Positions 1 through 64,000 of a DNA stretch of 64,000 nucleotides are shown here, in pieces. Position 1 is the stretch's first letter, and every line of letters starts with the position of its first letter. Position numbers and translations under genes: made by a program. The notes below the pieces were generated by a model. It ran no database searches. It was not told where the DNA came from and worked only from the letters and a program-made list of their open reading frames with translations. This DNA is from Nocardia ninae NBRC 108245 (lineage in GTDB: Bacteria > Actinomycetota > Actinomycetes > Mycobacteriales > Mycobacteriaceae): the NCBI RefSeq assembly GCF_007990755.1, contig NZ_BJXA01000036.1, positions 1 through 64,000 on the forward strand, read 5' to 3'.

Positions 1-1
1 G

Positions 2-3357
<3,356 letters not shown>

Positions 3358-3358
<1 letters not shown>

Positions 3359-5736
3359 TGACCGCCTCGAACACCGCTGACGACACGACTCCCGGCAACA
3401 GTCCAGCCGAAGGGCCTGCGGTCAACCGCCTCGCGGCCACCGTCGAGCGGCTGCGCAACGAGATTCAACAGGCCCAGGCCACCGCCGACGGCCGTGCGCT
3501 GATCGAAATGGCCAAGGGCGTCCTGGTCGAACGGTTGCGGTGCGGGCCGACCCAGGCGGCGCAACAACTCGAGGTGCTTGCCGCGCAAGCGGGTGTCACG
3601 CCGTTGGAGCTGGCCGCGGAGGTGGTGAACCAGGCCGCACAAGACAAGGTCAGTGCGGCAGCGGGCGAATTCCTGCTACGTGCCGCCGCACCGGGCGATT
3701 TGTCGGCCGCGGTACGGCTGCGCACGGCGGAGAGCGGGTTGCTCGCCGCCGGTGATACCCAGCGGGTGGCCGAGGCGCTGCTCAACCACGCGCTTGCCCC
3801 GCTCGGTGCCTCGGCGGCGGCGATTTGGGCCGCAGGTACCGACGGATCGCTCTCGCTGCGCGGTTTCGTCGGTATCAGTGCGCACGAGGCTCAGCGGTGG
3901 CGATATGTGCCACCCGGGGTGGCCACCCCGGCTCGGCAGGCGCTGACGGAACGAAACACGCTATGGATCGAGGACATGGGCTCGTCCCGGTTGCCCTCGA
4001 TCGGCGACCGCGATGGTGGCCGGGTAGCGATCCCGGCGGGCACCAGCGGCAAACTGCTCGGCGTGCTCGAGGTGTGCTGGCCGCAACCGCTCGAACCGCA
4101 ACGGCCGCAAATACAACGGCAGCTGGAGGCGTTGGCCGAATTGTGCGCCCACACCTTGGAATCGGACCTGGCCGGTGCGCCGGTACCCAACGGGCCCGAC
4201 GTCGCCGACCTCGTCCGGCTGGCGGAGGCGCTGTTCGACTCGGTCCTGGTACTACTGCCCCATTTCGACCACGACGGTGCCGTCAGCGACTTCCGCATTC
4301 ATCACGTCAATTCCCGCTTCGTCGATTTGGCGGGCCGCCCCCGCAGCCGGATAAACGGCGCCCTGCTGCTTGAGGCGTACCCGATGGCGGCAGGCGCAGG
4401 CCAGATATTCGAATTGATCGAGTATGTCTTCGCCACCGGAGAGACTTACCGCGCCGACCGGGCGGTGCTGACCGAACTGGTCGACCAGATACCACTGACC
4501 GTCTCCGCGGCACTCAGTATCAGCCGCCACGGTGACGCAGTGCTCATGGTGTGGCAGGTCGAAGACGAAACAGTGCGGCTCGCGGCGCTGCTCCAGCACG
4601 CGCAACGCCTCGGCCGCGTCGGCGGATTCGAGGAAAACCCCGACATCGGTGAAATCACCTGGAGCAGCCAGCTATTCGACCTCTACGGGCTGGCACAGAC
4701 CGCCAACCCGATCCCGCTGCGCCAACTACCCGACCACGCGCACACCGACGACGCCGACGCGGTCCGACGGTTCCTGCGCACCGTCCTCCGCTACGGCAAC
4801 GCCGCCTCCACCGCGTTCCGCCTGATCCGTCCGGACGGCGTAACTCGCCATATTCGGATCATCGCCGAGCCGGTACTCGACGCGGTAGGGCATCTGCTCG
4901 CCATCCGCGGTGCCTACCAAGACATTTCGGCACAGCACTGGACCGAGGTCGCGCTGTCGGCCACCCGGGATCAGCTCGCCCACACCGAGCAACACGCCGC
5001 CGAGCAGAGCCGCCTGGCGCGCCAACTCCAGCAGGCGATCATGCCCGCCGCGCAGCCGTCCATCGACGCATTCGGGCTGCACATCGCGGTGCGCTACCAG
5101 CCGACCGAACAGGACCACCTCGTCGGCGGCGACTGGTATGACGCAATCGTATTGCCCTCCAAGCAGATTCTGGTCTCGGTCGGCGACATCACCGGCCACG
5201 GCATCACCGCGGCCACCGACATGGTCGTGCTGCGCAACGCGCTACGCGGTCTCGCCGCCACCGGAGCGGGCCCCGGCCAACTGCTCACCTGGCTGAACCT
5301 GGTAGCCCACCACCTGACCACCGATATCTATGCCACCGCCATCTGCGGCCTCTACGACCCGCAGACGCGCGTACTGAGCTGGGCCCGCGCAGGCCACCTT
5401 CCCCCCGTGCTGGTCCGCGGCGGGGAGGCGACCGCCTTGCCGCTGCTCAACGGAATAATCCTCGGCGCGCTGGCCGAAACCACCTATGAAGAAGGCGAAC
5501 TCCAACTGGAGCCCGACGACGTCCTGCTGCTCTACACCGACGGCCTGATCGAACGCCGCGGGCGGCACCTCGACGACTGCGTGGAACGCCTACTCGCAGC
5601 GTCGGCTCGCTTCAGCGGCAGCCTCGACGACCGCCTCGACGACCTGCTCCACAACAGCGACTCCGACACCGACGACGACACCTGTGTGGTGGGGATTCAG
5701 GTGGGACCAGGTCTCGCACCTCCGAGCGGCTCGTAA
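3358..5736 (+). CDS. ANTAR-GAF-PAS-SpoIIE (PP2C) phosphatase
   Basis: Predicted serine/threonine phosphatase of the SpoIIE/RsbU type, 792 aa from the ATG that overlaps the kinase stop codon (TGATG). The N-terminus (~23-88) reads as an ANTAR RNA-binding domain (ALIEMAKGVLVERL, then TQAAQQLEVLA). A GAF-like domain (~120-270), two PAS-like regions (~285-530) and a short coiled coil follow. The PP2C domain starts near residue 560 with GGDWYDAI, then GDITGHG and YTDGLIERRG, so the metal-binding aspartates are present. Such phosphatases usually dephosphorylate anti-sigma-factor antagonists. With the upstream hybrid kinase this suggests a stress or partner-switching pathway, but no sigma or anti-sigma gene lies in the window. 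An ANTAR module on a PP2C phosphatase is less common than on a response regulator. The 3' end overlaps the convergent TetR gene by 40 bp. Confidence 0.92.
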
Positions 5737-6413
5737 CCTGGAAGCCCGGGGTGAACTTTTCCCAGGTCTGAATGGTTGGTGTCGGGCAACGCGAAGCCGG
5801 TTTGGCGCAGCAGTCTGCGCAGGTATGCGGTCAGCTCTACAGGTTGTAGGCCGTCGGTTGCGTCAGATGCAGCGGGTTCCATCAGCAGGTGGTGGATGAT
5901 GGCGCCGTTGAGCATGTCGAGCAGTATCTCGAGGTCGGCGGTCTGGGAGAGGATGCCGGCATCCTGGGCTTGTTGGAGCAGGACTCGCGAGCGTTCGCGC
6001 CGGGGCAGTACATGGTGGTGCCAGTAGGCGTTGAGCAGGGCCGGGTGGCTGGGTCCTGCTCCGAGCAGTCGTGCCGCGAGCAGGCGATACTTGGGGTCGG
6101 CGAGGGCCGCGCCCCAGTGGGGCAGCAAAGCTTCGATCAGGTCGGGTAGTGCCGTGGCAGCGATGCTCGTTGGCACGGGGGGAATGTCTGCGCGGGCCTG
6201 CTCGATGGATTGGGCCAGTAAGTCCTCCTTCGACTTCCACCGTTTGTAGACGGTGACCTTGGCGACTCCGGCGCGTTTGGCGATGGCTTCCATGCTGGTG
6301 TTGTCGATGCCGCGTTCGATGAGCAGGTCGGCGGCGGCGCGCAGGATGGCGGCGTCGGCGTTGGGATCGCGAGGGCGTCCCGGTCCTTCGCGTCGTGGCT
6401 TCTCTGTGCTCAT
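5697..6413 (-). CDS. TetR family transcriptional regulator
   Basis: DNA-binding repressor of the TetR family, 238 aa. After a basic leader (GPGRPRDP), residues ~18-62 form the TetR helix-turn-helix (MEAIAKRAGVAKVTVYKRW). The C-terminal ~150 residues form the helical ligand/dimer domain (TetR_C-like, with LEILLDMLNGAIIHHLL). The chosen ATG overlaps the stop of the upstream monooxygenase gene as ATGA, so both come from one mRNA. A longer frame upstream has no better start. The natural target is the 19-bp inverted repeat just upstream of the monooxygenase start, which would give autoregulation of the two-gene operon. The inducer is unknown but may be an aromatic or lipophilic substrate of the monooxygenase. 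Confidence 0.93.
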   Translation of the reverse strand: MSTEKPRREGPGRPRDPNADAAILRAAADLLIERGIDNTSMEAIAKRAGVAKVTVYKRWKSKEDLLAQSIEQARADIPPVPTSIAATALPDLIEALLPHWGAALADPKYRLLAARLLGAGPSHPALLNAYWHHHVLPRRERSRVLLQQAQDAGILSQTADLEILLDMLNGAIIHHLLMEPAASDATDGLQPVELTAYLRRLLRQTGFALPDTNHSDLGKVHPGLPGYEPLGGARPGPT

Positions 6414-7918
6414 GTCCTGATCCTGGAGTAGAGGGTGTCGGCGAACCACTTGTGTAGCGCATCCGGATCGTTACCGCGCCAGGCGAGGTGCCCGTCGGGA
6501 CGGGTCAGCGATGCGGGGTGCGGTGCGGTTGGGTCGGTCAACACTGTGAGGTTTGGGCCGAGATGCTTGCCTGCCACGCTTTCCAGCGCCGCGGTAGACG
6601 CGTCGGGGCGGGCCAGGAGCACCCAGTTGGGTTGCAGTTCGACAGCCAACGTGGTCGAACCGCCTTCACTGCGCATGCATTCGCGATCGGGTACGCGGTC
6701 CCCGGGGCGCGGCGCGGGGCCTCGACGGCTGCCCAGTGGGCCCTTCCGGTAGGTCACCCACAGCTGGGATGCGGTACGTGTCGCCTGCTGCTGCACCCTC
6801 GGGGAATTGAGAAGCGGGATGAAGATCCGGTCCCGCACGAAACGCGCCAGAATACCTTCTCCGACAAGAATTTTCGTGTTCGTGGTGGTGGTGCGGAGCA
6901 CGTCGGCGGCTAGTGGCCGCCGCTCGGCGGTGTAGGTGTCGAGCAGTTGCGCGTCCGCGCGACCGCCGACAACCAGGGCCAGTTTCCACGCCAGGTTCTC
7001 GGCATCACCGATTCCGGTGTTCATGCCCTGCCCGCCGATCGGGCTGTGGATGTGGGCAGCGTCGCCGGCGAGCAAGATGCGACCGGACCGGTAGTCCACG
7101 GCGAGTCTGCGGTGAATCCGGAACACCGACGTCCACACCGCTTCTCGGATACGCACCCCGTTCTCCCCGGCCCGTTCGGGCAGCAACTGCTCGAAGCGGG
7201 CGACGATTTCCGCGGCCGAAAGATGTCGATCCGCAGCTGGGATATCTGCCATGAGCCGCCACCGGTCGCCAGAATCGCCGTTGGCACGCATGGGAATAGC
7301 CAACAGCAGACCGCTGCGGTGATAGAAGCCCGCCGATGTGGAGCGGTCGCGGTCCCAATCGGCGTTCACATCGGCGAGCAGGAACTGCTCCACCACCGGC
7401 ACGCCGGGGAACTCGATTCCCGCGGCGCCGCGCACCACGCTGCGCGCTCCGTCGCAACCGACCAGCCAATCCGTTCGCAGTCGAGTCCCGTCCGCGAATT
7501 CCACCGTCATGCCGTCGGTGTCTTGGATCGCGGCGGTGACCGTCCGGCCCCATTCGATGTCCACACCCAGCTCGGTAAGCCGTCGCCGCAACTGTTCCTC
7601 GATCTGAGCTTGCGACACGAACAGTGCCTGCACCGACTCGCGGCCGTCCGGTGCGAACCGCATCGTCGCGAGAGGACGCGACCGCGCATACATCCGCATA
7701 CCGACCGGAGCCAACGACCTGTCCCGCAGATCACCCATCGCACCCAATCGCTGCAAAACCTCCACACCACGCGCGTGCAGGATATTCGCTCGCGATGTCA
7801 CCGCCGGACCGCTCATCGCGTCGACAACGCGAACCGCTACTCCTTGCGCGGCCAAGCCGCACGCCAGCACCAGCCCGGACGGGCCCGCTCCGACCACCAA
7901 TACAGCTGCTCGTTCCAT
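6410..7918 (-). CDS. FAD-dependent aromatic monooxygenase (PheA/TfdB-like)
   Basis: Class A flavoprotein monooxygenase, 502 aa, expected to hydroxylate an aromatic or polyketide-like substrate using FAD and NAD(P)H. Visible are the N-terminal dinucleotide motif (VVGAGPSGLVLACGLAAQG), the middle DG motif (WLVGCDGARSVVRG), and the FAD-ribityl motif (GRILLAGDAAHIHSPIGGQG). The C-terminal ~100 residues form the thioredoxin-like fold seen in phenol hydroxylase relatives. The ATG at 7918 is preferred over an in-frame ATG at 7936 because it has a GGGGTTGG ribosome-binding site and matches the family N-terminus (MERAAVLVVGAG). It is the first gene of an operon with the TetR gene. Substrate cannot be read from sequence; detoxification of a drug or plant phenolic is as likely as biosynthesis. 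Confidence 0.92.
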   Translation of the reverse strand: MERAAVLVVGAGPSGLVLACGLAAQGVAVRVVDAMSGPAVTSRANILHARGVEVLQRLGAMGDLRDRSLAPVGMRMYARSRPLATMRFAPDGRESVQALFVSQAQIEEQLRRRLTELGVDIEWGRTVTAAIQDTDGMTVEFADGTRLRTDWLVGCDGARSVVRGAAGIEFPGVPVVEQFLLADVNADWDRDRSTSAGFYHRSGLLLAIPMRANGDSGDRWRLMADIPAADRHLSAAEIVARFEQLLPERAGENGVRIREAVWTSVFRIHRRLAVDYRSGRILLAGDAAHIHSPIGGQGMNTGIGDAENLAWKLALVVGGRADAQLLDTYTAERRPLAADVLRTTTTNTKILVGEGILARFVRDRIFIPLLNSPRVQQQATRTASQLWVTYRKGPLGSRRGPAPRPGDRVPDRECMRSEGGSTTLAVELQPNWVLLARPDASTAALESVAGKHLGPNLTVLTDPTAPHPASLTRPDGHLAWRGNDPDALHKWFADTLYSRIRT

Positions 7919-7920
7919 TC

Positions 7921-7968
7921 CAACCCCAATTAGCATACGACTACGTTTGCGTATGCTAATTGGGGTTG
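7921..7968. promoter_or_regulatory. Perfect 19-bp inverted repeat, likely TetR operator
   Basis: Left arm CAACCCCAATTAGCATACG (7921-7939) and right arm 7950-7968 are exact reverse complements separated by 10 bases. The repeat abuts the monooxygenase start, so a bound repressor would cover the promoter and ribosome-binding site. The half-site TTAGCATACG has the look of a TetR-family operator. The long GGGGTTG flanks could also form an mRNA hairpin that hides the Shine-Dalgarno sequence. Confidence 0.7.
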
Positions 7969-8105
7969 AGGTTCTTGGTCAACCGGCTGAGGACAACCCT
8001 CTCCCTTGGGTATAGATGCACCCTCGTGGTGCGGAGTCGCTCCGGCCGGTGCGGTCTTCCGCACTATCGGCAGGTGATAGACGGTGAAGTGGTCGATCGA
8101 CGGCC

Positions 8106-8151
8106 GAGCCGGGTGTGCGTGCCGTGGTTTGCCGGCCCGCACACCCGGTTC
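8106..8151 (-). terminator. Hairpin terminator after the secreted-protein gene
   Basis: The arm CCGGGTGTGCG (8109-8119) pairs exactly with 8138-8148. The stem extends through a G-U pair to about 14 bp around an 18-base loop. It lies just past the stop of the minus-strand gene at 8160-8873. There is no U-run, which is usual for high-GC actinobacterial terminators. Confidence 0.55.
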
Positions 8152-8159
8152 TTATGGCA

Positions 8160-8873
8160 TCAGTGCCCGTGACCGCCGGTAAGTTCGCCGACCGTCACGG
8201 TGTCGCCGCAGGTGGATGAGGCGAAGTAGCCATCGAGATTGCCTTGCACGATGGTCTCGAACAGTGGCGTCGACTCGATCGCCAGCGCCTGCACCGACAG
8301 TGCGCCGGTCGCTGTCCGGGTCTGCTTGTTGAAGGTGACGTCGATCAGGCCCGGCACGCTGATCTTGAAGTTCGGCGGCGGGCTGGCCGGGATGTCGGTC
8401 TGCTTGCCGTTGATCGTCACGTGCGCCCCGGTGAGGCTACTGGTTGCCGTGGTGCCGGAAGCGTCTGCGCGGCAGCTGGATTCGAGCGAATCGGCGACAA
8501 TGGTGAGCACGCCGCCGGGCAGGTCGATGGACGGATGGACATGGAAGAGATCGATGCCGAGTTCGGTCAGTTTGGCCTTGGCCCAACTCGCGCCCGTCGT
8601 GCCGTCGCCATTCGAGTCCGATTCGCCGCCGCCGACCACGACCAGGTCATGGTGGGTGTCGACCAGCGAGGCATGGGTCGGGCCCTGCGGGTAAGCGGTG
8701 GTTCCGATCGGGCCGTGGTTGACGTCGTGGGCACTCAGGTACCAGCCGAATGCGGTGGACTGATGCTGGATCGCGGCTGCGGCCGGACCGGCGGTGGCGG
8801 CGAGAACGCCGGCCGTCGCGGCAAGACCGACGACGGTGGCGCCGACGCGCTTGGTGAAGGAAGCCGTCTTCAT
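8160..8873 (-). CDS. Secreted choice-of-anchor P-like protein
   Basis: Exported protein of 237 aa with a clear Sec signal peptide: basic MKTASFTKR, a hydrophobic stretch (VGATVVGLAATAGVLAA) and an Ala-rich cleavage region (AGPAAAA, about residue 33). The mature part has no membrane segment and no enzyme motif. It contains two widely spaced cysteines (SSCRAD, SSTCGD) and a His-rich C-terminus (GGHGH). The repeated hydrophobic/Gly pattern resembles actinobacterial proteins annotated as choice-of-anchor P, which is recognised from memory and not verified. It is monocistronic, with a hairpin after the stop and an inverted repeat upstream (8985-9002). Function unknown; a cell-surface or matrix role is plausible. 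Confidence 0.85.
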   Translation of the reverse strand: MKTASFTKRVGATVVGLAATAGVLAATAGPAAAAIQHQSTAFGWYLSAHDVNHGPIGTTAYPQGPTHASLVDTHHDLVVVGGGESDSNGDGTTGASWAKAKLTELGIDLFHVHPSIDLPGGVLTIVADSLESSCRADASGTTATSSLTGAHVTINGKQTDIPASPPPNFKISVPGLIDVTFNKQTRTATGALSVQALAIESTPLFETIVQGNLDGYFASSTCGDTVTVGELTGGHGH

Positions 8874-9309
8874 CAGTTGTACCTTTCATAGATCAGTTGA
8901 TTTGCTGATGCATTGCTGGAACGGCTAGAGGTTTGCACGGAATTAACAAAGCCGTCAATAGATAAATGCATAAGATCCGCTCGAATCTGACGTGCGTCAG
9001 ATCACATATGCGCCCGGTAACATTCCCATCCGCATGGCCGATGCCGGGCGCAATCGATGATCAATCGAATTGACCTATTTCTCGATCAGCGTATTTGGGC
9101 GGCTAATAAGTTGGACGCCTGACCGAATAGCACTGCGAGCAGGCACGACCACAGTCGGCGATCCGGCATTCCAGAGCAATCTCATGACGACGCAGCGTTT
9201 CGCAACGAGACCTGCTATCCAACCATCTCGACACGCACTGTTAACCATTTATCCAGCAATAACTACCTAATAGCTAGTTGCATGGGGAATATCTGACTAC
9301 GCGAGTATT
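8874..9309. other. AT-richer intergenic region
   Basis: This 436-bp gap separates the secreted-protein gene from the end of the polysaccharide operon and is visibly richer in A/T than its surroundings. It holds the promoter side of the secreted-protein gene and the inverted repeat at 8985-9002. A 66-codon frame at 9070-9270 has no ribosome-binding site and no recognisable composition. No RNA gene seen. Confidence 0.6.
8985..9002. promoter_or_regulatory. Inverted repeat ATCTGACG-TG-CGTCAGAT
   Basis: Perfect 8-bp arms with a 2-bp centre, about 112 bp upstream of the start of the secreted-protein gene (8873). The spacing and symmetry fit a dimeric repressor or activator site. The cognate regulator is not evident in the window. 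Confidence 0.45.
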
Positions 9310-10479
9310 TCAACCTGCGGCCCGAGCGACCACATCGGCGATGCGGGCCCGGAACGCGGTCGGCGCGAATGTCCCCGCGTGCCGGCTGATCGCCGCCGGA
9401 TCGTAGCGCGACGTGTCGAAATCGCGGATCAGGCCCGCCATTCCCTCGACCACGGCTGTGTCGTCACCGAATTCGACGTACTCACCCGTGCGGCCGGGGC
9501 GGACGGTGTCCAGCGCGCCGCCCTCCCCGACCGCCAGAACCGGTGCGCCACAAGCCATCGCCTCCACCGGAACGATGCCGAAGTCCTCGACTCCCGGCAT
9601 GAGTACGGCGCGGCAGCGCCGATACATGTCCAGCAGGACGTGATCGGGCGCGGCGCCCAGGAAGGTGGTTTCGGATCCTGCGATCGACTCGAGGTGCTGG
9701 CGGTGTCTGCCGTCGCCGAGCACCACCAACCGGCCGCCGGCGCGCTGCACCGCGCGGATCGCGAGGTCGGCCCGCTTGTAGGGAACGAGCCGACCGGCGA
9801 ACAGGAAGAAGTCCTCGCGCGGGATCGACGGGTCGGGGGTGAAGCGGTCGATCCGCACCGGCGGATTGACGACGGTGGCGGGCAGGCCCCACCAATCGCG
9901 CACCCGGTCGGCGACGGCGTGCGAGTTGGCGATCACGTGCGCCAGCCGCGGGGCGGCCCGCAGCTCGGCGCGGCGCGCGAAATGGCCCAGACCCGCCAGC
10001 GCCAACTGTCCCGGCTTGCCTCCCGCCTCCTGGGCGCGAAATACCCCGTCCCAGGCCCACCGTGCCGGACTGTGCACATAGGCGATCACCGGTGCGTCGG
10101 TCGCGAAGACGGCCTGCGTGGCGAACGCGTGATGGCTGACGACGACCACGTCGAAGCGTTCGGCCAGTGGCAACCGGCGCAGTGTCCGGGGCACGAAGGG
10201 CAGCAGCGGTGCATGCGAGCCGCCACCGATCGCGGCGTGGGCCCGGCTGAGCCAGCTGTGGTGAATCGAAACACTCTGACCCGCACCGGTTTCCGCAGTC
10301 CCTTCGGCGCGTCGCACCGATCCGACGGCCGCCGCGAGCGAGCTGTGCCCCTCCCGGCTGACGATCGGCGCGAATACCGCCGCGCCCGGCCAGGTTTTGA
10401 TGAACTCCGCGACCACCGCTTCGGATCCACCGTATTCGGTGAATCGCTCGTGCACGAGGGCGACCCGTGGCGCTGTCAT
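9310..10479 (-). CDS. Glycosyltransferase family 4, last gene of the polysaccharide operon
   Basis: GT-B fold glycosyltransferase, 389 aa, expected to transfer a sugar from a nucleotide donor onto the lipid-linked repeat unit at the cytoplasmic face. The N-terminal acceptor domain begins RVALVHERFTEYGGSE. The C-terminal donor domain has FAGRLVPYKRADLAI and the GT4 signature EDFGIVPVEAMACGAPV, in which the E-x7-E pair binds the sugar nucleotide. The ATG at 10479 is chosen over an upstream extension of basic, low-complexity translation. It lies 11 bp after the aminotransferase stop, so they are co-transcribed. It is one of five glycosyltransferases in the locus; donor and linkage cannot be told. 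Confidence 0.92.
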   Translation of the reverse strand: MTAPRVALVHERFTEYGGSEAVVAEFIKTWPGAAVFAPIVSREGHSSLAAAVGSVRRAEGTAETGAGQSVSIHHSWLSRAHAAIGGGSHAPLLPFVPRTLRRLPLAERFDVVVVSHHAFATQAVFATDAPVIAYVHSPARWAWDGVFRAQEAGGKPGQLALAGLGHFARRAELRAAPRLAHVIANSHAVADRVRDWWGLPATVVNPPVRIDRFTPDPSIPREDFFLFAGRLVPYKRADLAIRAVQRAGGRLVVLGDGRHRQHLESIAGSETTFLGAAPDHVLLDMYRRCRAVLMPGVEDFGIVPVEAMACGAPVLAVGEGGALDTVRPGRTGEYVEFGDDTAVVEGMAGLIRDFDTSRYDPAAISRHAGTFAPTAFRARIADVVARAAG

Positions 10480-10490
10480 GAGATCTCCGT

Positions 10491-11834
10491 TCAGGTGCGC
10501 GGCAGCGCGATGATCTGCCGTGGTGCGGCGGTCCCCCGGATCGCGGGTGCGACCGGTCGGCCGGCCAGAAGTCCGGTGACACTGCCTTGTTCGAGTGCCT
10601 GCCGATAGACGATGGCGGCTGCCCGGCACGCCTCGACGGTCGCGTCGATGTCGTCGTCGGTGTGCGCGGCGGAGGTGACGAACGACTGCCCGAGGACACC
10701 GCGCGCCAGCAGCTCCTGCAGGAACAAGGTCCGAAATGCCTGGGACGGTCGGCCTTCGGGATTCCGGGTCAGGTAGATCAGGCAGGACGGCCGCCCTACC
10801 ACCTGCAGGTAGTCGGCGATACCGAGCTCGGCGGCGATCGTGTTCACCGCTCCGGCCAGGCGCCGCCCGGCCCGTTCCATCTGCCCGACCGGATCGCTGT
10901 TCGTATACGCGTGCACCACCGCGCGGAAGGCCGCCAGCGCGGCGGTCTCGGCCCCGTGCGTGGTCGACAACAGGAACACCCGCTCCCGGTCGGTCCGCAG
11001 TCCGCCCAGTTCCATGAACTCGCGTTTACCGGCCAGCGCCGAGATCGGGAATCCGTTGCCCATCGCCTTGCCCCAGCACGACAGGTCCGGACGCACCCCG
11101 TACACCTGCTGCGCGCCACCGGCGGACCATCGGAAGCCGGTGATCATCTCATCGAAGACCAGCAACGCACCGTACCGATCGCACAGAGCCCGAACTCCTT
11201 GCAGATAACCGGGTTCCGGCTCGGCCAGCGCGGTGGCCGCCTCCATGATCACGCACGCCACCGGCACCGCGGCCAACACCTCGGCGAGTGCGCAGAGATC
11301 GTTGTAGGCGAACTTCACCGCGGCGGCGTCGTCGGTGCCGCTGTTCATCTCGGTGGTGCCGATGAACCAGTCGTCGATGGAGAAGAACGGCTGATCACAC
11401 ACCGCCACCACTGCGCGCCCGGTGGCGGCGCGGGCCAGCCGGACCGCCGCGGTGGTGGCGTCGGAGCCGTTCTTGGCGAACTTCACCATGTCCGCGCCCG
11501 GCACCAACGACAGGAAGTCCTCGGCGGCAAGCAGTTCCAGTTCGGTGGGCCGGGAGAAGTTCACCCCGTCGGCGATGGCGGCGGTCACCGCGTCGAGCAC
11601 CGGGCGGTAGCCGTGCCCGAGCGTCACCGACCGCAGACCCATGCCGTATTCGACGTATTCGTTGCCGTCGCAGTCCCAGACGTGACACCCATTGCCCCGC
11701 AGCAGCACCGGCGCCATCTCCTCGGGATATTGATCGGCCCCGCGGGCATAGGTATGCGCGCCGCCGGGCACCAGATCGTGCAATCGGGCCTGAAGCGCGT
11801 TGCTGCGCGCAAAGTTACGTTCGGTAGTCGGCAC
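10491..11834 (-). CDS. Class III PLP aminotransferase (glutamate-1-semialdehyde aminomutase-like)
   Basis: PLP-dependent enzyme, 447 aa, of aminotransferase class III. Visible are the substrate-entry motif GGAHTYARG, the cofactor-binding NGSDAT, the Asp motif VFDEMITGFRW, and the Schiff-base lysine in CWGKAMGNGFP. The fold is that of glutamate-1-semialdehyde 2,1-aminomutase, but its place in a polysaccharide operon argues against a housekeeping heme role. Such relatives often aminate a keto-sugar, or make an amino-acid-derived decoration. GTG at 11834 is preferred because GAGAGGGG sits 7 bp upstream; an ATG at 11858 overlapping the YdcF gene has no ribosome-binding site. The gap to the YdcF gene is 17 bp and to the following glycosyltransferase 11 bp. 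Confidence 0.88.
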   Translation of the reverse strand: MPTTERNFARSNALQARLHDLVPGGAHTYARGADQYPEEMAPVLLRGNGCHVWDCDGNEYVEYGMGLRSVTLGHGYRPVLDAVTAAIADGVNFSRPTELELLAAEDFLSLVPGADMVKFAKNGSDATTAAVRLARAATGRAVVAVCDQPFFSIDDWFIGTTEMNSGTDDAAAVKFAYNDLCALAEVLAAVPVACVIMEAATALAEPEPGYLQGVRALCDRYGALLVFDEMITGFRWSAGGAQQVYGVRPDLSCWGKAMGNGFPISALAGKREFMELGGLRTDRERVFLLSTTHGAETAALAAFRAVVHAYTNSDPVGQMERAGRRLAGAVNTIAAELGIADYLQVVGRPSCLIYLTRNPEGRPSQAFRTLFLQELLARGVLGQSFVTSAAHTDDDIDATVEACRAAAIVYRQALEQGSVTGLLAGRPVAPAIRGTAAPRQIIALPRT

Positions 11835-11851
11835 GCTCGTGCCCCTCTCGC

Positions 11852-12442
11852 TCAACATCCGCGTTCGGTGAATGCTTTGAGGTACCCACCGGACTGGCGC
11901 AGGTACATCCACGCCCAGAACGCGGGCCCCGACGGACTGGGGCTGGCGACCATCGTCACCTCGCCGCTGAAGCACTTCTCGACGATGTACCGCGCTCTCG
12001 ACACATGCGGGGTGAAGGTGACGACGATGATGTGGTGCCAGCCGAATTGCTTTGCCCTGCGCCCGATCTCCTGTGCTTCCCCCTGCGTCGTCCACGGGTC
12101 CGGCACGAAACAGCTGACTTGGAAGTCGAAGCGGCCGTCGCAGTACTTGTCCATGGCGGGATCGTCGGCACCGGTGGAACGCGAAATCAGCAGTTGCCGC
12201 GCATAACCGCGCCGCGCGAGATCCAGGCCGAGGTCGAATCGTTCGTAGGGCGTGCCGCCGAGCACGACGATGGCGTCGGCGGGACGCAGCGGATCCACCT
12301 GCGGTCGCACGTATACCGGCCAGCCCAGTGCGACCACCGCGGCGACGACGGCGATCAACGCGCCCGCGCCGACGAGCATTCGCCGATACGTGCGCCTCGG
12401 CCGCCGGGTGTCGGGCGGCGCGACTACGACCGTGTCGTGCAT
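11852..12442 (-). CDS. YdcF/DUF218 family membrane-anchored protein
   Basis: Protein of 196 aa with one N-terminal membrane helix (~24-45, LVGAGALIAVVAAVVALGWPV) followed by a DUF218 domain. This domain is recognised by ADAIVVLGG and later conserved Thr/His positions (TTQGEA and TFTPHVSRA). Known DUF218 members (ElyC, SanA, YdcF) sit in the envelope and affect peptidoglycan or polyprenyl-linked polymer assembly, so a role in handling lipid-linked intermediates of this polymer is reasonable inference. The start leaves 4 bp after the beta-helix gene stop, hence translational coupling. Three cysteines (KYCDG, VSCFV, EKCFS) could form disulfides outside the membrane. The extended upstream frame is rejected because it reads into the preceding gene. 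Confidence 0.87.
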   Translation of the reverse strand: MHDTVVVAPPDTRRPRRTYRRMLVGAGALIAVVAAVVALGWPVYVRPQVDPLRPADAIVVLGGTPYERFDLGLDLARRGYARQLLISRSTGADDPAMDKYCDGRFDFQVSCFVPDPWTTQGEAQEIGRRAKQFGWHHIIVVTFTPHVSRARYIVEKCFSGEVTMVASPSPSGPAFWAWMYLRQSGGYLKAFTERGC

Positions 12443-12446
12443 GCCA

Positions 12447-13817
12447 TCACCTCGTCGGCCTGTTCCGGCCCAGCGCCGCTGCGGTGACCGCGCCGGAGGT
12501 GGATACCGACAGCCGCCAATATCCACCGTCGGTGTCCTTCAGCACGATCCCGCCGTCGCTACGCTCGGAAAGCCAGGCACCACTGGCCAGCACGGCGGCC
12601 GATACCGCGCCGCCGGCCGCCTGCACCTGCAGGACGTCGGTGTCGGGGCCGCCCGCTTGAGCGACGGTGGTGCCCGCGAGCCGCGCACCCAGCATCCGAT
12701 CGCGCCCCAGCACCTGCCAGCCGCCGGGAAAGACCCTTGGATCGATATCCCGGCCCGAGCTCGAAATCAGGTTCACCGCAGTGCCTTCCGGGCACCCTCG
12801 GTAGTCGATGCGCAGCTCGGTCGGTGGCTTGTCCAGGTCGGGGTCGAACTGCACGTTCGCCAGATACGGCTGACGGCAATACAACAGGTCGAGGCAGACG
12901 GTCCTGGCCGCGATCTTGCAATTGACCATGCCGAACTGGGCAGGCCCACCGCGTTCGGGGCTGCCGATCGACAACGCCGTATCGGCGCCTTCGAACCAGA
13001 CGTTGGTGAACCACCAGGCATTGGCGGCGCCGTCGACGAGCACGTGCCGGTCGGTGGTGCGCGGATCGGTGTCGGAGACGAATTCGACGTTGCTCGCGGC
13101 CAATCCGGCATTGTGGTCGTTGCCGGTGCCCAGCACGCTGACCCGGTTGTTGGTGAATTTCGACGAGGTCACATAGTTCTGGATGCACGAGGTCACCAGG
13201 CCGTAGCCGAAATTGTTGATGTCGCAGTTCACGAATGCGGTACCGCCGGTGTTCTGGTCCAGCACGACGCCGCGTTGTTCGACGTAGCGCGGGAAGTTGC
13301 TGCTGAGGTGATTGCCGCGCAGCACCACCGATTCGAAAGAGCACCGGAAACATTCGGACAGCGATACCGCGGTGACGGTCGGGTTGGACACGAAGACGCC
13401 GACGCGGGTGAAGCGCACTCGCTGCCGCTTGTGCAGCGCGATGAGCGTCTGGTCGCCCGCGTAGTTGATCATGCTGATGTCGCCGCCGTCACCGAGAACT
13501 GTGGCGTAGTCGGGTAATTCGGGCCAGGCCGTCACCAGATACTGCCCGGCGGGTAGATACAGCACCAGCGGTCGGTCGCCGACGTCCGCCGCCTTCGCGA
13601 TGGCGGCGGTGTCGTCGGTCTGCCCATCCCCCACCGCGCCGAAATCGCGAACGTTGCGGGCCGCGGGTGCGTCGGTCACCCTCGGTGACCGGAACTCCGG
13701 ATCGGAGTCGGTCGGAGCTGCGCACGCGGCCAGTGGCACTGCGGCGGCAAGGCCGAGCGAACCGGCCAGCAGCCGACGGCGATTCACCGCGTCATCGAGC
13801 CCACCCGATACTGTCAT
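12447..13817 (-). CDS. Tat-exported right-handed beta-helix lipoprotein
   Basis: Exported protein of 456 aa. The N-terminus has a twin-arginine motif (NRRRLLAGSL), a hydrophobic run and a lipobox (PLAAC), so it is probably a Tat-dependent lipoprotein facing the outside. The mature protein opens with the pectate-lyase-3 signature (VRDFGAVGDGQTDDTAAI), diagnostic of a single-strand right-handed beta-helix, and continues with the Asn/Val-rich coils expected of that fold. Relatives include polysaccharide lyases, hydrolases and epimerases; no catalytic residue can be assigned here. Inside a Wzx/Wzy locus it may trim or modify the polymer or hold it at the surface. The ATG at 13817 overlaps the stop of the Wzz-like gene (ATGA). 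Confidence 0.88.
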   Translation of the reverse strand: MTVSGGLDDAVNRRRLLAGSLGLAAAVPLAACAAPTDSDPEFRSPRVTDAPAARNVRDFGAVGDGQTDDTAAIAKAADVGDRPLVLYLPAGQYLVTAWPELPDYATVLGDGGDISMINYAGDQTLIALHKRQRVRFTRVGVFVSNPTVTAVSLSECFRCSFESVVLRGNHLSSNFPRYVEQRGVVLDQNTGGTAFVNCDINNFGYGLVTSCIQNYVTSSKFTNNRVSVLGTGNDHNAGLAASNVEFVSDTDPRTTDRHVLVDGAANAWWFTNVWFEGADTALSIGSPERGGPAQFGMVNCKIAARTVCLDLLYCRQPYLANVQFDPDLDKPPTELRIDYRGCPEGTAVNLISSSGRDIDPRVFPGGWQVLGRDRMLGARLAGTTVAQAGGPDTDVLQVQAAGGAVSAAVLASGAWLSERSDGGIVLKDTDGGYWRLSVSTSGAVTAAALGRNRPTR

Positions 13818-15148
13818 TTTCGCCACCTCGCGATCTGCTGCCAGGGCGAGTCGGCCGGTCTGGAGACCGCGATGACGCCGACCATGGACGAACCGGCGGA
13901 GCCGAATGTCGCCAGCGCGCCGCGCACCTGCGCCGCGGTGCTGGTGCCGAGTTCGACGACGCCGACGGTCGCGTCGGCTCTGGGCACGATCGACAGCACG
14001 TCCGCGGCGGCGGTGACCGGCGCTACCTCCACGACGACATAGTCGAAGCCGCTCCGCAGGTCCGCCAGGATCACGCCGAAGCGTGCGGTGGTCAGCGCGT
14101 CCGGGGTTTCCGCGTCGCTAGACCCCATCGGCAGTATCTGAATACCGGTGTCGGGCAACAGCACTACCGCGTCGTTCAACGCGACGCCGCCACGCAACAG
14201 CTCGGCGAGCCCGGGACCGGTGTGCGCGAGCAATTGGCTGGAGCTGCCCGAGCCGGTGGTGTCGGCGTCGACGAGCACCACCCTGGCGCCCGCGTCGGCG
14301 AGCGACCGGGCCAGCCGGACCGCGATGTCGGGCGCCGACCGCGGTGAGAGACTGGTCAGCACAATAGTTTTCGGTCTCTTTCCGGCGCTGGCACCGGTCA
14401 GGCGGGCGCGCAGCCGCCGCGTCTCCCCCACCTCTCCGGGCAGACCGACGTCGAGAATTGCCAGAATCGGCACCGCGGGCGACGCTTCGCCGGTGGGCCG
14501 AACCGTACCGGCCAGGACCGCCTCCAGATCGTTGGAGGTGCGCAGCCTGCTGTCGGTGCGATCGCGCAGCAAGGCCGCCGCGAATCCCAGTGCGAGGCCC
14601 GCCAGCAGGCCGAGGGCGAGTAAACGGGTACGCCGGGGTCCGGTGGGCGCGGTCGGCAGCTCGGCCCGGTCCACCACCGCGACCCGAGCGGCGGGCGCGG
14701 CGCCGAGCTGGGTGGTCTCCAACTCGTCTACCAGGCGCCGGAATTGAGCCACCACGGCGTCGGCGAGGTCGCGGGCCTCGACGGCAGTGTCACCGGTGAC
14801 AGCGATCTGGAGGATCGCGGTCGCCGGCGGCGAGCTCGCCGAGATCCGGCCGCGCAGCTCGCCCGCGTCCATTCGGAGGCCGCGATCGTCGATGACGCGT
14901 TGCGCGACGGTGGCGCTGGTGAGCAGGTCCAGATACGACCGCACTCGTTGTTGAGCGGCCAAACCGCCCTGGTACGAGTCGTTGACCGAGGTCCCCGTCG
15001 ACATCGATACGTACATGCTGCTCGACGCCCGGTACGTCACGGGAATTGTCTGCGCATACCCCGCCGCGGCCCCCAGGCACACCAGCGCCGCGACGGCAAT
15101 GATGATCCAGCGCCGCCGGACGATTCGCCAGTACTCCATCAAGCCCAT
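13814..15148 (-). CDS. Wzz/BY-kinase-like chain-length protein with degenerate kinase domain
   Basis: Polysaccharide co-polymerase, 444 aa. A Wzz domain is framed by two membrane helices (~15-33, IIIAVAALVCLGAAAGYA, and ~215-235, LLALGLLAGLALGFAAALL), with a periplasm-side coil between them. The C-terminal half has the fold pattern of bacterial tyrosine kinases (CpsD/Wzc) and keeps the Walker A' motif ARVVLVDAD. However, the P-loop is replaced by TSLSPRSAPDIAV with no GKS/T, the Walker B Asp is replaced (YVVVEVAPV), and there is no Tyr cluster at the C-terminus. It is therefore probably a pseudokinase that sets chain length without autophosphorylation. ATG 15148 has AAAGGA 7 bp upstream; the gene overlaps the polymerase gene by 10 bp. 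Confidence 0.88.
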   Translation of the reverse strand: MGLMEYWRIVRRRWIIIAVAALVCLGAAAGYAQTIPVTYRASSSMYVSMSTGTSVNDSYQGGLAAQQRVRSYLDLLTSATVAQRVIDDRGLRMDAGELRGRISASSPPATAILQIAVTGDTAVEARDLADAVVAQFRRLVDELETTQLGAAPAARVAVVDRAELPTAPTGPRRTRLLALGLLAGLALGFAAALLRDRTDSRLRTSNDLEAVLAGTVRPTGEASPAVPILAILDVGLPGEVGETRRLRARLTGASAGKRPKTIVLTSLSPRSAPDIAVRLARSLADAGARVVLVDADTTGSGSSSQLLAHTGPGLAELLRGGVALNDAVVLLPDTGIQILPMGSSDAETPDALTTARFGVILADLRSGFDYVVVEVAPVTAAADVLSIVPRADATVGVVELGTSTAAQVRGALATFGSAGSSMVGVIAVSRPADSPWQQIARWRK

Positions 15149-16524
15149 TGGCCAGTCCTTTGTGTCACGGGGACAACGGATTCGGCCCGCTCCCACGATT
15201 GGTGCGCCGACGGCCGGCCGCGCGCACCGCGGTACCAGCCCACCAGCAGATAGACGAACCACACCAGCACGACGGCCTGGAGGTACTTGCCGAGCATCTC
15301 CATGCTGCCGAGAATTCCGCGCTCGAAGATGACCGGTATCTCGATGAGCGCCAGCCCCAGCACGACGAGCGCGATATGACGCGAGTACAGCGCTCGCGCC
15401 CAGGCCACCAGCAGCAAGAAGGTGAATCCGGCTCCCGCCACGATCCCCGGGTAGCCACCGAGCAGGTAGCCCTCGCTGATGCCGCCCTCGGCCAGCGACA
15501 CCGATACCTGCGTCATATCCACCGAGGCACCCCGGACCTCGGCGGCCCAGGCGGTCCCGGATCGCAACTTCGGCTCGCCGAGCAGCTGCGCGGGAATCAG
15601 GCTCCGCACCGCGTTCTCGGCCGCGTGTCCCGGTGACAACCACGAGCCGGGTGGCGTGTAGTACACATCGGTCGCCGCCTCGAGCAGATCGAACCGGCGC
15701 AGCACACTGAGCATCGGACGAACGCCGGCGGGGTAGGCGGAGTCGGTAACGGCGGCATCGGCCTGCACCTCCCCGCTCGCTTTGAGCGACTGGAGCCAGC
15801 CGAAGCCGCCGATACCCATCAGCGAGACCAGCACAATGGCAACGACTTTCGTCCGGGTCCAGCCGCCCAGCGCGAACCGCACTCCGATCGCCAGCGCGGC
15901 GCCCATGATCGGCGTCTTGGACTCGACGGCCATGGTCCAGAGCAGTTCACCGGCCAGCAGCAGGCCCACGGCGAGCGCGGTTGCCCGTGCCCCCGCGAGC
16001 CGGACGAAGACGATCAGCCCCACAGCGCCGACCGTGCCGAGCATTGTCACGAATGTCAGTGCCGGACTGCTGCTTTCGACCTCACCGGCCTTTCCGGCGG
16101 TGCCGGTGGCGAGCATGGCCAACCGGCCGAGCGCGCCGAGGCAGTACAGCACGCACAGCGTCGGCAGGAAATCCGGATCCCCGGCGATCGCGGCATCCGG
16201 CCTGCGACGGCGGCGCACCCAGAATGCCAGCGCGACAACGAAACCCGCGTACACCCACAATCCGAACACGACGGGGCGCAACACCATGGCGATGCCGTAG
16301 TCGTAGCCCAGCGCGGCCAAGCGCGGGTCGGCGACGTTGTCACCGAAGCGTGGTTCGGGCTGCACCCATAGCAGCACAACAGGTCTGACGAGATAGGACA
16401 TCGCCCAGTACAGCGCCTGCGCGATCAGCAGGACCCTGGCAACACCGGGGATGACCGCGGCGGCCACGACCATCGTCACCAACGCCCCGGCTATCGCCAT
16501 CAGTTCGGGAACGGCGCCCGTCAT
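15139..16524 (-). CDS. Wzy-like O-antigen/exopolysaccharide polymerase
   Basis: Integral membrane protein of 461 aa with about 11 predicted helices (for example MAIAGALVTMVVAAAVIPGV near the N-terminus and several in the C-terminal third). A large loop at ~260-345, bearing Arg, Ser, Gly and Trp, sits before the last helices, the usual layout of Wzy polymerases and O-antigen ligases. Sequence conservation in this family is poor, so the call rests on topology and on position between the chain-length gene and the flippase/glycosyltransferase genes. It would join repeat units on undecaprenyl-PP at the outer face of the membrane. It overlaps the downstream Wzz gene by 10 bp; a 63-bp gap separates it from the preceding glycosyltransferase. 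Confidence 0.8.
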   Translation of the reverse strand: MTGAVPELMAIAGALVTMVVAAAVIPGVARVLLIAQALYWAMSYLVRPVVLLWVQPEPRFGDNVADPRLAALGYDYGIAMVLRPVVFGLWVYAGFVVALAFWVRRRRRPDAAIAGDPDFLPTLCVLYCLGALGRLAMLATGTAGKAGEVESSSPALTFVTMLGTVGAVGLIVFVRLAGARATALAVGLLLAGELLWTMAVESKTPIMGAALAIGVRFALGGWTRTKVVAIVLVSLMGIGGFGWLQSLKASGEVQADAAVTDSAYPAGVRPMLSVLRRFDLLEAATDVYYTPPGSWLSPGHAAENAVRSLIPAQLLGEPKLRSGTAWAAEVRGASVDMTQVSVSLAEGGISEGYLLGGYPGIVAGAGFTFLLLVAWARALYSRHIALVVLGLALIEIPVIFERGILGSMEMLGKYLQAVVLVWFVYLLVGWYRGARGRPSAHQSWERAESVVPVTQRTGQWA

Positions 16525-16587
16525 CGGGTGTCTCCCGCGGCAAGTCGCAGTGACCGCGCGACAGTCTCGGGTTCCTGCGCGGCGAAC

Positions 16588-17592
16588 TCAGGTGAGCGCA
16601 TCGATGATCTCCTCCGCTCGGTCGACATAGCGGTGCCGCTCCCCGGTAATACGCCGGTATCCCGCCGCCGCGACCCGCTCGGCCGCGTCCGGGCGCCGCG
16701 CGCACCAGTCGAGGATCTCGCCGAGCTCGGCTCGATCGGAGAACAGGAAACACTCGGTCCGATCGTCGAGCAGCTCGGCATGCTCGTCGGTCCGCTGGCC
16801 AACGAAAAGCCCACCGGCAGCTGGTATTTCGAACGACCGACAGGTGTGCGTGTCCCGGTTATCGGAATTGAGCAGCACCAGGTTCGCGGTGATCGATGCG
16901 ACGGCCGCGGCGAAACGCTGGCCGTACACCGCCGCACCGACCTCGGCCGAGGTGGCGCGCAACGGTGGTACCCGCCGCCAACCCGGGCCCCGCACCAGGA
17001 ACTCGCGTCCGTACTCGCGGGCCAGCTCGATCATCAGCTCGGTGCGGTCGGGCCTGCGGGCCCCGATGAAGCCGGCCAGGAATCGCTGGGCGCTGCGACG
17101 CGCGGTGGGATGATGCCAGGCCGGATCGTAGGCGCTGCGCACGAACTCGACCTTGCGCACGCCCCTGGCACGGAGTTCGGGCACGTTGTGGCGCTTGGTG
17201 GTGACAACCAGATCCCACCCGGATTCGTGCGCGAGATAGTCGGGGCTCGTGTTCGCAGGATTCGACACATCGTCGGGGCTGTAGTGGACGTGCAGGGCGG
17301 CGGGTGTATCGAGCAGGCGCCGCTGATCGAGGTGGACCGCCTTGAAGGCGAACTGCATGTCGGGCTTGAATCTCGCAGTGGCGCTTTCGATCCGATCGTG
17401 CACAGCCGCCGTCGTCCAGGGCGCCCGCCGACCGGCCGCCTTCGAATACAGCCAGCCGGGCGACAGCCGCGCGGGCAGCGTGACCGGGGTGGAGTCGATC
17501 ACGACCACCTCGTGCCCGGCCTGCCGGAATCCGTCGGCCAGCGATCGGGCATTGCTGCCCACCCAGTCGTCACCGATGTAGAGGATCTTCAT
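16588..17592 (-). CDS. CgeB-like glycosyltransferase
   Basis: GT-B type glycosyltransferase of 334 aa related to the CgeB/glycosyltransferase-1-2 group. It starts MKILYIGDDWVGSNARSLAD, the usual Rossmann opening of the acceptor domain. In the C-terminal half CRSFEIPAAGGLFVGQRT and the following DRAELGEIL are the typical donor-site region. Middle motifs FAFKAVHLDQRRLLDTP and VHYSPDDVSNP also match this group. The ATG overlaps the flippase stop (ATGA), so it is coupled to it. It presumably adds one sugar of the repeat unit in the cytoplasm; specificity is unknown. Confidence 0.86.
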   Translation of the reverse strand: MKILYIGDDWVGSNARSLADGFRQAGHEVVVIDSTPVTLPARLSPGWLYSKAAGRRAPWTTAAVHDRIESATARFKPDMQFAFKAVHLDQRRLLDTPAALHVHYSPDDVSNPANTSPDYLAHESGWDLVVTTKRHNVPELRARGVRKVEFVRSAYDPAWHHPTARRSAQRFLAGFIGARRPDRTELMIELAREYGREFLVRGPGWRRVPPLRATSAEVGAAVYGQRFAAAVASITANLVLLNSDNRDTHTCRSFEIPAAGGLFVGQRTDEHAELLDDRTECFLFSDRAELGEILDWCARRPDAAERVAAAGYRRITGERHRYVDRAEEIIDALT

Positions 17593-18911
17593 CGCACCCA
17601 CTCCTCCGCGACCAGGCGTGCCGCACTGCCGCGCCGCTCCCGCACGACCAGCTGGCGTATCCGCACCAGGTACCACAGCGCCACGGTGAATTCGGTGAGC
17701 ACCGTGCCGTACGCCAGCGCCCACACCGAGTTGTTCCGGAAGGCGACGGCGAGCGCGGACGCCGCCACACAGGTGCCGATGATCGCGCCGATCAGCACAC
17801 CCGCCGTGTCCTGCCGGACCGGCAGCAGTGCCGTGGTGATGAACGACGTCACCGTCATCGCCGGCAGGATCAGCACCTCAACCCGCAGCAGCGCGACCGT
17901 GCCGGTGAATCCGCTGCCGAAGATCAGCTGGATCAGCGTCGGCGCCAGCACCCACACCGCCGCCGCCGCGAGACCGGCGGCGCCAACGCACGCCGTCAGC
18001 ACCTGCACTGCGTTGCGCCAGAACTGATCGTGGGCTCCGCGCTGCGCCATCCGGGGCAGGAATGCGAAACCGATGGTGTCGAGCAAGGATTGGATCGCCC
18101 GGACCAAACGGTCACCGGCGGAGTACAAACCGAGCGACGCCGCATCGAGCACCGCCGCGTAGACCACCGGGGCACCTTGGCCGTAACCGGTGACCAGCAT
18201 GCGGGACACGAACACCGGGGCCCCCATCCGCAGGATCGCCCGCACCGCGCGCGGGCGGGCAGGCGGCCCGAACCGGTGCCACGCATCCACCCACGTCGCC
18301 GCGACCGGCACGGTGGCCGAGGCGAGCAGGCACAGCAGCGCGACCGACGCGCTCGGCCACCGCGGCAACAGCACCACCAGCAACACGAGGTAGACGATCC
18401 GGCCTGCCCCCTGATATGCGGCCGATGCGCCGAACCTGCCCTGCCCGATCAGCAGCCAGTCCTCCGAGATCGACCAGAAGCCACCGGCGAACAGACCCAA
18501 CAGCACCATGTGCAGCTGCGCAGGCACGCCGATCAGCAGGCTCGTCACCAGTACCGCGCCGAGGCACCCGAGAACCGTCAGCCGGATGGCCAGGTAGCCG
18601 CCGCGCATCTGGCCGAGTTTCGTTGCGTGCGTTCGCAATTCGGGAACTCGTGCGGCGAGGAAGGACGTGATACCCAGGTCCACCGCCAGCGAGCCCAGGA
18701 AGTATGCAGACATGCCGATCGCGAGCAGGCCCAGGCCCGCGGCGCCGAGCACCCTGGCGATGATCGGCAATGTCACCACAGTGATGAGGTACTGGCCGTA
18801 CTTGCCGAAGCTGACGAAGCCGATATCGCGCAGCACGACGGCGAAGTCGCGCCATCGGCGCGGGCGCGAGGTGCCTGCGTATCGGACACCGGTGTCGTCG
18901 ATGTCAACCAC
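17589..18911 (-). CDS. Wzx-like polysaccharide flippase
   Basis: Polytopic membrane protein of 440 aa with 12 or so predicted helices, matching the MATE/oligosaccharide-flippase fold. The N-terminal segment GKYGQYLITVVTLPIIARVL resembles the Polysacc_synt opening, and positively charged residues lie inside the helices as expected for a translocation channel. Its role is to flip the undecaprenyl-PP-linked repeat unit to the outer leaflet for polymerisation. The start codon is GTG (18911), overlapping the stop of the upstream glycosyltransferase by 8 bp, and the 3' end overlaps the CgeB-like gene, so expression is tightly coupled. A Wzx flippase with the Wzy- and Wzz-like genes defines the export mechanism of the locus. 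Confidence 0.88.
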   Translation of the reverse strand: MVDIDDTGVRYAGTSRPRRWRDFAVVLRDIGFVSFGKYGQYLITVVTLPIIARVLGAAGLGLLAIGMSAYFLGSLAVDLGITSFLAARVPELRTHATKLGQMRGGYLAIRLTVLGCLGAVLVTSLLIGVPAQLHMVLLGLFAGGFWSISEDWLLIGQGRFGASAAYQGAGRIVYLVLLVVLLPRWPSASVALLCLLASATVPVAATWVDAWHRFGPPARPRAVRAILRMGAPVFVSRMLVTGYGQGAPVVYAAVLDAASLGLYSAGDRLVRAIQSLLDTIGFAFLPRMAQRGAHDQFWRNAVQVLTACVGAAGLAAAAVWVLAPTLIQLIFGSGFTGTVALLRVEVLILPAMTVTSFITTALLPVRQDTAGVLIGAIIGTCVAASALAVAFRNNSVWALAYGTVLTEFTVALWYLVRIRQLVVRERRGSAARLVAEEWVR

Positions 18912-20049
18912 GATGCGCCCGCACTCTCGTGGCCAGGAAGTTCGCGGCTGCCCGTGCAGATTCGGTGATGTCGAACGCGCGGGCCGTCAGTTCGCCTGCC
19001 GCGGCGAGTGCGGTGCGCAGTGCGGGATCGGCAATGAGGGTATCCAGCGCGGTGGTGAGCTGTGCCGGGTCACCGCCGTCGACCAGCAGGCCGTTCACCC
19101 CGGGTTCGATGATTTCCGCGGGACCGCCCGGCCGAGTGGCGATCACCGCGCAGCCCGCCTGTATGCCCTCCACGACGACCTGGCCGAAGGGTTCGGCCAG
19201 TACCGAGCAGTGCACCAGAATGTCGGCCTGGCGCAGGTAGTTCCGCGGATCGTCCACATGGCCGGTAAAGGTCACATCCAGTCGCAACGTTTCGGCCAGC
19301 CGCACCAGCTCCGCCCGGTACGGCTCTTCACCGAAGTGGCTGCCGCCGACCAGAAATACTTGGCGCGGACGGACTTTCAGTTGCGCTATGGCGCGCAGAA
19401 AGACATCCTGCCCCTTCCATCGGGTCAATCGGCCGACCACAGCGACGATCACCTCGTCGGGCGGCCGCTGCGGTGACCGGGCGACCGGCGCCGGATCGGC
19501 CTCGACCCCGGGGTACACCACCGCCACCGGCCTGCGCCAATTGATCAGCGAACTCGCGGTCGACCGGCTGTTGACCAGATATCCGGCACTGACGAGCCAG
19601 CCGAGCAGCCGGATCACCCCGGCGAGCGGGCGCCCGAAGTATTGCGCCGAGATCCGGTCGTGCACCGACCAGATCAGCGGGACGCGCGCTCGCCGGGCGG
19701 CCACCGCACCCATGAGCATGGCCTTGGTACTCCCCGCGACCAGGACATCGACCTCGAGCCTGCGCGCCTTCGAGCCGAGCCTGCAGCCCAGCCGCACCAG
19801 CCCGACGCCGCCGACGAGCAGACGCCGGACACCTGCCGCGTCGATCGTCATCGAACGACTGTCGAAGTGGTTGGGCAGCACCAGTGTTCGGATGCCGCGA
19901 GCCCGAAACCGGCGGACCATCGGACCGTTCTCGGTGAACATCATCACGGGTTCGACGGCCCCCGGGTCCAGCGCCGACAGCAGGCGCATGGTGGCAAGCT
20001 CGGCCCCCGACGGCGCCGCGGTGTGCGAGAGGAACAGCGCGCGGATCAT
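18904..20049 (-). CDS. Glycosyltransferase family 4
   Basis: GT-B glycosyltransferase of 381 aa. The N-terminal domain starts RALFLSHTAAPSGAE, where the glycine-rich loop contacts the donor diphosphate. The C-terminal domain has VVGRLTRWKGQDVFL and the donor motif AEPFGQVVVEGIQAGCAV with both conserved Glu. Helix IRLLGWLVSAGYLV could dock on the membrane, as expected for an enzyme acting on lipid-linked acceptors. ATG 20049 overlaps the stop of the next upstream glycosyltransferase (ATGA). It is one of the enzymes that build the repeat unit; acceptor and sugar are unknown. Confidence 0.92.
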   Translation of the reverse strand: MIRALFLSHTAAPSGAELATMRLLSALDPGAVEPVMMFTENGPMVRRFRARGIRTLVLPNHFDSRSMTIDAAGVRRLLVGGVGLVRLGCRLGSKARRLEVDVLVAGSTKAMLMGAVAARRARVPLIWSVHDRISAQYFGRPLAGVIRLLGWLVSAGYLVNSRSTASSLINWRRPVAVVYPGVEADPAPVARSPQRPPDEVIVAVVGRLTRWKGQDVFLRAIAQLKVRPRQVFLVGGSHFGEEPYRAELVRLAETLRLDVTFTGHVDDPRNYLRQADILVHCSVLAEPFGQVVVEGIQAGCAVIATRPGGPAEIIEPGVNGLLVDGGDPAQLTTALDTLIADPALRTALAAAGELTARAFDITESARAAANFLATRVRAHRG

Positions 20050-21152
20050 CCGCGTAACTCCGTGTACAGCGCATGGTGCCGGTTGGCGGCCACCGCCCAG
20101 GAGAACAATTCGGCGTGCGCGCGGCAGCGGTCTGGCGCAGGTAGCGCTCCGTCCAAGGCCGCAACGATCCGCGCCGCGAGCGCCTCGACATCACCGGCGG
20201 GCACAATCAGTGAGGGATCCAGCCCACGCACCGAATCTGGCAGCCCGCCGCAATCGGTGACGATCGGCGCTCGACCGCTGGCCAAAGACTCTAGGGCGAT
20301 CAGTCCGAATCCCTCCAGTGCCACCGACGGCACCACCGTGCACTCGGCCTGCTCGTACCGGGCGGCCAGCTGGTCGTCGGTGAGCCGGCCCGCAAAGCTG
20401 ATGGATCGCTCCAGACCGCTCGACCGCACCTGCGCACGCAGTTCCGCTTCGGCGGTCCCCGTTCCGATGATCAACAGCCTGGTGCCGGGGTGCGCGGCCA
20501 GCACCGCGGGCCAGCCCTGGATCAGCCGGTCGATGCCCATCCGGCGCTCCAGCCGCCGGATGCACAGCACGACACGCTCCCCTGTCCCAGTGCGCCGCGG
20601 TGCTGCGGTGAAGCGGTCGAGATCGACACCGGGCGCGATGATTTCGATCCGTTCCGCGGGGACCCGGTAGTCCGCCACCAGCGCATCGCGAAAGTGCTGG
20701 GACAGCACCACGAATCGTTCGGCCCCCGCATAGCGGACCCGCTCCACGACGTATTTGGCCCGCGCGATCACTTCGGATGCGCCTGCCATCCGACTCTCCG
20801 CCGCCCACGGGCCATGAAAATGAACGACCAACCGATTACCCTGCCGCGCAACAACTTTCGAGGGGCCATACAGGCAGAAGTGTCGATCGAGAATAGCGAG
20901 GCGGGCAGTGCCGCCCCACGCTGTGCCATGGCCCGCCATGACCGATCTGCTCGCGCGGTGCAGCGTGGAGCCCCCGATCGGTCCCCACGATCGGCCACCG
21001 GGTGGCGGGTCGCCGAACGCCGCCGCGGACACCTTCGTACCCGGATGCTGCCGCAAGGCGGCGAACAGATCGGTGAAGTACCGGTTGAGTCCGCCGGGCA
21101 CCGACCCGAACCATTCGGCCCCGGTCATGTGGACGTCGACCGGCTGGGTCAT
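20046..21152 (-). CDS. Glycosyltransferase family 4
   Basis: GT-B glycosyltransferase of 368 aa. N-terminal elements are VPGGLNRYFTDLF and the acceptor-side VVHFHGPWAAES. The C-terminal donor domain shows VVLCIRRLERRMGIDRLI and SVALEGFGLIALESLASG, the GT4 E-x7-E signature. The start at 21152 overlaps the GT2 stop (ATGA) and replaces a longer frame whose upstream part is out of character (Arg/Pro-rich) and lies inside the GT2 gene. It belongs to the six-gene run of glycosyltransferases, flippase and polymerase transcribed towards lower coordinates, in which nearly every junction overlaps. Confidence 0.92.
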   Translation of the reverse strand: MTQPVDVHMTGAEWFGSVPGGLNRYFTDLFAALRQHPGTKVSAAAFGDPPPGGRSWGPIGGSTLHRASRSVMAGHGTAWGGTARLAILDRHFCLYGPSKVVARQGNRLVVHFHGPWAAESRMAGASEVIARAKYVVERVRYAGAERFVVLSQHFRDALVADYRVPAERIEIIAPGVDLDRFTAAPRRTGTGERVVLCIRRLERRMGIDRLIQGWPAVLAAHPGTRLLIIGTGTAEAELRAQVRSSGLERSISFAGRLTDDQLAARYEQAECTVVPSVALEGFGLIALESLASGRAPIVTDCGGLPDSVRGLDPSLIVPAGDVEALAARIVAALDGALPAPDRCRAHAELFSWAVAANRHHALYTELRG

Positions 21153-22003
21153 GTCCGTCTCCTTTCGGAGTGGCCCCGGGCAACGAGGTCCCCGGTCACC
21201 GCCCTGGCCCGCACATTCGCCCGATGCAGCGCGGTCCGCAGCAGACGCCCATCGGCGGCCAGCACATCGCGGTAGCCGATGTGCTGCGGGTATTCGCCCG
21301 CGATCCGGTGATGGAAGCGGAACAGCTCGACCAGTTTGCTGACCGTCGAGGTCTGGCTGCACAGGTTGAACGTCGAATTGCGCCAGGCGGCAAGGACTCC
21401 CGCCATCCCGAAGAACTGGCCGATCGACGCGATCCGTGCGAAAAGGTCCACGTCCATCGGGAACACCAGGTCGCCCCGGATGCCGCCGACCCGATCGAAG
21501 TGCTCGCGACGGAACATCGCCGCGGCCGTCGGACCGAATTCGGCGGGGCCCTCGCGCACGATCGTGCGCAGGACCACTCGTGCGGGGTGGGCACCCACCA
21601 AGCCGGGTAGGCCTAATCCCGACTCGACCACGGTCCCGCCTTCATCGATCACCTGAAACTTGGCGGAGCTGATGGAGACAGCGGCATCGGCCATGACCTC
21701 GAGCTGTGCGGCAAGCGATCCCGGTAGCAGGACGTCATCGGCGCACACCACTTTCACCAGTCGTCCGGTCGAGCGTTGGATGCTGGCATTCCAGTTCGCA
21801 CCGATCGGGAGCACCACGTCGTTGCGGAAGATCCGCACCCGCGGATCGTGGAAGGACCTCGCGATAGCCTGCGTCTCGTCCGAGCTGGCGTTGTCCAGCA
21901 CGACGAGTTCGAGCTCGAGATCCTGATCCAGAATCGACTGCATGGTCGCCGCCAGGGTTCGGCCAGCGTTGTAGGCGGGCACGCAAATGGACAGGTCGGT
22001 CAT
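21149..22003 (-). CDS. Glycosyltransferase family 2
   Basis: Inverting GT-A glycosyltransferase of 284 aa. It has the family opening LSICVPAYNAGRTLAATMQS, the nucleotide-binding VVLDNASSDET, the metal-binding DxD-like VVCADDVLLPGS, and the FPMDVDLFARIA acceptor region. There is no C-terminal membrane helix, so it is a soluble or peripherally bound cytoplasmic enzyme. The ATG overlaps the methyltransferase stop (ATGA). Within the operon it is the only GT2; the rest of the sugar-transfer genes are GT-B. It may add the first branch or second sugar, but this is guesswork from gene order. Confidence 0.92.
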   Translation of the reverse strand: MTDLSICVPAYNAGRTLAATMQSILDQDLELELVVLDNASSDETQAIARSFHDPRVRIFRNDVVLPIGANWNASIQRSTGRLVKVVCADDVLLPGSLAAQLEVMADAAVSISSAKFQVIDEGGTVVESGLGLPGLVGAHPARVVLRTIVREGPAEFGPTAAAMFRREHFDRVGGIRGDLVFPMDVDLFARIASIGQFFGMAGVLAAWRNSTFNLCSQTSTVSKLVELFRFHHRIAGEYPQHIGYRDVLAADGRLLRTALHRANVRARAVTGDLVARGHSERRRT

Positions 22004-23097
22004 CGGCGCAATCCCTCAGCAGGTCGGTCGTATTCGGCGGACATCCAGCGGCCGGACAGTTCCGGGAAACGGGCTTCGAGCTCCGGCAGCAGATCCGGCA
22101 GGGTGAGCAGCACTCGATCGGGGCGCGCCGGCACCAACTGCGACGGCGAGATGATCGGGACATCGGTACCCGGCATCCGCCTGCCCTGCTTGGCGGGTGA
22201 CGCGTCGGCAACCGCTCGCACCAGGCCGCGGTGGATACCGGCGAGGCCGAACAACGCGACCGCTCTGGACGCCGCACCATAGCCGTAAACCACTCGGCCA
22301 CCGGCGCTTTCCTGCTCGAGTCGGCGGCGCAGCGAATCCACGTGCCGGTCGGCGGCAGACTGCAGCTCGCCGACCACCACCGGATCGGTGAGTCCGGCTT
22401 CTGCGGCGAGGACGGCGCGCACCGCGGCATCCGGCTCCCGCACGCCGTGCACGGCCGCGATCAGCACGGTGCCGCCGTACAGATCGAACTCCCATGCGGT
22501 CGCTACGCTCATCCCGGCCGCGCGCAGCAACCACCGCAGCGTCGTCAACGAGTAGTAGGCGAAGTGACCGTGGCGCAGGGCATTCCACTGTGACTTCCGG
22601 ACGATCGCGTGCAGCGAGTGGAATTGCAGCAGCAGCACGCCGCCCGGCGCCGTGGCCTCGGCCCGCCGCATGAACGCGGCGCGCTGGTCGGGCTCGTGCA
22701 TGATGCCGAAGCAGTCGAGCACGACGTCGGCTTGTTCGGCCACCGTGCGGAAACCATGCTCCGTCAAGAGGGGCAGCCAGCTGCCGCCGTGCGGGCTGCC
22801 GAATTCACGCACCGTCGCGCCGGATAACCAGCCGTCGGACCGGACGCGGGCGACGGCGGCGGCGGCCTGATCGCGCAGGGCCAGCGGTTCGATACCCCGC
22901 GGTTCCGCGGTATGAGTGTCGTCCTCGGCGAGCTGCGCCAAGCCGCAGGTCACGCACTGGTCCATGGCCAGCGGGTATGCGGCCTCGTCCGGCCGAACGA
23001 GCGTTTCGGCGGGCGGGAAGTCATCGGCGGCGGGCATCGCGCCCAGGTCGAGAACTCGGCGCAGGTCAGTTTTCCCGCACGCTCGGCAGCCGTTCAT
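22000..23097 (-). CDS. Zn-ribbon class I SAM methyltransferase, shortened SAM domain
   Basis: Methyltransferase of 365 aa in the group with an N-terminal zinc-binding domain (Methyltransf_13/14-like) that C-methylates NDP-keto-sugars. Cysteine pairs CRACGKTDL and CVTCGLAQ form the ribbon. The C-terminal domain with YGYGAASRAVALFGLAG and the ADASPAKQGRRMPGTDVPI segment is characteristic. Compared with the paralogue at 26200-27423, motif I is altered (VREFGSPHGGSWLP instead of VVEVASNDGYLL), and about 40 residues between motif I and the later DVVLDCFGIMHE motif are missing. SAM binding may thus be weakened or lost. The gene starts 74 bp from the divergent rmlC-like gene and heads the downstream operon of glycosyltransferases, overlapping the GT2 gene (ATGA). 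Confidence 0.85.
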   Translation of the reverse strand: MNGCRACGKTDLRRVLDLGAMPAADDFPPAETLVRPDEAAYPLAMDQCVTCGLAQLAEDDTHTAEPRGIEPLALRDQAAAAVARVRSDGWLSGATVREFGSPHGGSWLPLLTEHGFRTVAEQADVVLDCFGIMHEPDQRAAFMRRAEATAPGGVLLLQFHSLHAIVRKSQWNALRHGHFAYYSLTTLRWLLRAAGMSVATAWEFDLYGGTVLIAAVHGVREPDAAVRAVLAAEAGLTDPVVVGELQSAADRHVDSLRRRLEQESAGGRVVYGYGAASRAVALFGLAGIHRGLVRAVADASPAKQGRRMPGTDVPIISPSQLVPARPDRVLLTLPDLLPELEARFPELSGRWMSAEYDRPAEGLRR

Positions 23098-23171
23098 CGA
23101 CGGCCTCCCGCCGAAGCGCGAATCGGACCGTGCGATCGCACGCGAGGGCCGCCGTCGGGCACTATGGCGTC
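23098..23171. promoter_or_regulatory. Divergent promoter region with leaderless start for the RmlC-like gene
   Basis: These 74 bp separate the methyltransferase start (23097, minus) from the GTG at 23172 (plus). CACTAT at 23160-23165 lies 6 bp before that GTG and fits a -10 box of a leaderless transcript; no clear -35 was found. The gap splits the minus-strand locus into two transcripts. Confidence 0.4.
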
Positions 23172-23744
23172 GTGCGCATCGAGCCGACCGACCTCGCCGA
23201 CGTCCTGGTTCTCACTCCGGAGCCGTTCCGGGACGATCGCGGCTTGTTCACCCGAACCTTCGATGCCCTCGAGTTCGACGACTATCTGGGCGTGCCCGGT
23301 ACGGCGGCGGCGTTCATCCAGGACTCCCAATCGCGCTCGGTGCGTGGCGTGGTCCGCGGGATGCACGGACGCTCCGGGCCCGGCGAGGCGAAGCTGGTGC
23401 GGTGCGCGCACGGTGCCGTGCACGATGTGCTGGTCGATATCCGGCCGCAGTCGCCGACTTTCCGGCATCAGCAGGCATTCCTGTTGGACGACAAGGAATT
23501 TCGGCACCTGTACGTGCCGCCCGGGTTTCTGCACGGATTCCAGGCACTCACCGAGACCGCTGATGTGTGCTACCGGATCGACCGCCCGCATGATCCGGCG
23601 CAGGACATCGGCGTCGCCTACGACGATCCCGACCTGGCCATCGCCTGGCCGGAACCGGTGACGGTGGTCTCGCCCCGCGACGCGGCCGCAGGGAGTTGGC
23701 GCGAGTTGCTCGCCGCGCTGCCGCACGCTACGCACCGATCCTGA
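23172..23744 (+). CDS. dTDP-4-dehydrorhamnose 3,5-epimerase family protein (RmlC-like)
   Basis: Cupin-fold epimerase of 190 aa acting on NDP-4-keto-6-deoxysugars. The family features are PEPFRDDRGLFTRTF, the catalytic His/Arg segment RGVVRGMHGRSGP, the Asp in HDVLVDIRPQSPTF, and PPGFLHGFQALTETADVCYR. The active-site His-Asp dyad appears intact. The start is the in-frame GTG at 23172, matching the normal short N-terminus (VRIEPTDLADV); longer frames run into the divergent gene. It is the only plus-strand gene inside the minus-strand cassette, and its last 17 bp overlap the end of the convergent epimerase gene. Together with the cytidylyltransferase, methyltransferases and epimerase it would complete synthesis of a methylated deoxysugar. 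Confidence 0.9.
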   Translation: MRIEPTDLADVLVLTPEPFRDDRGLFTRTFDALEFDDYLGVPGTAAAFIQDSQSRSVRGVVRGMHGRSGPGEAKLVRCAHGAVHDVLVDIRPQSPTFRHQQAFLLDDKEFRHLYVPPGFLHGFQALTETADVCYRIDRPHDPAQDIGVAYDDPDLAIAWPEPVTVVSPRDAAAGSWRELLAALPHATHRS

Positions 23745-24756
23745 CCCGATACAGGGAATCGTCCAGCACCCCAGTGTCTTTCAACAGGTTCAGCCGCGCG
23801 AGTCGAGTGAACTTCTGAAAAAACGTGTCGGCGGTGAGGCCACGCGCGACGTATTCGCGGTAGAGCTGCGCGGCACCGTCGGGAATACTCCACCTCGCCT
23901 CGAAGCCCAATCCCGTTCGCGCCTTGTCGAAGTCGACTCGGTACGACCGCGAGTCGGCGCCGGACGTACCGGCGATGTGCAGCCGCGCGCCGGGCACGGT
24001 GTCGACGACGACCTGCGCGATATCGGCGACGGTGCGATTGTTGATCTCGGTGCCGACGTTGTACGCCTGGCCATGAATGGACTCGACGGGCGCCACGAGG
24101 CAGCGCGCGAAGGCACGCGCGATGTCCTCGGCATGCACCAGGGGCCGCCACGGCGTGCCATCCGAGAGCACCTTCACCTCGCCGGTCAGCACCGCGTATC
24201 CGACGAGGTTGTTGAGCACGATGTCGGCCCGTAACCGCGGCGAGAACCCGAAAGCCGTTGCGTTGCGCAGGAATACCGGCGCGAAGCCGGAATCTGCCAG
24301 GGCCAGCACATCGTCCTCGACGCGGACCTTGCTCTCCGCGTAGGGGGTCAGTGGCCGCAGCGGCGCGTCCTCGGTGACCAGCTCATCGCCCGCCGCGCCG
24401 TACACCGAGCAGGTGGAGGCGTAGAGGAACCGGCGGACCCCGGCCTGCTTGGCCAGCCGGGCCAGCCGCACCGAGGCGTGGTGGTTGATGTCGTGGGTGA
24501 CCTGGGGCGCCAGCGCGCCCAGGGGATCGTTCGACAGGGCGGCGAGATGAACCACCGCGTCGAATCCGGCGAGCTGATCGGCCGTGACATCGCGCAGGTC
24601 CACGGCGAGTCCGGGCGGGTCATCCGGCGCGGCACCGAGGACGCAGTCGGCGAAGTAGCCGATGTCCAGTCCGGCCACCTGATGCCCTTCGGCCCGCAGC
24701 ACGGGCACCAGCACGGTGCCGAGGTAGCCCTGATGACCGGTGACGAGCACACGCAT
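23728..24756 (-). CDS. NAD-dependent epimerase/dehydratase (extended SDR)
   Basis: Extended short-chain dehydrogenase of 342 aa for nucleotide-sugar epimerisation, reduction or dehydration. The NAD-binding motif is VLVTGHQGYLGTVLVPVL, followed by VDLRD, HLAALSNDPLG and the catalytic YxxxK (TPYAESK), with Ser in STCSVYG. The C-terminal sugar-binding part includes GTPWRPLVHAEDIARA and YNVGTEINN. The ATG at 24756 has GGAGGTG 7 bp upstream and lies 2 bp after the PIG-L stop. The tail overlaps the convergent RmlC-like gene. This SDR subtype (HQGYLG) often occurs next to glucose-1-phosphate cytidylyltransferase-like genes. Confidence 0.92.
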   Translation of the reverse strand: MRVLVTGHQGYLGTVLVPVLRAEGHQVAGLDIGYFADCVLGAAPDDPPGLAVDLRDVTADQLAGFDAVVHLAALSNDPLGALAPQVTHDINHHASVRLARLAKQAGVRRFLYASTCSVYGAAGDELVTEDAPLRPLTPYAESKVRVEDDVLALADSGFAPVFLRNATAFGFSPRLRADIVLNNLVGYAVLTGEVKVLSDGTPWRPLVHAEDIARAFARCLVAPVESIHGQAYNVGTEINNRTVADIAQVVVDTVPGARLHIAGTSGADSRSYRVDFDKARTGLGFEARWSIPDGAAQLYREYVARGLTADTFFQKFTRLARLNLLKDTGVLDDSLYRVRIGA

Positions 24757-24758
24757 CT

Positions 24759-25409
24759 TCACACACCTCCGAAGCTGACAACGGCCTTCTCGACCACGAA
24801 CGCTTCGGCGTACTCGGCGCGGCACTGCACGCCACGCAGCCTTGCCGACGCGAGGAAGGCGCGTTCGTCGAACCAATCCCGATCATGTTGCGACGGATAA
24901 TGTTTCAGCAGCAGCCGAGCTTTTTCTTCGGCGACCCCCGGTGGCAGCGGGTGAAAAACGGTCGGCTGTGGGGTGTCGGTCTCCCACTTGAGGATCTCGT
25001 ACCCGAGGGTCAAATGGTCCCGGAATTCGGTGGGCACGAGCTCGGCGAGCAGCCGGTGATCCTGGTGCGCGTCGCCGCGATGCGGGGCGAACACGAGATC
25101 GGGATCGCAGCGACGGCGCCAGGCGGCCACCTCATCCTTGATCCGATCCGCATGCGCGGGAGCGCGGCCGTCCGGCACATCCAAGACGGTGAGCTCAACT
25201 GTCGCGGTACCGCAGAACGCCTCGAGTGCCCTACGTTCCTCGATTTCCCGGCGGGTGCCCGCGCCGCTGAGTACCAAAGCGCGAACCATCAGTGCCGGAA
25301 TGCTTTTCACCAGGGTGAGCAGTGTCCCGCCGAGACCGATCGCGATGTCGTCGCAGTGTGCGCCGAGCACCGCGACCTCGCTGATCCGTTCCGGGGCCAG
25401 CGCTTTCAC
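24759..25409 (-). CDS. PIG-L family deacetylase
   Basis: Zinc-dependent N-deacetylase of 216 aa from the PIG-L/LmbE group, which removes acetyl from N-acetyl-amino sugars or similar amides. The metal motif is present as VLGAHCDDIAIGLGG (canonical AHPDDE with Cys and Ile variants), and the second as HRGDAHQDHRLL. The start is GTG at 25409, forming a GTGA overlap with the stop of the nucleotidyltransferase gene. In this setting it may deacetylate a sugar-nucleotide intermediate or the decorating group of the branched sugar. The Pro-to-Cys and Glu-to-Ile changes in the first motif are within variation seen in carbohydrate-cluster members but make activity less certain. Confidence 0.88.
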   Translation of the reverse strand: MKALAPERISEVAVLGAHCDDIAIGLGGTLLTLVKSIPALMVRALVLSGAGTRREIEERRALEAFCGTATVELTVLDVPDGRAPAHADRIKDEVAAWRRRCDPDLVFAPHRGDAHQDHRLLAELVPTEFRDHLTLGYEILKWETDTPQPTVFHPLPPGVAEEKARLLLKHYPSQHDRDWFDERAFLASARLRGVQCRAEYAEAFVVEKAVVSFGGV

Positions 25410-26203
25410 GACACCGCCTCGAGGGTGTCGCCGTTCTCCCAGATCATCCAGGGGCGGTCGCCGCGGTGGTAGCCGTCGTCGAGCTCGGCGCGTTCTTTGA
25501 AGGTGTCGGCGGGTTTCCAGAATCCGAGGTGCCGGTAGCCGAAGAGTCTGCCCTGGCTCGCCAGGGCACCGCAGGCGTCTTCGACCAGATCGCCGCCGGG
25601 CGGAAGTAGGTCGAAAACCTCGGGGGTCAGCACGAAATAGCCGCCGTTCTCCCAGATCGGTAGTCGCGCGACGGGTGTGATGTTCTCGACCTCGCCCGCA
25701 GCGTTGATGTCCACGCAGTGGAACGACGACTGCGGCGGCACGATCAGCATCGACGCCGCCGCGCCGGTGGCGGTGAACGTGTCGATCATCCGATCCAGTG
25801 GCGCGTCGGTGAGGACGTCGGCGTAGTTCGCGAGGAAATGCCGCTCGCCGTCCAGATGCCCGCGGACTCGGCGCAACCGTTCACCGATGGCCGAGTCGAC
25901 GCCCGTGTCGACGAAGGTGATGGTCCAGTCGCTGATATCGGATTGCAGCAGCTCGACCTGTCCGTCGCGGATGACGAAATCGTTGGAGACCGACTCCTGA
26001 TAGGTCAGGAAGTAGTTTTTGATGTGGGCGGCGCCGTAGCCGAGACACAGGATGAAGTCCTTGTGCCCGTAGTGCGCGTAGTAGCGCATGACGTGCCAGA
26101 TCAGCGGGCGTGGCCCGACCATCTGCATGGGTTTGGGGATCACATCGTCGGTGCCGTTACGCATGCGCATGCCGTAGCCACCACAGAACAGGACAACCTT
26201 CAT
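25406..26203 (-). CDS. Nucleotidyltransferase, glucose-1-phosphate cytidylyltransferase-like
   Basis: Sugar-1-phosphate nucleotidyltransferase of 265 aa. The N-terminus VVLFCGGYGMRMRNGTDDVI and the lysine motif IPKPMQMVGPRPLIWHVM match the signature loop, and FILCLGYGAAHIKNYF closely follows the RfbF (CDP-glucose) group. Later motifs are HFLANYADVLTDAPLD (metal-binding Asp) and WENGGYFVLTPEVFD. It would activate a hexose-1-phosphate to NDP-hexose, the entry step of the modified-sugar pathway. CTP is the likely nucleotide by similarity but not provable here. ATG 26203 overlaps the upstream methyltransferase stop (ATGA). The long upstream frame is His/Pro/Arg-rich and rejected. Confidence 0.9.
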   Translation of the reverse strand: MKVVLFCGGYGMRMRNGTDDVIPKPMQMVGPRPLIWHVMRYYAHYGHKDFILCLGYGAAHIKNYFLTYQESVSNDFVIRDGQVELLQSDISDWTITFVDTGVDSAIGERLRRVRGHLDGERHFLANYADVLTDAPLDRMIDTFTATGAAASMLIVPPQSSFHCVDINAAGEVENITPVARLPIWENGGYFVLTPEVFDLLPPGGDLVEDACGALASQGRLFGYRHLGFWKPADTFKERAELDDGYHRGDRPWMIWENGDTLEAVS

Positions 26204-27423
26204 GAAAGCTCCGCAGTATGCAGGGTGGGCAATGGGTAGACGAGTTCGCCGCCCCAGTCGCCGATGTGGCGCAGCTGGGCGGTGAGCTCGGTTTCGAGAT
26301 TCCAGGGCAGCACCAGCACGACATCGGGTTTGTCGGTGTCGATGCGCTCGGGCGGGTGGATCGGGATCCGGGTGCCCGGGGTGAATCGGCCGTGCTTGTA
26401 GGGGTTGCGGTCGACGGTGTACTCGAGCAGGTCGGCGCGGATGCCGCAATAGTTGAGCAGGGTGTTGCCCTTGCCCGGTGCGCCGTAGCCGACGACCCGT
26501 TTCCCTTTGTCGCGCGCGTCGAGCAGGAACCGGAGCAGGTCGTGGCGGACCACCTCGGTGCGCGGGCGTAGCGACAGGTAGCCGTCGGCCTCGTGCAATC
26601 CGGCCGCGGTCTCCGCCGCGAGGGCTGCGGCGACCCGGCGACCGGGCAAGGCGACCGGGTCAGGCCGAGCCCAGATCCGAATGGACCCACCGTGGGTGGT
26701 CAGGTGTTCGACGTCGACCACGGTCAGGCCGGCGGTGGCGAGCGCGCGCTGGGCGGAGAGCACCGTGTAGTACTGGAAGTGCTCGTGGTAGATGGTGTCG
26801 AACTGGCCGAACCGCACCAGGTTCAGCGCGTGGTGCACCTCGATGGCGAGCCATCCGTCATCGGCCAGCAGTTCGCGCAGCGAGCGGGTGAAGCCGAGCA
26901 GATCCGGGATGTGGGCGTAGACGTTGTTGGCGACCACGAGATCCGCGGGTCCGTGTTCGGCGCGGATCTGCGCGGCCGATTCCTCGTCCAGGAACGTGGT
27001 GACCGTCGGGACCCCCCGCTCCCGCGCCGCCGCGCCGACGTTCACCGACGGTTCGATACCCAGACACGGCACGCCGGCGGCGACCACATGCTGCAGCAGA
27101 TAGCCGTCGTTGCTGGCCACCTCCACCACCAGCGAGCGCGCGCCGAGCTCGAAGCGCGTAACCGCCTGGTCCACGAACAACTTCGCGTGCCGTACCCAGC
27201 TGTCGGAGTAGGAGGAGAAGTAGGCGTACTCGGTGAAGGTGTCCTCCGGCGTGATCAGGGCCGGAATCTGCAGCAGCAGGCAGCTTGCGCACAACCTCAA
27301 ATGCAATGGATAGTTCATTTCCACTTCATCGAGTTCATCTGCCGTTAAGAATTTCTCACAAGGTGGGCAAGCGCCCAGATCGAGCACACTCACCAAGTTC
27401 GAATCACAAAGCCGACAAAACAT
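26200..27423 (-). CDS. Zn-ribbon class I SAM methyltransferase (NDP-sugar C-methyltransferase-like)
   Basis: Methyltransferase of 407 aa, full length for the group that includes NDP-hexose C3-methyltransferases. The N-terminal zinc ribbon is CRLCDSN, CPPCEKF and CASCLLLQ. The SAM domain has VVEVASNDGYLLQHVV (motif I), VVANNVYAHIPDLLGF and the conserved EHFQYYTVLSAQRAL. The C-terminal domain has VVGYGAPGKGNTLLNYCGI and YTVDRNPYKHGRFTPGT. It is the first gene of the minus-strand cassette, with GTGGGAG 6 bp upstream of the chosen ATG and a 578-bp leader region before it. With the epimerase and RmlC-like protein it suggests a C-methyl-branched sugar. Confidence 0.92.
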   Translation of the reverse strand: MFCRLCDSNLVSVLDLGACPPCEKFLTADELDEVEMNYPLHLRLCASCLLLQIPALITPEDTFTEYAYFSSYSDSWVRHAKLFVDQAVTRFELGARSLVVEVASNDGYLLQHVVAAGVPCLGIEPSVNVGAAARERGVPTVTTFLDEESAAQIRAEHGPADLVVANNVYAHIPDLLGFTRSLRELLADDGWLAIEVHHALNLVRFGQFDTIYHEHFQYYTVLSAQRALATAGLTVVDVEHLTTHGGSIRIWARPDPVALPGRRVAAALAAETAAGLHEADGYLSLRPRTEVVRHDLLRFLLDARDKGKRVVGYGAPGKGNTLLNYCGIRADLLEYTVDRNPYKHGRFTPGTRIPIHPPERIDTDKPDVVLVLPWNLETELTAQLRHIGDWGGELVYPLPTLHTAELS

Positions 27424-27820
27424 GCGAGCTCCCACTCGGATCGACCGAAAAGTTAATCTGCTGAAGCTGGAACATTCTCTCCTACGTCGTAATGAATCGA
27501 CCGACCGTTACAGGCCATGCTCACACGAATCCAGCTGGACGGGCAATACCTTCATGCCGCTATATTGCGGCGCAGCATACCCTCGGCAACAAACGCCCGC
27601 CAGCGCCGCATTGCGGTGACCATCGATCGGCCCACACACTGCCACCAGCGCTTATCGAACAGCTTACCGCCGGTGGCCGTTCACCATTCACCGCTTACCC
27701 GCACTGGAACTACACCCTTGTAAGTTCCAGGACCACGCCGCCTTTATCGACATAACTGCTGATCATAGTAATGATGGCAAAGTTATAGCTACCAGCTAGC
27801 AATGTGATGGGAGTCTCAGT

Positions 27821-27834
27821 ACCGGCGCGCCGGT
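27821..27834. repeat. 14-bp perfect palindrome ACCGGCGCGCCGGT
   Basis: Self-complementary ACCGGCGCGCCGGT followed by TTTTC. It can fold as a short hairpin or act as a dimeric protein site about 170 bp upstream of the sugar transferase. High GC raises the chance that it is coincidental. Confidence 0.35.
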
Positions 27835-27888
27835 TTTCATTTCCGGATCAATCTGCAACACTCGCTTTCGCGCTTTAGTTCAGGCTCT

Positions 27889-27919
27889 ATTTCCCGGCCG
27901 TAGCCGGGAAATCTTTTTT
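27889..27919 (+). terminator. Intrinsic terminator in the leader of the sugar transferase gene
   Basis: Stem ATTTCCCGGC (27889-27898) pairs perfectly with 27903-27912 around a CGTA loop and is followed by TCTTTTTTG. This is a textbook rho-independent terminator on the plus strand, rare in such GC-rich DNA. No plus-strand gene ends upstream, and the next start is 83 bp away, so it either ends a leader RNA (attenuation) or a small RNA. Confidence 0.7.
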
Positions 27920-28001
27920 GTCCACGGTCGGGATTATCTGCCTCTGCGAGCGCCGGTTTCCACAACCGATATCGCCACGCTCGTCGATGCAATAGGAACG
28001 T

Positions 28002-29504
28002 GTGTCTATGCGATTGGATATGCACCGGCCAGGCGTCGTCTTCGGACCGCCGCCGGCCGTTCAGCGGGGTCGGCGCAGGCGCGCCGAGTACATCCGACTG
28101 CTGCGCGCGACGGATCTCGCGGCTGTCTGCGTGGCTGTCCTTGTGGCACATCTGGTTCCGCTGTTCGAGCCGTTCGAGCAATCGGTCGCCGATTCCTTGC
28201 CGGGCGAGCTGCTGCACGTCACGATGTCCCTCGGCCTCGGTCTCGGGTGGGCGACCGCCCTCCAGGTGTCCGATACCCGCTCACCACGCGTAATAGGTTA
28301 TGGCACAGAGGAATACCGCCGAGTGCTGACGGCGACCCTGTACCTGTTCGCGGTCATAGCGATCGCGTCGTTCGTGCTCCGGCTCGACGCCACCCGCGAG
28401 TATTTCGTAGTCGCCCTACCGCTCGGCCTGGTCGGTCTGCTCGGTACGCGCGCGCTGTGCCGCAAACTCGCCACGTACTACCGACTCGGTGCCCTTTACC
28501 CCACTTCGGTACTGGTCGTCGGCAATCGTGCCGCAGCACAGGCGATCACGTCGGCCTTCGCCGACGATCCGACCTCGAGCTACCGGGTCATCGGCGTATG
28601 CACCCCGACCCCGGTCGACACCGCTGACCTCGACATCGATGCCGCCGGCCGAAGAGTGCCGAGAGTCGGCGATCTCCGATCGGTGACCGAAGCGGTACAC
28701 CGCACCCGCGCCGATGCCGTCGTAGTGACGGCAGGCGACGTGGGCGAACCCGACGACTTCCGCCGACTCGCCTGGGACCTCGAAGCGCTCGGCGTCGAGC
28801 TCATCGTGGCTCCCGGCCTCGTCGACGTCGCAGAACACCGGCTGACCAGGCGGTCCGTGTCCGACATGACGATGTTGCACATCGGCAAACCCAGGCATCC
28901 ACGAACACGGTCGCTCGGCAAGACCACCTTCGATCTGAGCTTCGCGCTCCTCGCGATCATGGTGACCGCGCCGACCCTCCTCGCCATCGCGCTGCTGATC
29001 AAACTCACCAGTCCGGGCCCGGTGTTCTATCGCGCCGAACGAATCGGTCTGCACGGCAAGCCCTTCCCCATGATCAAGTTCCGAAGCATGTACGCCGACG
29101 CGGACAAACATGTGGGCGTGCTGATCGAGGAGGCCGGCGGCAATCCGGTCTTCTTCAAGCTCCAGAACGACCCGCGCATCACGCCGCTCGGCCGAGTCCT
29201 GCGCAAGTACAGCCTCGACGAGCTCCCCCAGTTCTTCAATGTGCTGCGCCGCGAGATGAGCGTGGTAGGCCCGCGGCCTCAAGTGCGACGTGAGGTCGAC
29301 ACCTACGACGCGGTAATGCGACGGCGGCTCCTCGTCAAACCAGGCATCACCGGACTGTGGCAGGTCAGCGGCCGGTCGGACCTCCCGCCGGAAAAGGCGA
29401 TGCGGTTGGACCTCTTCTATGTCGACAACTGGTCCATGCGGCTGGACCTGATGATCCTTGCCAAGACGATCACCACCGTGACGAGCGGTCACGGGGCCTA
29501 CTGA
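28002..29504 (+). CDS. Polyprenyl glycosylphosphotransferase (initiating sugar transferase)
   Basis: Membrane enzyme of 500 aa that starts the polymer by moving hexose-1-phosphate to undecaprenyl phosphate. About four or five helices lie in the N-terminal part (~30-140), followed by a CoA-binding-3-like Rossmann region (SVLVVGNRAAAQAITSAF). The C-terminal bac_transf domain (~305-500) has a membrane hairpin (LSFALLAIMVTAPTLLAIAL), SPGPVFYRAERIGLHGKPF, KFRSMYADAD, LRKYSLDELPQFFNVL, MSVVGPRP, and KPGITGLWQVSGR. Asp-Glu of SLDELPQ is the catalytic region. Start is GTG 28002, with ATG 28008 equally possible; AGGAAC lies just upstream. Divergent from the sugar cassette and followed 67 bp later by the pyruvyl transferase. 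Confidence 0.94.
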   Translation: MSMRLDMHRPGVVFGPPPAVQRGRRRRAEYIRLLRATDLAAVCVAVLVAHLVPLFEPFEQSVADSLPGELLHVTMSLGLGLGWATALQVSDTRSPRVIGYGTEEYRRVLTATLYLFAVIAIASFVLRLDATREYFVVALPLGLVGLLGTRALCRKLATYYRLGALYPTSVLVVGNRAAAQAITSAFADDPTSSYRVIGVCTPTPVDTADLDIDAAGRRVPRVGDLRSVTEAVHRTRADAVVVTAGDVGEPDDFRRLAWDLEALGVELIVAPGLVDVAEHRLTRRSVSDMTMLHIGKPRHPRTRSLGKTTFDLSFALLAIMVTAPTLLAIALLIKLTSPGPVFYRAERIGLHGKPFPMIKFRSMYADADKHVGVLIEEAGGNPVFFKLQNDPRITPLGRVLRKYSLDELPQFFNVLRREMSVVGPRPQVRREVDTYDAVMRRRLLVKPGITGLWQVSGRSDLPPEKAMRLDLFYVDNWSMRLDLMILAKTITTVTSGHGAY

Positions 29505-29570
29505 AAACATGACGCGGCCATCGTTCGAGTTCTCCGGCGATCCGCCGGACCTGCGGAAGGCATTGCCAGC

Positions 29571-30905
29571 GTGAGTGAATTCGGCGCAGTGCGCGGCACC
29601 GACCAGATTCGAGTGCTGATCGAGAACGGCGAGTACGCGCTGCGCAATCGCGGCGACATCGCGATGATGGCGGTGACCGTCCGGCGGTTGCGGGAACACT
29701 GGCCGGACGCGCGCATCGGAATGCTGACCGACCACCCCCGGGTGTTGCGGGCGCTGCTGCCCGATGCGGAGCCGATCTGCGCCGAATCAGGCGGGCAGTG
29801 GAGACGCGCCGGGTCCACCCGAGTCGGGTGGATTGCCGGGACGGCGGCACTGCGGTGGCGGGCACTCACGGATCCACCGAAAGAGCGACTGCGTCGGCTG
29901 CGTGCCGCAGCGAAGCCGGCTGCCCCCGCCCAGGACGACATACCGGCGGCGGACTTCGATGGGCCGCAGGTGCCTGCCGCCATCGCGGCGGCGAGCCTGG
30001 TGATCGCCCAGGGCGGTGGGTATCTGACCGACATCGACCTGTACCAGGCGCATCGCACCCTGACCTTGCTGGAACGCGCCGTCGCTCTGGGCATTCCGAC
30101 CGCGATGATCGGCCAGGGCATCGGCCCGATGCGGGATTCCCGACTCCTGGAACGAGCTGCCGCGGTGCTACCGGATGTCGATGTCATCGCACTGCGCGAA
30201 GGCAGGCGCGGACCACAACTACTCGCCGACCTCGGCGTAGCCCCCGAACGAATCCTGGTAACCGGTGACGACGCAGTCGAATTCGGTCACCGACTGCGCC
30301 GCCCCGACATCGGCACCGACATCGGGCTGAGCCTGCGGGTAGCGGACTACTCGAAGATCAGCGCGCAGACCCGCGCCATCCTCGGTACGGTATTACGCAC
30401 GTGCGCCAGGAAATTCGATGCGCCGCTGGCACCGCTGATCATCTCCGAATACGACTCCGAAGACCGCCGCGCCACCCAACCCCTGCTCGTAGGTGCCCCA
30501 CGCACCCGTCGCGCCGTCGGCCGCAGCGGCACACCGCACGACGTCGCCCGCCAGCTCGCCCGGTGCCGCATCCTGGTCACCAGCACCTACCACCTAGCGG
30601 TGTTCGCTCTGTCCCAAGGCATTCCAGCGATCGGCCTCTCCTCGTCGCAATATTACGACGACAAGTTCCACGGCCTGGCCGACATGTTCGGCACCGGTCT
30701 GTGCATCGTCCACCTCGACGATCCAGAGCTCGAGCAGCAGTTGGCCCGCGCCGTCCAGGAGCTATGGACAGCAGCGCCGAGCCTGCGTAACCCCCTGCAG
30801 CACAAGGCCACCGAACAGATCGCCGCCGGTCGAACCGCCCTGCAGCGGGTTTTCCAGCTCATCGACAGCGGCCGCTGTACCGATGGCCTACGCCACTCCG
30901 ACTGA
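29571..30905 (+). CDS. Polysaccharide pyruvyl transferase family protein
   Basis: Protein of 444 aa in the WcaK/PS_pyruv_trans family, which adds ketal pyruvate from phosphoenolpyruvate to sugar residues and makes the polymer acidic. Matching segments are VLIENGEYALRNRGDIAMMA at the N-terminus, LVIAQGGGYLTDIDLYQ, AMIGQGIGPMRDSRLL, ALREGRRGPQLLADLGV and, near the C-terminus, LVTSTYHLAVFALSQGIPAI. The usual catalytic Arg/His region (SRxHxxxxAxxxGxP) appears with Tyr replacing Arg. GTG 29571 is the start. It is downstream of the sugar transferase with a 67-bp gap, probably co-transcribed. Confidence 0.88.
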   Translation: MSEFGAVRGTDQIRVLIENGEYALRNRGDIAMMAVTVRRLREHWPDARIGMLTDHPRVLRALLPDAEPICAESGGQWRRAGSTRVGWIAGTAALRWRALTDPPKERLRRLRAAAKPAAPAQDDIPAADFDGPQVPAAIAAASLVIAQGGGYLTDIDLYQAHRTLTLLERAVALGIPTAMIGQGIGPMRDSRLLERAAAVLPDVDVIALREGRRGPQLLADLGVAPERILVTGDDAVEFGHRLRRPDIGTDIGLSLRVADYSKISAQTRAILGTVLRTCARKFDAPLAPLIISEYDSEDRRATQPLLVGAPRTRRAVGRSGTPHDVARQLARCRILVTSTYHLAVFALSQGIPAIGLSSSQYYDDKFHGLADMFGTGLCIVHLDDPELEQQLARAVQELWTAAPSLRNPLQHKATEQIAAGRTALQRVFQLIDSGRCTDGLRHSD

Positions 30906-31139
30906 TCCGACGATCATCCGGGTCGTGATGTGGCGCTGGTATCGGTGCATCCAACCGATGCTCCACCAGATCCCGCCTAGTCCTGCAACGAGCACGAACG
31001 ATAGCGAAGTCGCGGTCCACGACAGGTGGGCAACCCCAACGCGGCGTCATCTGCATGGCCCGAAGCCGCTGCGACGTCGTGTCCAGATGAATTGGCTGAC
31101 ACGGTTTTCCACGTACGCAATGCCGAATTCGGTGCACTC

Positions 31140-31343
31140 CTACTTGGTTACGCTGGACTGTGCACGTCGTTGTCCGAGGATAGCGAACGTGGCAGCGGCC
31201 AGCATGATGACGCCTTCGATGGCGTGCACGACGTTGTCGAAGGTGTCGACGGCCATCATGTGCAGCGCATGGCCGCCGCCGTGGAATCGTTGCGTGCCAC
31301 GATCGACCAAATCAAGGCGCTGGTCACGGCCGCCTGATTTGGC
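31140..31343 (-). pseudogene. Possible remnant of a small membrane protein
   Basis: Open frame on the minus strand between two stops. Its C-terminal part (HALHMMAVDTFDNVVHAIEG, then VIMLAAATFAILGQ) looks like the last amphipathic and membrane helices of a small actinobacterial membrane protein such as the DUF4383 type. The first ATG is at 31259, giving only 39 residues, and no ribosome-binding site is visible. Either a truncated gene or chance. Confidence 0.22.
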
Positions 31344-31554
31344 CTACACGGAGCGAACCGCACTTCGAGACCCGGAGAAAGTAACCGAGCTCTACGCGGT
31401 GAACAACGCCATTCGTCGAAGCAGCCAAACGCTCTTGCTGGTCACATCAATCGCAGCGCCGCGATTCGTAATGTCCAGTTCGACCGAGTCCGACCGAACC
31501 GGACAGTTGCCCGGGGTCTCATACAGCCCGCCGGCCCCTGGGCGCCCAGAGCAA

Positions 31555-31590
31555 GGCGAGTCCTGCCGCGCTAGAGCGGTAGGACTCGCC
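31555..31590 (-). terminator. Hairpin terminator of the PGRS-like gene
   Basis: A 15-bp stem (31555-31569 with 31576-31590) contains one G-U pair and the loop GCTAGA, and begins 18 bp after the stop codon of the Gly-rich gene. It is symmetrical enough to act in both directions. Confidence 0.65.
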
Positions 31591-31608
31591 GTGTTCAGTT
31601 GCGGATAG

Positions 31609-32328
31609 TCAGCAGATACCACTGCCGCTGCCGTCGGCACCTGGAGCGCCGGCGACCAGGCCTGCGCCACCGATGCCGCCGCTGCCACAAGCACCGATCA
31701 TGCCGGTGCCCGTCTTGGCGCCACCGTTTCCACCGTTGCCGCCCGCCCCACCGGTCCCGAGAACCCCGGCACCGCCGTTGCCCCCGCGTGCGCCCGCGCC
31801 ACCATTGTTGTTGGCGCCAGATGCATTGCCGCCGTTACCCGCACGCCCACCCTGCCCGCCGGTAGCGACAGCTATAGCGACACCGCCGAGACCGCCCGCC
31901 CCTCCCGGAGCTCCCGCACTACCTGAACCGCCGGTAGCGCCCGCACCGCCGTGGCCGCCCGCACCGCCCGCGCCACCGGAGCCGCCGATCGGCCCGCCGG
32001 ACCCGCCGAGGCCACCGGCCCCGCCTACACCCGAGGCACCGAGTCCGCCGCTTCCGCCGTTACCGCCCGCGCCACCGGCTCCGCCGCCGAAGCCGGCACC
32101 CCCGTTGCCACCCTTGCCACCTGGGCAGTTCGGGGCACCGGGGCTACCGTTGCCACCCGCACCGCCTGCTGGGTTGGAGGCGGTGCCCGGGGCGCCGTTG
32201 GCACCATTGACGGTGACACAGGCAGCCCCGAATGTCGGTGGTGCCACGGCGACCATGGTGCCGGTGGTCAGGATGAGGCCGCCGAGGATGGCGGCAATGC
32301 GGGTGCGTGTGGTCAGAGTTGTGTTCAT
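31609..32328 (-). CDS. Secreted PGRS-like glycine-rich protein
   Basis: Exported protein of 239 aa. A signal peptide (TRTRIAAILGGLILTTGTM to about residue 33) is followed by ~195 residues of GGx/GAx/GGN repeats resembling the PGRS part of mycobacterial PE-PGRS proteins, but without a PE domain. The early segment has collagen-like triplets (GAPGTASNP, GSPGAPNCPGGKGG). Four cysteines are spaced along the chain (AACVTV, PNCPGG, GACGSG and a C-terminal Cys), which could cross-link or bind metal. The ATG at 32328 has GGAG 7 bp upstream. Function unknown: the PGRS fold predicts polyproline-II helices packed side by side at the cell surface. The antisense Pro-rich frame is its mirror image. Confidence 0.85.
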   Translation of the reverse strand: MNTTLTTRTRIAAILGGLILTTGTMVAVAPPTFGAACVTVNGANGAPGTASNPAGGAGGNGSPGAPNCPGGKGGNGGAGFGGGAGGAGGNGGSGGLGASGVGGAGGLGGSGGPIGGSGGAGGAGGHGGAGATGGSGSAGAPGGAGGLGGVAIAVATGGQGGRAGNGGNASGANNNGGAGARGGNGGAGVLGTGGAGGNGGNGGAKTGTGMIGACGSGGIGGAGLVAGAPGADGSGSGIC

Positions 32329-33613
32329 GGTCGTACTCCATCGCTGATGCGCAGAGGTCGATGCGTCGGCATCGACCGCGGGTTGGCGCGCTTTTGTAGC
32401 CTCCGGTCTGACCTGAAGGAATGTGAATACGCTTCGCGCCACACGGCGTATTCACCGGCTCATCGATTCAATCGATAAGTCAATTACTTCGCCGTCTTCG
32501 TCAGCGTTGGAGAAAATGAGATCAAGCAGTGGGGTACGGTCTGCGAGATTCCGGGCGACCCGTCAAATCCTATGCCGCCGAGGGCGTTCCGGCCGTATAT
32601 TTCGACGGCCAGCGCCTATGAAATCGCCTCGATACGCGTATCGAAGCGCTGATAGCTTCGCATAATCACCCATGCTTTGACTCATCTGCCAGCAATCGAA
32701 ACATCGTTGATGTCACTCGGGCTGAGCAGTGAACTCAGCCTACGCCCCTCGGGTGCCGATTTCTACGCAACGGATAATCGATCGGCGAATTCGAGACGTG
32801 CCGAATTATCGACGATCTCGCCGGCACGAGGCAGGAGCCGGAGCGCAAACAAACGGCGGTACACGTTCGGACGAAGCGATCTGGAGGTATCCGCCCCTCC
32901 TGTTGCATGTCAACGCCGTGCAGTACCGAAATGTGAAGAGTCCACGGGCAACTCGACGATAGCTGACCCGTCCCTCGCTTGCGGAGATGCTCGGCGTCCC
33001 AACCGGCTACGACAACGGGGGCGACTCCCCACATCGCGCTCATCAACCAAACCCTCAGCCGGAGTTATCCTGCGCGGTGGACGATCTCAGATCCGTCGTA
33101 GACGGCGAGTACTCGCATCCCGCTGCCGCGAATGCTGCTGTCCCCGAACAGGTGGGCGGCCACTGTGAAGTCCAACGAGGCGCACTCGACCGCAGCGAGG
33201 CAGACCTCAAACCCACGACTCCGCCCTGGCCCATCGGGAGACACAGCAGTCGGGCAGCCGAAACAACAGTTCAGGGCCGTGAGCAGACCGCTTACCGCCG
33301 CGACGCCGTTCCGACCAGGCGCGAGGCCGCAGTCGTCACCGAAGAGGCCGCTGCTGCGAAAAGCGTCTTCGGGAAAGATGTCTGGCCGGTTGAGCAGGAG
33401 ATGGAGCGAACTCCATCTGGATGGATCCTAGCCGACGAGACGATCCTCCGACCTCCGGCGAATCCTGTTCGTGCCCAATATCTTTCACCGAGGAAATCAT
33501 AAATCGCTTCCCAGCAGCGCGACGGATGCCGGAACCGCAGCTACTGGGCGTAGGCGGCGACCAGCAGCGATCCGAATAACCGACCACGTGTCCTGCTGCT
33601 AGGGGCAGCCACC
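32329..33613. other. 1.3-kb region without a convincing gene
   Basis: Coding signal is weak here: overlapping short frames on both strands, none with a recognised domain and good start, and a lower GC content than the flanks. The best open frame is on the minus strand at 33065-33427 (no ATG; fragments such as SSLHLLLNRPDIFPEDAFRS and SGMRVLAVYDGSEIV look protein-like). It may be a decayed gene. The plus-strand frames at 32423-33502 are Arg/Ser-rich shadows. Confidence 0.45.
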
Positions 33614-34027
33614 CTACGGCGATGACTTCAGTAGTGTGGCGCAGCGGATCTTCGGCCACGCCAGGGAACCGTCCGCCTGTTCACTCAGCGCGAGCAACGT
33701 GCGATCGGAGTGAGCGGCGGCGAGACGTTCGATGACGGCCGCCGCGACACCTTGGCCTCGAAACCGTTGCGCCACATCGAAGAACTCAATCTCGATCAGT
33801 TGCACTCTTGGCGGCGGCGCCCAAGAGTACTCGCTGAAGTCATCGGGGCGGTCCCGAAGGCGGAGACGGCCGACTTCAATCCCATCGCATAGGGCCTTGA
33901 TACACCACCAGTTGCGGCATTCGAGCTGGCTTCGCCACCGATCGTTGAAGTCGTCGGATTCTTCGAAAGAATGCGAAGAGAAGCCGTCGCAGCGACCCAC
34001 CGGCCGGTCTATGAATTCGAGCGTCAC
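33614..34027 (-). CDS. Small GNAT-like acetyltransferase, possibly truncated
   Basis: Predicted GNAT fold protein of 137 aa. The acetyl-CoA-binding motif A is visible as FFDVAQRFRGQGVAAAVIER (R-x-x-G-x-G/A), followed by AAAHSDRTLLALSEQADG, the beta-5/alpha-4 region. Beyond that the usual GxxGF-type ending is missing: the last ~15 residues (LAWPKIRCATLLKSS) do not fit, which suggests a frameshift near 33655 or a divergent tail. The start is taken as GTG 34027, preceded by GAGAAGGAAGA. The longer upstream frame has no ribosome-binding site. Substrate unknown. It stands alone in a gene-poor stretch. Confidence 0.55.
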   Translation of the reverse strand: MTLEFIDRPVGRCDGFSSHSFEESDDFNDRWRSQLECRNWWCIKALCDGIEVGRLRLRDRPDDFSEYSWAPPPRVQLIEIEFFDVAQRFRGQGVAAAVIERLAAAHSDRTLLALSEQADGSLAWPKIRCATLLKSSP

Positions 34028-34336
34028 TCTTCCTTCTCGGTGCTGAACTCGTCGTCGGCCTCCGATGCGGTCGATCTCCCACCACGGTATTCGCGCCCCC
34101 AGGCCGCCTCGCCGCCATCGAGTGGAACTCCGAGCGAACAAAGCCGGAGCGAATTCCTGATTCTTGCAATGGAGTTAGTAGTGCATGTATGAGATGTCAT
34201 GTGCCGGAGGCCAACTGCGGTGAGTACATCATCGGCACGAGCGGAGATCCCTCCATCGAACGGATTGGAATCTCATAACTCAGCGGACAGAACCCCAGGA
34301 CAGCCCAGAGCGGCCCCGACTCGTGACGGTTCATGG

Positions 34337-36559
34337 TCAGCTGGCCGTAGATGGTTGTCTAGTGGTGGTTTCCCCCTCAGGACCGTAGGTCTTGCGGCTG
34401 TGGTGAGCAGCGGTTGTGGCCACGACAGTGGCCAAGTGGTCGCGGCCGGGTGGAACCAGCCGGATGGTGATTCGGCCGTCGGGGGTGGTGTTGATGTCGT
34501 TGGCGAGCCAGGTCAACAGTTGGTTGTCTATGTCTTGGGGAAGCAGGTTCTCGGTGCCGCGGTCGTCGTAGAGCAAGACCTCCACTCCGCGTTCTCGGGC
34601 TGCGTCAGCGGCGGCGTCAAAGTCTCGGCTGGTGAGGTTCGCACCGCGTAGGCTGCTGCGGAGTCGTTGTTCGGCCACCGAGCAGGCGTGCTGCTCTCGC
34701 GCTGATAGTGGTGGGGGTCGACTGATTCGCGTGAGCTGCGGGCACACAGTCTCTTGTAGTCGATGTAATTGCGTTTGGCTGACTTCGGCGGCGGTGTGTG
34801 CGGCGGCGGCGACCTTCCGCATGTGGATTGCTCGGTCACGTGCGCGGTGGATCTCTGTCAGCGTGGGCCGGAAAGTCACGCTGAAATAGGTGGCGGCCAG
34901 CAGGGGTGCGAAGTCAGCGATGCGTCCGATGACGGCGATTGGAGCGCTGATCTGGTGTTGTACTGCCCAAACCGCGCAACAGGCAACGATTGCCCCCTGC
35001 GCGGCCCATGCTGTTACGAGCCGGCCGCGCATCATGACGAAGGTGTATATCGCCGCTGTCGCTGATCCTGGCCACAACTGCTCCATGCTGTCGAAATTGT
35101 TCGGGCCCAACAAAACAATTATCGCCCCGACCGGTCCAGAGGCGGCTATCACGAGCGTGGCCGGCCACGGTAGCGGGTCCCCCGATACTCCGAGGACGAT
35201 GATGATCGCTGCGGCGTTGAGGGCGAGCGCGAGGATGGTCGGCGCCCAAGGCGAGCCGTGATTGGACATGCTGGCCAGCGCGACGATCGCACTGAAATAG
35301 AGCCCGCCGACAATCCACGCGGCGGGGGTCCGCAAGCCGAAAAAGGCCCCAGCGTCGGGTAATTCGACTTTCGATGGTGTGGGTTCGGTCCAGCTCAACT
35401 GGACCCGCACTCCCGCTCCGGGGCTGGTATCGACTGCCGAGCGGCCGCCCGGGACGTGATCGAGAGCGTGGATGGTGCCAGCGACACCGTGGCGGTCCGG
35501 CGCCACGGCGGTGGGGTCGAAACCGGGGCCGTCGTCGGTGACGGTCGCAGTAATTCTATTGTCGGTCAACCGTATTATGATGTCGCATTGCGCACCCGGG
35601 GCGTGGTGGCGGCTGTTACGGACAGCTTCGCCGAGTGCAGCCGTGAATGTCGTGAGAACGTCATAGTCGTACACGGCATTCGGAGTGCTGGTGTCATTCA
35701 CACAGACTGGTTGGCTTTCGGGGATTCCGTCATGCAGCAGCCTCAGGGTTGCAGCCGCATCCAGCTTGGTCCCAGCGGGATTCACGCCAAGGGCGGCGAT
35801 CTTACGAAGCGCGGTGAGAGCCTGCGCGCGCAACGCAGGCAGGTCGGGATGGCGGGCAGCGGTCAGCAGCGTGGACAGCACCCAGTCGTGCACGACACCG
35901 GTATAACGACGGTGGCGCTCGGCGCGCGCCTGCGCGGCACCGGCGATAGCGGCCTGCTGCTCCGCGACTGCCCGGGTGTCATCGAGTTCGCGTGCTGCCG
36001 CCAGACCCACGACCAACGCGGCGACGAACACCAATGAGAAGCCGAACGAGTACACCCACTCGGGCAAAAAGGCGAAATTTGCGTCCGGAGAACGGTTTTG
36101 GTTGATCAGCTGAGAGGCGGTCACTGCGATCACCAGATGGGCGATCGCGATGCGCGCTGACCACGCCAGGACTGCGGCCATCGCAGCCAACCCCGGAAAG
36201 AACGACAGCCACACCGAGTGCGGCAACGCCGACCCGGTCCACGCGGGCCACCACAGCAACGTGGCCAGCAAATATGCCACTGCTACTGTCGCCGCGGCCG
36301 CGCGCACCGCGGCGAGCGAGCCGCGCCACGACATCCACGCCAGCACCCCGGCGGGGCCGAACGTCAGCACCAGAGCCGTCGGCGGCCACCACGGTTGCAT
36401 ATACGCGGCTTCGGTGTGAACGCGCGCGGCGAGCAACAATAGATATCCCGAGTAGCCGCCGGCGATCATACGAGCCGACCACCGCGTGAACCGGTGTCGG
36501 GTCTGTGCGGCAGTCGCGAGAGGTGCGGCCCCAGTGCTGATCAGCGTCGTCGCCACCAT
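34337..36559 (-). CDS. Membrane histidine kinase with two kinase-like modules
   Basis: Sensor of 740 aa. The first module has about six membrane helices (~30-190). A HisKA_3-like segment with phosphoacceptor His (RRYTGVVHDWVLSTLL) and a HATPase follow, with N box (GEAVRNSRHHA), G1 (TVTDDGPGFDP) and G2 (HGVAGTIHALDH). A second set of helices (~405-550) and a second coiled helix (HMRKVAAAAHTAAEVSQTQL) then lead to a C-terminal region (~620-735, EQHACSVAEQRLRSSLRG, DAARERGVEVLLYDDRG) resembling an ATPase domain without N and G boxes. The protein is thus a kinase fused to a catalytically dead second module, perhaps acting in sensing or dimerisation. It overlaps its response regulator by 19 bp (36541-36559), so they form one two-component system. 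Confidence 0.88.
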   Translation of the reverse strand: MVATTLISTGAAPLATAAQTRHRFTRWSARMIAGGYSGYLLLLAARVHTEAAYMQPWWPPTALVLTFGPAGVLAWMSWRGSLAAVRAAAATVAVAYLLATLLWWPAWTGSALPHSVWLSFFPGLAAMAAVLAWSARIAIAHLVIAVTASQLINQNRSPDANFAFLPEWVYSFGFSLVFVAALVVGLAAARELDDTRAVAEQQAAIAGAAQARAERHRRYTGVVHDWVLSTLLTAARHPDLPALRAQALTALRKIAALGVNPAGTKLDAAATLRLLHDGIPESQPVCVNDTSTPNAVYDYDVLTTFTAALGEAVRNSRHHAPGAQCDIIIRLTDNRITATVTDDGPGFDPTAVAPDRHGVAGTIHALDHVPGGRSAVDTSPGAGVRVQLSWTEPTPSKVELPDAGAFFGLRTPAAWIVGGLYFSAIVALASMSNHGSPWAPTILALALNAAAIIIVLGVSGDPLPWPATLVIAASGPVGAIIVLLGPNNFDSMEQLWPGSATAAIYTFVMMRGRLVTAWAAQGAIVACCAVWAVQHQISAPIAVIGRIADFAPLLAATYFSVTFRPTLTEIHRARDRAIHMRKVAAAAHTAAEVSQTQLHRLQETVCPQLTRISRPPPLSAREQHACSVAEQRLRSSLRGANLTSRDFDAAADAARERGVEVLLYDDRGTENLLPQDIDNQLLTWLANDINTTPDGRITIRLVPPGRDHLATVVATTAAHHSRKTYGPEGETTTRQPSTAS

Positions 36560-37227
36560 GCTCGAGGTGTGTAGCCGTCATCGATGGCTGCCTGTCGCAG
36601 TTCGGATTTAGTGTTCGCTGGACGCTGAACGGCAGCGTATTTCTCACGGATCCGCGACAAATAAAGCTTGACCGTGTTGGGGGTGATTCCCATCAGCGCG
36701 GCCACTCCGCGCGCGGACTCTCCCGAGGCATACAGGGCTAGTGTTTCCTCTTCACGCGGAGCGAGGCCGGCGCGATTCGGATCGGCGTCGATGGCGGCGG
36801 CCCAGTCAATCGAACCCACGGTGTCACCTGCGGCGACCGCGCGGATCGCCGCACGGATGGCCTCGGACGTCTCGGATTTGCGGATCACAGCGAGCACTCC
36901 GGCGCGGGCCGCGTCACGGACGAGGTCAGGCCGGTCACCCGAGGTGAGCACGAGTACGCGATGCACCCCGACCGCAGCCAATCGCATCACATTTTCACGC
37001 GGGCTGGATTCATCGGGTAGCAGCAAGTCCAAAATCACCAAATCCAACACGGGCATGCGGGTGATCAACGCCTCGACCGTGGCCGCACTGGCGACGACCT
37101 CGAGATCGGGTTCGTCGGCGAGATTGCGGTGCAACCCGTCGACGAACACCTCATGGTCCTCGACCACTCCGATCCGGATCATGCTCGCCCCGAAACCTCT
37201 TGGCTTGTCAGTAGAGGTGTCCATCAT
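36541..37227 (-). CDS. NarL/LuxR-type response regulator
   Basis: Response regulator of 228 aa. The receiver domain runs from ~16 to ~135 (RIGVVEDHEVFVDGLHRNL, phosphoacceptor Asp in LVILDLLLPDES, Thr/Ser LVLTSG, Lys VIRKSE). A C-terminal LuxR helix-turn-helix follows (APREEETLALYASGESARG, then VAALMGITPNTVKLYLSRIR). It pairs with the overlapping membrane kinase downstream. The start is ATG 37227 (GAGG 5 bp upstream); an internal ATG at 37182 (MIRIGVVEDHE) with a GGGG site is a good alternative. Targets are unknown. The kinase and regulator are the only transcriptional control genes near the accessory region. Confidence 0.93.
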   Translation of the reverse strand: MMDTSTDKPRGFGASMIRIGVVEDHEVFVDGLHRNLADEPDLEVVASAATVEALITRMPVLDLVILDLLLPDESSPRENVMRLAAVGVHRVLVLTSGDRPDLVRDAARAGVLAVIRKSETSEAIRAAIRAVAAGDTVGSIDWAAAIDADPNRAGLAPREEETLALYASGESARGVAALMGITPNTVKLYLSRIREKYAAVQRPANTKSELRQAAIDDGYTPRAWWRRR

Positions 37228-37643
37228 CGCAACCTCAGCGCTGGCGCGCTGTCACGCCGCGAATCTCCCACTATGACACTCAAAACTGAATCTGTCGCCG
37301 GAACAACGTTGCTGGCTACCGTCGTACGTACACAGCCCTTAGCAGAACCAGAAATGTTGCAGGAGTTAGCCATGCCCGCTCGCCGCAGTTTTGCCGCTTG
37401 CCGGGTTGGATCCGACGAACCACCCCAAACTGCGCCACTCTTGCGGCGCTCTCGAGGTCGCTCCCACCCGGGATAGACCCGTATAGGCCTTAGTTCTCAC
37501 TGCGGCCCCGTGCAGCGTCCGGCTTTTCGCCGCGCAGACATTCAACTTTGAACCGATAGGCGCGTACCTCGCGCGCACAGCAATCCCACTCCACTTCCCC
37601 CGGCGCGGCCAGACTCTGGCCGAGCTTACGAAAGGTGACCACT
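37228..37643. other. Intergenic region between response regulator and secreted protein
   Basis: This 416-bp divergent spacer should hold promoters for the two-component operon (minus) and the secreted-protein gene (plus). A short frame at 37261-37476 is not convincing. No repeat or RNA structure stands out. Confidence 0.5.
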
Positions 37644-38198
37644 ATGTTCCAATGCGGGGCGCGCGCCCTCATCGTGTCTCTGATGGTGATCCTCGGCGCT
37701 GCCGAGACGACCGCCTGTGAAACGAACGAGACCACTATTGAGGTCGGCTGCGACCTCACCGGTCCGCTGATCAAGCTGATCGCGCTGACGCTCAAGATGC
37801 ATCCCACAACATCGTTGGGCTCACTCGCCCTCGACGCCGCGAGCATCCCCGTCTCGGCCGCCTGTAAGCGCTGGATGGGCTCGAAGACCGAACCCACCAC
37901 CGCCGAAGAGTTCCTCAGCCACACCGAGGAGCTTGCCCCCATTTTCCGACTTCCGGTCGGCGTCGGAGTCTGCGGCTCGGGCAGCAGCGAGTTCGCCTCC
38001 GTAGCGGCAGTATTCGGCACCACCAGCTGCCCGTTCAGCCTCAACGTCCAGAGCGCGTTCCTGCTTTCCAGCCGCGACACCCCGCTGACCGTGCAGGCAT
38101 GGAGCCCAGTCACCAACCACACATACACGATGACGTGTACCGGCCAATACCCCGTCGTGTGCCGCGGAGGCGACAACGCGGGTATCTACATCTACTGA
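37644..38198 (+). CDS. Secreted protein of unknown function
   Basis: Protein of 184 aa beginning at ATG 37644, with GAAAGG 8 bp upstream; a GTG 9 bp earlier is the alternative. The N-terminus carries a signal peptide (ARALIVSLMVILGAAETT), and a Cys follows soon after (TTACETNE), so a lipoprotein is possible but the lipobox is poor. The mature part has several cysteines (VGCDLTG, AACKRW, VGVCGSG, TSCPFS, MTCTGQ, VVCRGG) that likely pair as disulfides, and a C-terminus rich in beta-strand pattern. No family was recognised. It lies next to insertion-sequence debris, so it may belong to the accessory region. Confidence 0.7.
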   Translation: MFQCGARALIVSLMVILGAAETTACETNETTIEVGCDLTGPLIKLIALTLKMHPTTSLGSLALDAASIPVSAACKRWMGSKTEPTTAEEFLSHTEELAPIFRLPVGVGVCGSGSSEFASVAAVFGTTSCPFSLNVQSAFLLSSRDTPLTVQAWSPVTNHTYTMTCTGQYPVVCRGGDNAGIYIY

Positions 38199-38234
38199 CA
38201 CTCCGACAACGTCAATCCGGACCCGCCGCCGGCG

Positions 38235-38565
38235 ACAAGCTCAACCGGGATTTCACCGCCACCGCACCGAAACCGGGTGTGGGGTAGCCGATTTCACCTA
38301 CCTCTTGACCTGGACCGGATGGGCCTATGTGGGTTGGTGTGCGACGCCGACCCCCGTGCCATCGTCCGCTGGACCACAGTCGCCACGAAAACGACCACGC
38401 TGGTGTCGAAGGCACTCAACATGGCCGTGTGGCGGTGTGGTCATTGCGGACATCCGATCGAGCTCGACCTGATTCATCACAGCGACACCGGGTCCAATCA
38501 CACAGCGCTCCAGGAGGGGCACGGTGCTCAGGCGGCGAGCGTCGCCGCGAGTTGATGGAAGCCGC
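38235..38565 (+). mobile_element. Degenerate IS3-family transposase (OrfB) remnant
   Basis: Three reading frames in order encode pieces of one IS3 OrfB integrase: NRDFTATAP (from 38243), then VADFTYLLTWTGWAYV (38284-38331) in a second frame, then a third frame with the block ending ELDLIHHSDTGSNHTALQ. These match the integrase core (canonical VNRDFTAxAPNRxWVADFTY and LIHHSDRGSQYTS), including the first and second catalytic Asp (ADFTY, HHSD). The pieces are separated by frameshifts and the rest is gone, so it is a fossil. No terminal inverted repeats were found. Confidence 0.75.
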
Positions 38566-38632
38566 GTCGATCGCGGCACTCAAAGCGGCAGGGAGTGTCG
38601 CTCCTGGCGGATAGGGTCAGGCTCGCGGCTTT

Positions 38633-38962
38633 GGACAATGTCCTATCGGTGCCGCAGCTTTCGAGGGGCGGGCGTTCAGCGTGCCGGACTACCAACGCGG
38701 CTACGCCTGGGATTCGCAGCAGCGAACGGAGTTCCTAGAAGACCTCGAAATCCTTGGACCCAACCGTGAGCACTTCACCGGCTTGGTGGTACTGCACGAT
38801 CAGGGTGACAAGCTCGATTCTGAAGGTAAGAGCTACCGCGTCTATGACGTAGTGGACGGGCAACAACGGCTGACCACCATCGTGCTGCTTCTCGACGCAG
38901 TGCGGCGAGCTGGACAGACCCATGCCTCCAAGCTGCGGCGCTGCAATCAACCAGCTTCGTGA
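38633..38962 (+). pseudogene. Truncated DUF262 (GmrSD/ParB-like) gene fragment
   Basis: This frame encodes the N-terminal part of a DUF262 protein: GAAAFEGRAFSVPDYQRGYA followed by DVVDGQQRLTTIVLLLDAVR. These are the two conserved DUF262 motifs (PxYQRxYxW and DGQQRLTT), the nucleotide-binding region of GmrSD-type type IV restriction enzymes. Only ~95 residues remain of a normal ~550-700, and the stop comes 5 bp before the end of the convergent nuclease gene. The upstream part may continue in another frame (AALDNVL), indicating a frameshift. Confidence 0.75.
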
Positions 38963-38967
38963 CGTTG

Positions 38968-40152
38968 TCAGGGAGTGCTGACAGGCCAATAGCTCTTCGA
39001 TTGGAAGTACTGTGTTGCCGCGGGTGAAGCGTTGTAGTCCAGCAGGTTTCCGACTTTCTTCATCAACGTTTGACGTACTTCGTCAGGGGTCGCGAAGAAG
39101 AACTCGCGCCGGAGGTTCGCGTGGTTGAGCCGACGTGAACCGAACTCCTTGTGCAGCTCGTTTTCCAGCGAAACCGCGTCGTCGGAGAAGTACACGGCGT
39201 GTACATCGAAGGGGAATGGCACGGAGGCGCCGCCTAGTTCGCGAACTCTGTCCAGTGGTTCGAGTCGGCGCGTCAGTCCGATCTTGATCACGTTCGGGCC
39301 GAATGCGCCGATGTTGGAGATCACATAGACGTAGCCGGCACGAATGTTCGCGGCACGAAAGTCGTTGTGCGCGATTGCCTCGCCGATTCGGCTCAGCTGA
39401 GCCTCGATCTCCACGGTGTCCTGCCCCGAGGCTGTGAGCCGCGCGAGCACCGCCCGATAGTGTGCCTTTTCCTTGTCGAGTCGTTCCCGCTCTGCGGCGA
39501 GCTCTTGTTCGACCTTGCGTTGTTCGCGCAGTCGTTCTCGTTCTTCCCGCGCCGCTTCTCGCTCGTCCTGCACCTTCATCATGTAGTCGGCGGTGAGTTC
39601 GAGCTCCTGGATCCGCAGTCTGTGATAGTCGGGCGCTACGACCATCTGCATCGCCGCGCCTAGCTTCTCAATATCCTTGGCGGCCTTGTCGAGTCGCCGT
39701 TTGGCGGTGTCCAGGTTTCCGGCGCGGATGGTCCGAACGCAGTTCTCCGCTTCGGAGTTGTACGCCCGCAGCATGAGCTTGGACAGGTCGACGGTCAAAC
39801 GCCGGCCTTCGGCAAGGGAGTTGTTGAAACTGAACTTCTTCGCCACAACGATGGCTTCGCTCGTCCTGACAGCATCACGCACGGCGCCCCGCAGCTGCAT
39901 CAAAGCCAGTTTGTAGCATTCGGCATTCTCCAAGGGATGGTGATATTCATAGATCCCCACCTCCTGAAGGACCAAAGCGTCGTCTACCGTGATTACCCGA
40001 GGATCTGTCTGCGGCTGCGGGACTACTGGAGTTGTGGTGGTTAGGAGCTGTTCGCTCAGTTCTCGCACTCGATCTTGCAGATCGGCAGATTCTCGCTCCT
40101 TCACGACGAGCATCTTCCGCAACCCAACGATGACAGACTGCGGGTCGTTCAT
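38968..40152 (-). CDS. DUF4041 plus GIY-YIG nuclease (SNIPE-like)
   Basis: Putative phage-defence nuclease of 394 aa. Residues ~5-35 are helical, ~65-195 match DUF4041 (QEVGIYEYHHPLENAECYKL, EGRRLTVDLSKLMLRAYNSE), and ~195-235 form a charged coiled coil. Residues ~272-365 are a GIY-YIG/T5orf172 nuclease with GYVYVISN, KIGLTRR, Arg302 (LDRVREL), Glu330 and His334 (LENELHKEF), and Asn346/Glu350 (NLRREFFF). All catalytic positions of the fold are present. SNIPE of Escherichia coli has the same two domains and cleaves phage DNA during injection; that is known for the family, not shown here. No membrane helix is seen in this protein. The ATG overlaps the stop of the upstream gene (ATGA), making a two-gene operon. 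Confidence 0.92.
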   Translation of the reverse strand: MNDPQSVIVGLRKMLVVKERESADLQDRVRELSEQLLTTTTPVVPQPQTDPRVITVDDALVLQEVGIYEYHHPLENAECYKLALMQLRGAVRDAVRTSEAIVVAKKFSFNNSLAEGRRLTVDLSKLMLRAYNSEAENCVRTIRAGNLDTAKRRLDKAAKDIEKLGAAMQMVVAPDYHRLRIQELELTADYMMKVQDEREAAREERERLREQRKVEQELAAERERLDKEKAHYRAVLARLTASGQDTVEIEAQLSRIGEAIAHNDFRAANIRAGYVYVISNIGAFGPNVIKIGLTRRLEPLDRVRELGGASVPFPFDVHAVYFSDDAVSLENELHKEFGSRRLNHANLRREFFFATPDEVRQTLMKKVGNLLDYNASPAATQYFQSKSYWPVSTP

Positions 40153-41414
40153 CCACGCACCCCTTGAGTCGCCAGGGGCGCCAACCCATATGAGTTCTTT
40201 GAGACCGCAGAGGCCAAGTGGGCCAAAGTCGACGCAGGCTCCACTCGGGCAAGCTGGATTGCGAGGAACTCAGCCCGGTCGGTGGCCAGCTGGATGAGGT
40301 CTATGCGAGTGTCATGCCCGGTCGCGCTGTGAACGGCGTCGACTGCGACCGTGAGCGCGATGCTGTCGATAATTTCTTCCCGATCGGCTTCGAACACTTC
40401 GTGCGCCGTCCGCAAGGCGGTCTGCGCGATCGCAGACGCGTAACGCCGTTTCACTTCGGCGACCGGGAGGCTAGTCGAGGTGATCTCGTCGTTGGCCTTG
40501 TTGTAGCGGAAGGCTTTCGTCGTCGGCAACGTCTCGGGATCCGGAGCCAGAACGGTGATGTGGAGTTCACGATCGGCGGCGTTGAAAGCGTGCTCGTAGG
40601 CCACTTGGAAGGTTTCTGGATAGATCGAGTTGGCCAGCACGACACCGACGTACTCATCCATCGCGTCGGGTTGGCGCTCTAGAAGTCCTGCGATCAGTTT
40701 GTCCAAGCTCGCGTTCGAGTCCGCGGCTCCTTGCTGGAGCTCAGCATTCTCTCGCTGGTGACGTCTTCGAGCGTCCTCCAACTCCGCAGCACGTCTCCGC
40801 TCTTGCCGGCGCCAGCCGGCACGGAGCTCAGCGTTCAATTCGCATACATGAACCATGCTTTGCTCCCACTGGTGCACCAAGTGGAGGTATTCCTGTCGCG
40901 TCGCCGCCAACCGTGCGGCGTGCTTGCGATTTCCGCTCAACGCTCCGCTGAGACCCGTCGGCATTGCGGGCGGCACGAAAACTGGGCGGGTAGCTGAAAG
41001 GTGGTAGCGCGGCGGCGGAGTGGGTGGGAGCAAGTCTGGACGATCGAACGGAAGGTTCTCGGCCTGCTTGCGTAACGACTCCAGATCGACCCAGTCATCG
41101 ACATCCAGGGTTGCTTTGAGAAGGTTGTCGATCGCGTCATAGGTCATCGTCAGCTGGGCGTTCTTCTCCATGACCTCCGCTTCGCGAGCAGCTGTGTGCG
41201 CGGCTGTGGCAGCCTTGTCGGCCGCGGCCCGGTCGGCCGCCGACGCACGCATCGCCGCTGTCGCGAAGCGTTGTTGCTCCCTCGCGAACCGTTGTGCCTC
41301 GCGGACGGCCATGTTGTGCTCACGTGCCGACGCCCGCTGCTGCTGTGCCTGTCGTTGCTGCGCTAACCGCTGTTGATGCTGTAGCTCAGCGAAGAAACCC
41401 CTATGCCGCGTCAC
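40149..41414 (-). CDS. Coiled-coil partner protein with restriction-associated core domain
   Basis: Protein of 421 aa, first gene of the operon, starting at GTG 41414 (GAGAGGGCG upstream). Residues ~8-85 are a Gln/Arg/Ala-rich coiled coil and ~95-120 contain LLKATLDVDDWVDLESLRKQ. A Pro-rich linker (~125-150), a second helical coil (~165-235) and a globular part (~240-421) follow. The globular part includes EYVGVVLANSIYP, KAFRYNKANDEITSTSLPV, TALRTAHEVFEADREEIIDS and a GVRG end. The core resembles the N-terminal, non-catalytic part of actinobacterial restriction-system (Mrr-like) proteins, recognised from memory, but no nuclease domain follows. Translational coupling suggests it pairs with the DUF4041 nuclease as a sensor, scaffold or targeting subunit. 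No membrane helix is evident. Confidence 0.88.
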   Translation of the reverse strand: MTRHRGFFAELQHQQRLAQQRQAQQQRASAREHNMAVREAQRFAREQQRFATAAMRASAADRAAADKAATAAHTAAREAEVMEKNAQLTMTYDAIDNLLKATLDVDDWVDLESLRKQAENLPFDRPDLLPPTPPPRYHLSATRPVFVPPAMPTGLSGALSGNRKHAARLAATRQEYLHLVHQWEQSMVHVCELNAELRAGWRRQERRRAAELEDARRRHQRENAELQQGAADSNASLDKLIAGLLERQPDAMDEYVGVVLANSIYPETFQVAYEHAFNAADRELHITVLAPDPETLPTTKAFRYNKANDEITSTSLPVAEVKRRYASAIAQTALRTAHEVFEADREEIIDSIALTVAVDAVHSATGHDTRIDLIQLATDRAEFLAIQLARVEPASTLAHLASAVSKNSYGLAPLATQGVRG

Positions 41415-41544
41415 GTCGGTCCCGCCCTCTCTGATGGCTTGGAGACACTAGGCGGATAAAAGAACGCCTGCCCCTTTGTCGTCACCACGCTCGGCCTGTT
41501 ACAGCCATCACATGGAGTAGCCGCACGGCGGCATCCCCTGGCCC

Positions 41545-41991
41545 ATCATGCGCAGGAGGCCACGATTCGAGCAGGCTCCGCTCCTAGAGTTCGTTGACCG
41601 GGTGCGTCCAGCCACGCGGCACCAACAGTTCCAGCTGAATGATGGTGGCACCTTGTGCGGCGCACCATCATTCAGCGAAGTCCACCAGCGCCCGGCCGAG
41701 GCCGCTGCCTCGCTGTTCGGGCGCGCACACCAGCATGCCGAATTCGCCTATACCGTCGCTGAATTGCTGCACCCCGCACAGCCCCGGCGATCCGATCATT
41801 CGCACCGCGAGCCACGATGATTTCACTTGCTCGGATCAGCGATGCCAGCTCGGAACTTGTTGTGCGACTGTAACCGTCGCGCCAGATCCCATGTTCGGCC
41901 ACCGCGTACACACGGTTGACCAGTCCGGTCAGCTCCGCCACCAGCGCGACGTCGCCGCCGCCGCCACGGGGAGCACCTCGATGGACACCAT
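41545..41991 (-). pseudogene. GNAT acetyltransferase pseudogene
   Basis: A normal GNAT sequence can be read only across several frames: the start at ATG 41991 (VSIEVLPVAAA), then VAELTGLVNRVYAVAEHGIW (in frame from about 41940), then EFGMLVCAPEQRGSGLGRAL, then TIIQLELLVPRGWTHPVNEL. Between them are a one-base change in the GCG run near 41960, a frameshift near 41790, an in-frame TGA after DFAE, and a TAG near the C-terminus. At least two frameshifts and two stops make it clearly non-functional. It lies upstream of the nuclease operon. Confidence 0.8.
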
Positions 41992-42046
41992 CGGTCCCTC
42001 CGTCGACCCCAAGACTGTAGTCGAGGGACGGGATCAGGCGACCGTA

Positions 42047-43258
42047 CTATCGCCATTGGATCGGCGCGGACCATCGCCAATTGAAGAACTCGAGGGAGAA
42101 GGTGCCTGACTTCGGGGCGGTGGGGCAGGTGACGGTGAAACTGCCGGAACGAGGGATGGTCGCCTTTGTCTCGCCCAGGTAGTTCTCGCCCCACTTGTGG
42201 GTAGCGTCCGTCGCGTTCCAGCAGCGGATGGCCCGATCACCGGCGCCGCCTGCTTCGGTGACGGTGACCGTGACGCTGCGGGGTCCAGCTTGGGTGATGG
42301 TCACGGATTCCGCTGGTTTGGCGGGGGGCGCCGGAGCGGGGGCAGGGGCTGGAGCGGGGGCAGGGGCGGCTGCGCTCGGCACGCCCGCCGGTTTGATGAG
42401 CCGAGCCGCCTGTACCGCCGTCCAAGTGGCGAAGTCGCGCTCGCCCTCGAACCCGTGGCCGAGGTAGAGACCGTGCATCCACACATTGAGCAACGGCTTG
42501 AACTTGCCGTCCTGGCCACCCAAGTCGGCGCCATCGCACACCGGATCGCCGTACACACACACCGAAACGACCGGATCGTTGTTCACGAAGTGCGCGCGTT
42601 GACCGAGCCCACCGCCGATCTTCCAGTGGTCTTGGTCCTGGGTCAGTTTGCCATCGGTGTAGACCGCTTCAGTAGTGCGCGGCGATGGGCCGTTATAGGC
42701 GGGGTCGGCGAGTAGCACAACCGCGCCGATGCGGGAGCGATCGACCGGACCATTGCCGTGGAATACCGATTGCGCGAGATCGCCCATGATGTGGGCGCCC
42801 TGCGAATATCCGACGAGCACGAACTCGGCCGTCGCACATTTGGCCGCTTGCTCTTTCAGCATTTTGTAGGCAGCCGAATAGCCGGCGTCCTTGCTCCACT
42901 TGTACAGCGACAAGTCATAGACCACCCGAGCGTCGATCGCATGATCCGGCCGCGCTCCGACGGCCGGATAGTCGATCGCATAGTCCTTGATCTCCACCTT
43001 CTGGCGCAAGGCCGCGACGACGGCGGCGACATGCTCACCGAAACGAATTTTCTGGTCGGATTTATCGGCACCGTCCTTGGGGTGCGAGAGTCCTTGGAAG
43101 GTACCGGGCGCGCCGAGCACAATGGTGGGACACGTTGCGGCAGAAGCAGTCCCGCTGCCCTCGAGCCCGACAGCTGCCGTCGCCAGTAGGAGGGAGCAGA
43201 CCCCGGTTCGAGCAATCCACGTTGCTATCCGGGCTACGGGCCAAAGTGACGACCGCAT
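42047..43258 (-). CDS. Secreted cutinase-family serine esterase with C-terminal domain
   Basis: Exported esterase of 403 aa, of the cutinase/CFP21-like family common in Mycobacteriales, acting on lipid or polyester substrates outside the cell. The signal peptide ends near SAATC (about residue 42). The catalytic Ser lies in VLVGYSQGAHIMGDL, the Asp region is YGDPVCDGADL, and the His is in MHGLYLGHGF; four Cys form two disulfides as usual. The enzyme is ~285 residues, then a Pro/Ala linker (PAPAPAPAP) leads to a C-terminal domain of ~90 residues (SVTVTVTEAGG, CWNATDA) that looks immunoglobulin-like. The long tail is an addition to the typical ~220-aa mycobacterial cutinases and may anchor it to the envelope. 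Confidence 0.9.
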   Translation of the reverse strand: MRSSLWPVARIATWIARTGVCSLLLATAAVGLEGSGTASAATCPTIVLGAPGTFQGLSHPKDGADKSDQKIRFGEHVAAVVAALRQKVEIKDYAIDYPAVGARPDHAIDARVVYDLSLYKWSKDAGYSAAYKMLKEQAAKCATAEFVLVGYSQGAHIMGDLAQSVFHGNGPVDRSRIGAVVLLADPAYNGPSPRTTEAVYTDGKLTQDQDHWKIGGGLGQRAHFVNNDPVVSVCVYGDPVCDGADLGGQDGKFKPLLNVWMHGLYLGHGFEGERDFATWTAVQAARLIKPAGVPSAAAPAPAPAPAPAPAPPAKPAESVTITQAGPRSVTVTVTEAGGAGDRAIRCWNATDATHKWGENYLGETKATIPRSGSFTVTCPTAPKSGTFSLEFFNWRWSAPIQWR

Positions 43259-43479
43259 GGGTTTTCCTCGATCCGCTATGCATTCTTCGATGCGTATTCA
43301 TGGTCGCAGCGATTTCCGTCAGCAGGTATCGGCTTTTCGCCCGACACTCGCTGGTCATGTGGGCGGCAAGCGTCGTACTGACGTACCTTGCCACCCACAT
43401 GGTTGGCTCACCCACTAAGCCCGACGCCGTACCAGGACGTGATCGGGTGGGGTGTCTGTCGCGTTCGTCGCTGCTCGAA

Positions 43480-43944
43480 TCAGATTGATCCGAATGAACC
43501 GCTCGGTGGGCGCTGGGGCGCTGGATTCGGCTGTGCCGGAGCGGGATTGGCCGGTGCGGGATTGGCGGGTCCCTGATGCGGTTTCGCGCCCTCGAGCTCG
43601 GCGCCGACGACCGTGACCGAAAGGTCGCCCTGGGAGAACGCGCGGCAACCCCAGGTCACGTGATAGAAACCGGCCGGAACGTCGGTGTAGGTGACAGTTG
43701 CCGAGGCGCGTGGTGGCACGCGCAGCGTGATGGTGTCGAAGTACACCGGCCCGTCGGCGTGTGCCGCGCAGGTGGTGGCCTCGATGTCGTTGTTCTGGAA
43801 GGTGAACGTCAGTGCGTTGGTACCAGGTGTCGCGGTCAGTGGCACCACCGCCGCGGCAGTTCCTGCCCCGAACAGCACCATCGCCGATGTGGCGATGCCT
43901 ACGACAATTGATCCGGCATACGCTCTCATTTGCTGCATCTTCAT
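43480..43944 (-). CDS. Small secreted beta-sandwich protein
   Basis: Exported protein of 154 aa from ATG 43944 (other in-frame ATG codons at 43938 and 43929 are possible; no clear ribosome-binding site). The signal peptide is MRAYAGSIVVGIATSAMVLF followed by an Ala cleavage site. The mature domain (~35-120) has the alternating pattern of a small beta-sandwich (TNALTFTFQNNDIEATTC, TDVPAGFYHVTWGC) with one Cys pair. The C-terminus is a Pro/Ala repeat (NPAPANPAPAQPNPAP). Similar in style to the nearby cutinase and perhaps an envelope component. Function unknown. Confidence 0.75.
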   Translation of the reverse strand: MKMQQMRAYAGSIVVGIATSAMVLFGAGTAAAVVPLTATPGTNALTFTFQNNDIEATTCAAHADGPVYFDTITLRVPPRASATVTYTDVPAGFYHVTWGCRAFSQGDLSVTVVGAELEGAKPHQGPANPAPANPAPAQPNPAPQRPPSGSFGSI

Positions 43945-44221
43945 CCGATCGGAGAAATCGATCATTCGATATCGTCACAGCTCGGTCAATGTTGGGCTGC
44001 AATCGGATTCGACGGTACGCGACTCGAATACAGCGGGGTGTCGGTCGTTCACCCGACATCACGACCTTCGCCGCCTGGCAGATCCATGGTCGAAAACCGT
44101 TGGTGTCGTGCGAACAATGGATACCGGGCGATAGCCGGCCGCTCCTACACTTCGGTACACCTTGTGCACATCGTTCGTCTGTGCAGGGCACCGGCAATGA
44201 CGAATGCGATGGGTGGACCGG

Positions 44222-46495
44222 ATGATTCGCGGCAATACCGGAGAGGTTCGACGGGGTTTCCCGGAGCCGCCTCCGCCGACGGTCGCGCGCTTTTCCAGAG
44301 CGACGCTGGTTTTCCTGGTCGCGTCGGCGCTCATGCTGACCTGCAGTGTGGTGGTCGTCTTCTTTACTCGGCATACGACCGATTCCGGCGATCCGTCAGC
44401 AGGACAACTGCGCGGTACCTACCCGACCGTACCGGCGCAAGGGTGGACGGTCGACGCCGATGACGTCGTGACCGGCGGAAAGTTCGTCCGACCCGACCCG
44501 ACCTCCTATCAGTACCTCCAGCCCGGTTTCATCGACCTGGGCGACACCCTGATCAGCACCGTCATTCTGCCGCGTACCGATATGACGCCGGTGCTGGTGG
44601 CGATCGACTCCCGAACCGGCGCCCTCCGATGGCAGACGCCGATCGATAGTTACCCGAGCCGTCCGTCGTGCGCGACCCAAACGATCGGCGGCCTGCTGCC
44701 CTGTATCGGCGGCGAGTCCGTTCAATTCTTCCGCATGTCCGACGGCCGGCTGGACCACACGCTGGCGGCCGGTGACGTCTCTCGCGTCGAGGTGATCGAC
44801 GGCGATATCGTCACCGCCGGGTATCGCGAAATGTCCCGTGGGACAACGGAGGATCTGACTGCCCGCTGGCACAAAACCTACACGATCGATCCCCTCTGCC
44901 CCGGTTCTGGTGATTCGCAACAATTCGGGGTCTCCCGCCGCTTCGTCTATTTCGGCAGTGATGCCGGTGCGGTCGTCGCCGACGCGACCGATGGACGGCG
45001 GGTGATCGACAGCGAATTGCAAGGCGTCGCAATCTATCCCGGTTTCGGACTCATCGGCCGCCGCTGCACCCGCAGCACCATGGAATCCGTCGTGGTCGAC
45101 GAAACCGGTCGGCAACTGCGTACCCACGACGGAAGGTCCTGGCCGGCCGCGCCGTGGCTAGTGCGACCAGACGAGGACGACACCTACATCGTCGGACGCA
45201 CCGCATACGACTTCGCTACCGGCGCAGGGCAATGGACCGCGTCCGGCCGCGAAATCAACCACATCGTCGGCGATATCGCGATCAGCAACAGCCTGGATGC
45301 GATCACCGGCTACGATCGGCGCACCGGCGCCACATTGTGGACCAGCGCTGCATCCGGAATCATTGTGGCTTCCGATGGCGAGCGAATCCTGTTGGCGGAC
45401 CAGAACATTCTCACCGCCGTCGACTTGCGCACCGGCCGGTCGGCGTGGGTGCTGCACAATCCGGCGTCGAGCCACGTCGAGCCTGCCGGTCAAGGCTTCG
45501 CCGTTGCTACCGTGGACCGGATCAGCCACTACCCGCCGACCGGCGGACTCGCAGAGGCGCCGGGAACTGCTGGGACGCAACAGAAGTCGGGACTCGATGC
45601 GGCTGCGGGGAGCAGGCAGGTGACCAAATGCGGGAGCGTCCCCACTATACGGCCGGTCGAATACCGCACCGACAGTGGCGGACTCATCGTCAAGGCGGAG
45701 ATCAAGGCGACCTGCCCCGGTGGCGATATCGTCTCCTCTGACCGGATGCGCATTACCGTGACCGCCAGCGGACAGACGGTCGCCTCGGGATATTTCGACT
45801 TCGCCGATACGCCGATGTATTTGCCGCGGACCGACACCGCGAGCGGCGGTGTCACGATAACGCGGGAATTCAAGTATCCCGTCGGCAGCTTCTGGCGGTT
45901 ACCGAATTCGCTCGGCCCGTCATCGGGAACTTCGAGTGCCACCTCCACGGTGACCGCGGCCAGTGACCAACTGGTCGAATGTGAGGAACAAAGCCAAGGT
46001 CACGGTCCCGGCAGCGCCGAGATACCAGCCACGTCGACTGTGGTCAGCCCACTCGCCGCCACCGCTGCCGCTCCCCCGTCGCGTATCGATACCGAAGCCG
46101 CGAGCCTGGACGCCCTGCGCGCACAGGCCGATGCCGACCGCCCGTTCGTCGCAGCACGTCTCGCCGATCGATGGGTCGCGCAGCTCTCCGCGAAACGTCC
46201 CGGGCTCGTCGCGCCCGATGTGGACGGACGAATGGTGCAGTGGAACGCCACCGAAATTCTGAACCAGCATTTGCGATTGCGTCTGATGTATCCCGATGTG
46301 CGGCTGGTGTGGAGCGACGAGTGGCGCACCTTCGACCTCGACGGTTGGTGGGTGACGATCGCTGGTGTCACCTTCGCCGATCCCGACGCCGCGAACGGCT
46401 GGTGCGACGGCCACGGGATCGCCGTGGACGAATGCTTCGCCAAGCTGGTCAGCGATACCCGCGGCCCGTCCGGCACCACCGCATACCGCCGATAA
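44222..46495 (+). CDS. Membrane-anchored PQQ-like beta-propeller protein
   Basis: Protein of 757 aa with one N-terminal membrane helix (~25-45, ATLVFLVASALMLTCSVVVV) and the rest outside. The middle region (~75-450) has repeated PQQ-like beta-propeller blades (VAIDSRTGALRWQTPI, ITGYDRRTGATLWTS, TAVDLRTGRSAWVLHN). A beta-rich domain follows (~490-590), then a Ser/Thr/Ala linker, and a C-terminal ~130-residue globular domain rich in Trp. No catalytic Asp/Glu PQQ site can be identified. ATG 44222 is preferred to 44204 because GGTGGA lies before it. It is 19 bp upstream of a polytopic membrane protein and is probably translated from the same mRNA. Confidence 0.8.
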   Translation: MIRGNTGEVRRGFPEPPPPTVARFSRATLVFLVASALMLTCSVVVVFFTRHTTDSGDPSAGQLRGTYPTVPAQGWTVDADDVVTGGKFVRPDPTSYQYLQPGFIDLGDTLISTVILPRTDMTPVLVAIDSRTGALRWQTPIDSYPSRPSCATQTIGGLLPCIGGESVQFFRMSDGRLDHTLAAGDVSRVEVIDGDIVTAGYREMSRGTTEDLTARWHKTYTIDPLCPGSGDSQQFGVSRRFVYFGSDAGAVVADATDGRRVIDSELQGVAIYPGFGLIGRRCTRSTMESVVVDETGRQLRTHDGRSWPAAPWLVRPDEDDTYIVGRTAYDFATGAGQWTASGREINHIVGDIAISNSLDAITGYDRRTGATLWTSAASGIIVASDGERILLADQNILTAVDLRTGRSAWVLHNPASSHVEPAGQGFAVATVDRISHYPPTGGLAEAPGTAGTQQKSGLDAAAGSRQVTKCGSVPTIRPVEYRTDSGGLIVKAEIKATCPGGDIVSSDRMRITVTASGQTVASGYFDFADTPMYLPRTDTASGGVTITREFKYPVGSFWRLPNSLGPSSGTSSATSTVTAASDQLVECEEQSQGHGPGSAEIPATSTVVSPLAATAAAPPSRIDTEAASLDALRAQADADRPFVAARLADRWVAQLSAKRPGLVAPDVDGRMVQWNATEILNQHLRLRLMYPDVRLVWSDEWRTFDLDGWWVTIAGVTFADPDAANGWCDGHGIAVDECFAKLVSDTRGPSGTTAYRR

Positions 46496-46514
46496 CAGGC
46501 ACTGGAGGAATACC

Positions 46515-48533
46515 GTGCACCCATCCGAACCCGCCGGGCCCCCGTCCAGTGGCGCAACCGCGATTCTGGCGGCAATCCTGGCACTGCTCGGCGGTCTCGT
46601 CTCGCTGCTAGGTCTCGTCGCATTCCTTGCGCTGGCCGCGCAGATCGGCATGGAAAACGCGCTGCGGATGTCGAGTTTATTCGGCCCGCAGTGGTGGCGG
46701 GAACTAGTCGTCGGCGGTCAGATCAGCAACGCTGTCACCGCTTGGCTGCTTCTCGGTGGCGCGGTCCAACTGCTGCGGCACAAAATGTCCGGCCGCACCA
46801 TGATCATCTGGGGTTGTCTCGTCGTCATTGCCGGGTACATCGTCGGATGGATCGCCGCGCAATCGGCTAGCAGCGAGTTGCGCGGCGCGCTCGACGATAT
46901 GACCCAGGGCACGGATTCGAGCGAACTCGACTCGGCATTCCGCAACGCCACGCTGATCGCCGGCGGGCTTTCCCTTGTCCTGCTGGCGTTTCCGGTACTG
47001 ACCTTGTTGCTCGCGGCCGCGCAGTCGACGCGCAAGTGGTGCCTGGCCGGCCCTTATCGACCAGTATCGCCGGCCACCGGGCAGCACAGTGTCGTCTCGC
47101 CACCACGTGCACCCGCCATCCCTTACCGACCGGTCCCGCCTCGTGTCGCGCTGCGTCCGGTCCCACGGGTCAACCTGCGCAAAGCCCCGACGATCACACC
47201 GCGCACACCTTTGACAACCTTGCTCGCCGACATCCCCCTTGCCGATCGCGTGCGCGACGGCGCCGCACTGACACTGCTCATCGGCGCATTGTTTCTCCGA
47301 TGGAACCGCGACGTCGCACTGTCCACCGGTGATGGCTCGGCCTACCTGCTCACGCTGATCGTGCTCTCGACCGGCCTCGCGATCGGTGCGGTGGCACTGC
47401 CGTATCTGTCCAGGGTCGGCGCGCTCGGTGCCGTCGGCGACATCGCACCGATGCGTACCCTTCGAATACTCGCGATCACACCGTATCTGGCTCTCCTCGT
47501 GCTGCTTTCGATCACCGATCTGATTGCCGCCGGACGCTTCCTCGTTGATTCCGCACCGCAGAATCCCGGCGTCGGACCGGCCGTCTGGTGGGGAGCGGCG
47601 GCGACAATTCTCGCTCTGCAACCACGAGCCGCCATCCCTGGGAGCAGTTCGACGCGAACGTGGTTGGTTGTGTTGCGACCCGCGATGTGGGTTGCGGCAG
47701 CGTTGAGCTTGTTCTCCGGTCTGCTGGCGCTCGCCGCTCTCGCGGTCGATACCGGGGCGCAGGGTATCTCGGAGCCAACTGTGCAGGCTGTGGCGTTCGC
47801 GTTGACGACGATGCTCGCGGTCACCGTGGCTGCCCTCGCCGGTACTGGGTTGCGGGTGGACTTCGGGGCATGGCGGCTCACCGTCGCGGCCTATGGTTCG
47901 ACGGTTCTCGTTGCGGGACTTCTGCTCTCGCATTCAGAGCGTGGTGGGGTCGAACGATTCGGCAGCGGTTGGTATTTCGCGCTCGCGGCGTGGTGTGTCG
48001 CGGCAGCCGTCGCGTTCGCGGCGGGTGGCTCGCCGTTCGATTCGGATGACGGTACGCACGCCGGTTACACCTGGCTCGTGGCAGGACGCAATACGCTCGG
48101 GATAGTCGGAATCTGGACGATGGTCGACGGTTTCGCAACGGTGATCCTGTTCTCGTTCGGATCGACCGACGTTGTCACCGCCGTCGTCGTCGCGGTCACA
48201 GCCGCGATTTCCGGTGCGGCGGCACTTATAGGCGCACAAGCGATTCGAGTGCGGCGGCAACCCGGTGTCGATCCGCGGCCGTCACGCGAAGTCGTACTCT
48301 GCTGGTGCGCCGCCGCAGTCATCGGCACCGCAATCCGACTGATCGGACAGTCACTGGCGGGCGGCGTACCGGTCACCACACCGGATCTGATGATCGCAGG
48401 CTTACCGATCACCGTCGCCGTCGCGGTCCTAGTAGCCGGCCCAGTCCGGGACCTATACGCCGGAATCCCTTTGTTCGCAGGTGCCCTGGCGATACCGGGG
48501 ACCACGAGAGCACCCGGCGCGAACCTGCGGTGA
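46515..48533 (+). CDS. Polytopic membrane protein of unknown function
   Basis: Integral membrane protein of 672 aa with about 15 predicted helices: some near the N-terminus (AILAAILALLGGLVSLLGLV), a loop rich in Pro and Arg (~180-240, with SPPRAPAIPYRPVPPRVAL), and a long C-terminal block. GTG 46515 is chosen because GGAGGAA lies 6 bp upstream and it follows the propeller stop by 19 bp; the upstream extension of the frame overlaps the propeller gene. No transporter signature was recognised, and the many short helices could equally belong to a channel or enzyme. The pair may form one complex: membrane base plus extracellular propeller. Confidence 0.72.
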   Translation: MHPSEPAGPPSSGATAILAAILALLGGLVSLLGLVAFLALAAQIGMENALRMSSLFGPQWWRELVVGGQISNAVTAWLLLGGAVQLLRHKMSGRTMIIWGCLVVIAGYIVGWIAAQSASSELRGALDDMTQGTDSSELDSAFRNATLIAGGLSLVLLAFPVLTLLLAAAQSTRKWCLAGPYRPVSPATGQHSVVSPPRAPAIPYRPVPPRVALRPVPRVNLRKAPTITPRTPLTTLLADIPLADRVRDGAALTLLIGALFLRWNRDVALSTGDGSAYLLTLIVLSTGLAIGAVALPYLSRVGALGAVGDIAPMRTLRILAITPYLALLVLLSITDLIAAGRFLVDSAPQNPGVGPAVWWGAAATILALQPRAAIPGSSSTRTWLVVLRPAMWVAAALSLFSGLLALAALAVDTGAQGISEPTVQAVAFALTTMLAVTVAALAGTGLRVDFGAWRLTVAAYGSTVLVAGLLLSHSERGGVERFGSGWYFALAAWCVAAAVAFAAGGSPFDSDDGTHAGYTWLVAGRNTLGIVGIWTMVDGFATVILFSFGSTDVVTAVVVAVTAAISGAAALIGAQAIRVRRQPGVDPRPSREVVLCWCAAAVIGTAIRLIGQSLAGGVPVTTPDLMIAGLPITVAVAVLVAGPVRDLYAGIPLFAGALAIPGTTRAPGANLR

Positions 48534-48645
48534 GGTTGCGGTGTTGCAAGGGCTTTGGTACACGATGCCGTTCGCACGCCCGAGCGTTCTGCCCCTCGGG
48601 GTCAACCGCCCGGCTGCTCGGATAACCTGCGAGCCCGCGTGCGCG

Positions 48646-49485
48646 TCAACCGCTCGCGATCGCGAGCACGCCGACCAGCGCCGCCCCGACACCCACCTGT
48701 TGCGGGCGACCGAGCCTCTCGTTCAAGAAGATTCGAGCCAGCGCGATGGTGACGAGGGTGTGCAAGGCCCCCAGTACGGCGACGATGCCGACCATGCCGA
48801 GGGTCGAGGCGGTCGCGTAGAGGGCGTCGGCGGCCACTATCAGCACACCGATGAGTGCGATCGAGGGGATGTCTTCGGACGGCACCGAAACCCGCTGCCG
48901 TCCGACGAGAATGACAACGCCGATCAGTCCGACGGCGGTGAGCCGGGCGGTCAGCAGTGCCCAGCCGATATCACCCGTGCTCGCGGTGTCCATGGCCAGG
49001 AAGAACGTCCCGAAGCCGACTGCGGCGAGTAGGCCGAAGCCGATGCTCGGCAGCACCTGACCAGCCTTGCCGCCCTGCTCGGACTTCAACGACGCAACCA
49101 CCAAACCGACGAGAGCCACTGCGAGACCGGCCAATTGAAGTGCTCCCGGCACCTCGCCGAACAGCAACCCGCCCAGCAACGGCACCACCGGCGCGGTCGA
49201 GGCAACCGCCGCGACAATGCTGATGCTGCCGACCGCCAACCCGCGATACAGCGCGGCAACCGCGGCGGTTTCGGCGAGACCCGCCAGCGCGGCATAACCG
49301 AGCGAGGCGGGTTCGGGCGGGCCGCCACCGCGGACGAGCGTGAAGACCGTCACCAGCACCAGCGCGGTGGACTGCGAGATCAGCAGCACTGAAAGTAGCG
49401 GCAGAGTACGGCTTTTCAAACCCCCGAGGAAGTCCGAGGTACCCCAGCCGAACGCCGCCCCGAGGGCTAGCGCGATCGCGATCAT
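48646..49485 (-). CDS. EamA/DMT family transporter
   Basis: Ten-helix membrane transporter of 279 aa made of two EamA repeats. The first starts IAIALALGAAFGWGTSDFLG, the second QVLPSIGFGLLAAVGFGTF. DMT proteins export amino acids, drugs or metabolites by proton exchange. The gene lies 32 bp downstream of the alpha/beta hydrolase gene on the same strand, so they may form an operon under the MarR regulator. Substrate cannot be told. The 48534-48645 gap to the polytopic protein is a convergent intergenic region. Confidence 0.9.
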   Translation of the reverse strand: MIAIALALGAAFGWGTSDFLGGLKSRTLPLLSVLLISQSTALVLVTVFTLVRGGGPPEPASLGYAALAGLAETAAVAALYRGLAVGSISIVAAVASTAPVVPLLGGLLFGEVPGALQLAGLAVALVGLVVASLKSEQGGKAGQVLPSIGFGLLAAVGFGTFFLAMDTASTGDIGWALLTARLTAVGLIGVVILVGRQRVSVPSEDIPSIALIGVLIVAADALYATASTLGMVGIVAVLGALHTLVTIALARIFLNERLGRPQQVGVGAALVGVLAIASG

Positions 49486-49517
49486 TAAACAGCTGTCCTT
49501 CTCTGAATTCTCGGATC

Positions 49518-50381
49518 TCAGGCGGTGTGGGCCAGCAGTTCGGGAACGACCGCACTCCAGGTATGCGGCGGGAAGACCTCGTGGCCGGTCTGTTCCAGCG
49601 CTACGAAGCGCGAGCCGGCGATTTCCGCGGCCAGTGCCCGGCCATGTCCGATCGGGAAGAGCGGATCTTCGGTGCCGTGCAGCACCAAGGTCGGTACTGC
49701 TATCTGCCCCAGCCGATTCCGCCAGGGCGCGCCCGGGTCGAGCAGGTACGGGTTAGTCAGTTGCGCGCCGATATTGTTCGCACGGTCCACGACGCGCCGA
49801 GCCTGCTCCCGCTGCGTCTCGAGGTCGAACGGCCGGGTGGCGGCGGCAAACGGACGCATCGACTCGGCCAAATACTCCACCACGGCGTTCCGGTCGTGCC
49901 AGTCCGGGGTCGGGGCTTCGGCAGCGAAGTATGCCGCTAGCTCCGGTGTCATCCCCGGCAAGTCGGACTGCTCGTGGCCCGGCCCACCCGGCGTGCCTGA
50001 GGCAACGGCCAGGGAGGCGACCAGTTCGGGATGGTCCAGTGCCAGTAGTTGAGCGACGGCCGACCCCTGCGACATGCCGACCAGATGTGCTTTGCCCAGT
50101 CCGAGGACGGTGATCAGCTCGGCCGCATCCGCAACCAGATCGCGCAGCCCATATGCCGGAACGCCGACGGGATAGGTGGTCGACCGGCCCGCGTCGCGGC
50201 TGTCGTATCGGACGACGTAGCGTCTGTCCGCCGCGAGCCGCTGGACGAATTCGACATCCCACGCCAGCATCGATTCCCCGGCGCCGTGCAGCAGCAGAAC
50301 CGCCGGATCGGCTGAATTTCCGAAACCCTGCACACACAGGTTGACGCCGTTCACCGTGGTGGTCCGCTCGTTGGTACCCAT
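49518..50381 (-). CDS. Alpha/beta hydrolase
   Basis: Alpha/beta-hydrolase-fold enzyme of 287 aa. The oxyanion hole is LLLHGAGESMLAWDVE, the nucleophile elbow is HLVGMSQGSAVAQLLALDHP (catalytic Ser), the acid is in LHGTEDPLFPIGHG (Asp) and the His is in LEQTGHEVFPP. It is a likely esterase, with thioesterase or lactonase activity possible. The divergent MarR gene and two TTACATGTAA sites in the shared promoter suggest the MarR protein controls it. It precedes the EamA transporter on the same strand. The native substrate may be the MarR ligand, or a detoxification target. Confidence 0.92.
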   Translation of the reverse strand: MGTNERTTTVNGVNLCVQGFGNSADPAVLLLHGAGESMLAWDVEFVQRLAADRRYVVRYDSRDAGRSTTYPVGVPAYGLRDLVADAAELITVLGLGKAHLVGMSQGSAVAQLLALDHPELVASLAVASGTPGGPGHEQSDLPGMTPELAAYFAAEAPTPDWHDRNAVVEYLAESMRPFAAATRPFDLETQREQARRVVDRANNIGAQLTNPYLLDPGAPWRNRLGQIAVPTLVLHGTEDPLFPIGHGRALAAEIAGSRFVALEQTGHEVFPPHTWSAVVPELLAHTA

Positions 50382-50397
50382 AACCTCATCCCAAGTT

Positions 50398-50411
50398 CGT
50401 TACATGTAACG
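50398..50411. promoter_or_regulatory. MarR operator 1: CGTTACATGTAACG
   Basis: Perfect 14-bp palindrome 16 bp upstream of the hydrolase start. The core TTACATGTAA recurs at 50433-50442, 33 bp away centre to centre (about three helical turns), so two dimers could bind on the same face. Confidence 0.72.
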
Positions 50412-50430
50412 ATAACCCTAGACAGGTCTC

Positions 50431-50444
50431 CGTTACATGTAAAC
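50431..50444. promoter_or_regulatory. MarR operator 2: CGTTACATGTAAAC
   Basis: Second copy of the palindrome, sharing the 10-bp core TTACATGTAA. The outer right half differs in one position (AAC instead of ACG), which may lower affinity. It lies 22 bp before the MarR start, consistent with autoregulation. Confidence 0.7.
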
Positions 50445-50466
50445 AAGATTGGTTAAACTCGCAGAT

Positions 50467-50928
50467 ATGCACCGGAATCCGGATTCGAGGACCGAACGCC
50501 AGGCCCGTGCGGCCTGGCTCGCCTATCGGCGGCTCCACGAACGCGTCGACGCCGAGATCGCCCGAGATCTCGAACGGGAGTGCGGCCTGTCGATGCCGGA
50601 CTACGATGTCCTCGCCGCGCTGACCGAACTGGAGAGTCCGGACACGTGCATCCGGGTGCGGGGGCTGGCGGCGCATCTGAGCTGGGCACACAGCAGGTTG
50701 TCCCGACAGCTCGGGCGCATGGAACAGCGCGGACTGATCGCGCGCGAACCCTGCGAGCGGGACGGCCGCGGAGACGACGTCCTACTCACCAAATCGGGCC
50801 GGGAAACCGTCGAAACAGCGGCACCCACGTACAACTCCTCGGTGCGCGACCGTTTCACCGTGCGACTGACGCCACAACAGCTCGCCGCACTCATCGAGAT
50901 CGAGCGAGCGATCGCGAAAGGGCAATGA
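50467..50928 (+). CDS. MarR family transcriptional regulator
   Basis: Winged-helix regulator of 153 aa. The N-terminal dimer helices (QARAAWLAYRRLHERVDAEI) precede the helix-turn-helix (IRVRGLAAHLSWAHSRLSRQ, LGRMEQRGLIAR) and the wing (ERDGRGDDVLLTKSG). The start is ATG 50467 (MHRNPDS); the first frame codon TTG upstream is less likely. It is divergent from the alpha/beta hydrolase gene and the two palindromes in the 85-bp spacer are its likely sites. Phenolics or other small ligands usually relieve MarR repression; the ligand here is unknown. Confidence 0.93.
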   Translation: MHRNPDSRTERQARAAWLAYRRLHERVDAEIARDLERECGLSMPDYDVLAALTELESPDTCIRVRGLAAHLSWAHSRLSRQLGRMEQRGLIAREPCERDGRGDDVLLTKSGRETVETAAPTYNSSVRDRFTVRLTPQQLAALIEIERAIAKGQ

Positions 50929-51178
50929 CATCGTCGGTGATGCCTCTCACGGTCGGTCAAGCCAGGCCTTCATTCATCCACGGTGCCCGGTCGTGTCGTC
51001 CGCAGGTGCGGGCGGGAGAGGTCGATCGCCGTGACTGCTATTCCCTCTCCTGAGCGAGGAACCCGTCAGCGTGACGGCCGGGCGAGATCGGTGACCGTGG
51101 CCCGCTCGCGGCAATGTAGGCGGGGATCGGTCCGCGCACGCGGTGGCGACAGCAACGATCAAGGGTGCGGAGCGAAGA

Positions 51179-51502
51179 TCATTTCGTTCGGGCGTTGGGC
51201 TCGACGAAGTTCCACCCTGCGCCGCAAGGTGCGTAAGAGGATTGGGGATTGCCCTGGACCCGCCAAGGGCCGAAGAAGTTTTCGTAGTCGAAGCTGCCAG
51301 AAGGAGTGAGATACCGACAGCGGGCCACCGCCCTGAACTGGGTGCCTGAAGCAGACGTATAGCAGTAGGCCGTCGCCCCGTTGCCCGACTGCGAGGCGCG
51401 GCAGCCAGGGGGAGCCGCGGACGCGGGCGACGCCATGGAAATAGACAACCCGACGGTCGTCAGCGTCGCGGCGAGCATGATTTTCGCGGTCCGATACTTC
51501 AT
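51179..51502 (-). CDS. Small Cys-rich secreted protein
   Basis: Exported protein of 107 aa. The signal peptide is MKYRTAKIMLAATLTTVGLS, with cleavage around SPASAAPP. The mature ~75 residues contain four cysteines (PGCRAS, AYCYTS, ARCRYL, APCGAG) suitable for two disulfides, and aromatic-rich segments (FDYENFFGPWRV, GWNFVEP). ATG 51502 has GAGGGAA 6 bp upstream. No family match was recognised. A secreted effector, inhibitor or small carbohydrate-binding protein are all open options. Confidence 0.8.
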   Translation of the reverse strand: MKYRTAKIMLAATLTTVGLSISMASPASAAPPGCRASQSGNGATAYCYTSASGTQFRAVARCRYLTPSGSFDYENFFGPWRVQGNPQSSYAPCGAGWNFVEPNARTK

Positions 51503-51860
51503 GAGATTCCCTCTGTATCGAGAGGTGATCTGGTGCTCGAATGAGCCTTTCCGCAGCCCCTCTCGGACATGATGGCACCGTCGCGCGGCGAAAGTCCAGG
51601 GCACCGATCCAGCGTCGATGGCGTCCACCACTCCAGCTACTGCACCGCCAACAACAGGTGCTCGGCACAGGTCGAGGTGGCAAACCGTCAGTTCAACGCA
51701 TTGCCGCCGAGTCTCTACCGGAAACGATTTCGGCTGCCTCGCTTCATGCTGGAAGACGAATCAGGTTATGGCACAACTGGTCTTGGACGCCCCGCGCAGT
51801 TCGGACTTAGGGTCCAGTCGTACCGGCCACGATCCGCAGTCCATCACAGGAGATGACCGC
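51503..51860. other. Divergent promoter region
   Basis: This 358-bp spacer separates the Cys-rich secreted protein (minus) from the methyltransferase (plus). A long frame upstream of the methyltransferase ATG is low-complexity in character and is rejected as its N-terminus. No repeat or RNA structure was noticed. Confidence 0.5.
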
Positions 51861-52607
51861 ATGAGCGTCACCATTTCACCTGCCGTGCAACGAGTTCTCC
51901 CGCTACTCACCGACCCGCCGCGGGTTCCGACCACGCCGAACGGCTACCTCGACCAACTCGGCTCGCAACCCGGCGCCGACGGGCAAGATGTCAACAACGG
52001 TGTCGTGCAGTCGCTGTGGAGCTCGCGCATCGGTGCGTTGTTGTACGACTACGCATCCACGGCCGCCAGGCGCGTCGTCGGCTTCCTGCAATCCCCCGCT
52101 GAACGACTGCACCTTCGGCCGGGCCAGACGGTGCTCGACATCGCTTGCGGCCCAGGAGAAATCACCGCATCGCTCGCCAACAAGGTTGGTCCGGACGGGC
52201 TCTCGATCGGCATCGACATCTCCGAGTCGATGCTCGTCCGCGCCGCCCATCAGCACCCCGCCGACAACACCGCCTTCCTGCGCGCCGATGCCCAACGAAT
52301 CCCGTTGCTGGACAACACCATCGATGCGGTGACCTGCATAGCAGGGCTACAGCTCATCCCCGACCCGGATACCGCCCTGGCCGAGATGATCCGCGTCTTG
52401 CGACCCGGCGGTCATCTCGCGGTGCTGGTGCCGACCGTGGGTGCCGGTCCGCTCGAACTGCTCGGACGTTACGTGCCAGGCTTCGGCGGCGCACGCATCT
52501 TCGCCGAGTCCGAAATCGCGGACCGCGTCCGGGGTTTCGGACTCGGCGACGTAACCACTCGACGCCTTGCGACGATCCAATGGACCTGCGGGCACAAGAT
52601 CGGCTGA
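51861..52607 (+). CDS. Class I SAM-dependent methyltransferase (UbiE-like)
   Basis: Methyltransferase of 248 aa. Motif I is TVLDIACGPGEITASLANKV, motif II lies in SIGIDISESMLVRA, motif III in RIPLLDNTIDAVTC, and post motif MIRVLRPGGHLAVLVP. Together they match the Methyltransf_11/UbiE group acting on small molecules. The start ATG 51861 has AGGAG 8 bp upstream. The N-terminal ~80 residues form a helical cap. It is alone, with a hairpin after its stop. Substrate unknown. Confidence 0.9.
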   Translation: MSVTISPAVQRVLPLLTDPPRVPTTPNGYLDQLGSQPGADGQDVNNGVVQSLWSSRIGALLYDYASTAARRVVGFLQSPAERLHLRPGQTVLDIACGPGEITASLANKVGPDGLSIGIDISESMLVRAAHQHPADNTAFLRADAQRIPLLDNTIDAVTCIAGLQLIPDPDTALAEMIRVLRPGGHLAVLVPTVGAGPLELLGRYVPGFGGARIFAESEIADRVRGFGLGDVTTRRLATIQWTCGHKIG

Positions 52608-52657
52608 CGTAGCTCGCACGCTGCAGTGCCATGCGCCGATGAGTTTCCGGTCTGGCT

Positions 52658-52674
52658 GCCGCGCAACGCGCGGC
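52658..52674 (+). terminator. Short GC hairpin after the methyltransferase
   Basis: GCCGCGC (52658-52664) pairs with GCGCGGC (52668-52674) around AAC. It lies 50 bp past the methyltransferase stop and touches the stop codon of the convergent gene, so it can serve both strands. No U-run. Confidence 0.4.
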
Positions 52675-53681
52675 TAGCGGCCGGTCGATCCAGGTGCCCC
52701 GTCGCCACCATCCGAACCGGGGCGTTGGTTCCTACCGCCCGGGGCGTTGTTACTCGACGGAAAGTTCGGAGTCCTCGATCGATTCGATGATTCCGGCACG
52801 CTGGTCGACGGTGTCACTGACTTCGGCACACTCGTCGACGGTGTCGATGACCCCGGCACGCTCGCCGACGGTGTCGAGCCATTCGTCGTCGACTGTTTCC
52901 CTCCCTCGGTGCCGTTCTGCGGGGTCGTGGTCGTCGGCACGCGGCTCTCACTGGGCTGCACTGTCTCGTCGTCTCCGCTCGTCGAGGGGTTGTCGGGCTG
53001 GTCGCCGCCGCCACTCCACAAGTGCCCCACTGTGGTGACCTCGTCGCCCGAGATCGACTTCCCGGTGACGCCCTCGAAGCCGGTGATCATCAGAATCGCG
53101 ATGAGGAACCCGACCACGCTGGTGCCGACGATCAGCGGCCAGTGCAGGCGATACCCGCGGCGTACCTGCTCTTCGCCGGATTCGGCACCGGGAGACCGGA
53201 GATTCAGCTGGGGAATGACCACAGTGGGGTCCCCGCCGACGGACCGCCCGGCACCCAATCCTGGCACCCTGTTGTTCGGGGGCTGCCGAGGTTGATATCC
53301 GGTACCGACTCCAGGCCGCATGTCGTTCGCACGGCCCGCCCACGACTGCGTGGGCGGATGGTAATTGTTCGTGTGCTGTCCGGACACCTGCCGCGGTTGC
53401 CGGCCCGGCCCGGCCTGCTGCCGGGTACTCGGATCTGCCAGCGCCAGCGCCGCCTCCCTGGTGCGCTGCGCCGCCTCTTTCGTCTTGCGCATCGAGCGCA
53501 GGTACAGCTCGCCGCCCACCGTGGACACCACGCTCGCGATCCCGGCACCCGCCACGGTGCCGGCCACCCCCAGCGTCGATCCCAGGAAAGCCGCAGTGAC
53601 CGCCGCCAGGGCTGCCGCGGTGACCTGCGACGGTTTGATGCCGTCCTTCTTGTCAGAGGTACCTTCCCGCTCTTCGCCCAT
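52674..53681 (-). CDS. Membrane-anchored Ser/Thr/Pro-rich protein
   Basis: Protein of 335 aa with two hydrophobic segments: ~18-52 (AAALAAVTAAFLGSTLGVAG, then TVAGAGIASVV) and ~180-200 (LHWPLIVGTSVVGFLIAIL). Between them is a Gln/Pro-rich cytosolic-like stretch. After the second helix comes a ~125-residue tail of Ser, Thr and Pro repeats (STPSTSVPKSVTPSTSVPES) typical of wall-spanning or glycosylated linkers. No enzymatic motif. The architecture is frequent in Nocardia and Streptomyces hypothetical proteins. A structural or anchoring role is the simplest guess. Confidence 0.75.
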   Translation of the reverse strand: MGEEREGTSDKKDGIKPSQVTAAALAAVTAAFLGSTLGVAGTVAGAGIASVVSTVGGELYLRSMRKTKEAAQRTREAALALADPSTRQQAGPGRQPRQVSGQHTNNYHPPTQSWAGRANDMRPGVGTGYQPRQPPNNRVPGLGAGRSVGGDPTVVIPQLNLRSPGAESGEEQVRRGYRLHWPLIVGTSVVGFLIAILMITGFEGVTGKSISGDEVTTVGHLWSGGGDQPDNPSTSGDDETVQPSESRVPTTTTPQNGTEGGKQSTTNGSTPSASVPGSSTPSTSVPKSVTPSTSVPESSNRSRTPNFPSSNNAPGGRNQRPGSDGGDGAPGSTGR

Positions 53682-53951
53682 TATCCCGATCTGCTCGCAT
53701 CGTCACCGTTTCAATTTCCCAACGCTACGCGCCGGGCCGAACGATCGGCTCGCCGCCGGGACTACCTGTGACACAACGCATTCCAGCCGCTTAACGAACA
53801 TGAAGTCGACCTAACAATCACGAACAATCCAGCCTCGACAATCCGGGGCCGCCGCCCGGGCGACCGAGCTGAATCACCGCCTCGAACCCCCTCAGCCCCA
53901 CCGCAACTACGTCTACGCCAAAGGATTTCAGGTTCTGGCACGATAGAGATC

Positions 53952-54449
53952 ATGCGGCCGCTTCTGCTTCTCGATATCGACGGCCCGTTGAACCCGTTCG
54001 CTGCCAAAGCAGACGCCAAACCACTCGGCTACCGCGAGCACAAGTTCAAGATCTCCGGCTGGAGCAGGCGGCACCCGTTGCGCATGTGGCTCAACCCCAC
54101 CCACGGTCCGGCCCTCCTGCAAGCCGCCGGTCCTGCCGAACTCGTCTGGGCAACCACCTGGGAGCACAAGGCCAACACCATGGTCGGCCCCGCCATCGGC
54201 CTGCCCAACCTGCCGGTGATCCGGTTCGGCGACTCCGGCCCTGCCTGGAAGTTCCCCGCCGTCGCCGCCTACGCCCGGCAGCGCCCGCTCATCTGGCTCG
54301 ATGACGACTTCGGCATGTACCCCACTGCCCGCGACGAGTTCCTGTCTTCCCGCGGCGACACGCCCACCACCTTGATCTCGGTCGACCCCCGGACCGGCCT
54401 CACCGAATCCCACTTCGCCGAGATCCGCGAGTACTGGCTCACCGTCTAG
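53952..54449 (+). CDS. HAD-type phosphatase-like protein
   Basis: Protein of 165 aa with the HAD first motif (LLLLDIDGPLNPF) and a late acidic motif (LIWLDDDFGMY), which would carry the nucleophile and metal aspartates. The middle part (LVWATTWEHKANTMVGPAI) and the short length fit the HAD domains found in polynucleotide-repair and SAK-type RNA repair proteins. Small stand-alone versions occur in actinobacteria. It could be a nucleotide or nucleic-acid phosphatase, but no partner gene is nearby. The start ATG 53952 fits the usual beta-strand opening. Confidence 0.8.
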   Translation: MRPLLLLDIDGPLNPFAAKADAKPLGYREHKFKISGWSRRHPLRMWLNPTHGPALLQAAGPAELVWATTWEHKANTMVGPAIGLPNLPVIRFGDSGPAWKFPAVAAYARQRPLIWLDDDFGMYPTARDEFLSSRGDTPTTLISVDPRTGLTESHFAEIREYWLTV

Positions 54450-54706
54450 GGCCTGTCGCAAAGGGTGGCTTTTCGACGACTGCCACCGAGTTCGTTAGGC
54501 GTTTCGAGGCCTTCTGGGCGAGCACGGTCCCTTCGATTGTGCACATCCGGTCTTCAGCAGCCATGCTGCCCGCATCGGTTTCGATGACCGCGGACTTTTC
54601 GCCGGACAACGCGGTGAAGTGGACAGTTCGCTCGGCACGTCCGAGCCAGTCGCCTGGGCGAGACCGTTGCAGGCGACCATTGATGCGCAGCTGTCAGTGC
54701 ATTTCC
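54450..54706. other. Intergenic region with a possible minus-strand gene fragment
   Basis: The 257-bp gap lies between the HAD gene and the transporter gene (convergent). A minus-strand frame of about 80 codons (roughly 54448-54697, reading INGRLQRSRPGDWLGRAERT and SGEKSAVIETDAGSM) is open and has ordinary codon use, but it has no good start. It may be a relic of a hotdog or similar gene. Low confidence. Confidence 0.3.
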
Positions 54707-56086
54707 TCATCGCATTTCTCTTTCTTTGTTGCGGGTGAGTTCGTCGGCCCGGTCGACCTCGGCCAGATCGATCCCTTTGGTTTCGCGGGCGCACAGCACC
54801 GCGATCACCGTGACGCCGGCGGCTAGGGCTAGGTAGATCGCGATCGGAACTGACGAGCCGTACACGTCGAGCAGCCGGACCGCGATGATCGGCGCGAGGG
54901 AACCGGCGACGATCGACGTGACTTGATAGCCGAGGGACACACCGGAATAGCGCATCCGGGTCGGAAACATCTCGGCCATGATCGCGGGCTGAGCCGCATA
55001 CATGAAGGCGTGGAACACCAAGCCGATGACGATTGCTCCCACGATCGCCGCATTGTGTCCGGAATCCATCATCGGGAAGGCGAAGAAGCCCCAGCTCGCC
55101 GCCGTTACAGCGCCGACCAGGTACACCGGTCGGCGGCCGTATTGGTCGCTGAGCCGTCCGGCGAGCGGAATCGCCAGGAAATGCGCGATGTGTGCGGCCA
55201 GCAGCCACCACAGGATCACCTTGGTGTCGGTGCCGACGTGCACCTTCAAATAGGTGATGGAGAAGGTGACCACCAGGTAGTACATGATGTTCTCGCCGAG
55301 GCGCAGGCCCATGGCGGTGAACACGCCGCGCGGATACCGCCGCAACACCTCGAGCGCGCTGAACGAGGCAGCCTTCTCCTGTTCGGCGATCTGTTGCGCG
55401 GCAAGGAAAATGGGCGCGTCGGTGATCTTTGTGCGCACGTAATAGCCGATCAGTACCACCACCGCCGACAGCCAGAAGGCCACCCGCCAGCCCCAGCCCA
55501 GGAAGTCCGCGGCCGAGAGGGTCGAGGTCAATGTCAGCAGTACGACAGTCGCGAGCAGATTGCCGACGGGTACGGCCGCTTGCGGCCAGGACGACCAGAA
55601 GGCCCGGCTGCGGCTGGGACTGTGCTCGGCGACCAGCAGCACCGCCCCGCCCCACTCGCCGCCGACCGCGAAGCCCTGCAGGAATCGCAGCGCCACCAGC
55701 AGCGCGGGCGCCAGGTAGCCCACTTGCCCGAAGGTCGGCAGGCAACCCATCAGGAAGGTGGCGACACCCACCAGGACCAGGCTCAGCTGCAGCAGCTTCT
55801 TGCGGCCGTACTTGTCGCCGAAGTGGCCGAATACCAGGCCCCCCAGCGGGCGCGCGGCGAAGCCGACGGCATAGGTGACGAAGGCCGCCAGGATGGCGTC
55901 GAGATCACTGGTGCCCTTGGCGAAGAACACCTTGTTGAACACCAGCGTCGCGGCGGTGCCGTAGAGGAAGAATTCATACCATTCGACCACGGTGCCCGCC
56001 ATGGACGCGGCAACGACCCGGCGGAGTCCTTGTGGCGCCGGTTCACTCGCCGAAGCCTTGTCGAAATCTATTTTGCTACTTGTCAT
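54707..56086 (-). CDS. MHS-type MFS transporter
   Basis: Twelve-helix MFS symporter of the metabolite:H+ symporter family, 459 aa. Visible are VVEWYEFFLYGTAATLVF in helix 1, RPLGGLVFGHFGDKYGRKK as the MFS loop 2-3 signature, RFLQGFAVGGEWGGAVL in helix 4, and SDQYGRRPVY as the mid-protein repeat. MHS members import organic acids such as citrate, shikimate, alpha-ketoglutarate or betaine. ATG 56086 is chosen; 56104 is an alternative with no ribosome-binding site. It lies 79 bp after the acetoacetate-CoA ligase gene and may carry acetoacetate, 3-hydroxybutyrate or a related acid. Confidence 0.91.
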   Translation of the reverse strand: MTSSKIDFDKASASEPAPQGLRRVVAASMAGTVVEWYEFFLYGTAATLVFNKVFFAKGTSDLDAILAAFVTYAVGFAARPLGGLVFGHFGDKYGRKKLLQLSLVLVGVATFLMGCLPTFGQVGYLAPALLVALRFLQGFAVGGEWGGAVLLVAEHSPSRSRAFWSSWPQAAVPVGNLLATVVLLTLTSTLSAADFLGWGWRVAFWLSAVVVLIGYYVRTKITDAPIFLAAQQIAEQEKAASFSALEVLRRYPRGVFTAMGLRLGENIMYYLVVTFSITYLKVHVGTDTKVILWWLLAAHIAHFLAIPLAGRLSDQYGRRPVYLVGAVTAASWGFFAFPMMDSGHNAAIVGAIVIGLVFHAFMYAAQPAIMAEMFPTRMRYSGVSLGYQVTSIVAGSLAPIIAVRLLDVYGSSVPIAIYLALAAGVTVIAVLCARETKGIDLAEVDRADELTRNKEREMR

Positions 56087-56165
56087 TTCACTTACTTTCG
56101 GCATTGCTGGGTGCGACCGCGCACAGCGGTTCGGCCCCTGACGGATTCGAGGGGGGCGGCAGGTA

Positions 56166-58184
56166 TCAACCGTCGATGGCCGCGGCGATCGCCGGCGCGC
56201 CGGTCCGGTGCGCGTGCAACTCGATGAAGGGGGCCAGCGCGTCGGGGTCGGCCAGAACGCCCGGGGCGGAGACGGTTTCGGGAAGCTCCCCGCGCAAGAT
56301 CCGTTTCACCGGCACCTCGAGCTTCTTTCCCGACAGGGTGCGCGGAACCGCACGGACGCAACGAATTTCGTCCGGCACGTGCCGCGGCGACAGCTCGTCG
56401 CGGAGCCGAGCCGCGATCCGCTCCCGCAGGCGCGCATCGAGGACACAGCCCGCGTCCAGCACCACGAACAAGAGCAGCTCGTCGGTCCCGGATTCGTTGT
56501 CGGACAGGTGGATGACGAGGCTGTCCCGGATCTCGGGCAGCGACTCGACGGCGCTGTAGAACTCGGCGGTGCCCAACCGGACCCCACCCCGATTGAGGGT
56601 GGCGTCGGATCGTCCGCCGATCACGCAGCTGCCGTCCTCGGCGATGGTTATCCAGTCTCCATGCCGCCAAAGACCAGGGATCGCCGCGAAGTACGCACTA
56701 CGGTAGCGAGCCCGGTCCGCGTCACCCCAGAACCCGATCGGCATCGAGGGCATCGGTTTGCCGATCACGAGTTCGCCCTCCCGGCCGATGGTCTGCCAGC
56801 CTTCCTCGTCGATCGACTGCACGGCGGCGCCCAACGCCCGGCACGCCATGACCCCCGCCCGGACCGGCAGCACGGGCGCGCCGCCGATGAAGGCGGTGCA
56901 CAGATCCGTCCCGCCGGAGATCGAGGCGAAATAGATGTCCGGGGCGACGTGCTCGTAAACCCAGCGGTAACCCTCGGCCGGTAGCGGCGCTCCGGTCGAT
57001 CCGAGGCCGCGCAACGCGGACAGATCAGCGGCAGCGCGCGGTGAGACGCCCGCCTTGCGGCACGCCAGCAGAAATGGCGCGCTGGTGCCGAGATAGGTGG
57101 TGTGGCTCATCGATGCGAGCTGCCACAACCGGGTCGGATCCGGGTAGGCGGGATCACCGTCGTACATGACTACCGCGCTGCCGACGGCAAGCCCGGACAC
57201 GAGATAGTTCCACATCATCCAGCCGGTCGTGGTGAACCAGAAGAATCGGTCGCCCGGCCCCAAATCATGATGCAGGGCAAGCGATTTCATGTGCTCCAGC
57301 AGGATTCCACCGTGCCCGTGCACAATCGGCTTGGGTAGCCCGGTGGTGCCCGAGCTGTAGAGCACATACAGCGGATGCTCGAACGGGACCGGTTCGAAAG
57401 TCAGCTCGCCGGAATGCGCGACCAGCTGATCCCAGCTGATCGCCCCTGGCCCCGGTGCGGCCGCCGGATCCAGGTAAGGCAGCACGACGAGCTGGCCCAA
57501 CCCCGTCAGCGCAGTGCGGATTTCGCGGATCTCCGCCGAGCGGTCGATCGACTTCCGGCCGTATCGATAGCCGTCGACGACCACGAGTACTTTCGGATCT
57601 ATTTGGCCGAGGCGGTCGAGCACCGATCTGACGCCGAATTCCGGTGGGCAAGACGCGAAAGTCGCCCCGAGGCTCGCCGCGGCGAGCAGCAGCACCAGCG
57701 TCTCCGGGATGTTCGGCAGATAGGCCGCGACCCGATCACCGCGCCGCACGCCGAGCCGGAACAAGCCCTGCCGAGCGCGCGCCACTTGTTCGCGCAGCTC
57801 CGCAGCGGTGTAGTGCACGGCGCGCCGGGTCTGCGAGTGCGCGATCACCGCGGTATCACCGTCCGCCAGGCCGGGCATGCGCAGCATCGCCTGCGCATAG
57901 TTCAGCGTGGCGCCGGGGAACCAACGGGCATCGGGCATCCGGTCCGCATCGGCGAGGATCTCGGTCGGCTGAGAGTAGGCAGGCACGTCGAAGTAATGCC
58001 AGATCGCGGACCAGAATCCGGCCGGGTCGTCGACCGACCAGCGCCACAATTCGGCGTAGTCGGCGAAGTCGGTCTCGCGATCGCGGGCCACCCATTGCAT
58101 GAAGTCCCCCATCCGGGTGCGTGCCCGGGCATCCGGTGGCGGGTTCCACAGCACCTCGTGGGCAGACTTGTCCCCGGTGTTCAT
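56166..58184 (-). CDS. Acetoacetate-CoA ligase
   Basis: Acyl-CoA synthetase of 672 aa, the normal length of acetoacetyl-CoA synthetase. Activates acetoacetate with ATP and CoA. The N-terminal extension is typical (LWRWSVDDPAGFWSAIWHYF). The AMP-binding motif is LYVLYSSGTTGLPKPI, then WFTTTGWMMWNYLV, SGGTDLCTAFIGG and WRHGDWITIAEDG. The catalytic Lys sits in LSGKKLEVPVKRIL. ATG 58184 has AGGAG 5 bp upstream; the longer frame runs into the lipase gene and is rejected. The gene lies between a secreted lipase with a PHB-depolymerase-like tail and an acid transporter, so it likely takes in acetoacetate from 3-hydroxybutyrate or ketone breakdown. Confidence 0.93.
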   Translation of the reverse strand: MNTGDKSAHEVLWNPPPDARARTRMGDFMQWVARDRETDFADYAELWRWSVDDPAGFWSAIWHYFDVPAYSQPTEILADADRMPDARWFPGATLNYAQAMLRMPGLADGDTAVIAHSQTRRAVHYTAAELREQVARARQGLFRLGVRRGDRVAAYLPNIPETLVLLLAAASLGATFASCPPEFGVRSVLDRLGQIDPKVLVVVDGYRYGRKSIDRSAEIREIRTALTGLGQLVVLPYLDPAAAPGPGAISWDQLVAHSGELTFEPVPFEHPLYVLYSSGTTGLPKPIVHGHGGILLEHMKSLALHHDLGPGDRFFWFTTTGWMMWNYLVSGLAVGSAVVMYDGDPAYPDPTRLWQLASMSHTTYLGTSAPFLLACRKAGVSPRAAADLSALRGLGSTGAPLPAEGYRWVYEHVAPDIYFASISGGTDLCTAFIGGAPVLPVRAGVMACRALGAAVQSIDEEGWQTIGREGELVIGKPMPSMPIGFWGDADRARYRSAYFAAIPGLWRHGDWITIAEDGSCVIGGRSDATLNRGGVRLGTAEFYSAVESLPEIRDSLVIHLSDNESGTDELLLFVVLDAGCVLDARLRERIAARLRDELSPRHVPDEIRCVRAVPRTLSGKKLEVPVKRILRGELPETVSAPGVLADPDALAPFIELHAHRTGAPAIAAAIDG

Positions 58185-58282
58185 TGCACTCCTATTGATG
58201 CGTCGCTGCCGAGCGGCGATGGCTTCCGGTGTGTTCGGGCACCGGAAGCCATCGCCCACGGCTGTCTGGAGAATCGGCCAGT

Positions 58283-59296
58283 TCAGGAACAGGCGGGGTC
58301 GATCACGTAGTAGTTGTCGCCGGTCTTGCGCAACTTCGTCGTGCCGGAGACGACATTGAGCCCCATGTCCTGGTTGGAACCGTTGGCCAGAGCCCGGCCG
58401 CCACCGTTGTCGTGCGCCCGCCCGGCCTGCACGTGCTTGTAATTCGAGTCCGCGAAGCAGGGCTGAACCGGCGGGGTGGTCGTCGAGGTCGGCGGGGTGG
58501 TCGGCGACGTGGGCGGCGTGGTGGAGGTCGGCGGGTTGTCGTCCTCGTGCGCGATGATGAAGTCGCGCATGATCTTCAAGGCCTGGGCATCGGTGATGAT
58601 GTTGAAATGGGTCTGGCTGGTCAGCAGCCGATTGTCGGCGCCCTCGAGTTTCGCCGAATCGGTCGGCGCCACATTCCAATCACCCGATGACCGCAGTGTC
58701 AGATAGGCGACCTTGTCATTGTGCGGAACCTCGGTGCCGGAGTTGAGCGCGGTCAAGAACGGCGTATTCGGTGCGGCGAACTGCTGGCACGAGACGTACT
58801 GTTTGCAGTGATTGAACGTAGTGCCGTGATGCGGTCCCGCGAAAGAAATGTACTGCGAGACGGTGTCACCGCCGCCGAGATTCTTGATGTAATAGCGCGC
58901 GGCGAGGGTGGAGGCGGACCAGGTCGCCAGCACCACTTTGTTCGCGCCGGTCTGCTGCCGGACCTGGTTCACCTTCGCGCCCAGTTCTTTGGCCGCCACC
59001 GCGAGATCCTGGGTCATCTTGCTGCTGTCGGTCCAGGTGAACAGCCGGTCGGCCGGCCAGCCGTTGGACTGCAGATTCTGCTTCATCGGGTCCATGTTTC
59101 CGACGTCCCCGGTCATCCCCGGAATCATGATGACCGGATCATGGTTAGGCGCTGCGGCATGGACCGTGGGCAAAGTGGCCGCCAAGGCCCCGCCCGCGCC
59201 GACCACCGCCGCGATCGACAGTGCTGCCAATCCGCGACGCACCGAACCAGTGGTTTCGGAATCAGCCGAACGCTGTTTTCGTGAATGGAAAAGCAT
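58283..59296 (-). CDS. Secreted lipase with PHB-depolymerase-like C-terminal domain
   Basis: Exported esterase of 337 aa. The signal peptide region is LAALSIAAVVGAGGALAATL. The lipase core follows the lipase class 2 pattern: oxyanion region PVIMIPGMTGDVGNM, a nucleophile elbow read as VVLATWSASTLAARYYI, then FAGPHHGTTF and a late His (SQTHFNIITD). The elbow is TWSAS where GHSxG is normal, so the Ser is present but both glycines are changed. After a Pro/Thr linker (PPTSTTPPTSP) a ~60-aa domain with SNYKHVQAGRAHDNGGGRAL and GDNYYVIDPAC matches the C-terminal domain of PHB depolymerases. The ATG has AGGAGG. It probably attacks short-chain polyester; substrate not proven. Confidence 0.88.
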   Translation of the reverse strand: MLFHSRKQRSADSETTGSVRRGLAALSIAAVVGAGGALAATLPTVHAAAPNHDPVIMIPGMTGDVGNMDPMKQNLQSNGWPADRLFTWTDSSKMTQDLAVAAKELGAKVNQVRQQTGANKVVLATWSASTLAARYYIKNLGGGDTVSQYISFAGPHHGTTFNHCKQYVSCQQFAAPNTPFLTALNSGTEVPHNDKVAYLTLRSSGDWNVAPTDSAKLEGADNRLLTSQTHFNIITDAQALKIMRDFIIAHEDDNPPTSTTPPTSPTTPPTSTTTPPVQPCFADSNYKHVQAGRAHDNGGGRALANGSNQDMGLNVVSGTTKLRKTGDNYYVIDPACS

Positions 59297-59746
59297 CGTT
59301 GCCTCCTGCCCCGCCGAAACACGGCACCCGGGAGATGTGTGCTCGTCGCCCCGGGATTCGACGGGGTTGTGATGCGGAACACCCGAGGTGGTTTAGACCA
59401 TAGGAACGCCCGACACTGCTGACGATGGGTACCGGCGACACAATCCCGGCCGCGCCGATGTGCAGTTCACATCGTGGCGAGTCCGTACCACCCCGAATTC
59501 GCGATCGTCCGCACTTGCGACATATCCGCACGATTTTCCCTGTGTGCATTGCACATTGAGGGTCGCAATGGGCCGCGATAGTGTGCCCTGTCACCGCTCG
59601 TGCGGAGAAGCCTGCACCTCGACCCGCGTGAGCGCCACAGACCCGCGTGAAAAATCCGGTGAATCGGCACTCCCGGCCACCCGGTGACATCTAGGGTTCG
59701 ATCAAGACCTCCGGACCCAGTCCGTGCAGTAACCCTCGGAGGAGCA
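59297..59746. other. Divergent promoter region of the lipase and PucR genes
   Basis: This 450-bp spacer serves the lipase/ligase/transporter operon (minus) and the GAF-PucR regulator (plus). A short dyad TGTGC-ATT-GCACA (59543-59555) is a possible operator but weak. The AGGAGG sites of both neighbours are clear. Nothing else is recognised. Confidence 0.5.
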
Positions 59747-61600
59747 ATGACGGTCATCCAGGGCAGTTCGATTCTCGATCTGCTGCTCGAAGACGCCGAT
59801 ATCAGCGCATACGACGCGGCGTTGGAACGGGCCAGGCAGGCGGGTGCGCCGGTCGAGCGGATGATCGAACTCGAACACGAACGCACCGTCGCGATGCGAC
59901 TGCGGGAAAAACTCCTCAACCATCGGCGCAACGAAGCCGAGTTGCAGCTGCTCAACGACACGGCCAACGATCTGGCTGCCATGCGCGATCCCGACTCGAT
60001 CCTGCAGGCGATCGCCGACCGGGCGCGCCGGCTACTGGGTTGCGATCTGGCCTACATCAGCCTCAGCGACCGCACCCGCGGCGACTGCTTCATCAAGGCC
60101 GCCTCCGGAAACATCTCCGGTCTGATGAACGAGTTGCGGCTGCCCCGCGGCGCCGGAGTCGGCGGCAAAGTCGCCCGAACCGGCGAACCCTACAGTGTCT
60201 CTTCCTATTTCGACGACGACACCCTCGAGCGCACCCCGGAAATCGATGCGACGGTCGAGGCCGAGCGGATCGAGTCGCTGCTGGGAGTTCCGGTCAAACT
60301 CAAACAGGACATCATCGGCGTGCTGCTCGCCGCGCACCGCAGCCAGCGGCCGTTCAGCAGCCGCGATATCGGCGCCCTGGTGATGCTGGCCGCGCACGCC
60401 GCCGTGGCGATCGAGAACTCGCGGCTGCTCACCGCCACCCAGGCCGCAGTGGCGGACCTGCGGGTCGCCAATGCCACAATCCAAACCCACCTTGCCGAAC
60501 TGGAGCGCACCGCCGAGGTGCACGAAAGGCTGACCAAGCTCGTCATCGAGGGCGTCGACGTGGCCGCGGTCATCGAGGCAACCGCGGCAGCGGTGACCGG
60601 CGAGGTGCTGCTCCTGTCCCCCGATACCGATCCGCCGACCTCGACCGATCAGATCGAGGCGCTGTCCCGGCGGGCACATGCCAAGGGGCACAGCGTTGTT
60701 GAGGACCGGCTCTGCGCGGTCCCGCTGATCACCGAATCCGAATCCCTGGGCACCCTGGTCCTGCTCGGCTCGGCCGCCGTCGACGACACCGATCGGCGCA
60801 TCCTCGAGCGTGCCGCTCTGGTGGCCGCGCTGGTTCTCGTCACCCGCCGCCGCATGGCCGAAGCCGAGGCGCGGGTCCGCGGCGAGCTGCTCGCGGATCT
60901 GCTCTCCGCACAAACCCACGACCACGACCTGCTTCGCCGTCGAGCGTCCCTACTCGAGGTCGACCTGGACAGCTGCCATGTCGTGGTGGTCGCCGAACTC
61001 GAAACCGAGCCAAGGGAGCCGGTTTTCGCCGCGATCGCCGCACTGGCTCGACGCCTGCGCTGTTTGGCTACGGTGCGGCACCGTTCGGTGATCCTGCTGT
61101 TGCCCGGCACAGACGCCAGAACCATCGCCCGCGACGCGGCGCGGGAATTGACCCGCATCACGCGGGCACCGGTCACGGCAGGCGCGGCGATAGCCGAAGG
61201 TCCGACCACCATCGCCGCGAGTTACGAGGAAGCGGCGCGCTGTACTCGCGCACTGATCGCACTGGATCGCGTCGGCGCGGTAGGCGTCGCCGCCGACCTC
61301 GGGTTCGTAGGGACGTTGTTCAGTGGCGAGCCCGACATCTCCGGATACGTCCGCTCGGTGCTCGGCCCGGTTCTGGATTACGACCGGGAACGCGGAGCCG
61401 AACTGTTGCAGACGCTCGACGTCTTCTGCGCCACCGGCCAGAACAGCACCAAAGCCGCGCAGCTGCTGCATTTGCACGTCAACACCGTGACCCAGCGATT
61501 GACCCGCCTGGCGCAACTGCTCGGCGACGACTGGCGCGAACCCGAGCAACTGCTCGAAATCCAGGTGTCCTTGCGATTGCTGAAAGCGCAAGGCGCGTAG
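59747..61600 (+). CDS. GAF-PucR transcriptional regulator
   Basis: Regulator of 617 aa. After an N-terminal helical part (~1-75, with RLREKLLNHRRNEAELQLLN) comes a GAF domain (~75-225; RDPDSILQAIADRARRLLGC, GKVARTGEPYSVSSYF), a central region of the PucR type, and the C-terminal helix-turn-helix (FCATGQNSTKAAQLLHLHVN, TVTQRLTRLAQLLG). PucR/CdaR-type proteins activate catabolic operons. The start ATG 59747 has GGAGGAG. Divergent from the lipase-ligase-transporter operon, which it most likely controls, perhaps in answer to acetoacetate, 3-hydroxybutyrate or a CoA ester bound to GAF. Confidence 0.92.
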   Translation: MTVIQGSSILDLLLEDADISAYDAALERARQAGAPVERMIELEHERTVAMRLREKLLNHRRNEAELQLLNDTANDLAAMRDPDSILQAIADRARRLLGCDLAYISLSDRTRGDCFIKAASGNISGLMNELRLPRGAGVGGKVARTGEPYSVSSYFDDDTLERTPEIDATVEAERIESLLGVPVKLKQDIIGVLLAAHRSQRPFSSRDIGALVMLAAHAAVAIENSRLLTATQAAVADLRVANATIQTHLAELERTAEVHERLTKLVIEGVDVAAVIEATAAAVTGEVLLLSPDTDPPTSTDQIEALSRRAHAKGHSVVEDRLCAVPLITESESLGTLVLLGSAAVDDTDRRILERAALVAALVLVTRRRMAEAEARVRGELLADLLSAQTHDHDLLRRRASLLEVDLDSCHVVVVAELETEPREPVFAAIAALARRLRCLATVRHRSVILLLPGTDARTIARDAARELTRITRAPVTAGAAIAEGPTTIAASYEEAARCTRALIALDRVGAVGVAADLGFVGTLFSGEPDISGYVRSVLGPVLDYDRERGAELLQTLDVFCATGQNSTKAAQLLHLHVNTVTQRLTRLAQLLGDDWREPEQLLEIQVSLRLLKAQGA

Positions 61601-61809
61601 CGGAATTCAGCTATCCAGCGCCGACCCGCCGGCCGGCTCGCCTACCGAGTGGCCTCGCGATACCAGCCAACGACGACAACTTGTTGAGCCATCCCAGGTC
61701 GGAAGCCGCGCGGGGTGTGATCCTGATCAACATGTCCTAACAGTTACTGTTGAGCTAACGATAGGCGAGTTGTCCAGATCAGTTCGAGCCGTCTCCACAG
61801 GAGGATCGT

Positions 61810-62094
61810 ATGAAGCAGCGTGCAGCGATACTGACCGCAGCGGTGAGCACCGCCCTCGCGGCGCCACTGTTGATGTCCGCCACGGCCAACGCCGATGTGT
61901 GGCAGCCGGTCCCGGGTATCTCGATCCCGCTGCCCGACGGCATGTTCCGGGGGCTGCCCGGCGTCATCGCCACCCCGCCGCCCGGGCCCGCGCCCACCGA
62001 AGGCGCGCCCTGCGAAGGTGACGGCCACTGGGTGCATCTCGAGGGTGGCAACGCTGCCCACTACGGCACCGAATGGCTCTGCGCCCACAACTGA
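61810..62094 (+). CDS. Small secreted protein
   Basis: Exported protein of 94 aa. The signal peptide is KQRAAILTAAVSTALAAPLL with cleavage near ANADVW. The mature ~65 residues carry a Pro-rich segment (TPPPGPAPTEG) and two cysteines (GAPCEGD, WLCAHN). AGGAGG lies 5 bp before the ATG. No family was recognised. A dyad AACAGT-T-ACTGTT (61739-61751) is a weak candidate operator upstream. Confidence 0.75.
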   Translation: MKQRAAILTAAVSTALAAPLLMSATANADVWQPVPGISIPLPDGMFRGLPGVIATPPPGPAPTEGAPCEGDGHWVHLEGGNAAHYGTEWLCAHN

Positions 62095-62111
62095 CACCTA
62101 CGGGGTCATCG

Positions 62112-63368
62112 CTAATGAGCTGCGGAATCCGGCACCCCTGCGTAGTCGGGCAGCTCCACCCCGTCGATCGCACGCTCGACCAGTTCGGCGAACCATTCAC
62201 TGGTGAAATCGACGCTCGGCTCGGCGTCCGGCCCGGGGACCTCGCGGCTGCGCGCGCTCAACCGGCCGATTTCCTGGTTGGCCTCGACGAACGAGCGCAT
62301 CTGCTTTTCGTAGGCGGCGAATCCGGCTTCCGGGTCCCATCCGGCGGCGGTCAGCTCGCCGGCCAGTAGGTAGGCGCCGACCAGGGCCAGCCCGGTGCCC
62401 GCCCCGGACATGGGCGACGCGCTGAACGCCGCGTCCCCGAGCAGCACCACTCGTCCGTTCGACCAGCGGTCCATCACCACCTGGGCGACCTGGTCGAGGT
62501 AGAAGTCCGGGGTGTTGTCCAGGTGCGCGAGGATGTCCTGGGTCAACCAGCCGAAGCCGGCCATTTGCTCACGCAACAAGCGCTTCTGGGCTTCGACGTC
62601 GCGGTAGTCGACGTCGAAGTCCCCCGCAGGGAAAGAGAACATGGCCATCGCCTGGGTGGCGTCCGGGACGGGCCGCAGGCCGGCGGAGCGCCCGGACTCC
62701 TGGTAGTCGATCAGCCAGCGGTCCAGCTCGAACTCGTTGGGCACGCTATAGAAGGCCAGCACGTGCCCGAGGTGGCGGATGAACTGCTCGTGCGGTCCGA
62801 AAACCATCGCGCGTAGCGCCGAGTGCAGTCCGTCCGCGCCGACCACCAGGTCGAAACGCCGCCGGTCGCCGCCCGCGAAAACCACGTCGACCCCGTCCGC
62901 GTCCTGGGTGAGCTCGGCGATGCGGTCGCCGAAGATGTATTCGACTCCGTCGCGGGTGTCGTCGTAGAGCACCTGGGACAGGTCTCCGCGCAGGATCTCG
63001 ATCTCCGCGATGTATCCGTCGCCCCCGTGGTCATCGGCACGGTAGGTCTCGAGCACGTTCCCGGCCGCGTCAACGGTGTGTGCGCCGGCGGTCTCGGTAC
63101 AGGCCGCGCGCACCGCCGCGTCCAACCCCATCCGCCGGATGACCTCCTTGGCCACTCCGCGCGCATCCACCGCCTGCCCACCCGGACGCAACGCGGGTGC
63201 CCGCTCCACCACGGTCACCGCGGCACCCCACCGGCGCAACCAGTGGGCCAGCGCGGGCCCCGCGATGCTCGCCCCCGCCACCAGCACCTTGGGACCACTC
63301 ACCCGCTGCTCATCCGGCCGGATCGGGTGCTCGTGCGCAGGGTTCTCGACGCTCATCACTGCCTCCAT
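62112..63368 (-). CDS. FAD-dependent monooxygenase (TetX/salicylate-hydroxylase-like)
   Basis: Class A flavin monooxygenase of 418 aa. The N-terminal motif is VLVAGASIAGPALAHWLRRW (GxGxxG with Ala substitutions), the DG motif is VVGADGLHSALRAMVF, and the ribityl motif is RVVLLGDAAFSASPMSGAG. It has no thioredoxin-like tail, unlike the enzyme at 6410. Length fits TetX or salicylate hydroxylase relatives. ATG 63368 has GGAGGAG 5 bp upstream. It diverges from the acyl-carrier-protein gene at 63615, so it may belong to a biosynthetic cluster that continues beyond the window. It is convergent with the secreted peptide gene. Confidence 0.92.
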   Translation of the reverse strand: MEAVMSVENPAHEHPIRPDEQRVSGPKVLVAGASIAGPALAHWLRRWGAAVTVVERAPALRPGGQAVDARGVAKEVIRRMGLDAAVRAACTETAGAHTVDAAGNVLETYRADDHGGDGYIAEIEILRGDLSQVLYDDTRDGVEYIFGDRIAELTQDADGVDVVFAGGDRRRFDLVVGADGLHSALRAMVFGPHEQFIRHLGHVLAFYSVPNEFELDRWLIDYQESGRSAGLRPVPDATQAMAMFSFPAGDFDVDYRDVEAQKRLLREQMAGFGWLTQDILAHLDNTPDFYLDQVAQVVMDRWSNGRVVLLGDAAFSASPMSGAGTGLALVGAYLLAGELTAAGWDPEAGFAAYEKQMRSFVEANQEIGRLSARSREVPGPDAEPSVDFTSEWFAELVERAIDGVELPDYAGVPDSAAH

Positions 63369-63614
63369 GTGTCTCCTCCCGCACTGGAACCGCCCAGCGC
63401 GGGCACACCGCTGTCGGTGTATCCAGCCATATGACTATGTGCACACACGAAATTCATCGGTCCAGCCGAATTCCGCCGCCTTCCGCACCGACCCGAGCGT
63501 CTGCTGCACGTCCAACTCGCCGTACGGTACCCGCTAATCGTCTCCGAAGATTCCACTAAGCAGTGGATTCTACGGTTGTCTCATCCATTCGGAATCGACC
63601 GAAAAAGGTGGGAA

Positions 63615-64000
63615 ATGGCAAGTGCTGACTGGGATTTCGAGACGATGCCGAGCATCGACCCGCGCACGGCGGCGAACCGAGAAGAACTGCGCGCCGAGCT
63701 CGCGGATCTGTTGCAGCACGATCCCGCGACCCTGCCCGATACCGCTCGGCTCATCGAAGACCTCGGTGTGGACAGCCTCGACATGATGACCCTGTCGGCC
63801 TGGCTGGACTCGCACGGTGTGCGCGTGCAGACCGACCAAGAGCGCCGCAGCACCGTCGGCGATGTCCTGTCGCGCGCGGAAACCGTTGCGGGCAAACGTG
63901 TTCGACTCACCATCCGGGCTGGGAACGCTGCCTCGTCCGGCCCGGACTCGGTGCCGGAACTGCCAGCATCGCAATCCGATCCGCTCGCTCCTGTCCTGCA
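63615..64000 (+). CDS. Acyl carrier protein domain, 3' end outside window
   Basis: An open frame from ATG 63615 (AGGTGGGAA upstream) runs off the end. Translation gives a ~100-residue carrier domain: REELRAELADLLQHD, then LIEDLGVDSLDMMTLSAWL, in which Ser54 of GVDSLD is the phosphopantetheine attachment site. The remaining visible part (residues ~100-128) is Pro/Ser-rich and looks like a linker to a further domain. It could be a stand-alone carrier protein or the first domain of a multidomain biosynthetic enzyme. It was not among the closed frames because it has no stop inside the window. Confidence 0.85.
   Translation, partial: MASADWDFETMPSIDPRTAANREELRAELADLLQHDPATLPDTARLIEDLGVDSLDMMTLSAWLDSHGVRVQTDQERRSTVGDVLSRAETVAGKRVRLTIRAGNAASSGPDSVPELPASQSDPLAPVL

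Follow-up and report, generated by a model that had tools for sequence, protein, structure and literature searches.

The 2026 description of SNIPE is of one membrane-bound protein encoded by a single gene (PMC13190303). In the model put forward in that account, the DUF4041 domain promotes DNA binding and probably contacts the phage tape measure protein, and the variable N-terminal region is proposed to serve both as an adapter for different phages and as an anchor (PMC13190303). SNIPE itself is therefore already known. The two-gene locus described here encodes a member of the family in protein B, and what is new is the two-gene form, in which B is accompanied by a protein, A, related to Mrr-type restriction enzymes. 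We found no two-subunit SNIPE with an Mrr-related partner in the literature searched.

The stretch of DNA analyzed here, referred to as the window, comprises the first 64 kb of its contig in a genome of 9.7 Mb. Genes A and B are both intact and overlap on the minus strand in the order A, B; both open reading frames lie where an initial annotation of this DNA had placed them, and the ATGA overlap by which that annotation considered them translationally coupled is present in the sequence (Table 1). We favor, at slightly better than even confidence, the reading of this locus as a two-subunit anti-phage system of the SNIPE type, in which B would be the nuclease and A a targeting or regulatory subunit. 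On this reading A would bind B and either target or restrain it, and the pair would block phage.

Table 1. Features of the A-B locus, in window positions; residue numbers are those of the encoded protein.
Feature	Position	Strand	Description	Basis
Gene A	40149..41414	-	421 aa, GTG start	ORF list; PADLOC PDLC03663, 3.6e-33
Gene B	38968..40152	-	394 aa, ATG start; SNIPE/PD-lambda-1 homologue: DUF4041, coiled coil and GIY-YIG nuclease	
A/B stop/start overlap, ATGA	40149..40152	-		sequence
DUF4041 domain	39613..39780	-	B aa 125-180	PF13250, 6.9e-20, above Pfam cut-off
GIY-YIG nuclease domain	39064..39336	-	B aa 273-363	PF10544 and PF13455
Codon of E330	39163..39165	-	equivalent of E414 in E. coli SNIPE	
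A residues 7-96	41127..41396	-	N-terminal helices/coiled coil, starting with conserved [KR]RGFFAEL motif	AlphaFold2 model, alignment
A residues 161-245	40680..40934	-	single 85-residue helix, least conserved (34% mean pairwise identity)	model, alignment
A residues 246-421	40152..40679	-	alpha/beta domain, most conserved (54%), no Pfam family	model, alignment

Profile searches bear out the SNIPE architecture initially claimed for B. The DUF4041 call is upheld by its Pfam profile, the GIY-YIG region is matched above the cut-offs by two overlapping Pfam models at aa ~273-363 (T5orf172, 2.8e-15; MUG113, 1.8e-16), and the PADLOC profile PD-Lambda-1 matches B with an E-value of 4.4e-100. The catalytic residues are all present, as had been stated: the seven active-site positions Y274, Y276, K290, R295, E330, H334 and N346 are the same in all 90 paired homologues compared. 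In the alignment, E330 corresponds to E414 of a 500-aa protein annotated as PD-lambda-1 in phage record PV340555 (L177), where the Glu of SLEKKLH is residue 414, the same number as the catalytic residue in the SNIPE paper; mutation of E414 of E. coli SNIPE abolished defence in the published account (PMC13190303). By domain content B is a SNIPE-family nuclease, its activity being predicted. Like SNIPE/PD-lambda-1 of E. coli (PMC13190303, PMC9519451), it carries DUF4041, then a coiled coil and a GIY-YIG domain with the same catalytic residues. Unlike that system, the locus consists of two genes with partner A directly upstream, has no membrane helix, and leaves the N-terminal profile segment unmatched, the alignment of B starting at position 98 of the 491 positions of PD-Lambda-1.

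The N-terminus of paired B proteins in the group of the window is a short coil. A regular expression for the motif F-[GN]-[AGVEP]-[KR] before DUF4041 matched 0 of 72 paired B proteins versus 12 of 16 unpaired SNIPEs. An NPPPGWP-type repeat is found at the N-terminus of 63 of 80 paired B proteins and of several unpaired SNIPEs, conserved there as NPPPGWPxPPxGWxPPxGWxPDPxWP; a Pfam scan of two proteins (L062, L066) reported no family for the repeat.

What says most about the role of A is its kinship with Mrr-type restriction enzymes, on which the initial annotation was silent. The PADLOC mREase_IV profile (PDLC03663) matches A over positions 13-380 of 544, a region that includes the conserved alpha/beta domain, and the N-terminal motif of A is also present in some mREase_IV/Mrr members. 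Unlike those enzymes, A ends before the Mrr_cat domain, and its nuclease would be the GIY-YIG protein encoded next door. Searches with Pfam profiles returned no family for A, Mrr_cat included, and those with NCBIfam no match of weight. Since Mrr_cat is absent from A and was confirmed by Pfam (PF04471) in five of five longer homologues scanned, A is not classed as a restriction enzyme; judged from its sequence, it is a standalone protein homologous to the portion of Mrr-type (mREase_IV) enzymes that is not catalytic.

Relatives of A occur at 48 places in 43 of the 296 genomes sampled from the class of the window. Nine of these places encode standalone proteins of ~420 residues like A, and 36 of the other 39 run on into an Mrr-like nuclease just past the A region, as seen in 20 of the 21 inspected by eye and in 16 of the 18 compared by tblastn. 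The exceptions are L022, which stops early, L195, which has neither Mrr nor B, and L212, a marginal match in which tblastn found neither A nor Mrr; at L205 tblastn found the Mrr part only. L195 (G088:C1:182000-185500) is a distant relative with 32% identity, from the same genome as the partnerless standalone A described below, and the fetched stretch showed no Mrr part and no SNIPE gene. In a sample of 98 genomes of the genus, five further longer relatives (L082-L086) likewise have an Mrr-like part at their end, and L087 is a degenerate relative with stops. One of the A-Mrr enzymes (L010 1426-3803) is followed 2 bases on by a gene for a DarT-type DNA ADP-ribosyltransferase (1.7e-55).

PADLOC labels the profile in which A falls 'Type IV methyl-directed restriction enzyme', which could be taken to mean that A recognizes modified bases or DNA structure and that B merely cuts, phage injection proteins being uninvolved. 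We consider such type IV-like restriction improbable, because the label is an annotation and no test of the family of A, and because B retains DUF4041, the domain that in the published account of SNIPE promotes DNA binding and probably touches the tape measure protein (PMC13190303).

The partner had also been described as a large helical protein. The AlphaFold2 model of whole A (mean pLDDT 88.8) does contain coiled-coil helices, a proline-rich middle and an 85-residue helix, but its last ~170 residues are modelled as a confident alpha/beta domain, and thus A is predicted to be helical in part rather than throughout. Residues 232-421 modelled alone reach a pLDDT of 93.0 and a pTM of 0.86. The alignments used for the structures had 76 and 73 rows, and fold searches with the A models gave no confident PDB fold match. 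A is less conserved than B, with a mean identity of 48% versus 65% for the B core.

In order to determine how strict and how wide the pairing is, we searched 84,980 species, each represented by one genome, with an A-only query and found 132 A relatives. The query comprised 13 sequences, 12 of which came from paired loci and the other from an orphan, and therefore leans to the paired form. In all of the best 80 of these 132, a DUF4041/GIY-YIG gene adjoins A on its downstream side or, in one case (L154), shares its open reading frame. This natural fusion, from a Chromatiales bacterium from Bugula neritina (5857-8286), is 810 aa long and carries both profiles in one ORF. With starts of B chosen mechanically, the 4-base overlap of the window recurs in 55 of the 80 loci, and B starts within -8 to +7 bases of the A stop in 70 and 14-66 bases past it in 7; the remaining three are two loci in which the mechanical pick found no good B start codon and the fusion. 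Damaged copies among the best 80 of the 132 have a stop in A (L093, L098), a frameshifted B (L093) or a short B (L137), and in L099 and L115 the contig ends within B.

Among standalone A loci that can be aligned to the paired form, A was paired with B at eight of nine in the class sample and at five of five in the genus sample, the locus of the window included. At the ninth class-sample locus, L008, a gene for a DDE_Tnp_4 transposase (2.3e-20) lies ~340 bases downstream. From the side of B, the class sample contains 24 near-full-length places, eight of which have A alongside (58-64% identity to B, or the window itself), and the other 16, at 40-54% identity, have no A in the fetched flank of ~1.5 kb. 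The genus sample shows five paired places at 57-100% identity and ten unpaired places at 42-46%, together with three more fragments. A and B thus co-occur as a unit, as had been anticipated. By record title, the best 80 of the 132 comprise 60 actinobacterial loci, 18 from other phyla, including Planctomycetota, Pseudomonadota and further phyla, and 2 without a name. Most of the 18 are MAGs; the pair of Planctomycetes Pla163 lies on a complete chromosome and that of Aliidiomarina maris comes from a named strain. The initial suggestion of an actinobacterial variant therefore holds with regard to the pairing but not with regard to its restriction to actinobacteria: the pair is a two-subunit SNIPE variant, with predicted association of the subunits, and is not confined to that phylum.

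The genome of the window encodes a second SNIPE (L077 7440-8840; G000:C28); it has no adjoining A, carries an N-terminal DUF2510 and is 44% identical to B. SNIPE homologues are also encoded in Mycobacterium phage Mask (L178 2332-4008, likewise with DUF2510) and in Corynebacterium phages (hits H57-H62), and A was not found in any phage record searched.

In a quick tree of 107 B cores, built by maximum likelihood, the 90 paired rows lie on one side of a branch with an SH-aLRT support of 87. On the other side are 17 unpaired rows, consisting of actinobacterial SNIPEs, a mycobacteriophage SNIPE and the SNIPE of E. coli. The tree left out L053 (frameshifted), viral rows without B, and L079-L081, which are the same loci as L089, L088 and L164 (the sequence of L080 lies without a mismatch inside L088, Nocardia pseudovaccinii NZ_BDBY01000423); L061 and L109, which are one locus, were both kept. 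The paired B proteins accordingly form one clade, with moderate support and 17 unpaired rows sampled. Distances between A proteins and between B proteins are correlated (r 0.835; Mantel test on 72 loci, with 0 of 2000 permutations as high), which is expected of any linked, co-inherited gene pair and is no sign of binding. This test used 72 of the 80 loci, leaving out the fusion, L137 for its short B, L093 and L098 for the stop in A, and four near-duplicates. A tree of A with 118 rows, obtained after the same row filter, splits standalone from Mrr-fused A by a single branch with support 100, and the orphan L008 groups with standalone A.

Because published SNIPE is a single gene (PMC13190303), B alone might be an ordinary SNIPE and A an independent passenger, or the pair might serve a role other than defence. 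Strict pairing in 80 of 80 loci (best 80 of 132) across several phyla, tight coupling, the fusion and the single paired clade make this very improbable. Several points nevertheless count against the subunit model: the partnerless A relatives L008 and L195, the broken copies, and the 16 of 24 SNIPEs of the class sample that do without A.

Neither protein contains a detectable membrane helix, as the initial annotation had noted: the highest 19-residue hydropathy mean is 1.24 in A and 1.22 in B, compared with 3.37 in the PV340555 protein used as a positive control. None of the 80 paired B proteins has a peak of 1.6 or more (E. coli SNIPE, 3.37), and 3 of 79 A proteins, in mechanically cut reading frames, reach 1.6-1.72. 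The absence of a helix had been read as a departure from the membrane-bound SNIPE model. The absence itself stands, but it is no mark of the A-B pair, since 15 of 16 sampled unpaired actinobacterial SNIPEs also lack a helix (one has a clear one), as do 34% of published SNIPE homologues, the other 66% being reported to have an N-terminal anchoring helix (PMC13190303).

What keeps a soluble nuclease of this family from the host chromosome is pertinent here, as E. coli SNIPE without its membrane helix is reported to be toxic (PMC13190303). A could chiefly be a restrainer, an antitoxin-like or autoinhibitory protein that silences a soluble, chromosome-toxic SNIPE nuclease and is displaced on infection, with target choice residing wholly in DUF4041. 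This fits the toxicity caused by deletion of the helix (PMC13190303), the lack of any hydropathy peak of 1.6 or more among the 80 paired B proteins, and the gene order, in which A is translated ahead of B and in most cases overlaps it. However, the 15 unpaired actinobacterial SNIPEs without a helix manage without A, and a module that is covalently fused to Mrr nucleases, and in one natural case to B, is unlike a releasable antitoxin. We therefore consider restraint as the chief role of A unlikely, if worth keeping in mind.

In the two-subunit reading that we favor, B would act as the nuclease: by analogy with E. coli SNIPE, its DUF4041 domain would grip DNA and phage injection proteins, and its GIY-YIG domain would cut incoming phage DNA. 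A, which may be derived from the recognition half of enzymes of the Mrr type or have a common ancestor with it, would stand in for an N-terminal segment that in other actinobacterial SNIPEs is part of the protein itself. Made first, it could capture B during translation of the latter, hold the soluble nuclease away from the host chromosome, and recognize some feature of the entering phage DNA or of its injection complex. Targeting and restraint supplied by A in trans is the simplest reading, because the paired clade lacks part of the N-terminal region and has A present; in the natural fusion, A occupies precisely that N-terminal position. That A is common to Mrr enzymes suggests that it recognizes foreign DNA or its delivery.

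A broader possibility, to which we give somewhat less than even odds, is that A serves as a plug-in module for recognition and has been joined to two nuclease folds unrelated to each other, being fused to Mrr (PD-(D/E)xK) in one case and, in the other, acting as a subunit encoded apart from a GIY-YIG SNIPE. If this were true, both systems would read the same foreign-DNA signal, and swapping A would transfer specificity. The adapter role proposed for the SNIPE N-terminus seems here to have passed to a conserved protein of its own, which corresponds to the front part of Mrr-type enzymes. The pair may thus offer a handle both on how anchorless SNIPEs avoid cutting host DNA and on what the uncharacterized front part of the mREase_IV family recognizes. 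One unpaired SNIPE (L041 1492-3399) has an N-terminal TerD domain and one A-Mrr protein (L023 1099-3153) a C-terminal one; this accessory domain is drawn on by both families.

We also examined the genomic neighborhood of the pair. IS3 and GmrSD-like remnants had been reported around the locus of the window; the latter were found and the former were not. A GmrSD_N (DUF262) fragment at 38681-38959 on the plus strand (PF03235, 6e-22) runs toward the end of B, and it is a remnant on the other strand which, although it adjoins the operon, lies outside the A-B unit. IS3 left no match to PF00665 (rve) on the contig or to PF13276 (HTH_21) in the genome at E <= 0.001, and 31 six-frame ORFs from the flanks gave nothing beyond GmrSD_N and a weak GNAT fragment. 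In the 135 ORFs scanned, out of 143 picked as nearest to the 80 loci, no Pfam family occurs more than three times; the unit therefore seems to consist of A and B alone. PADLOC profiles, run on the same 135 ORFs with no control run, matched 64 families at E <= 1e-10; the 25 shown, among them IetS, Qat, AbiE and methyltransferases, have one member each and are scattered. The defence-island setting initially proposed is thus weakly indicated, by the GmrSD_N fragment beside the locus and otherwise by scattered, uncontrolled PADLOC matches. The GNAT-like fragment lies at 41671-41835 on the minus strand and is apparently broken (Acetyltransf_7, 9.6e-5, below the Pfam cut-off). Another A-B pair is encoded on a Kocuria rosea plasmid (L179 3738-9062), near DUF262 and HEPN genes.
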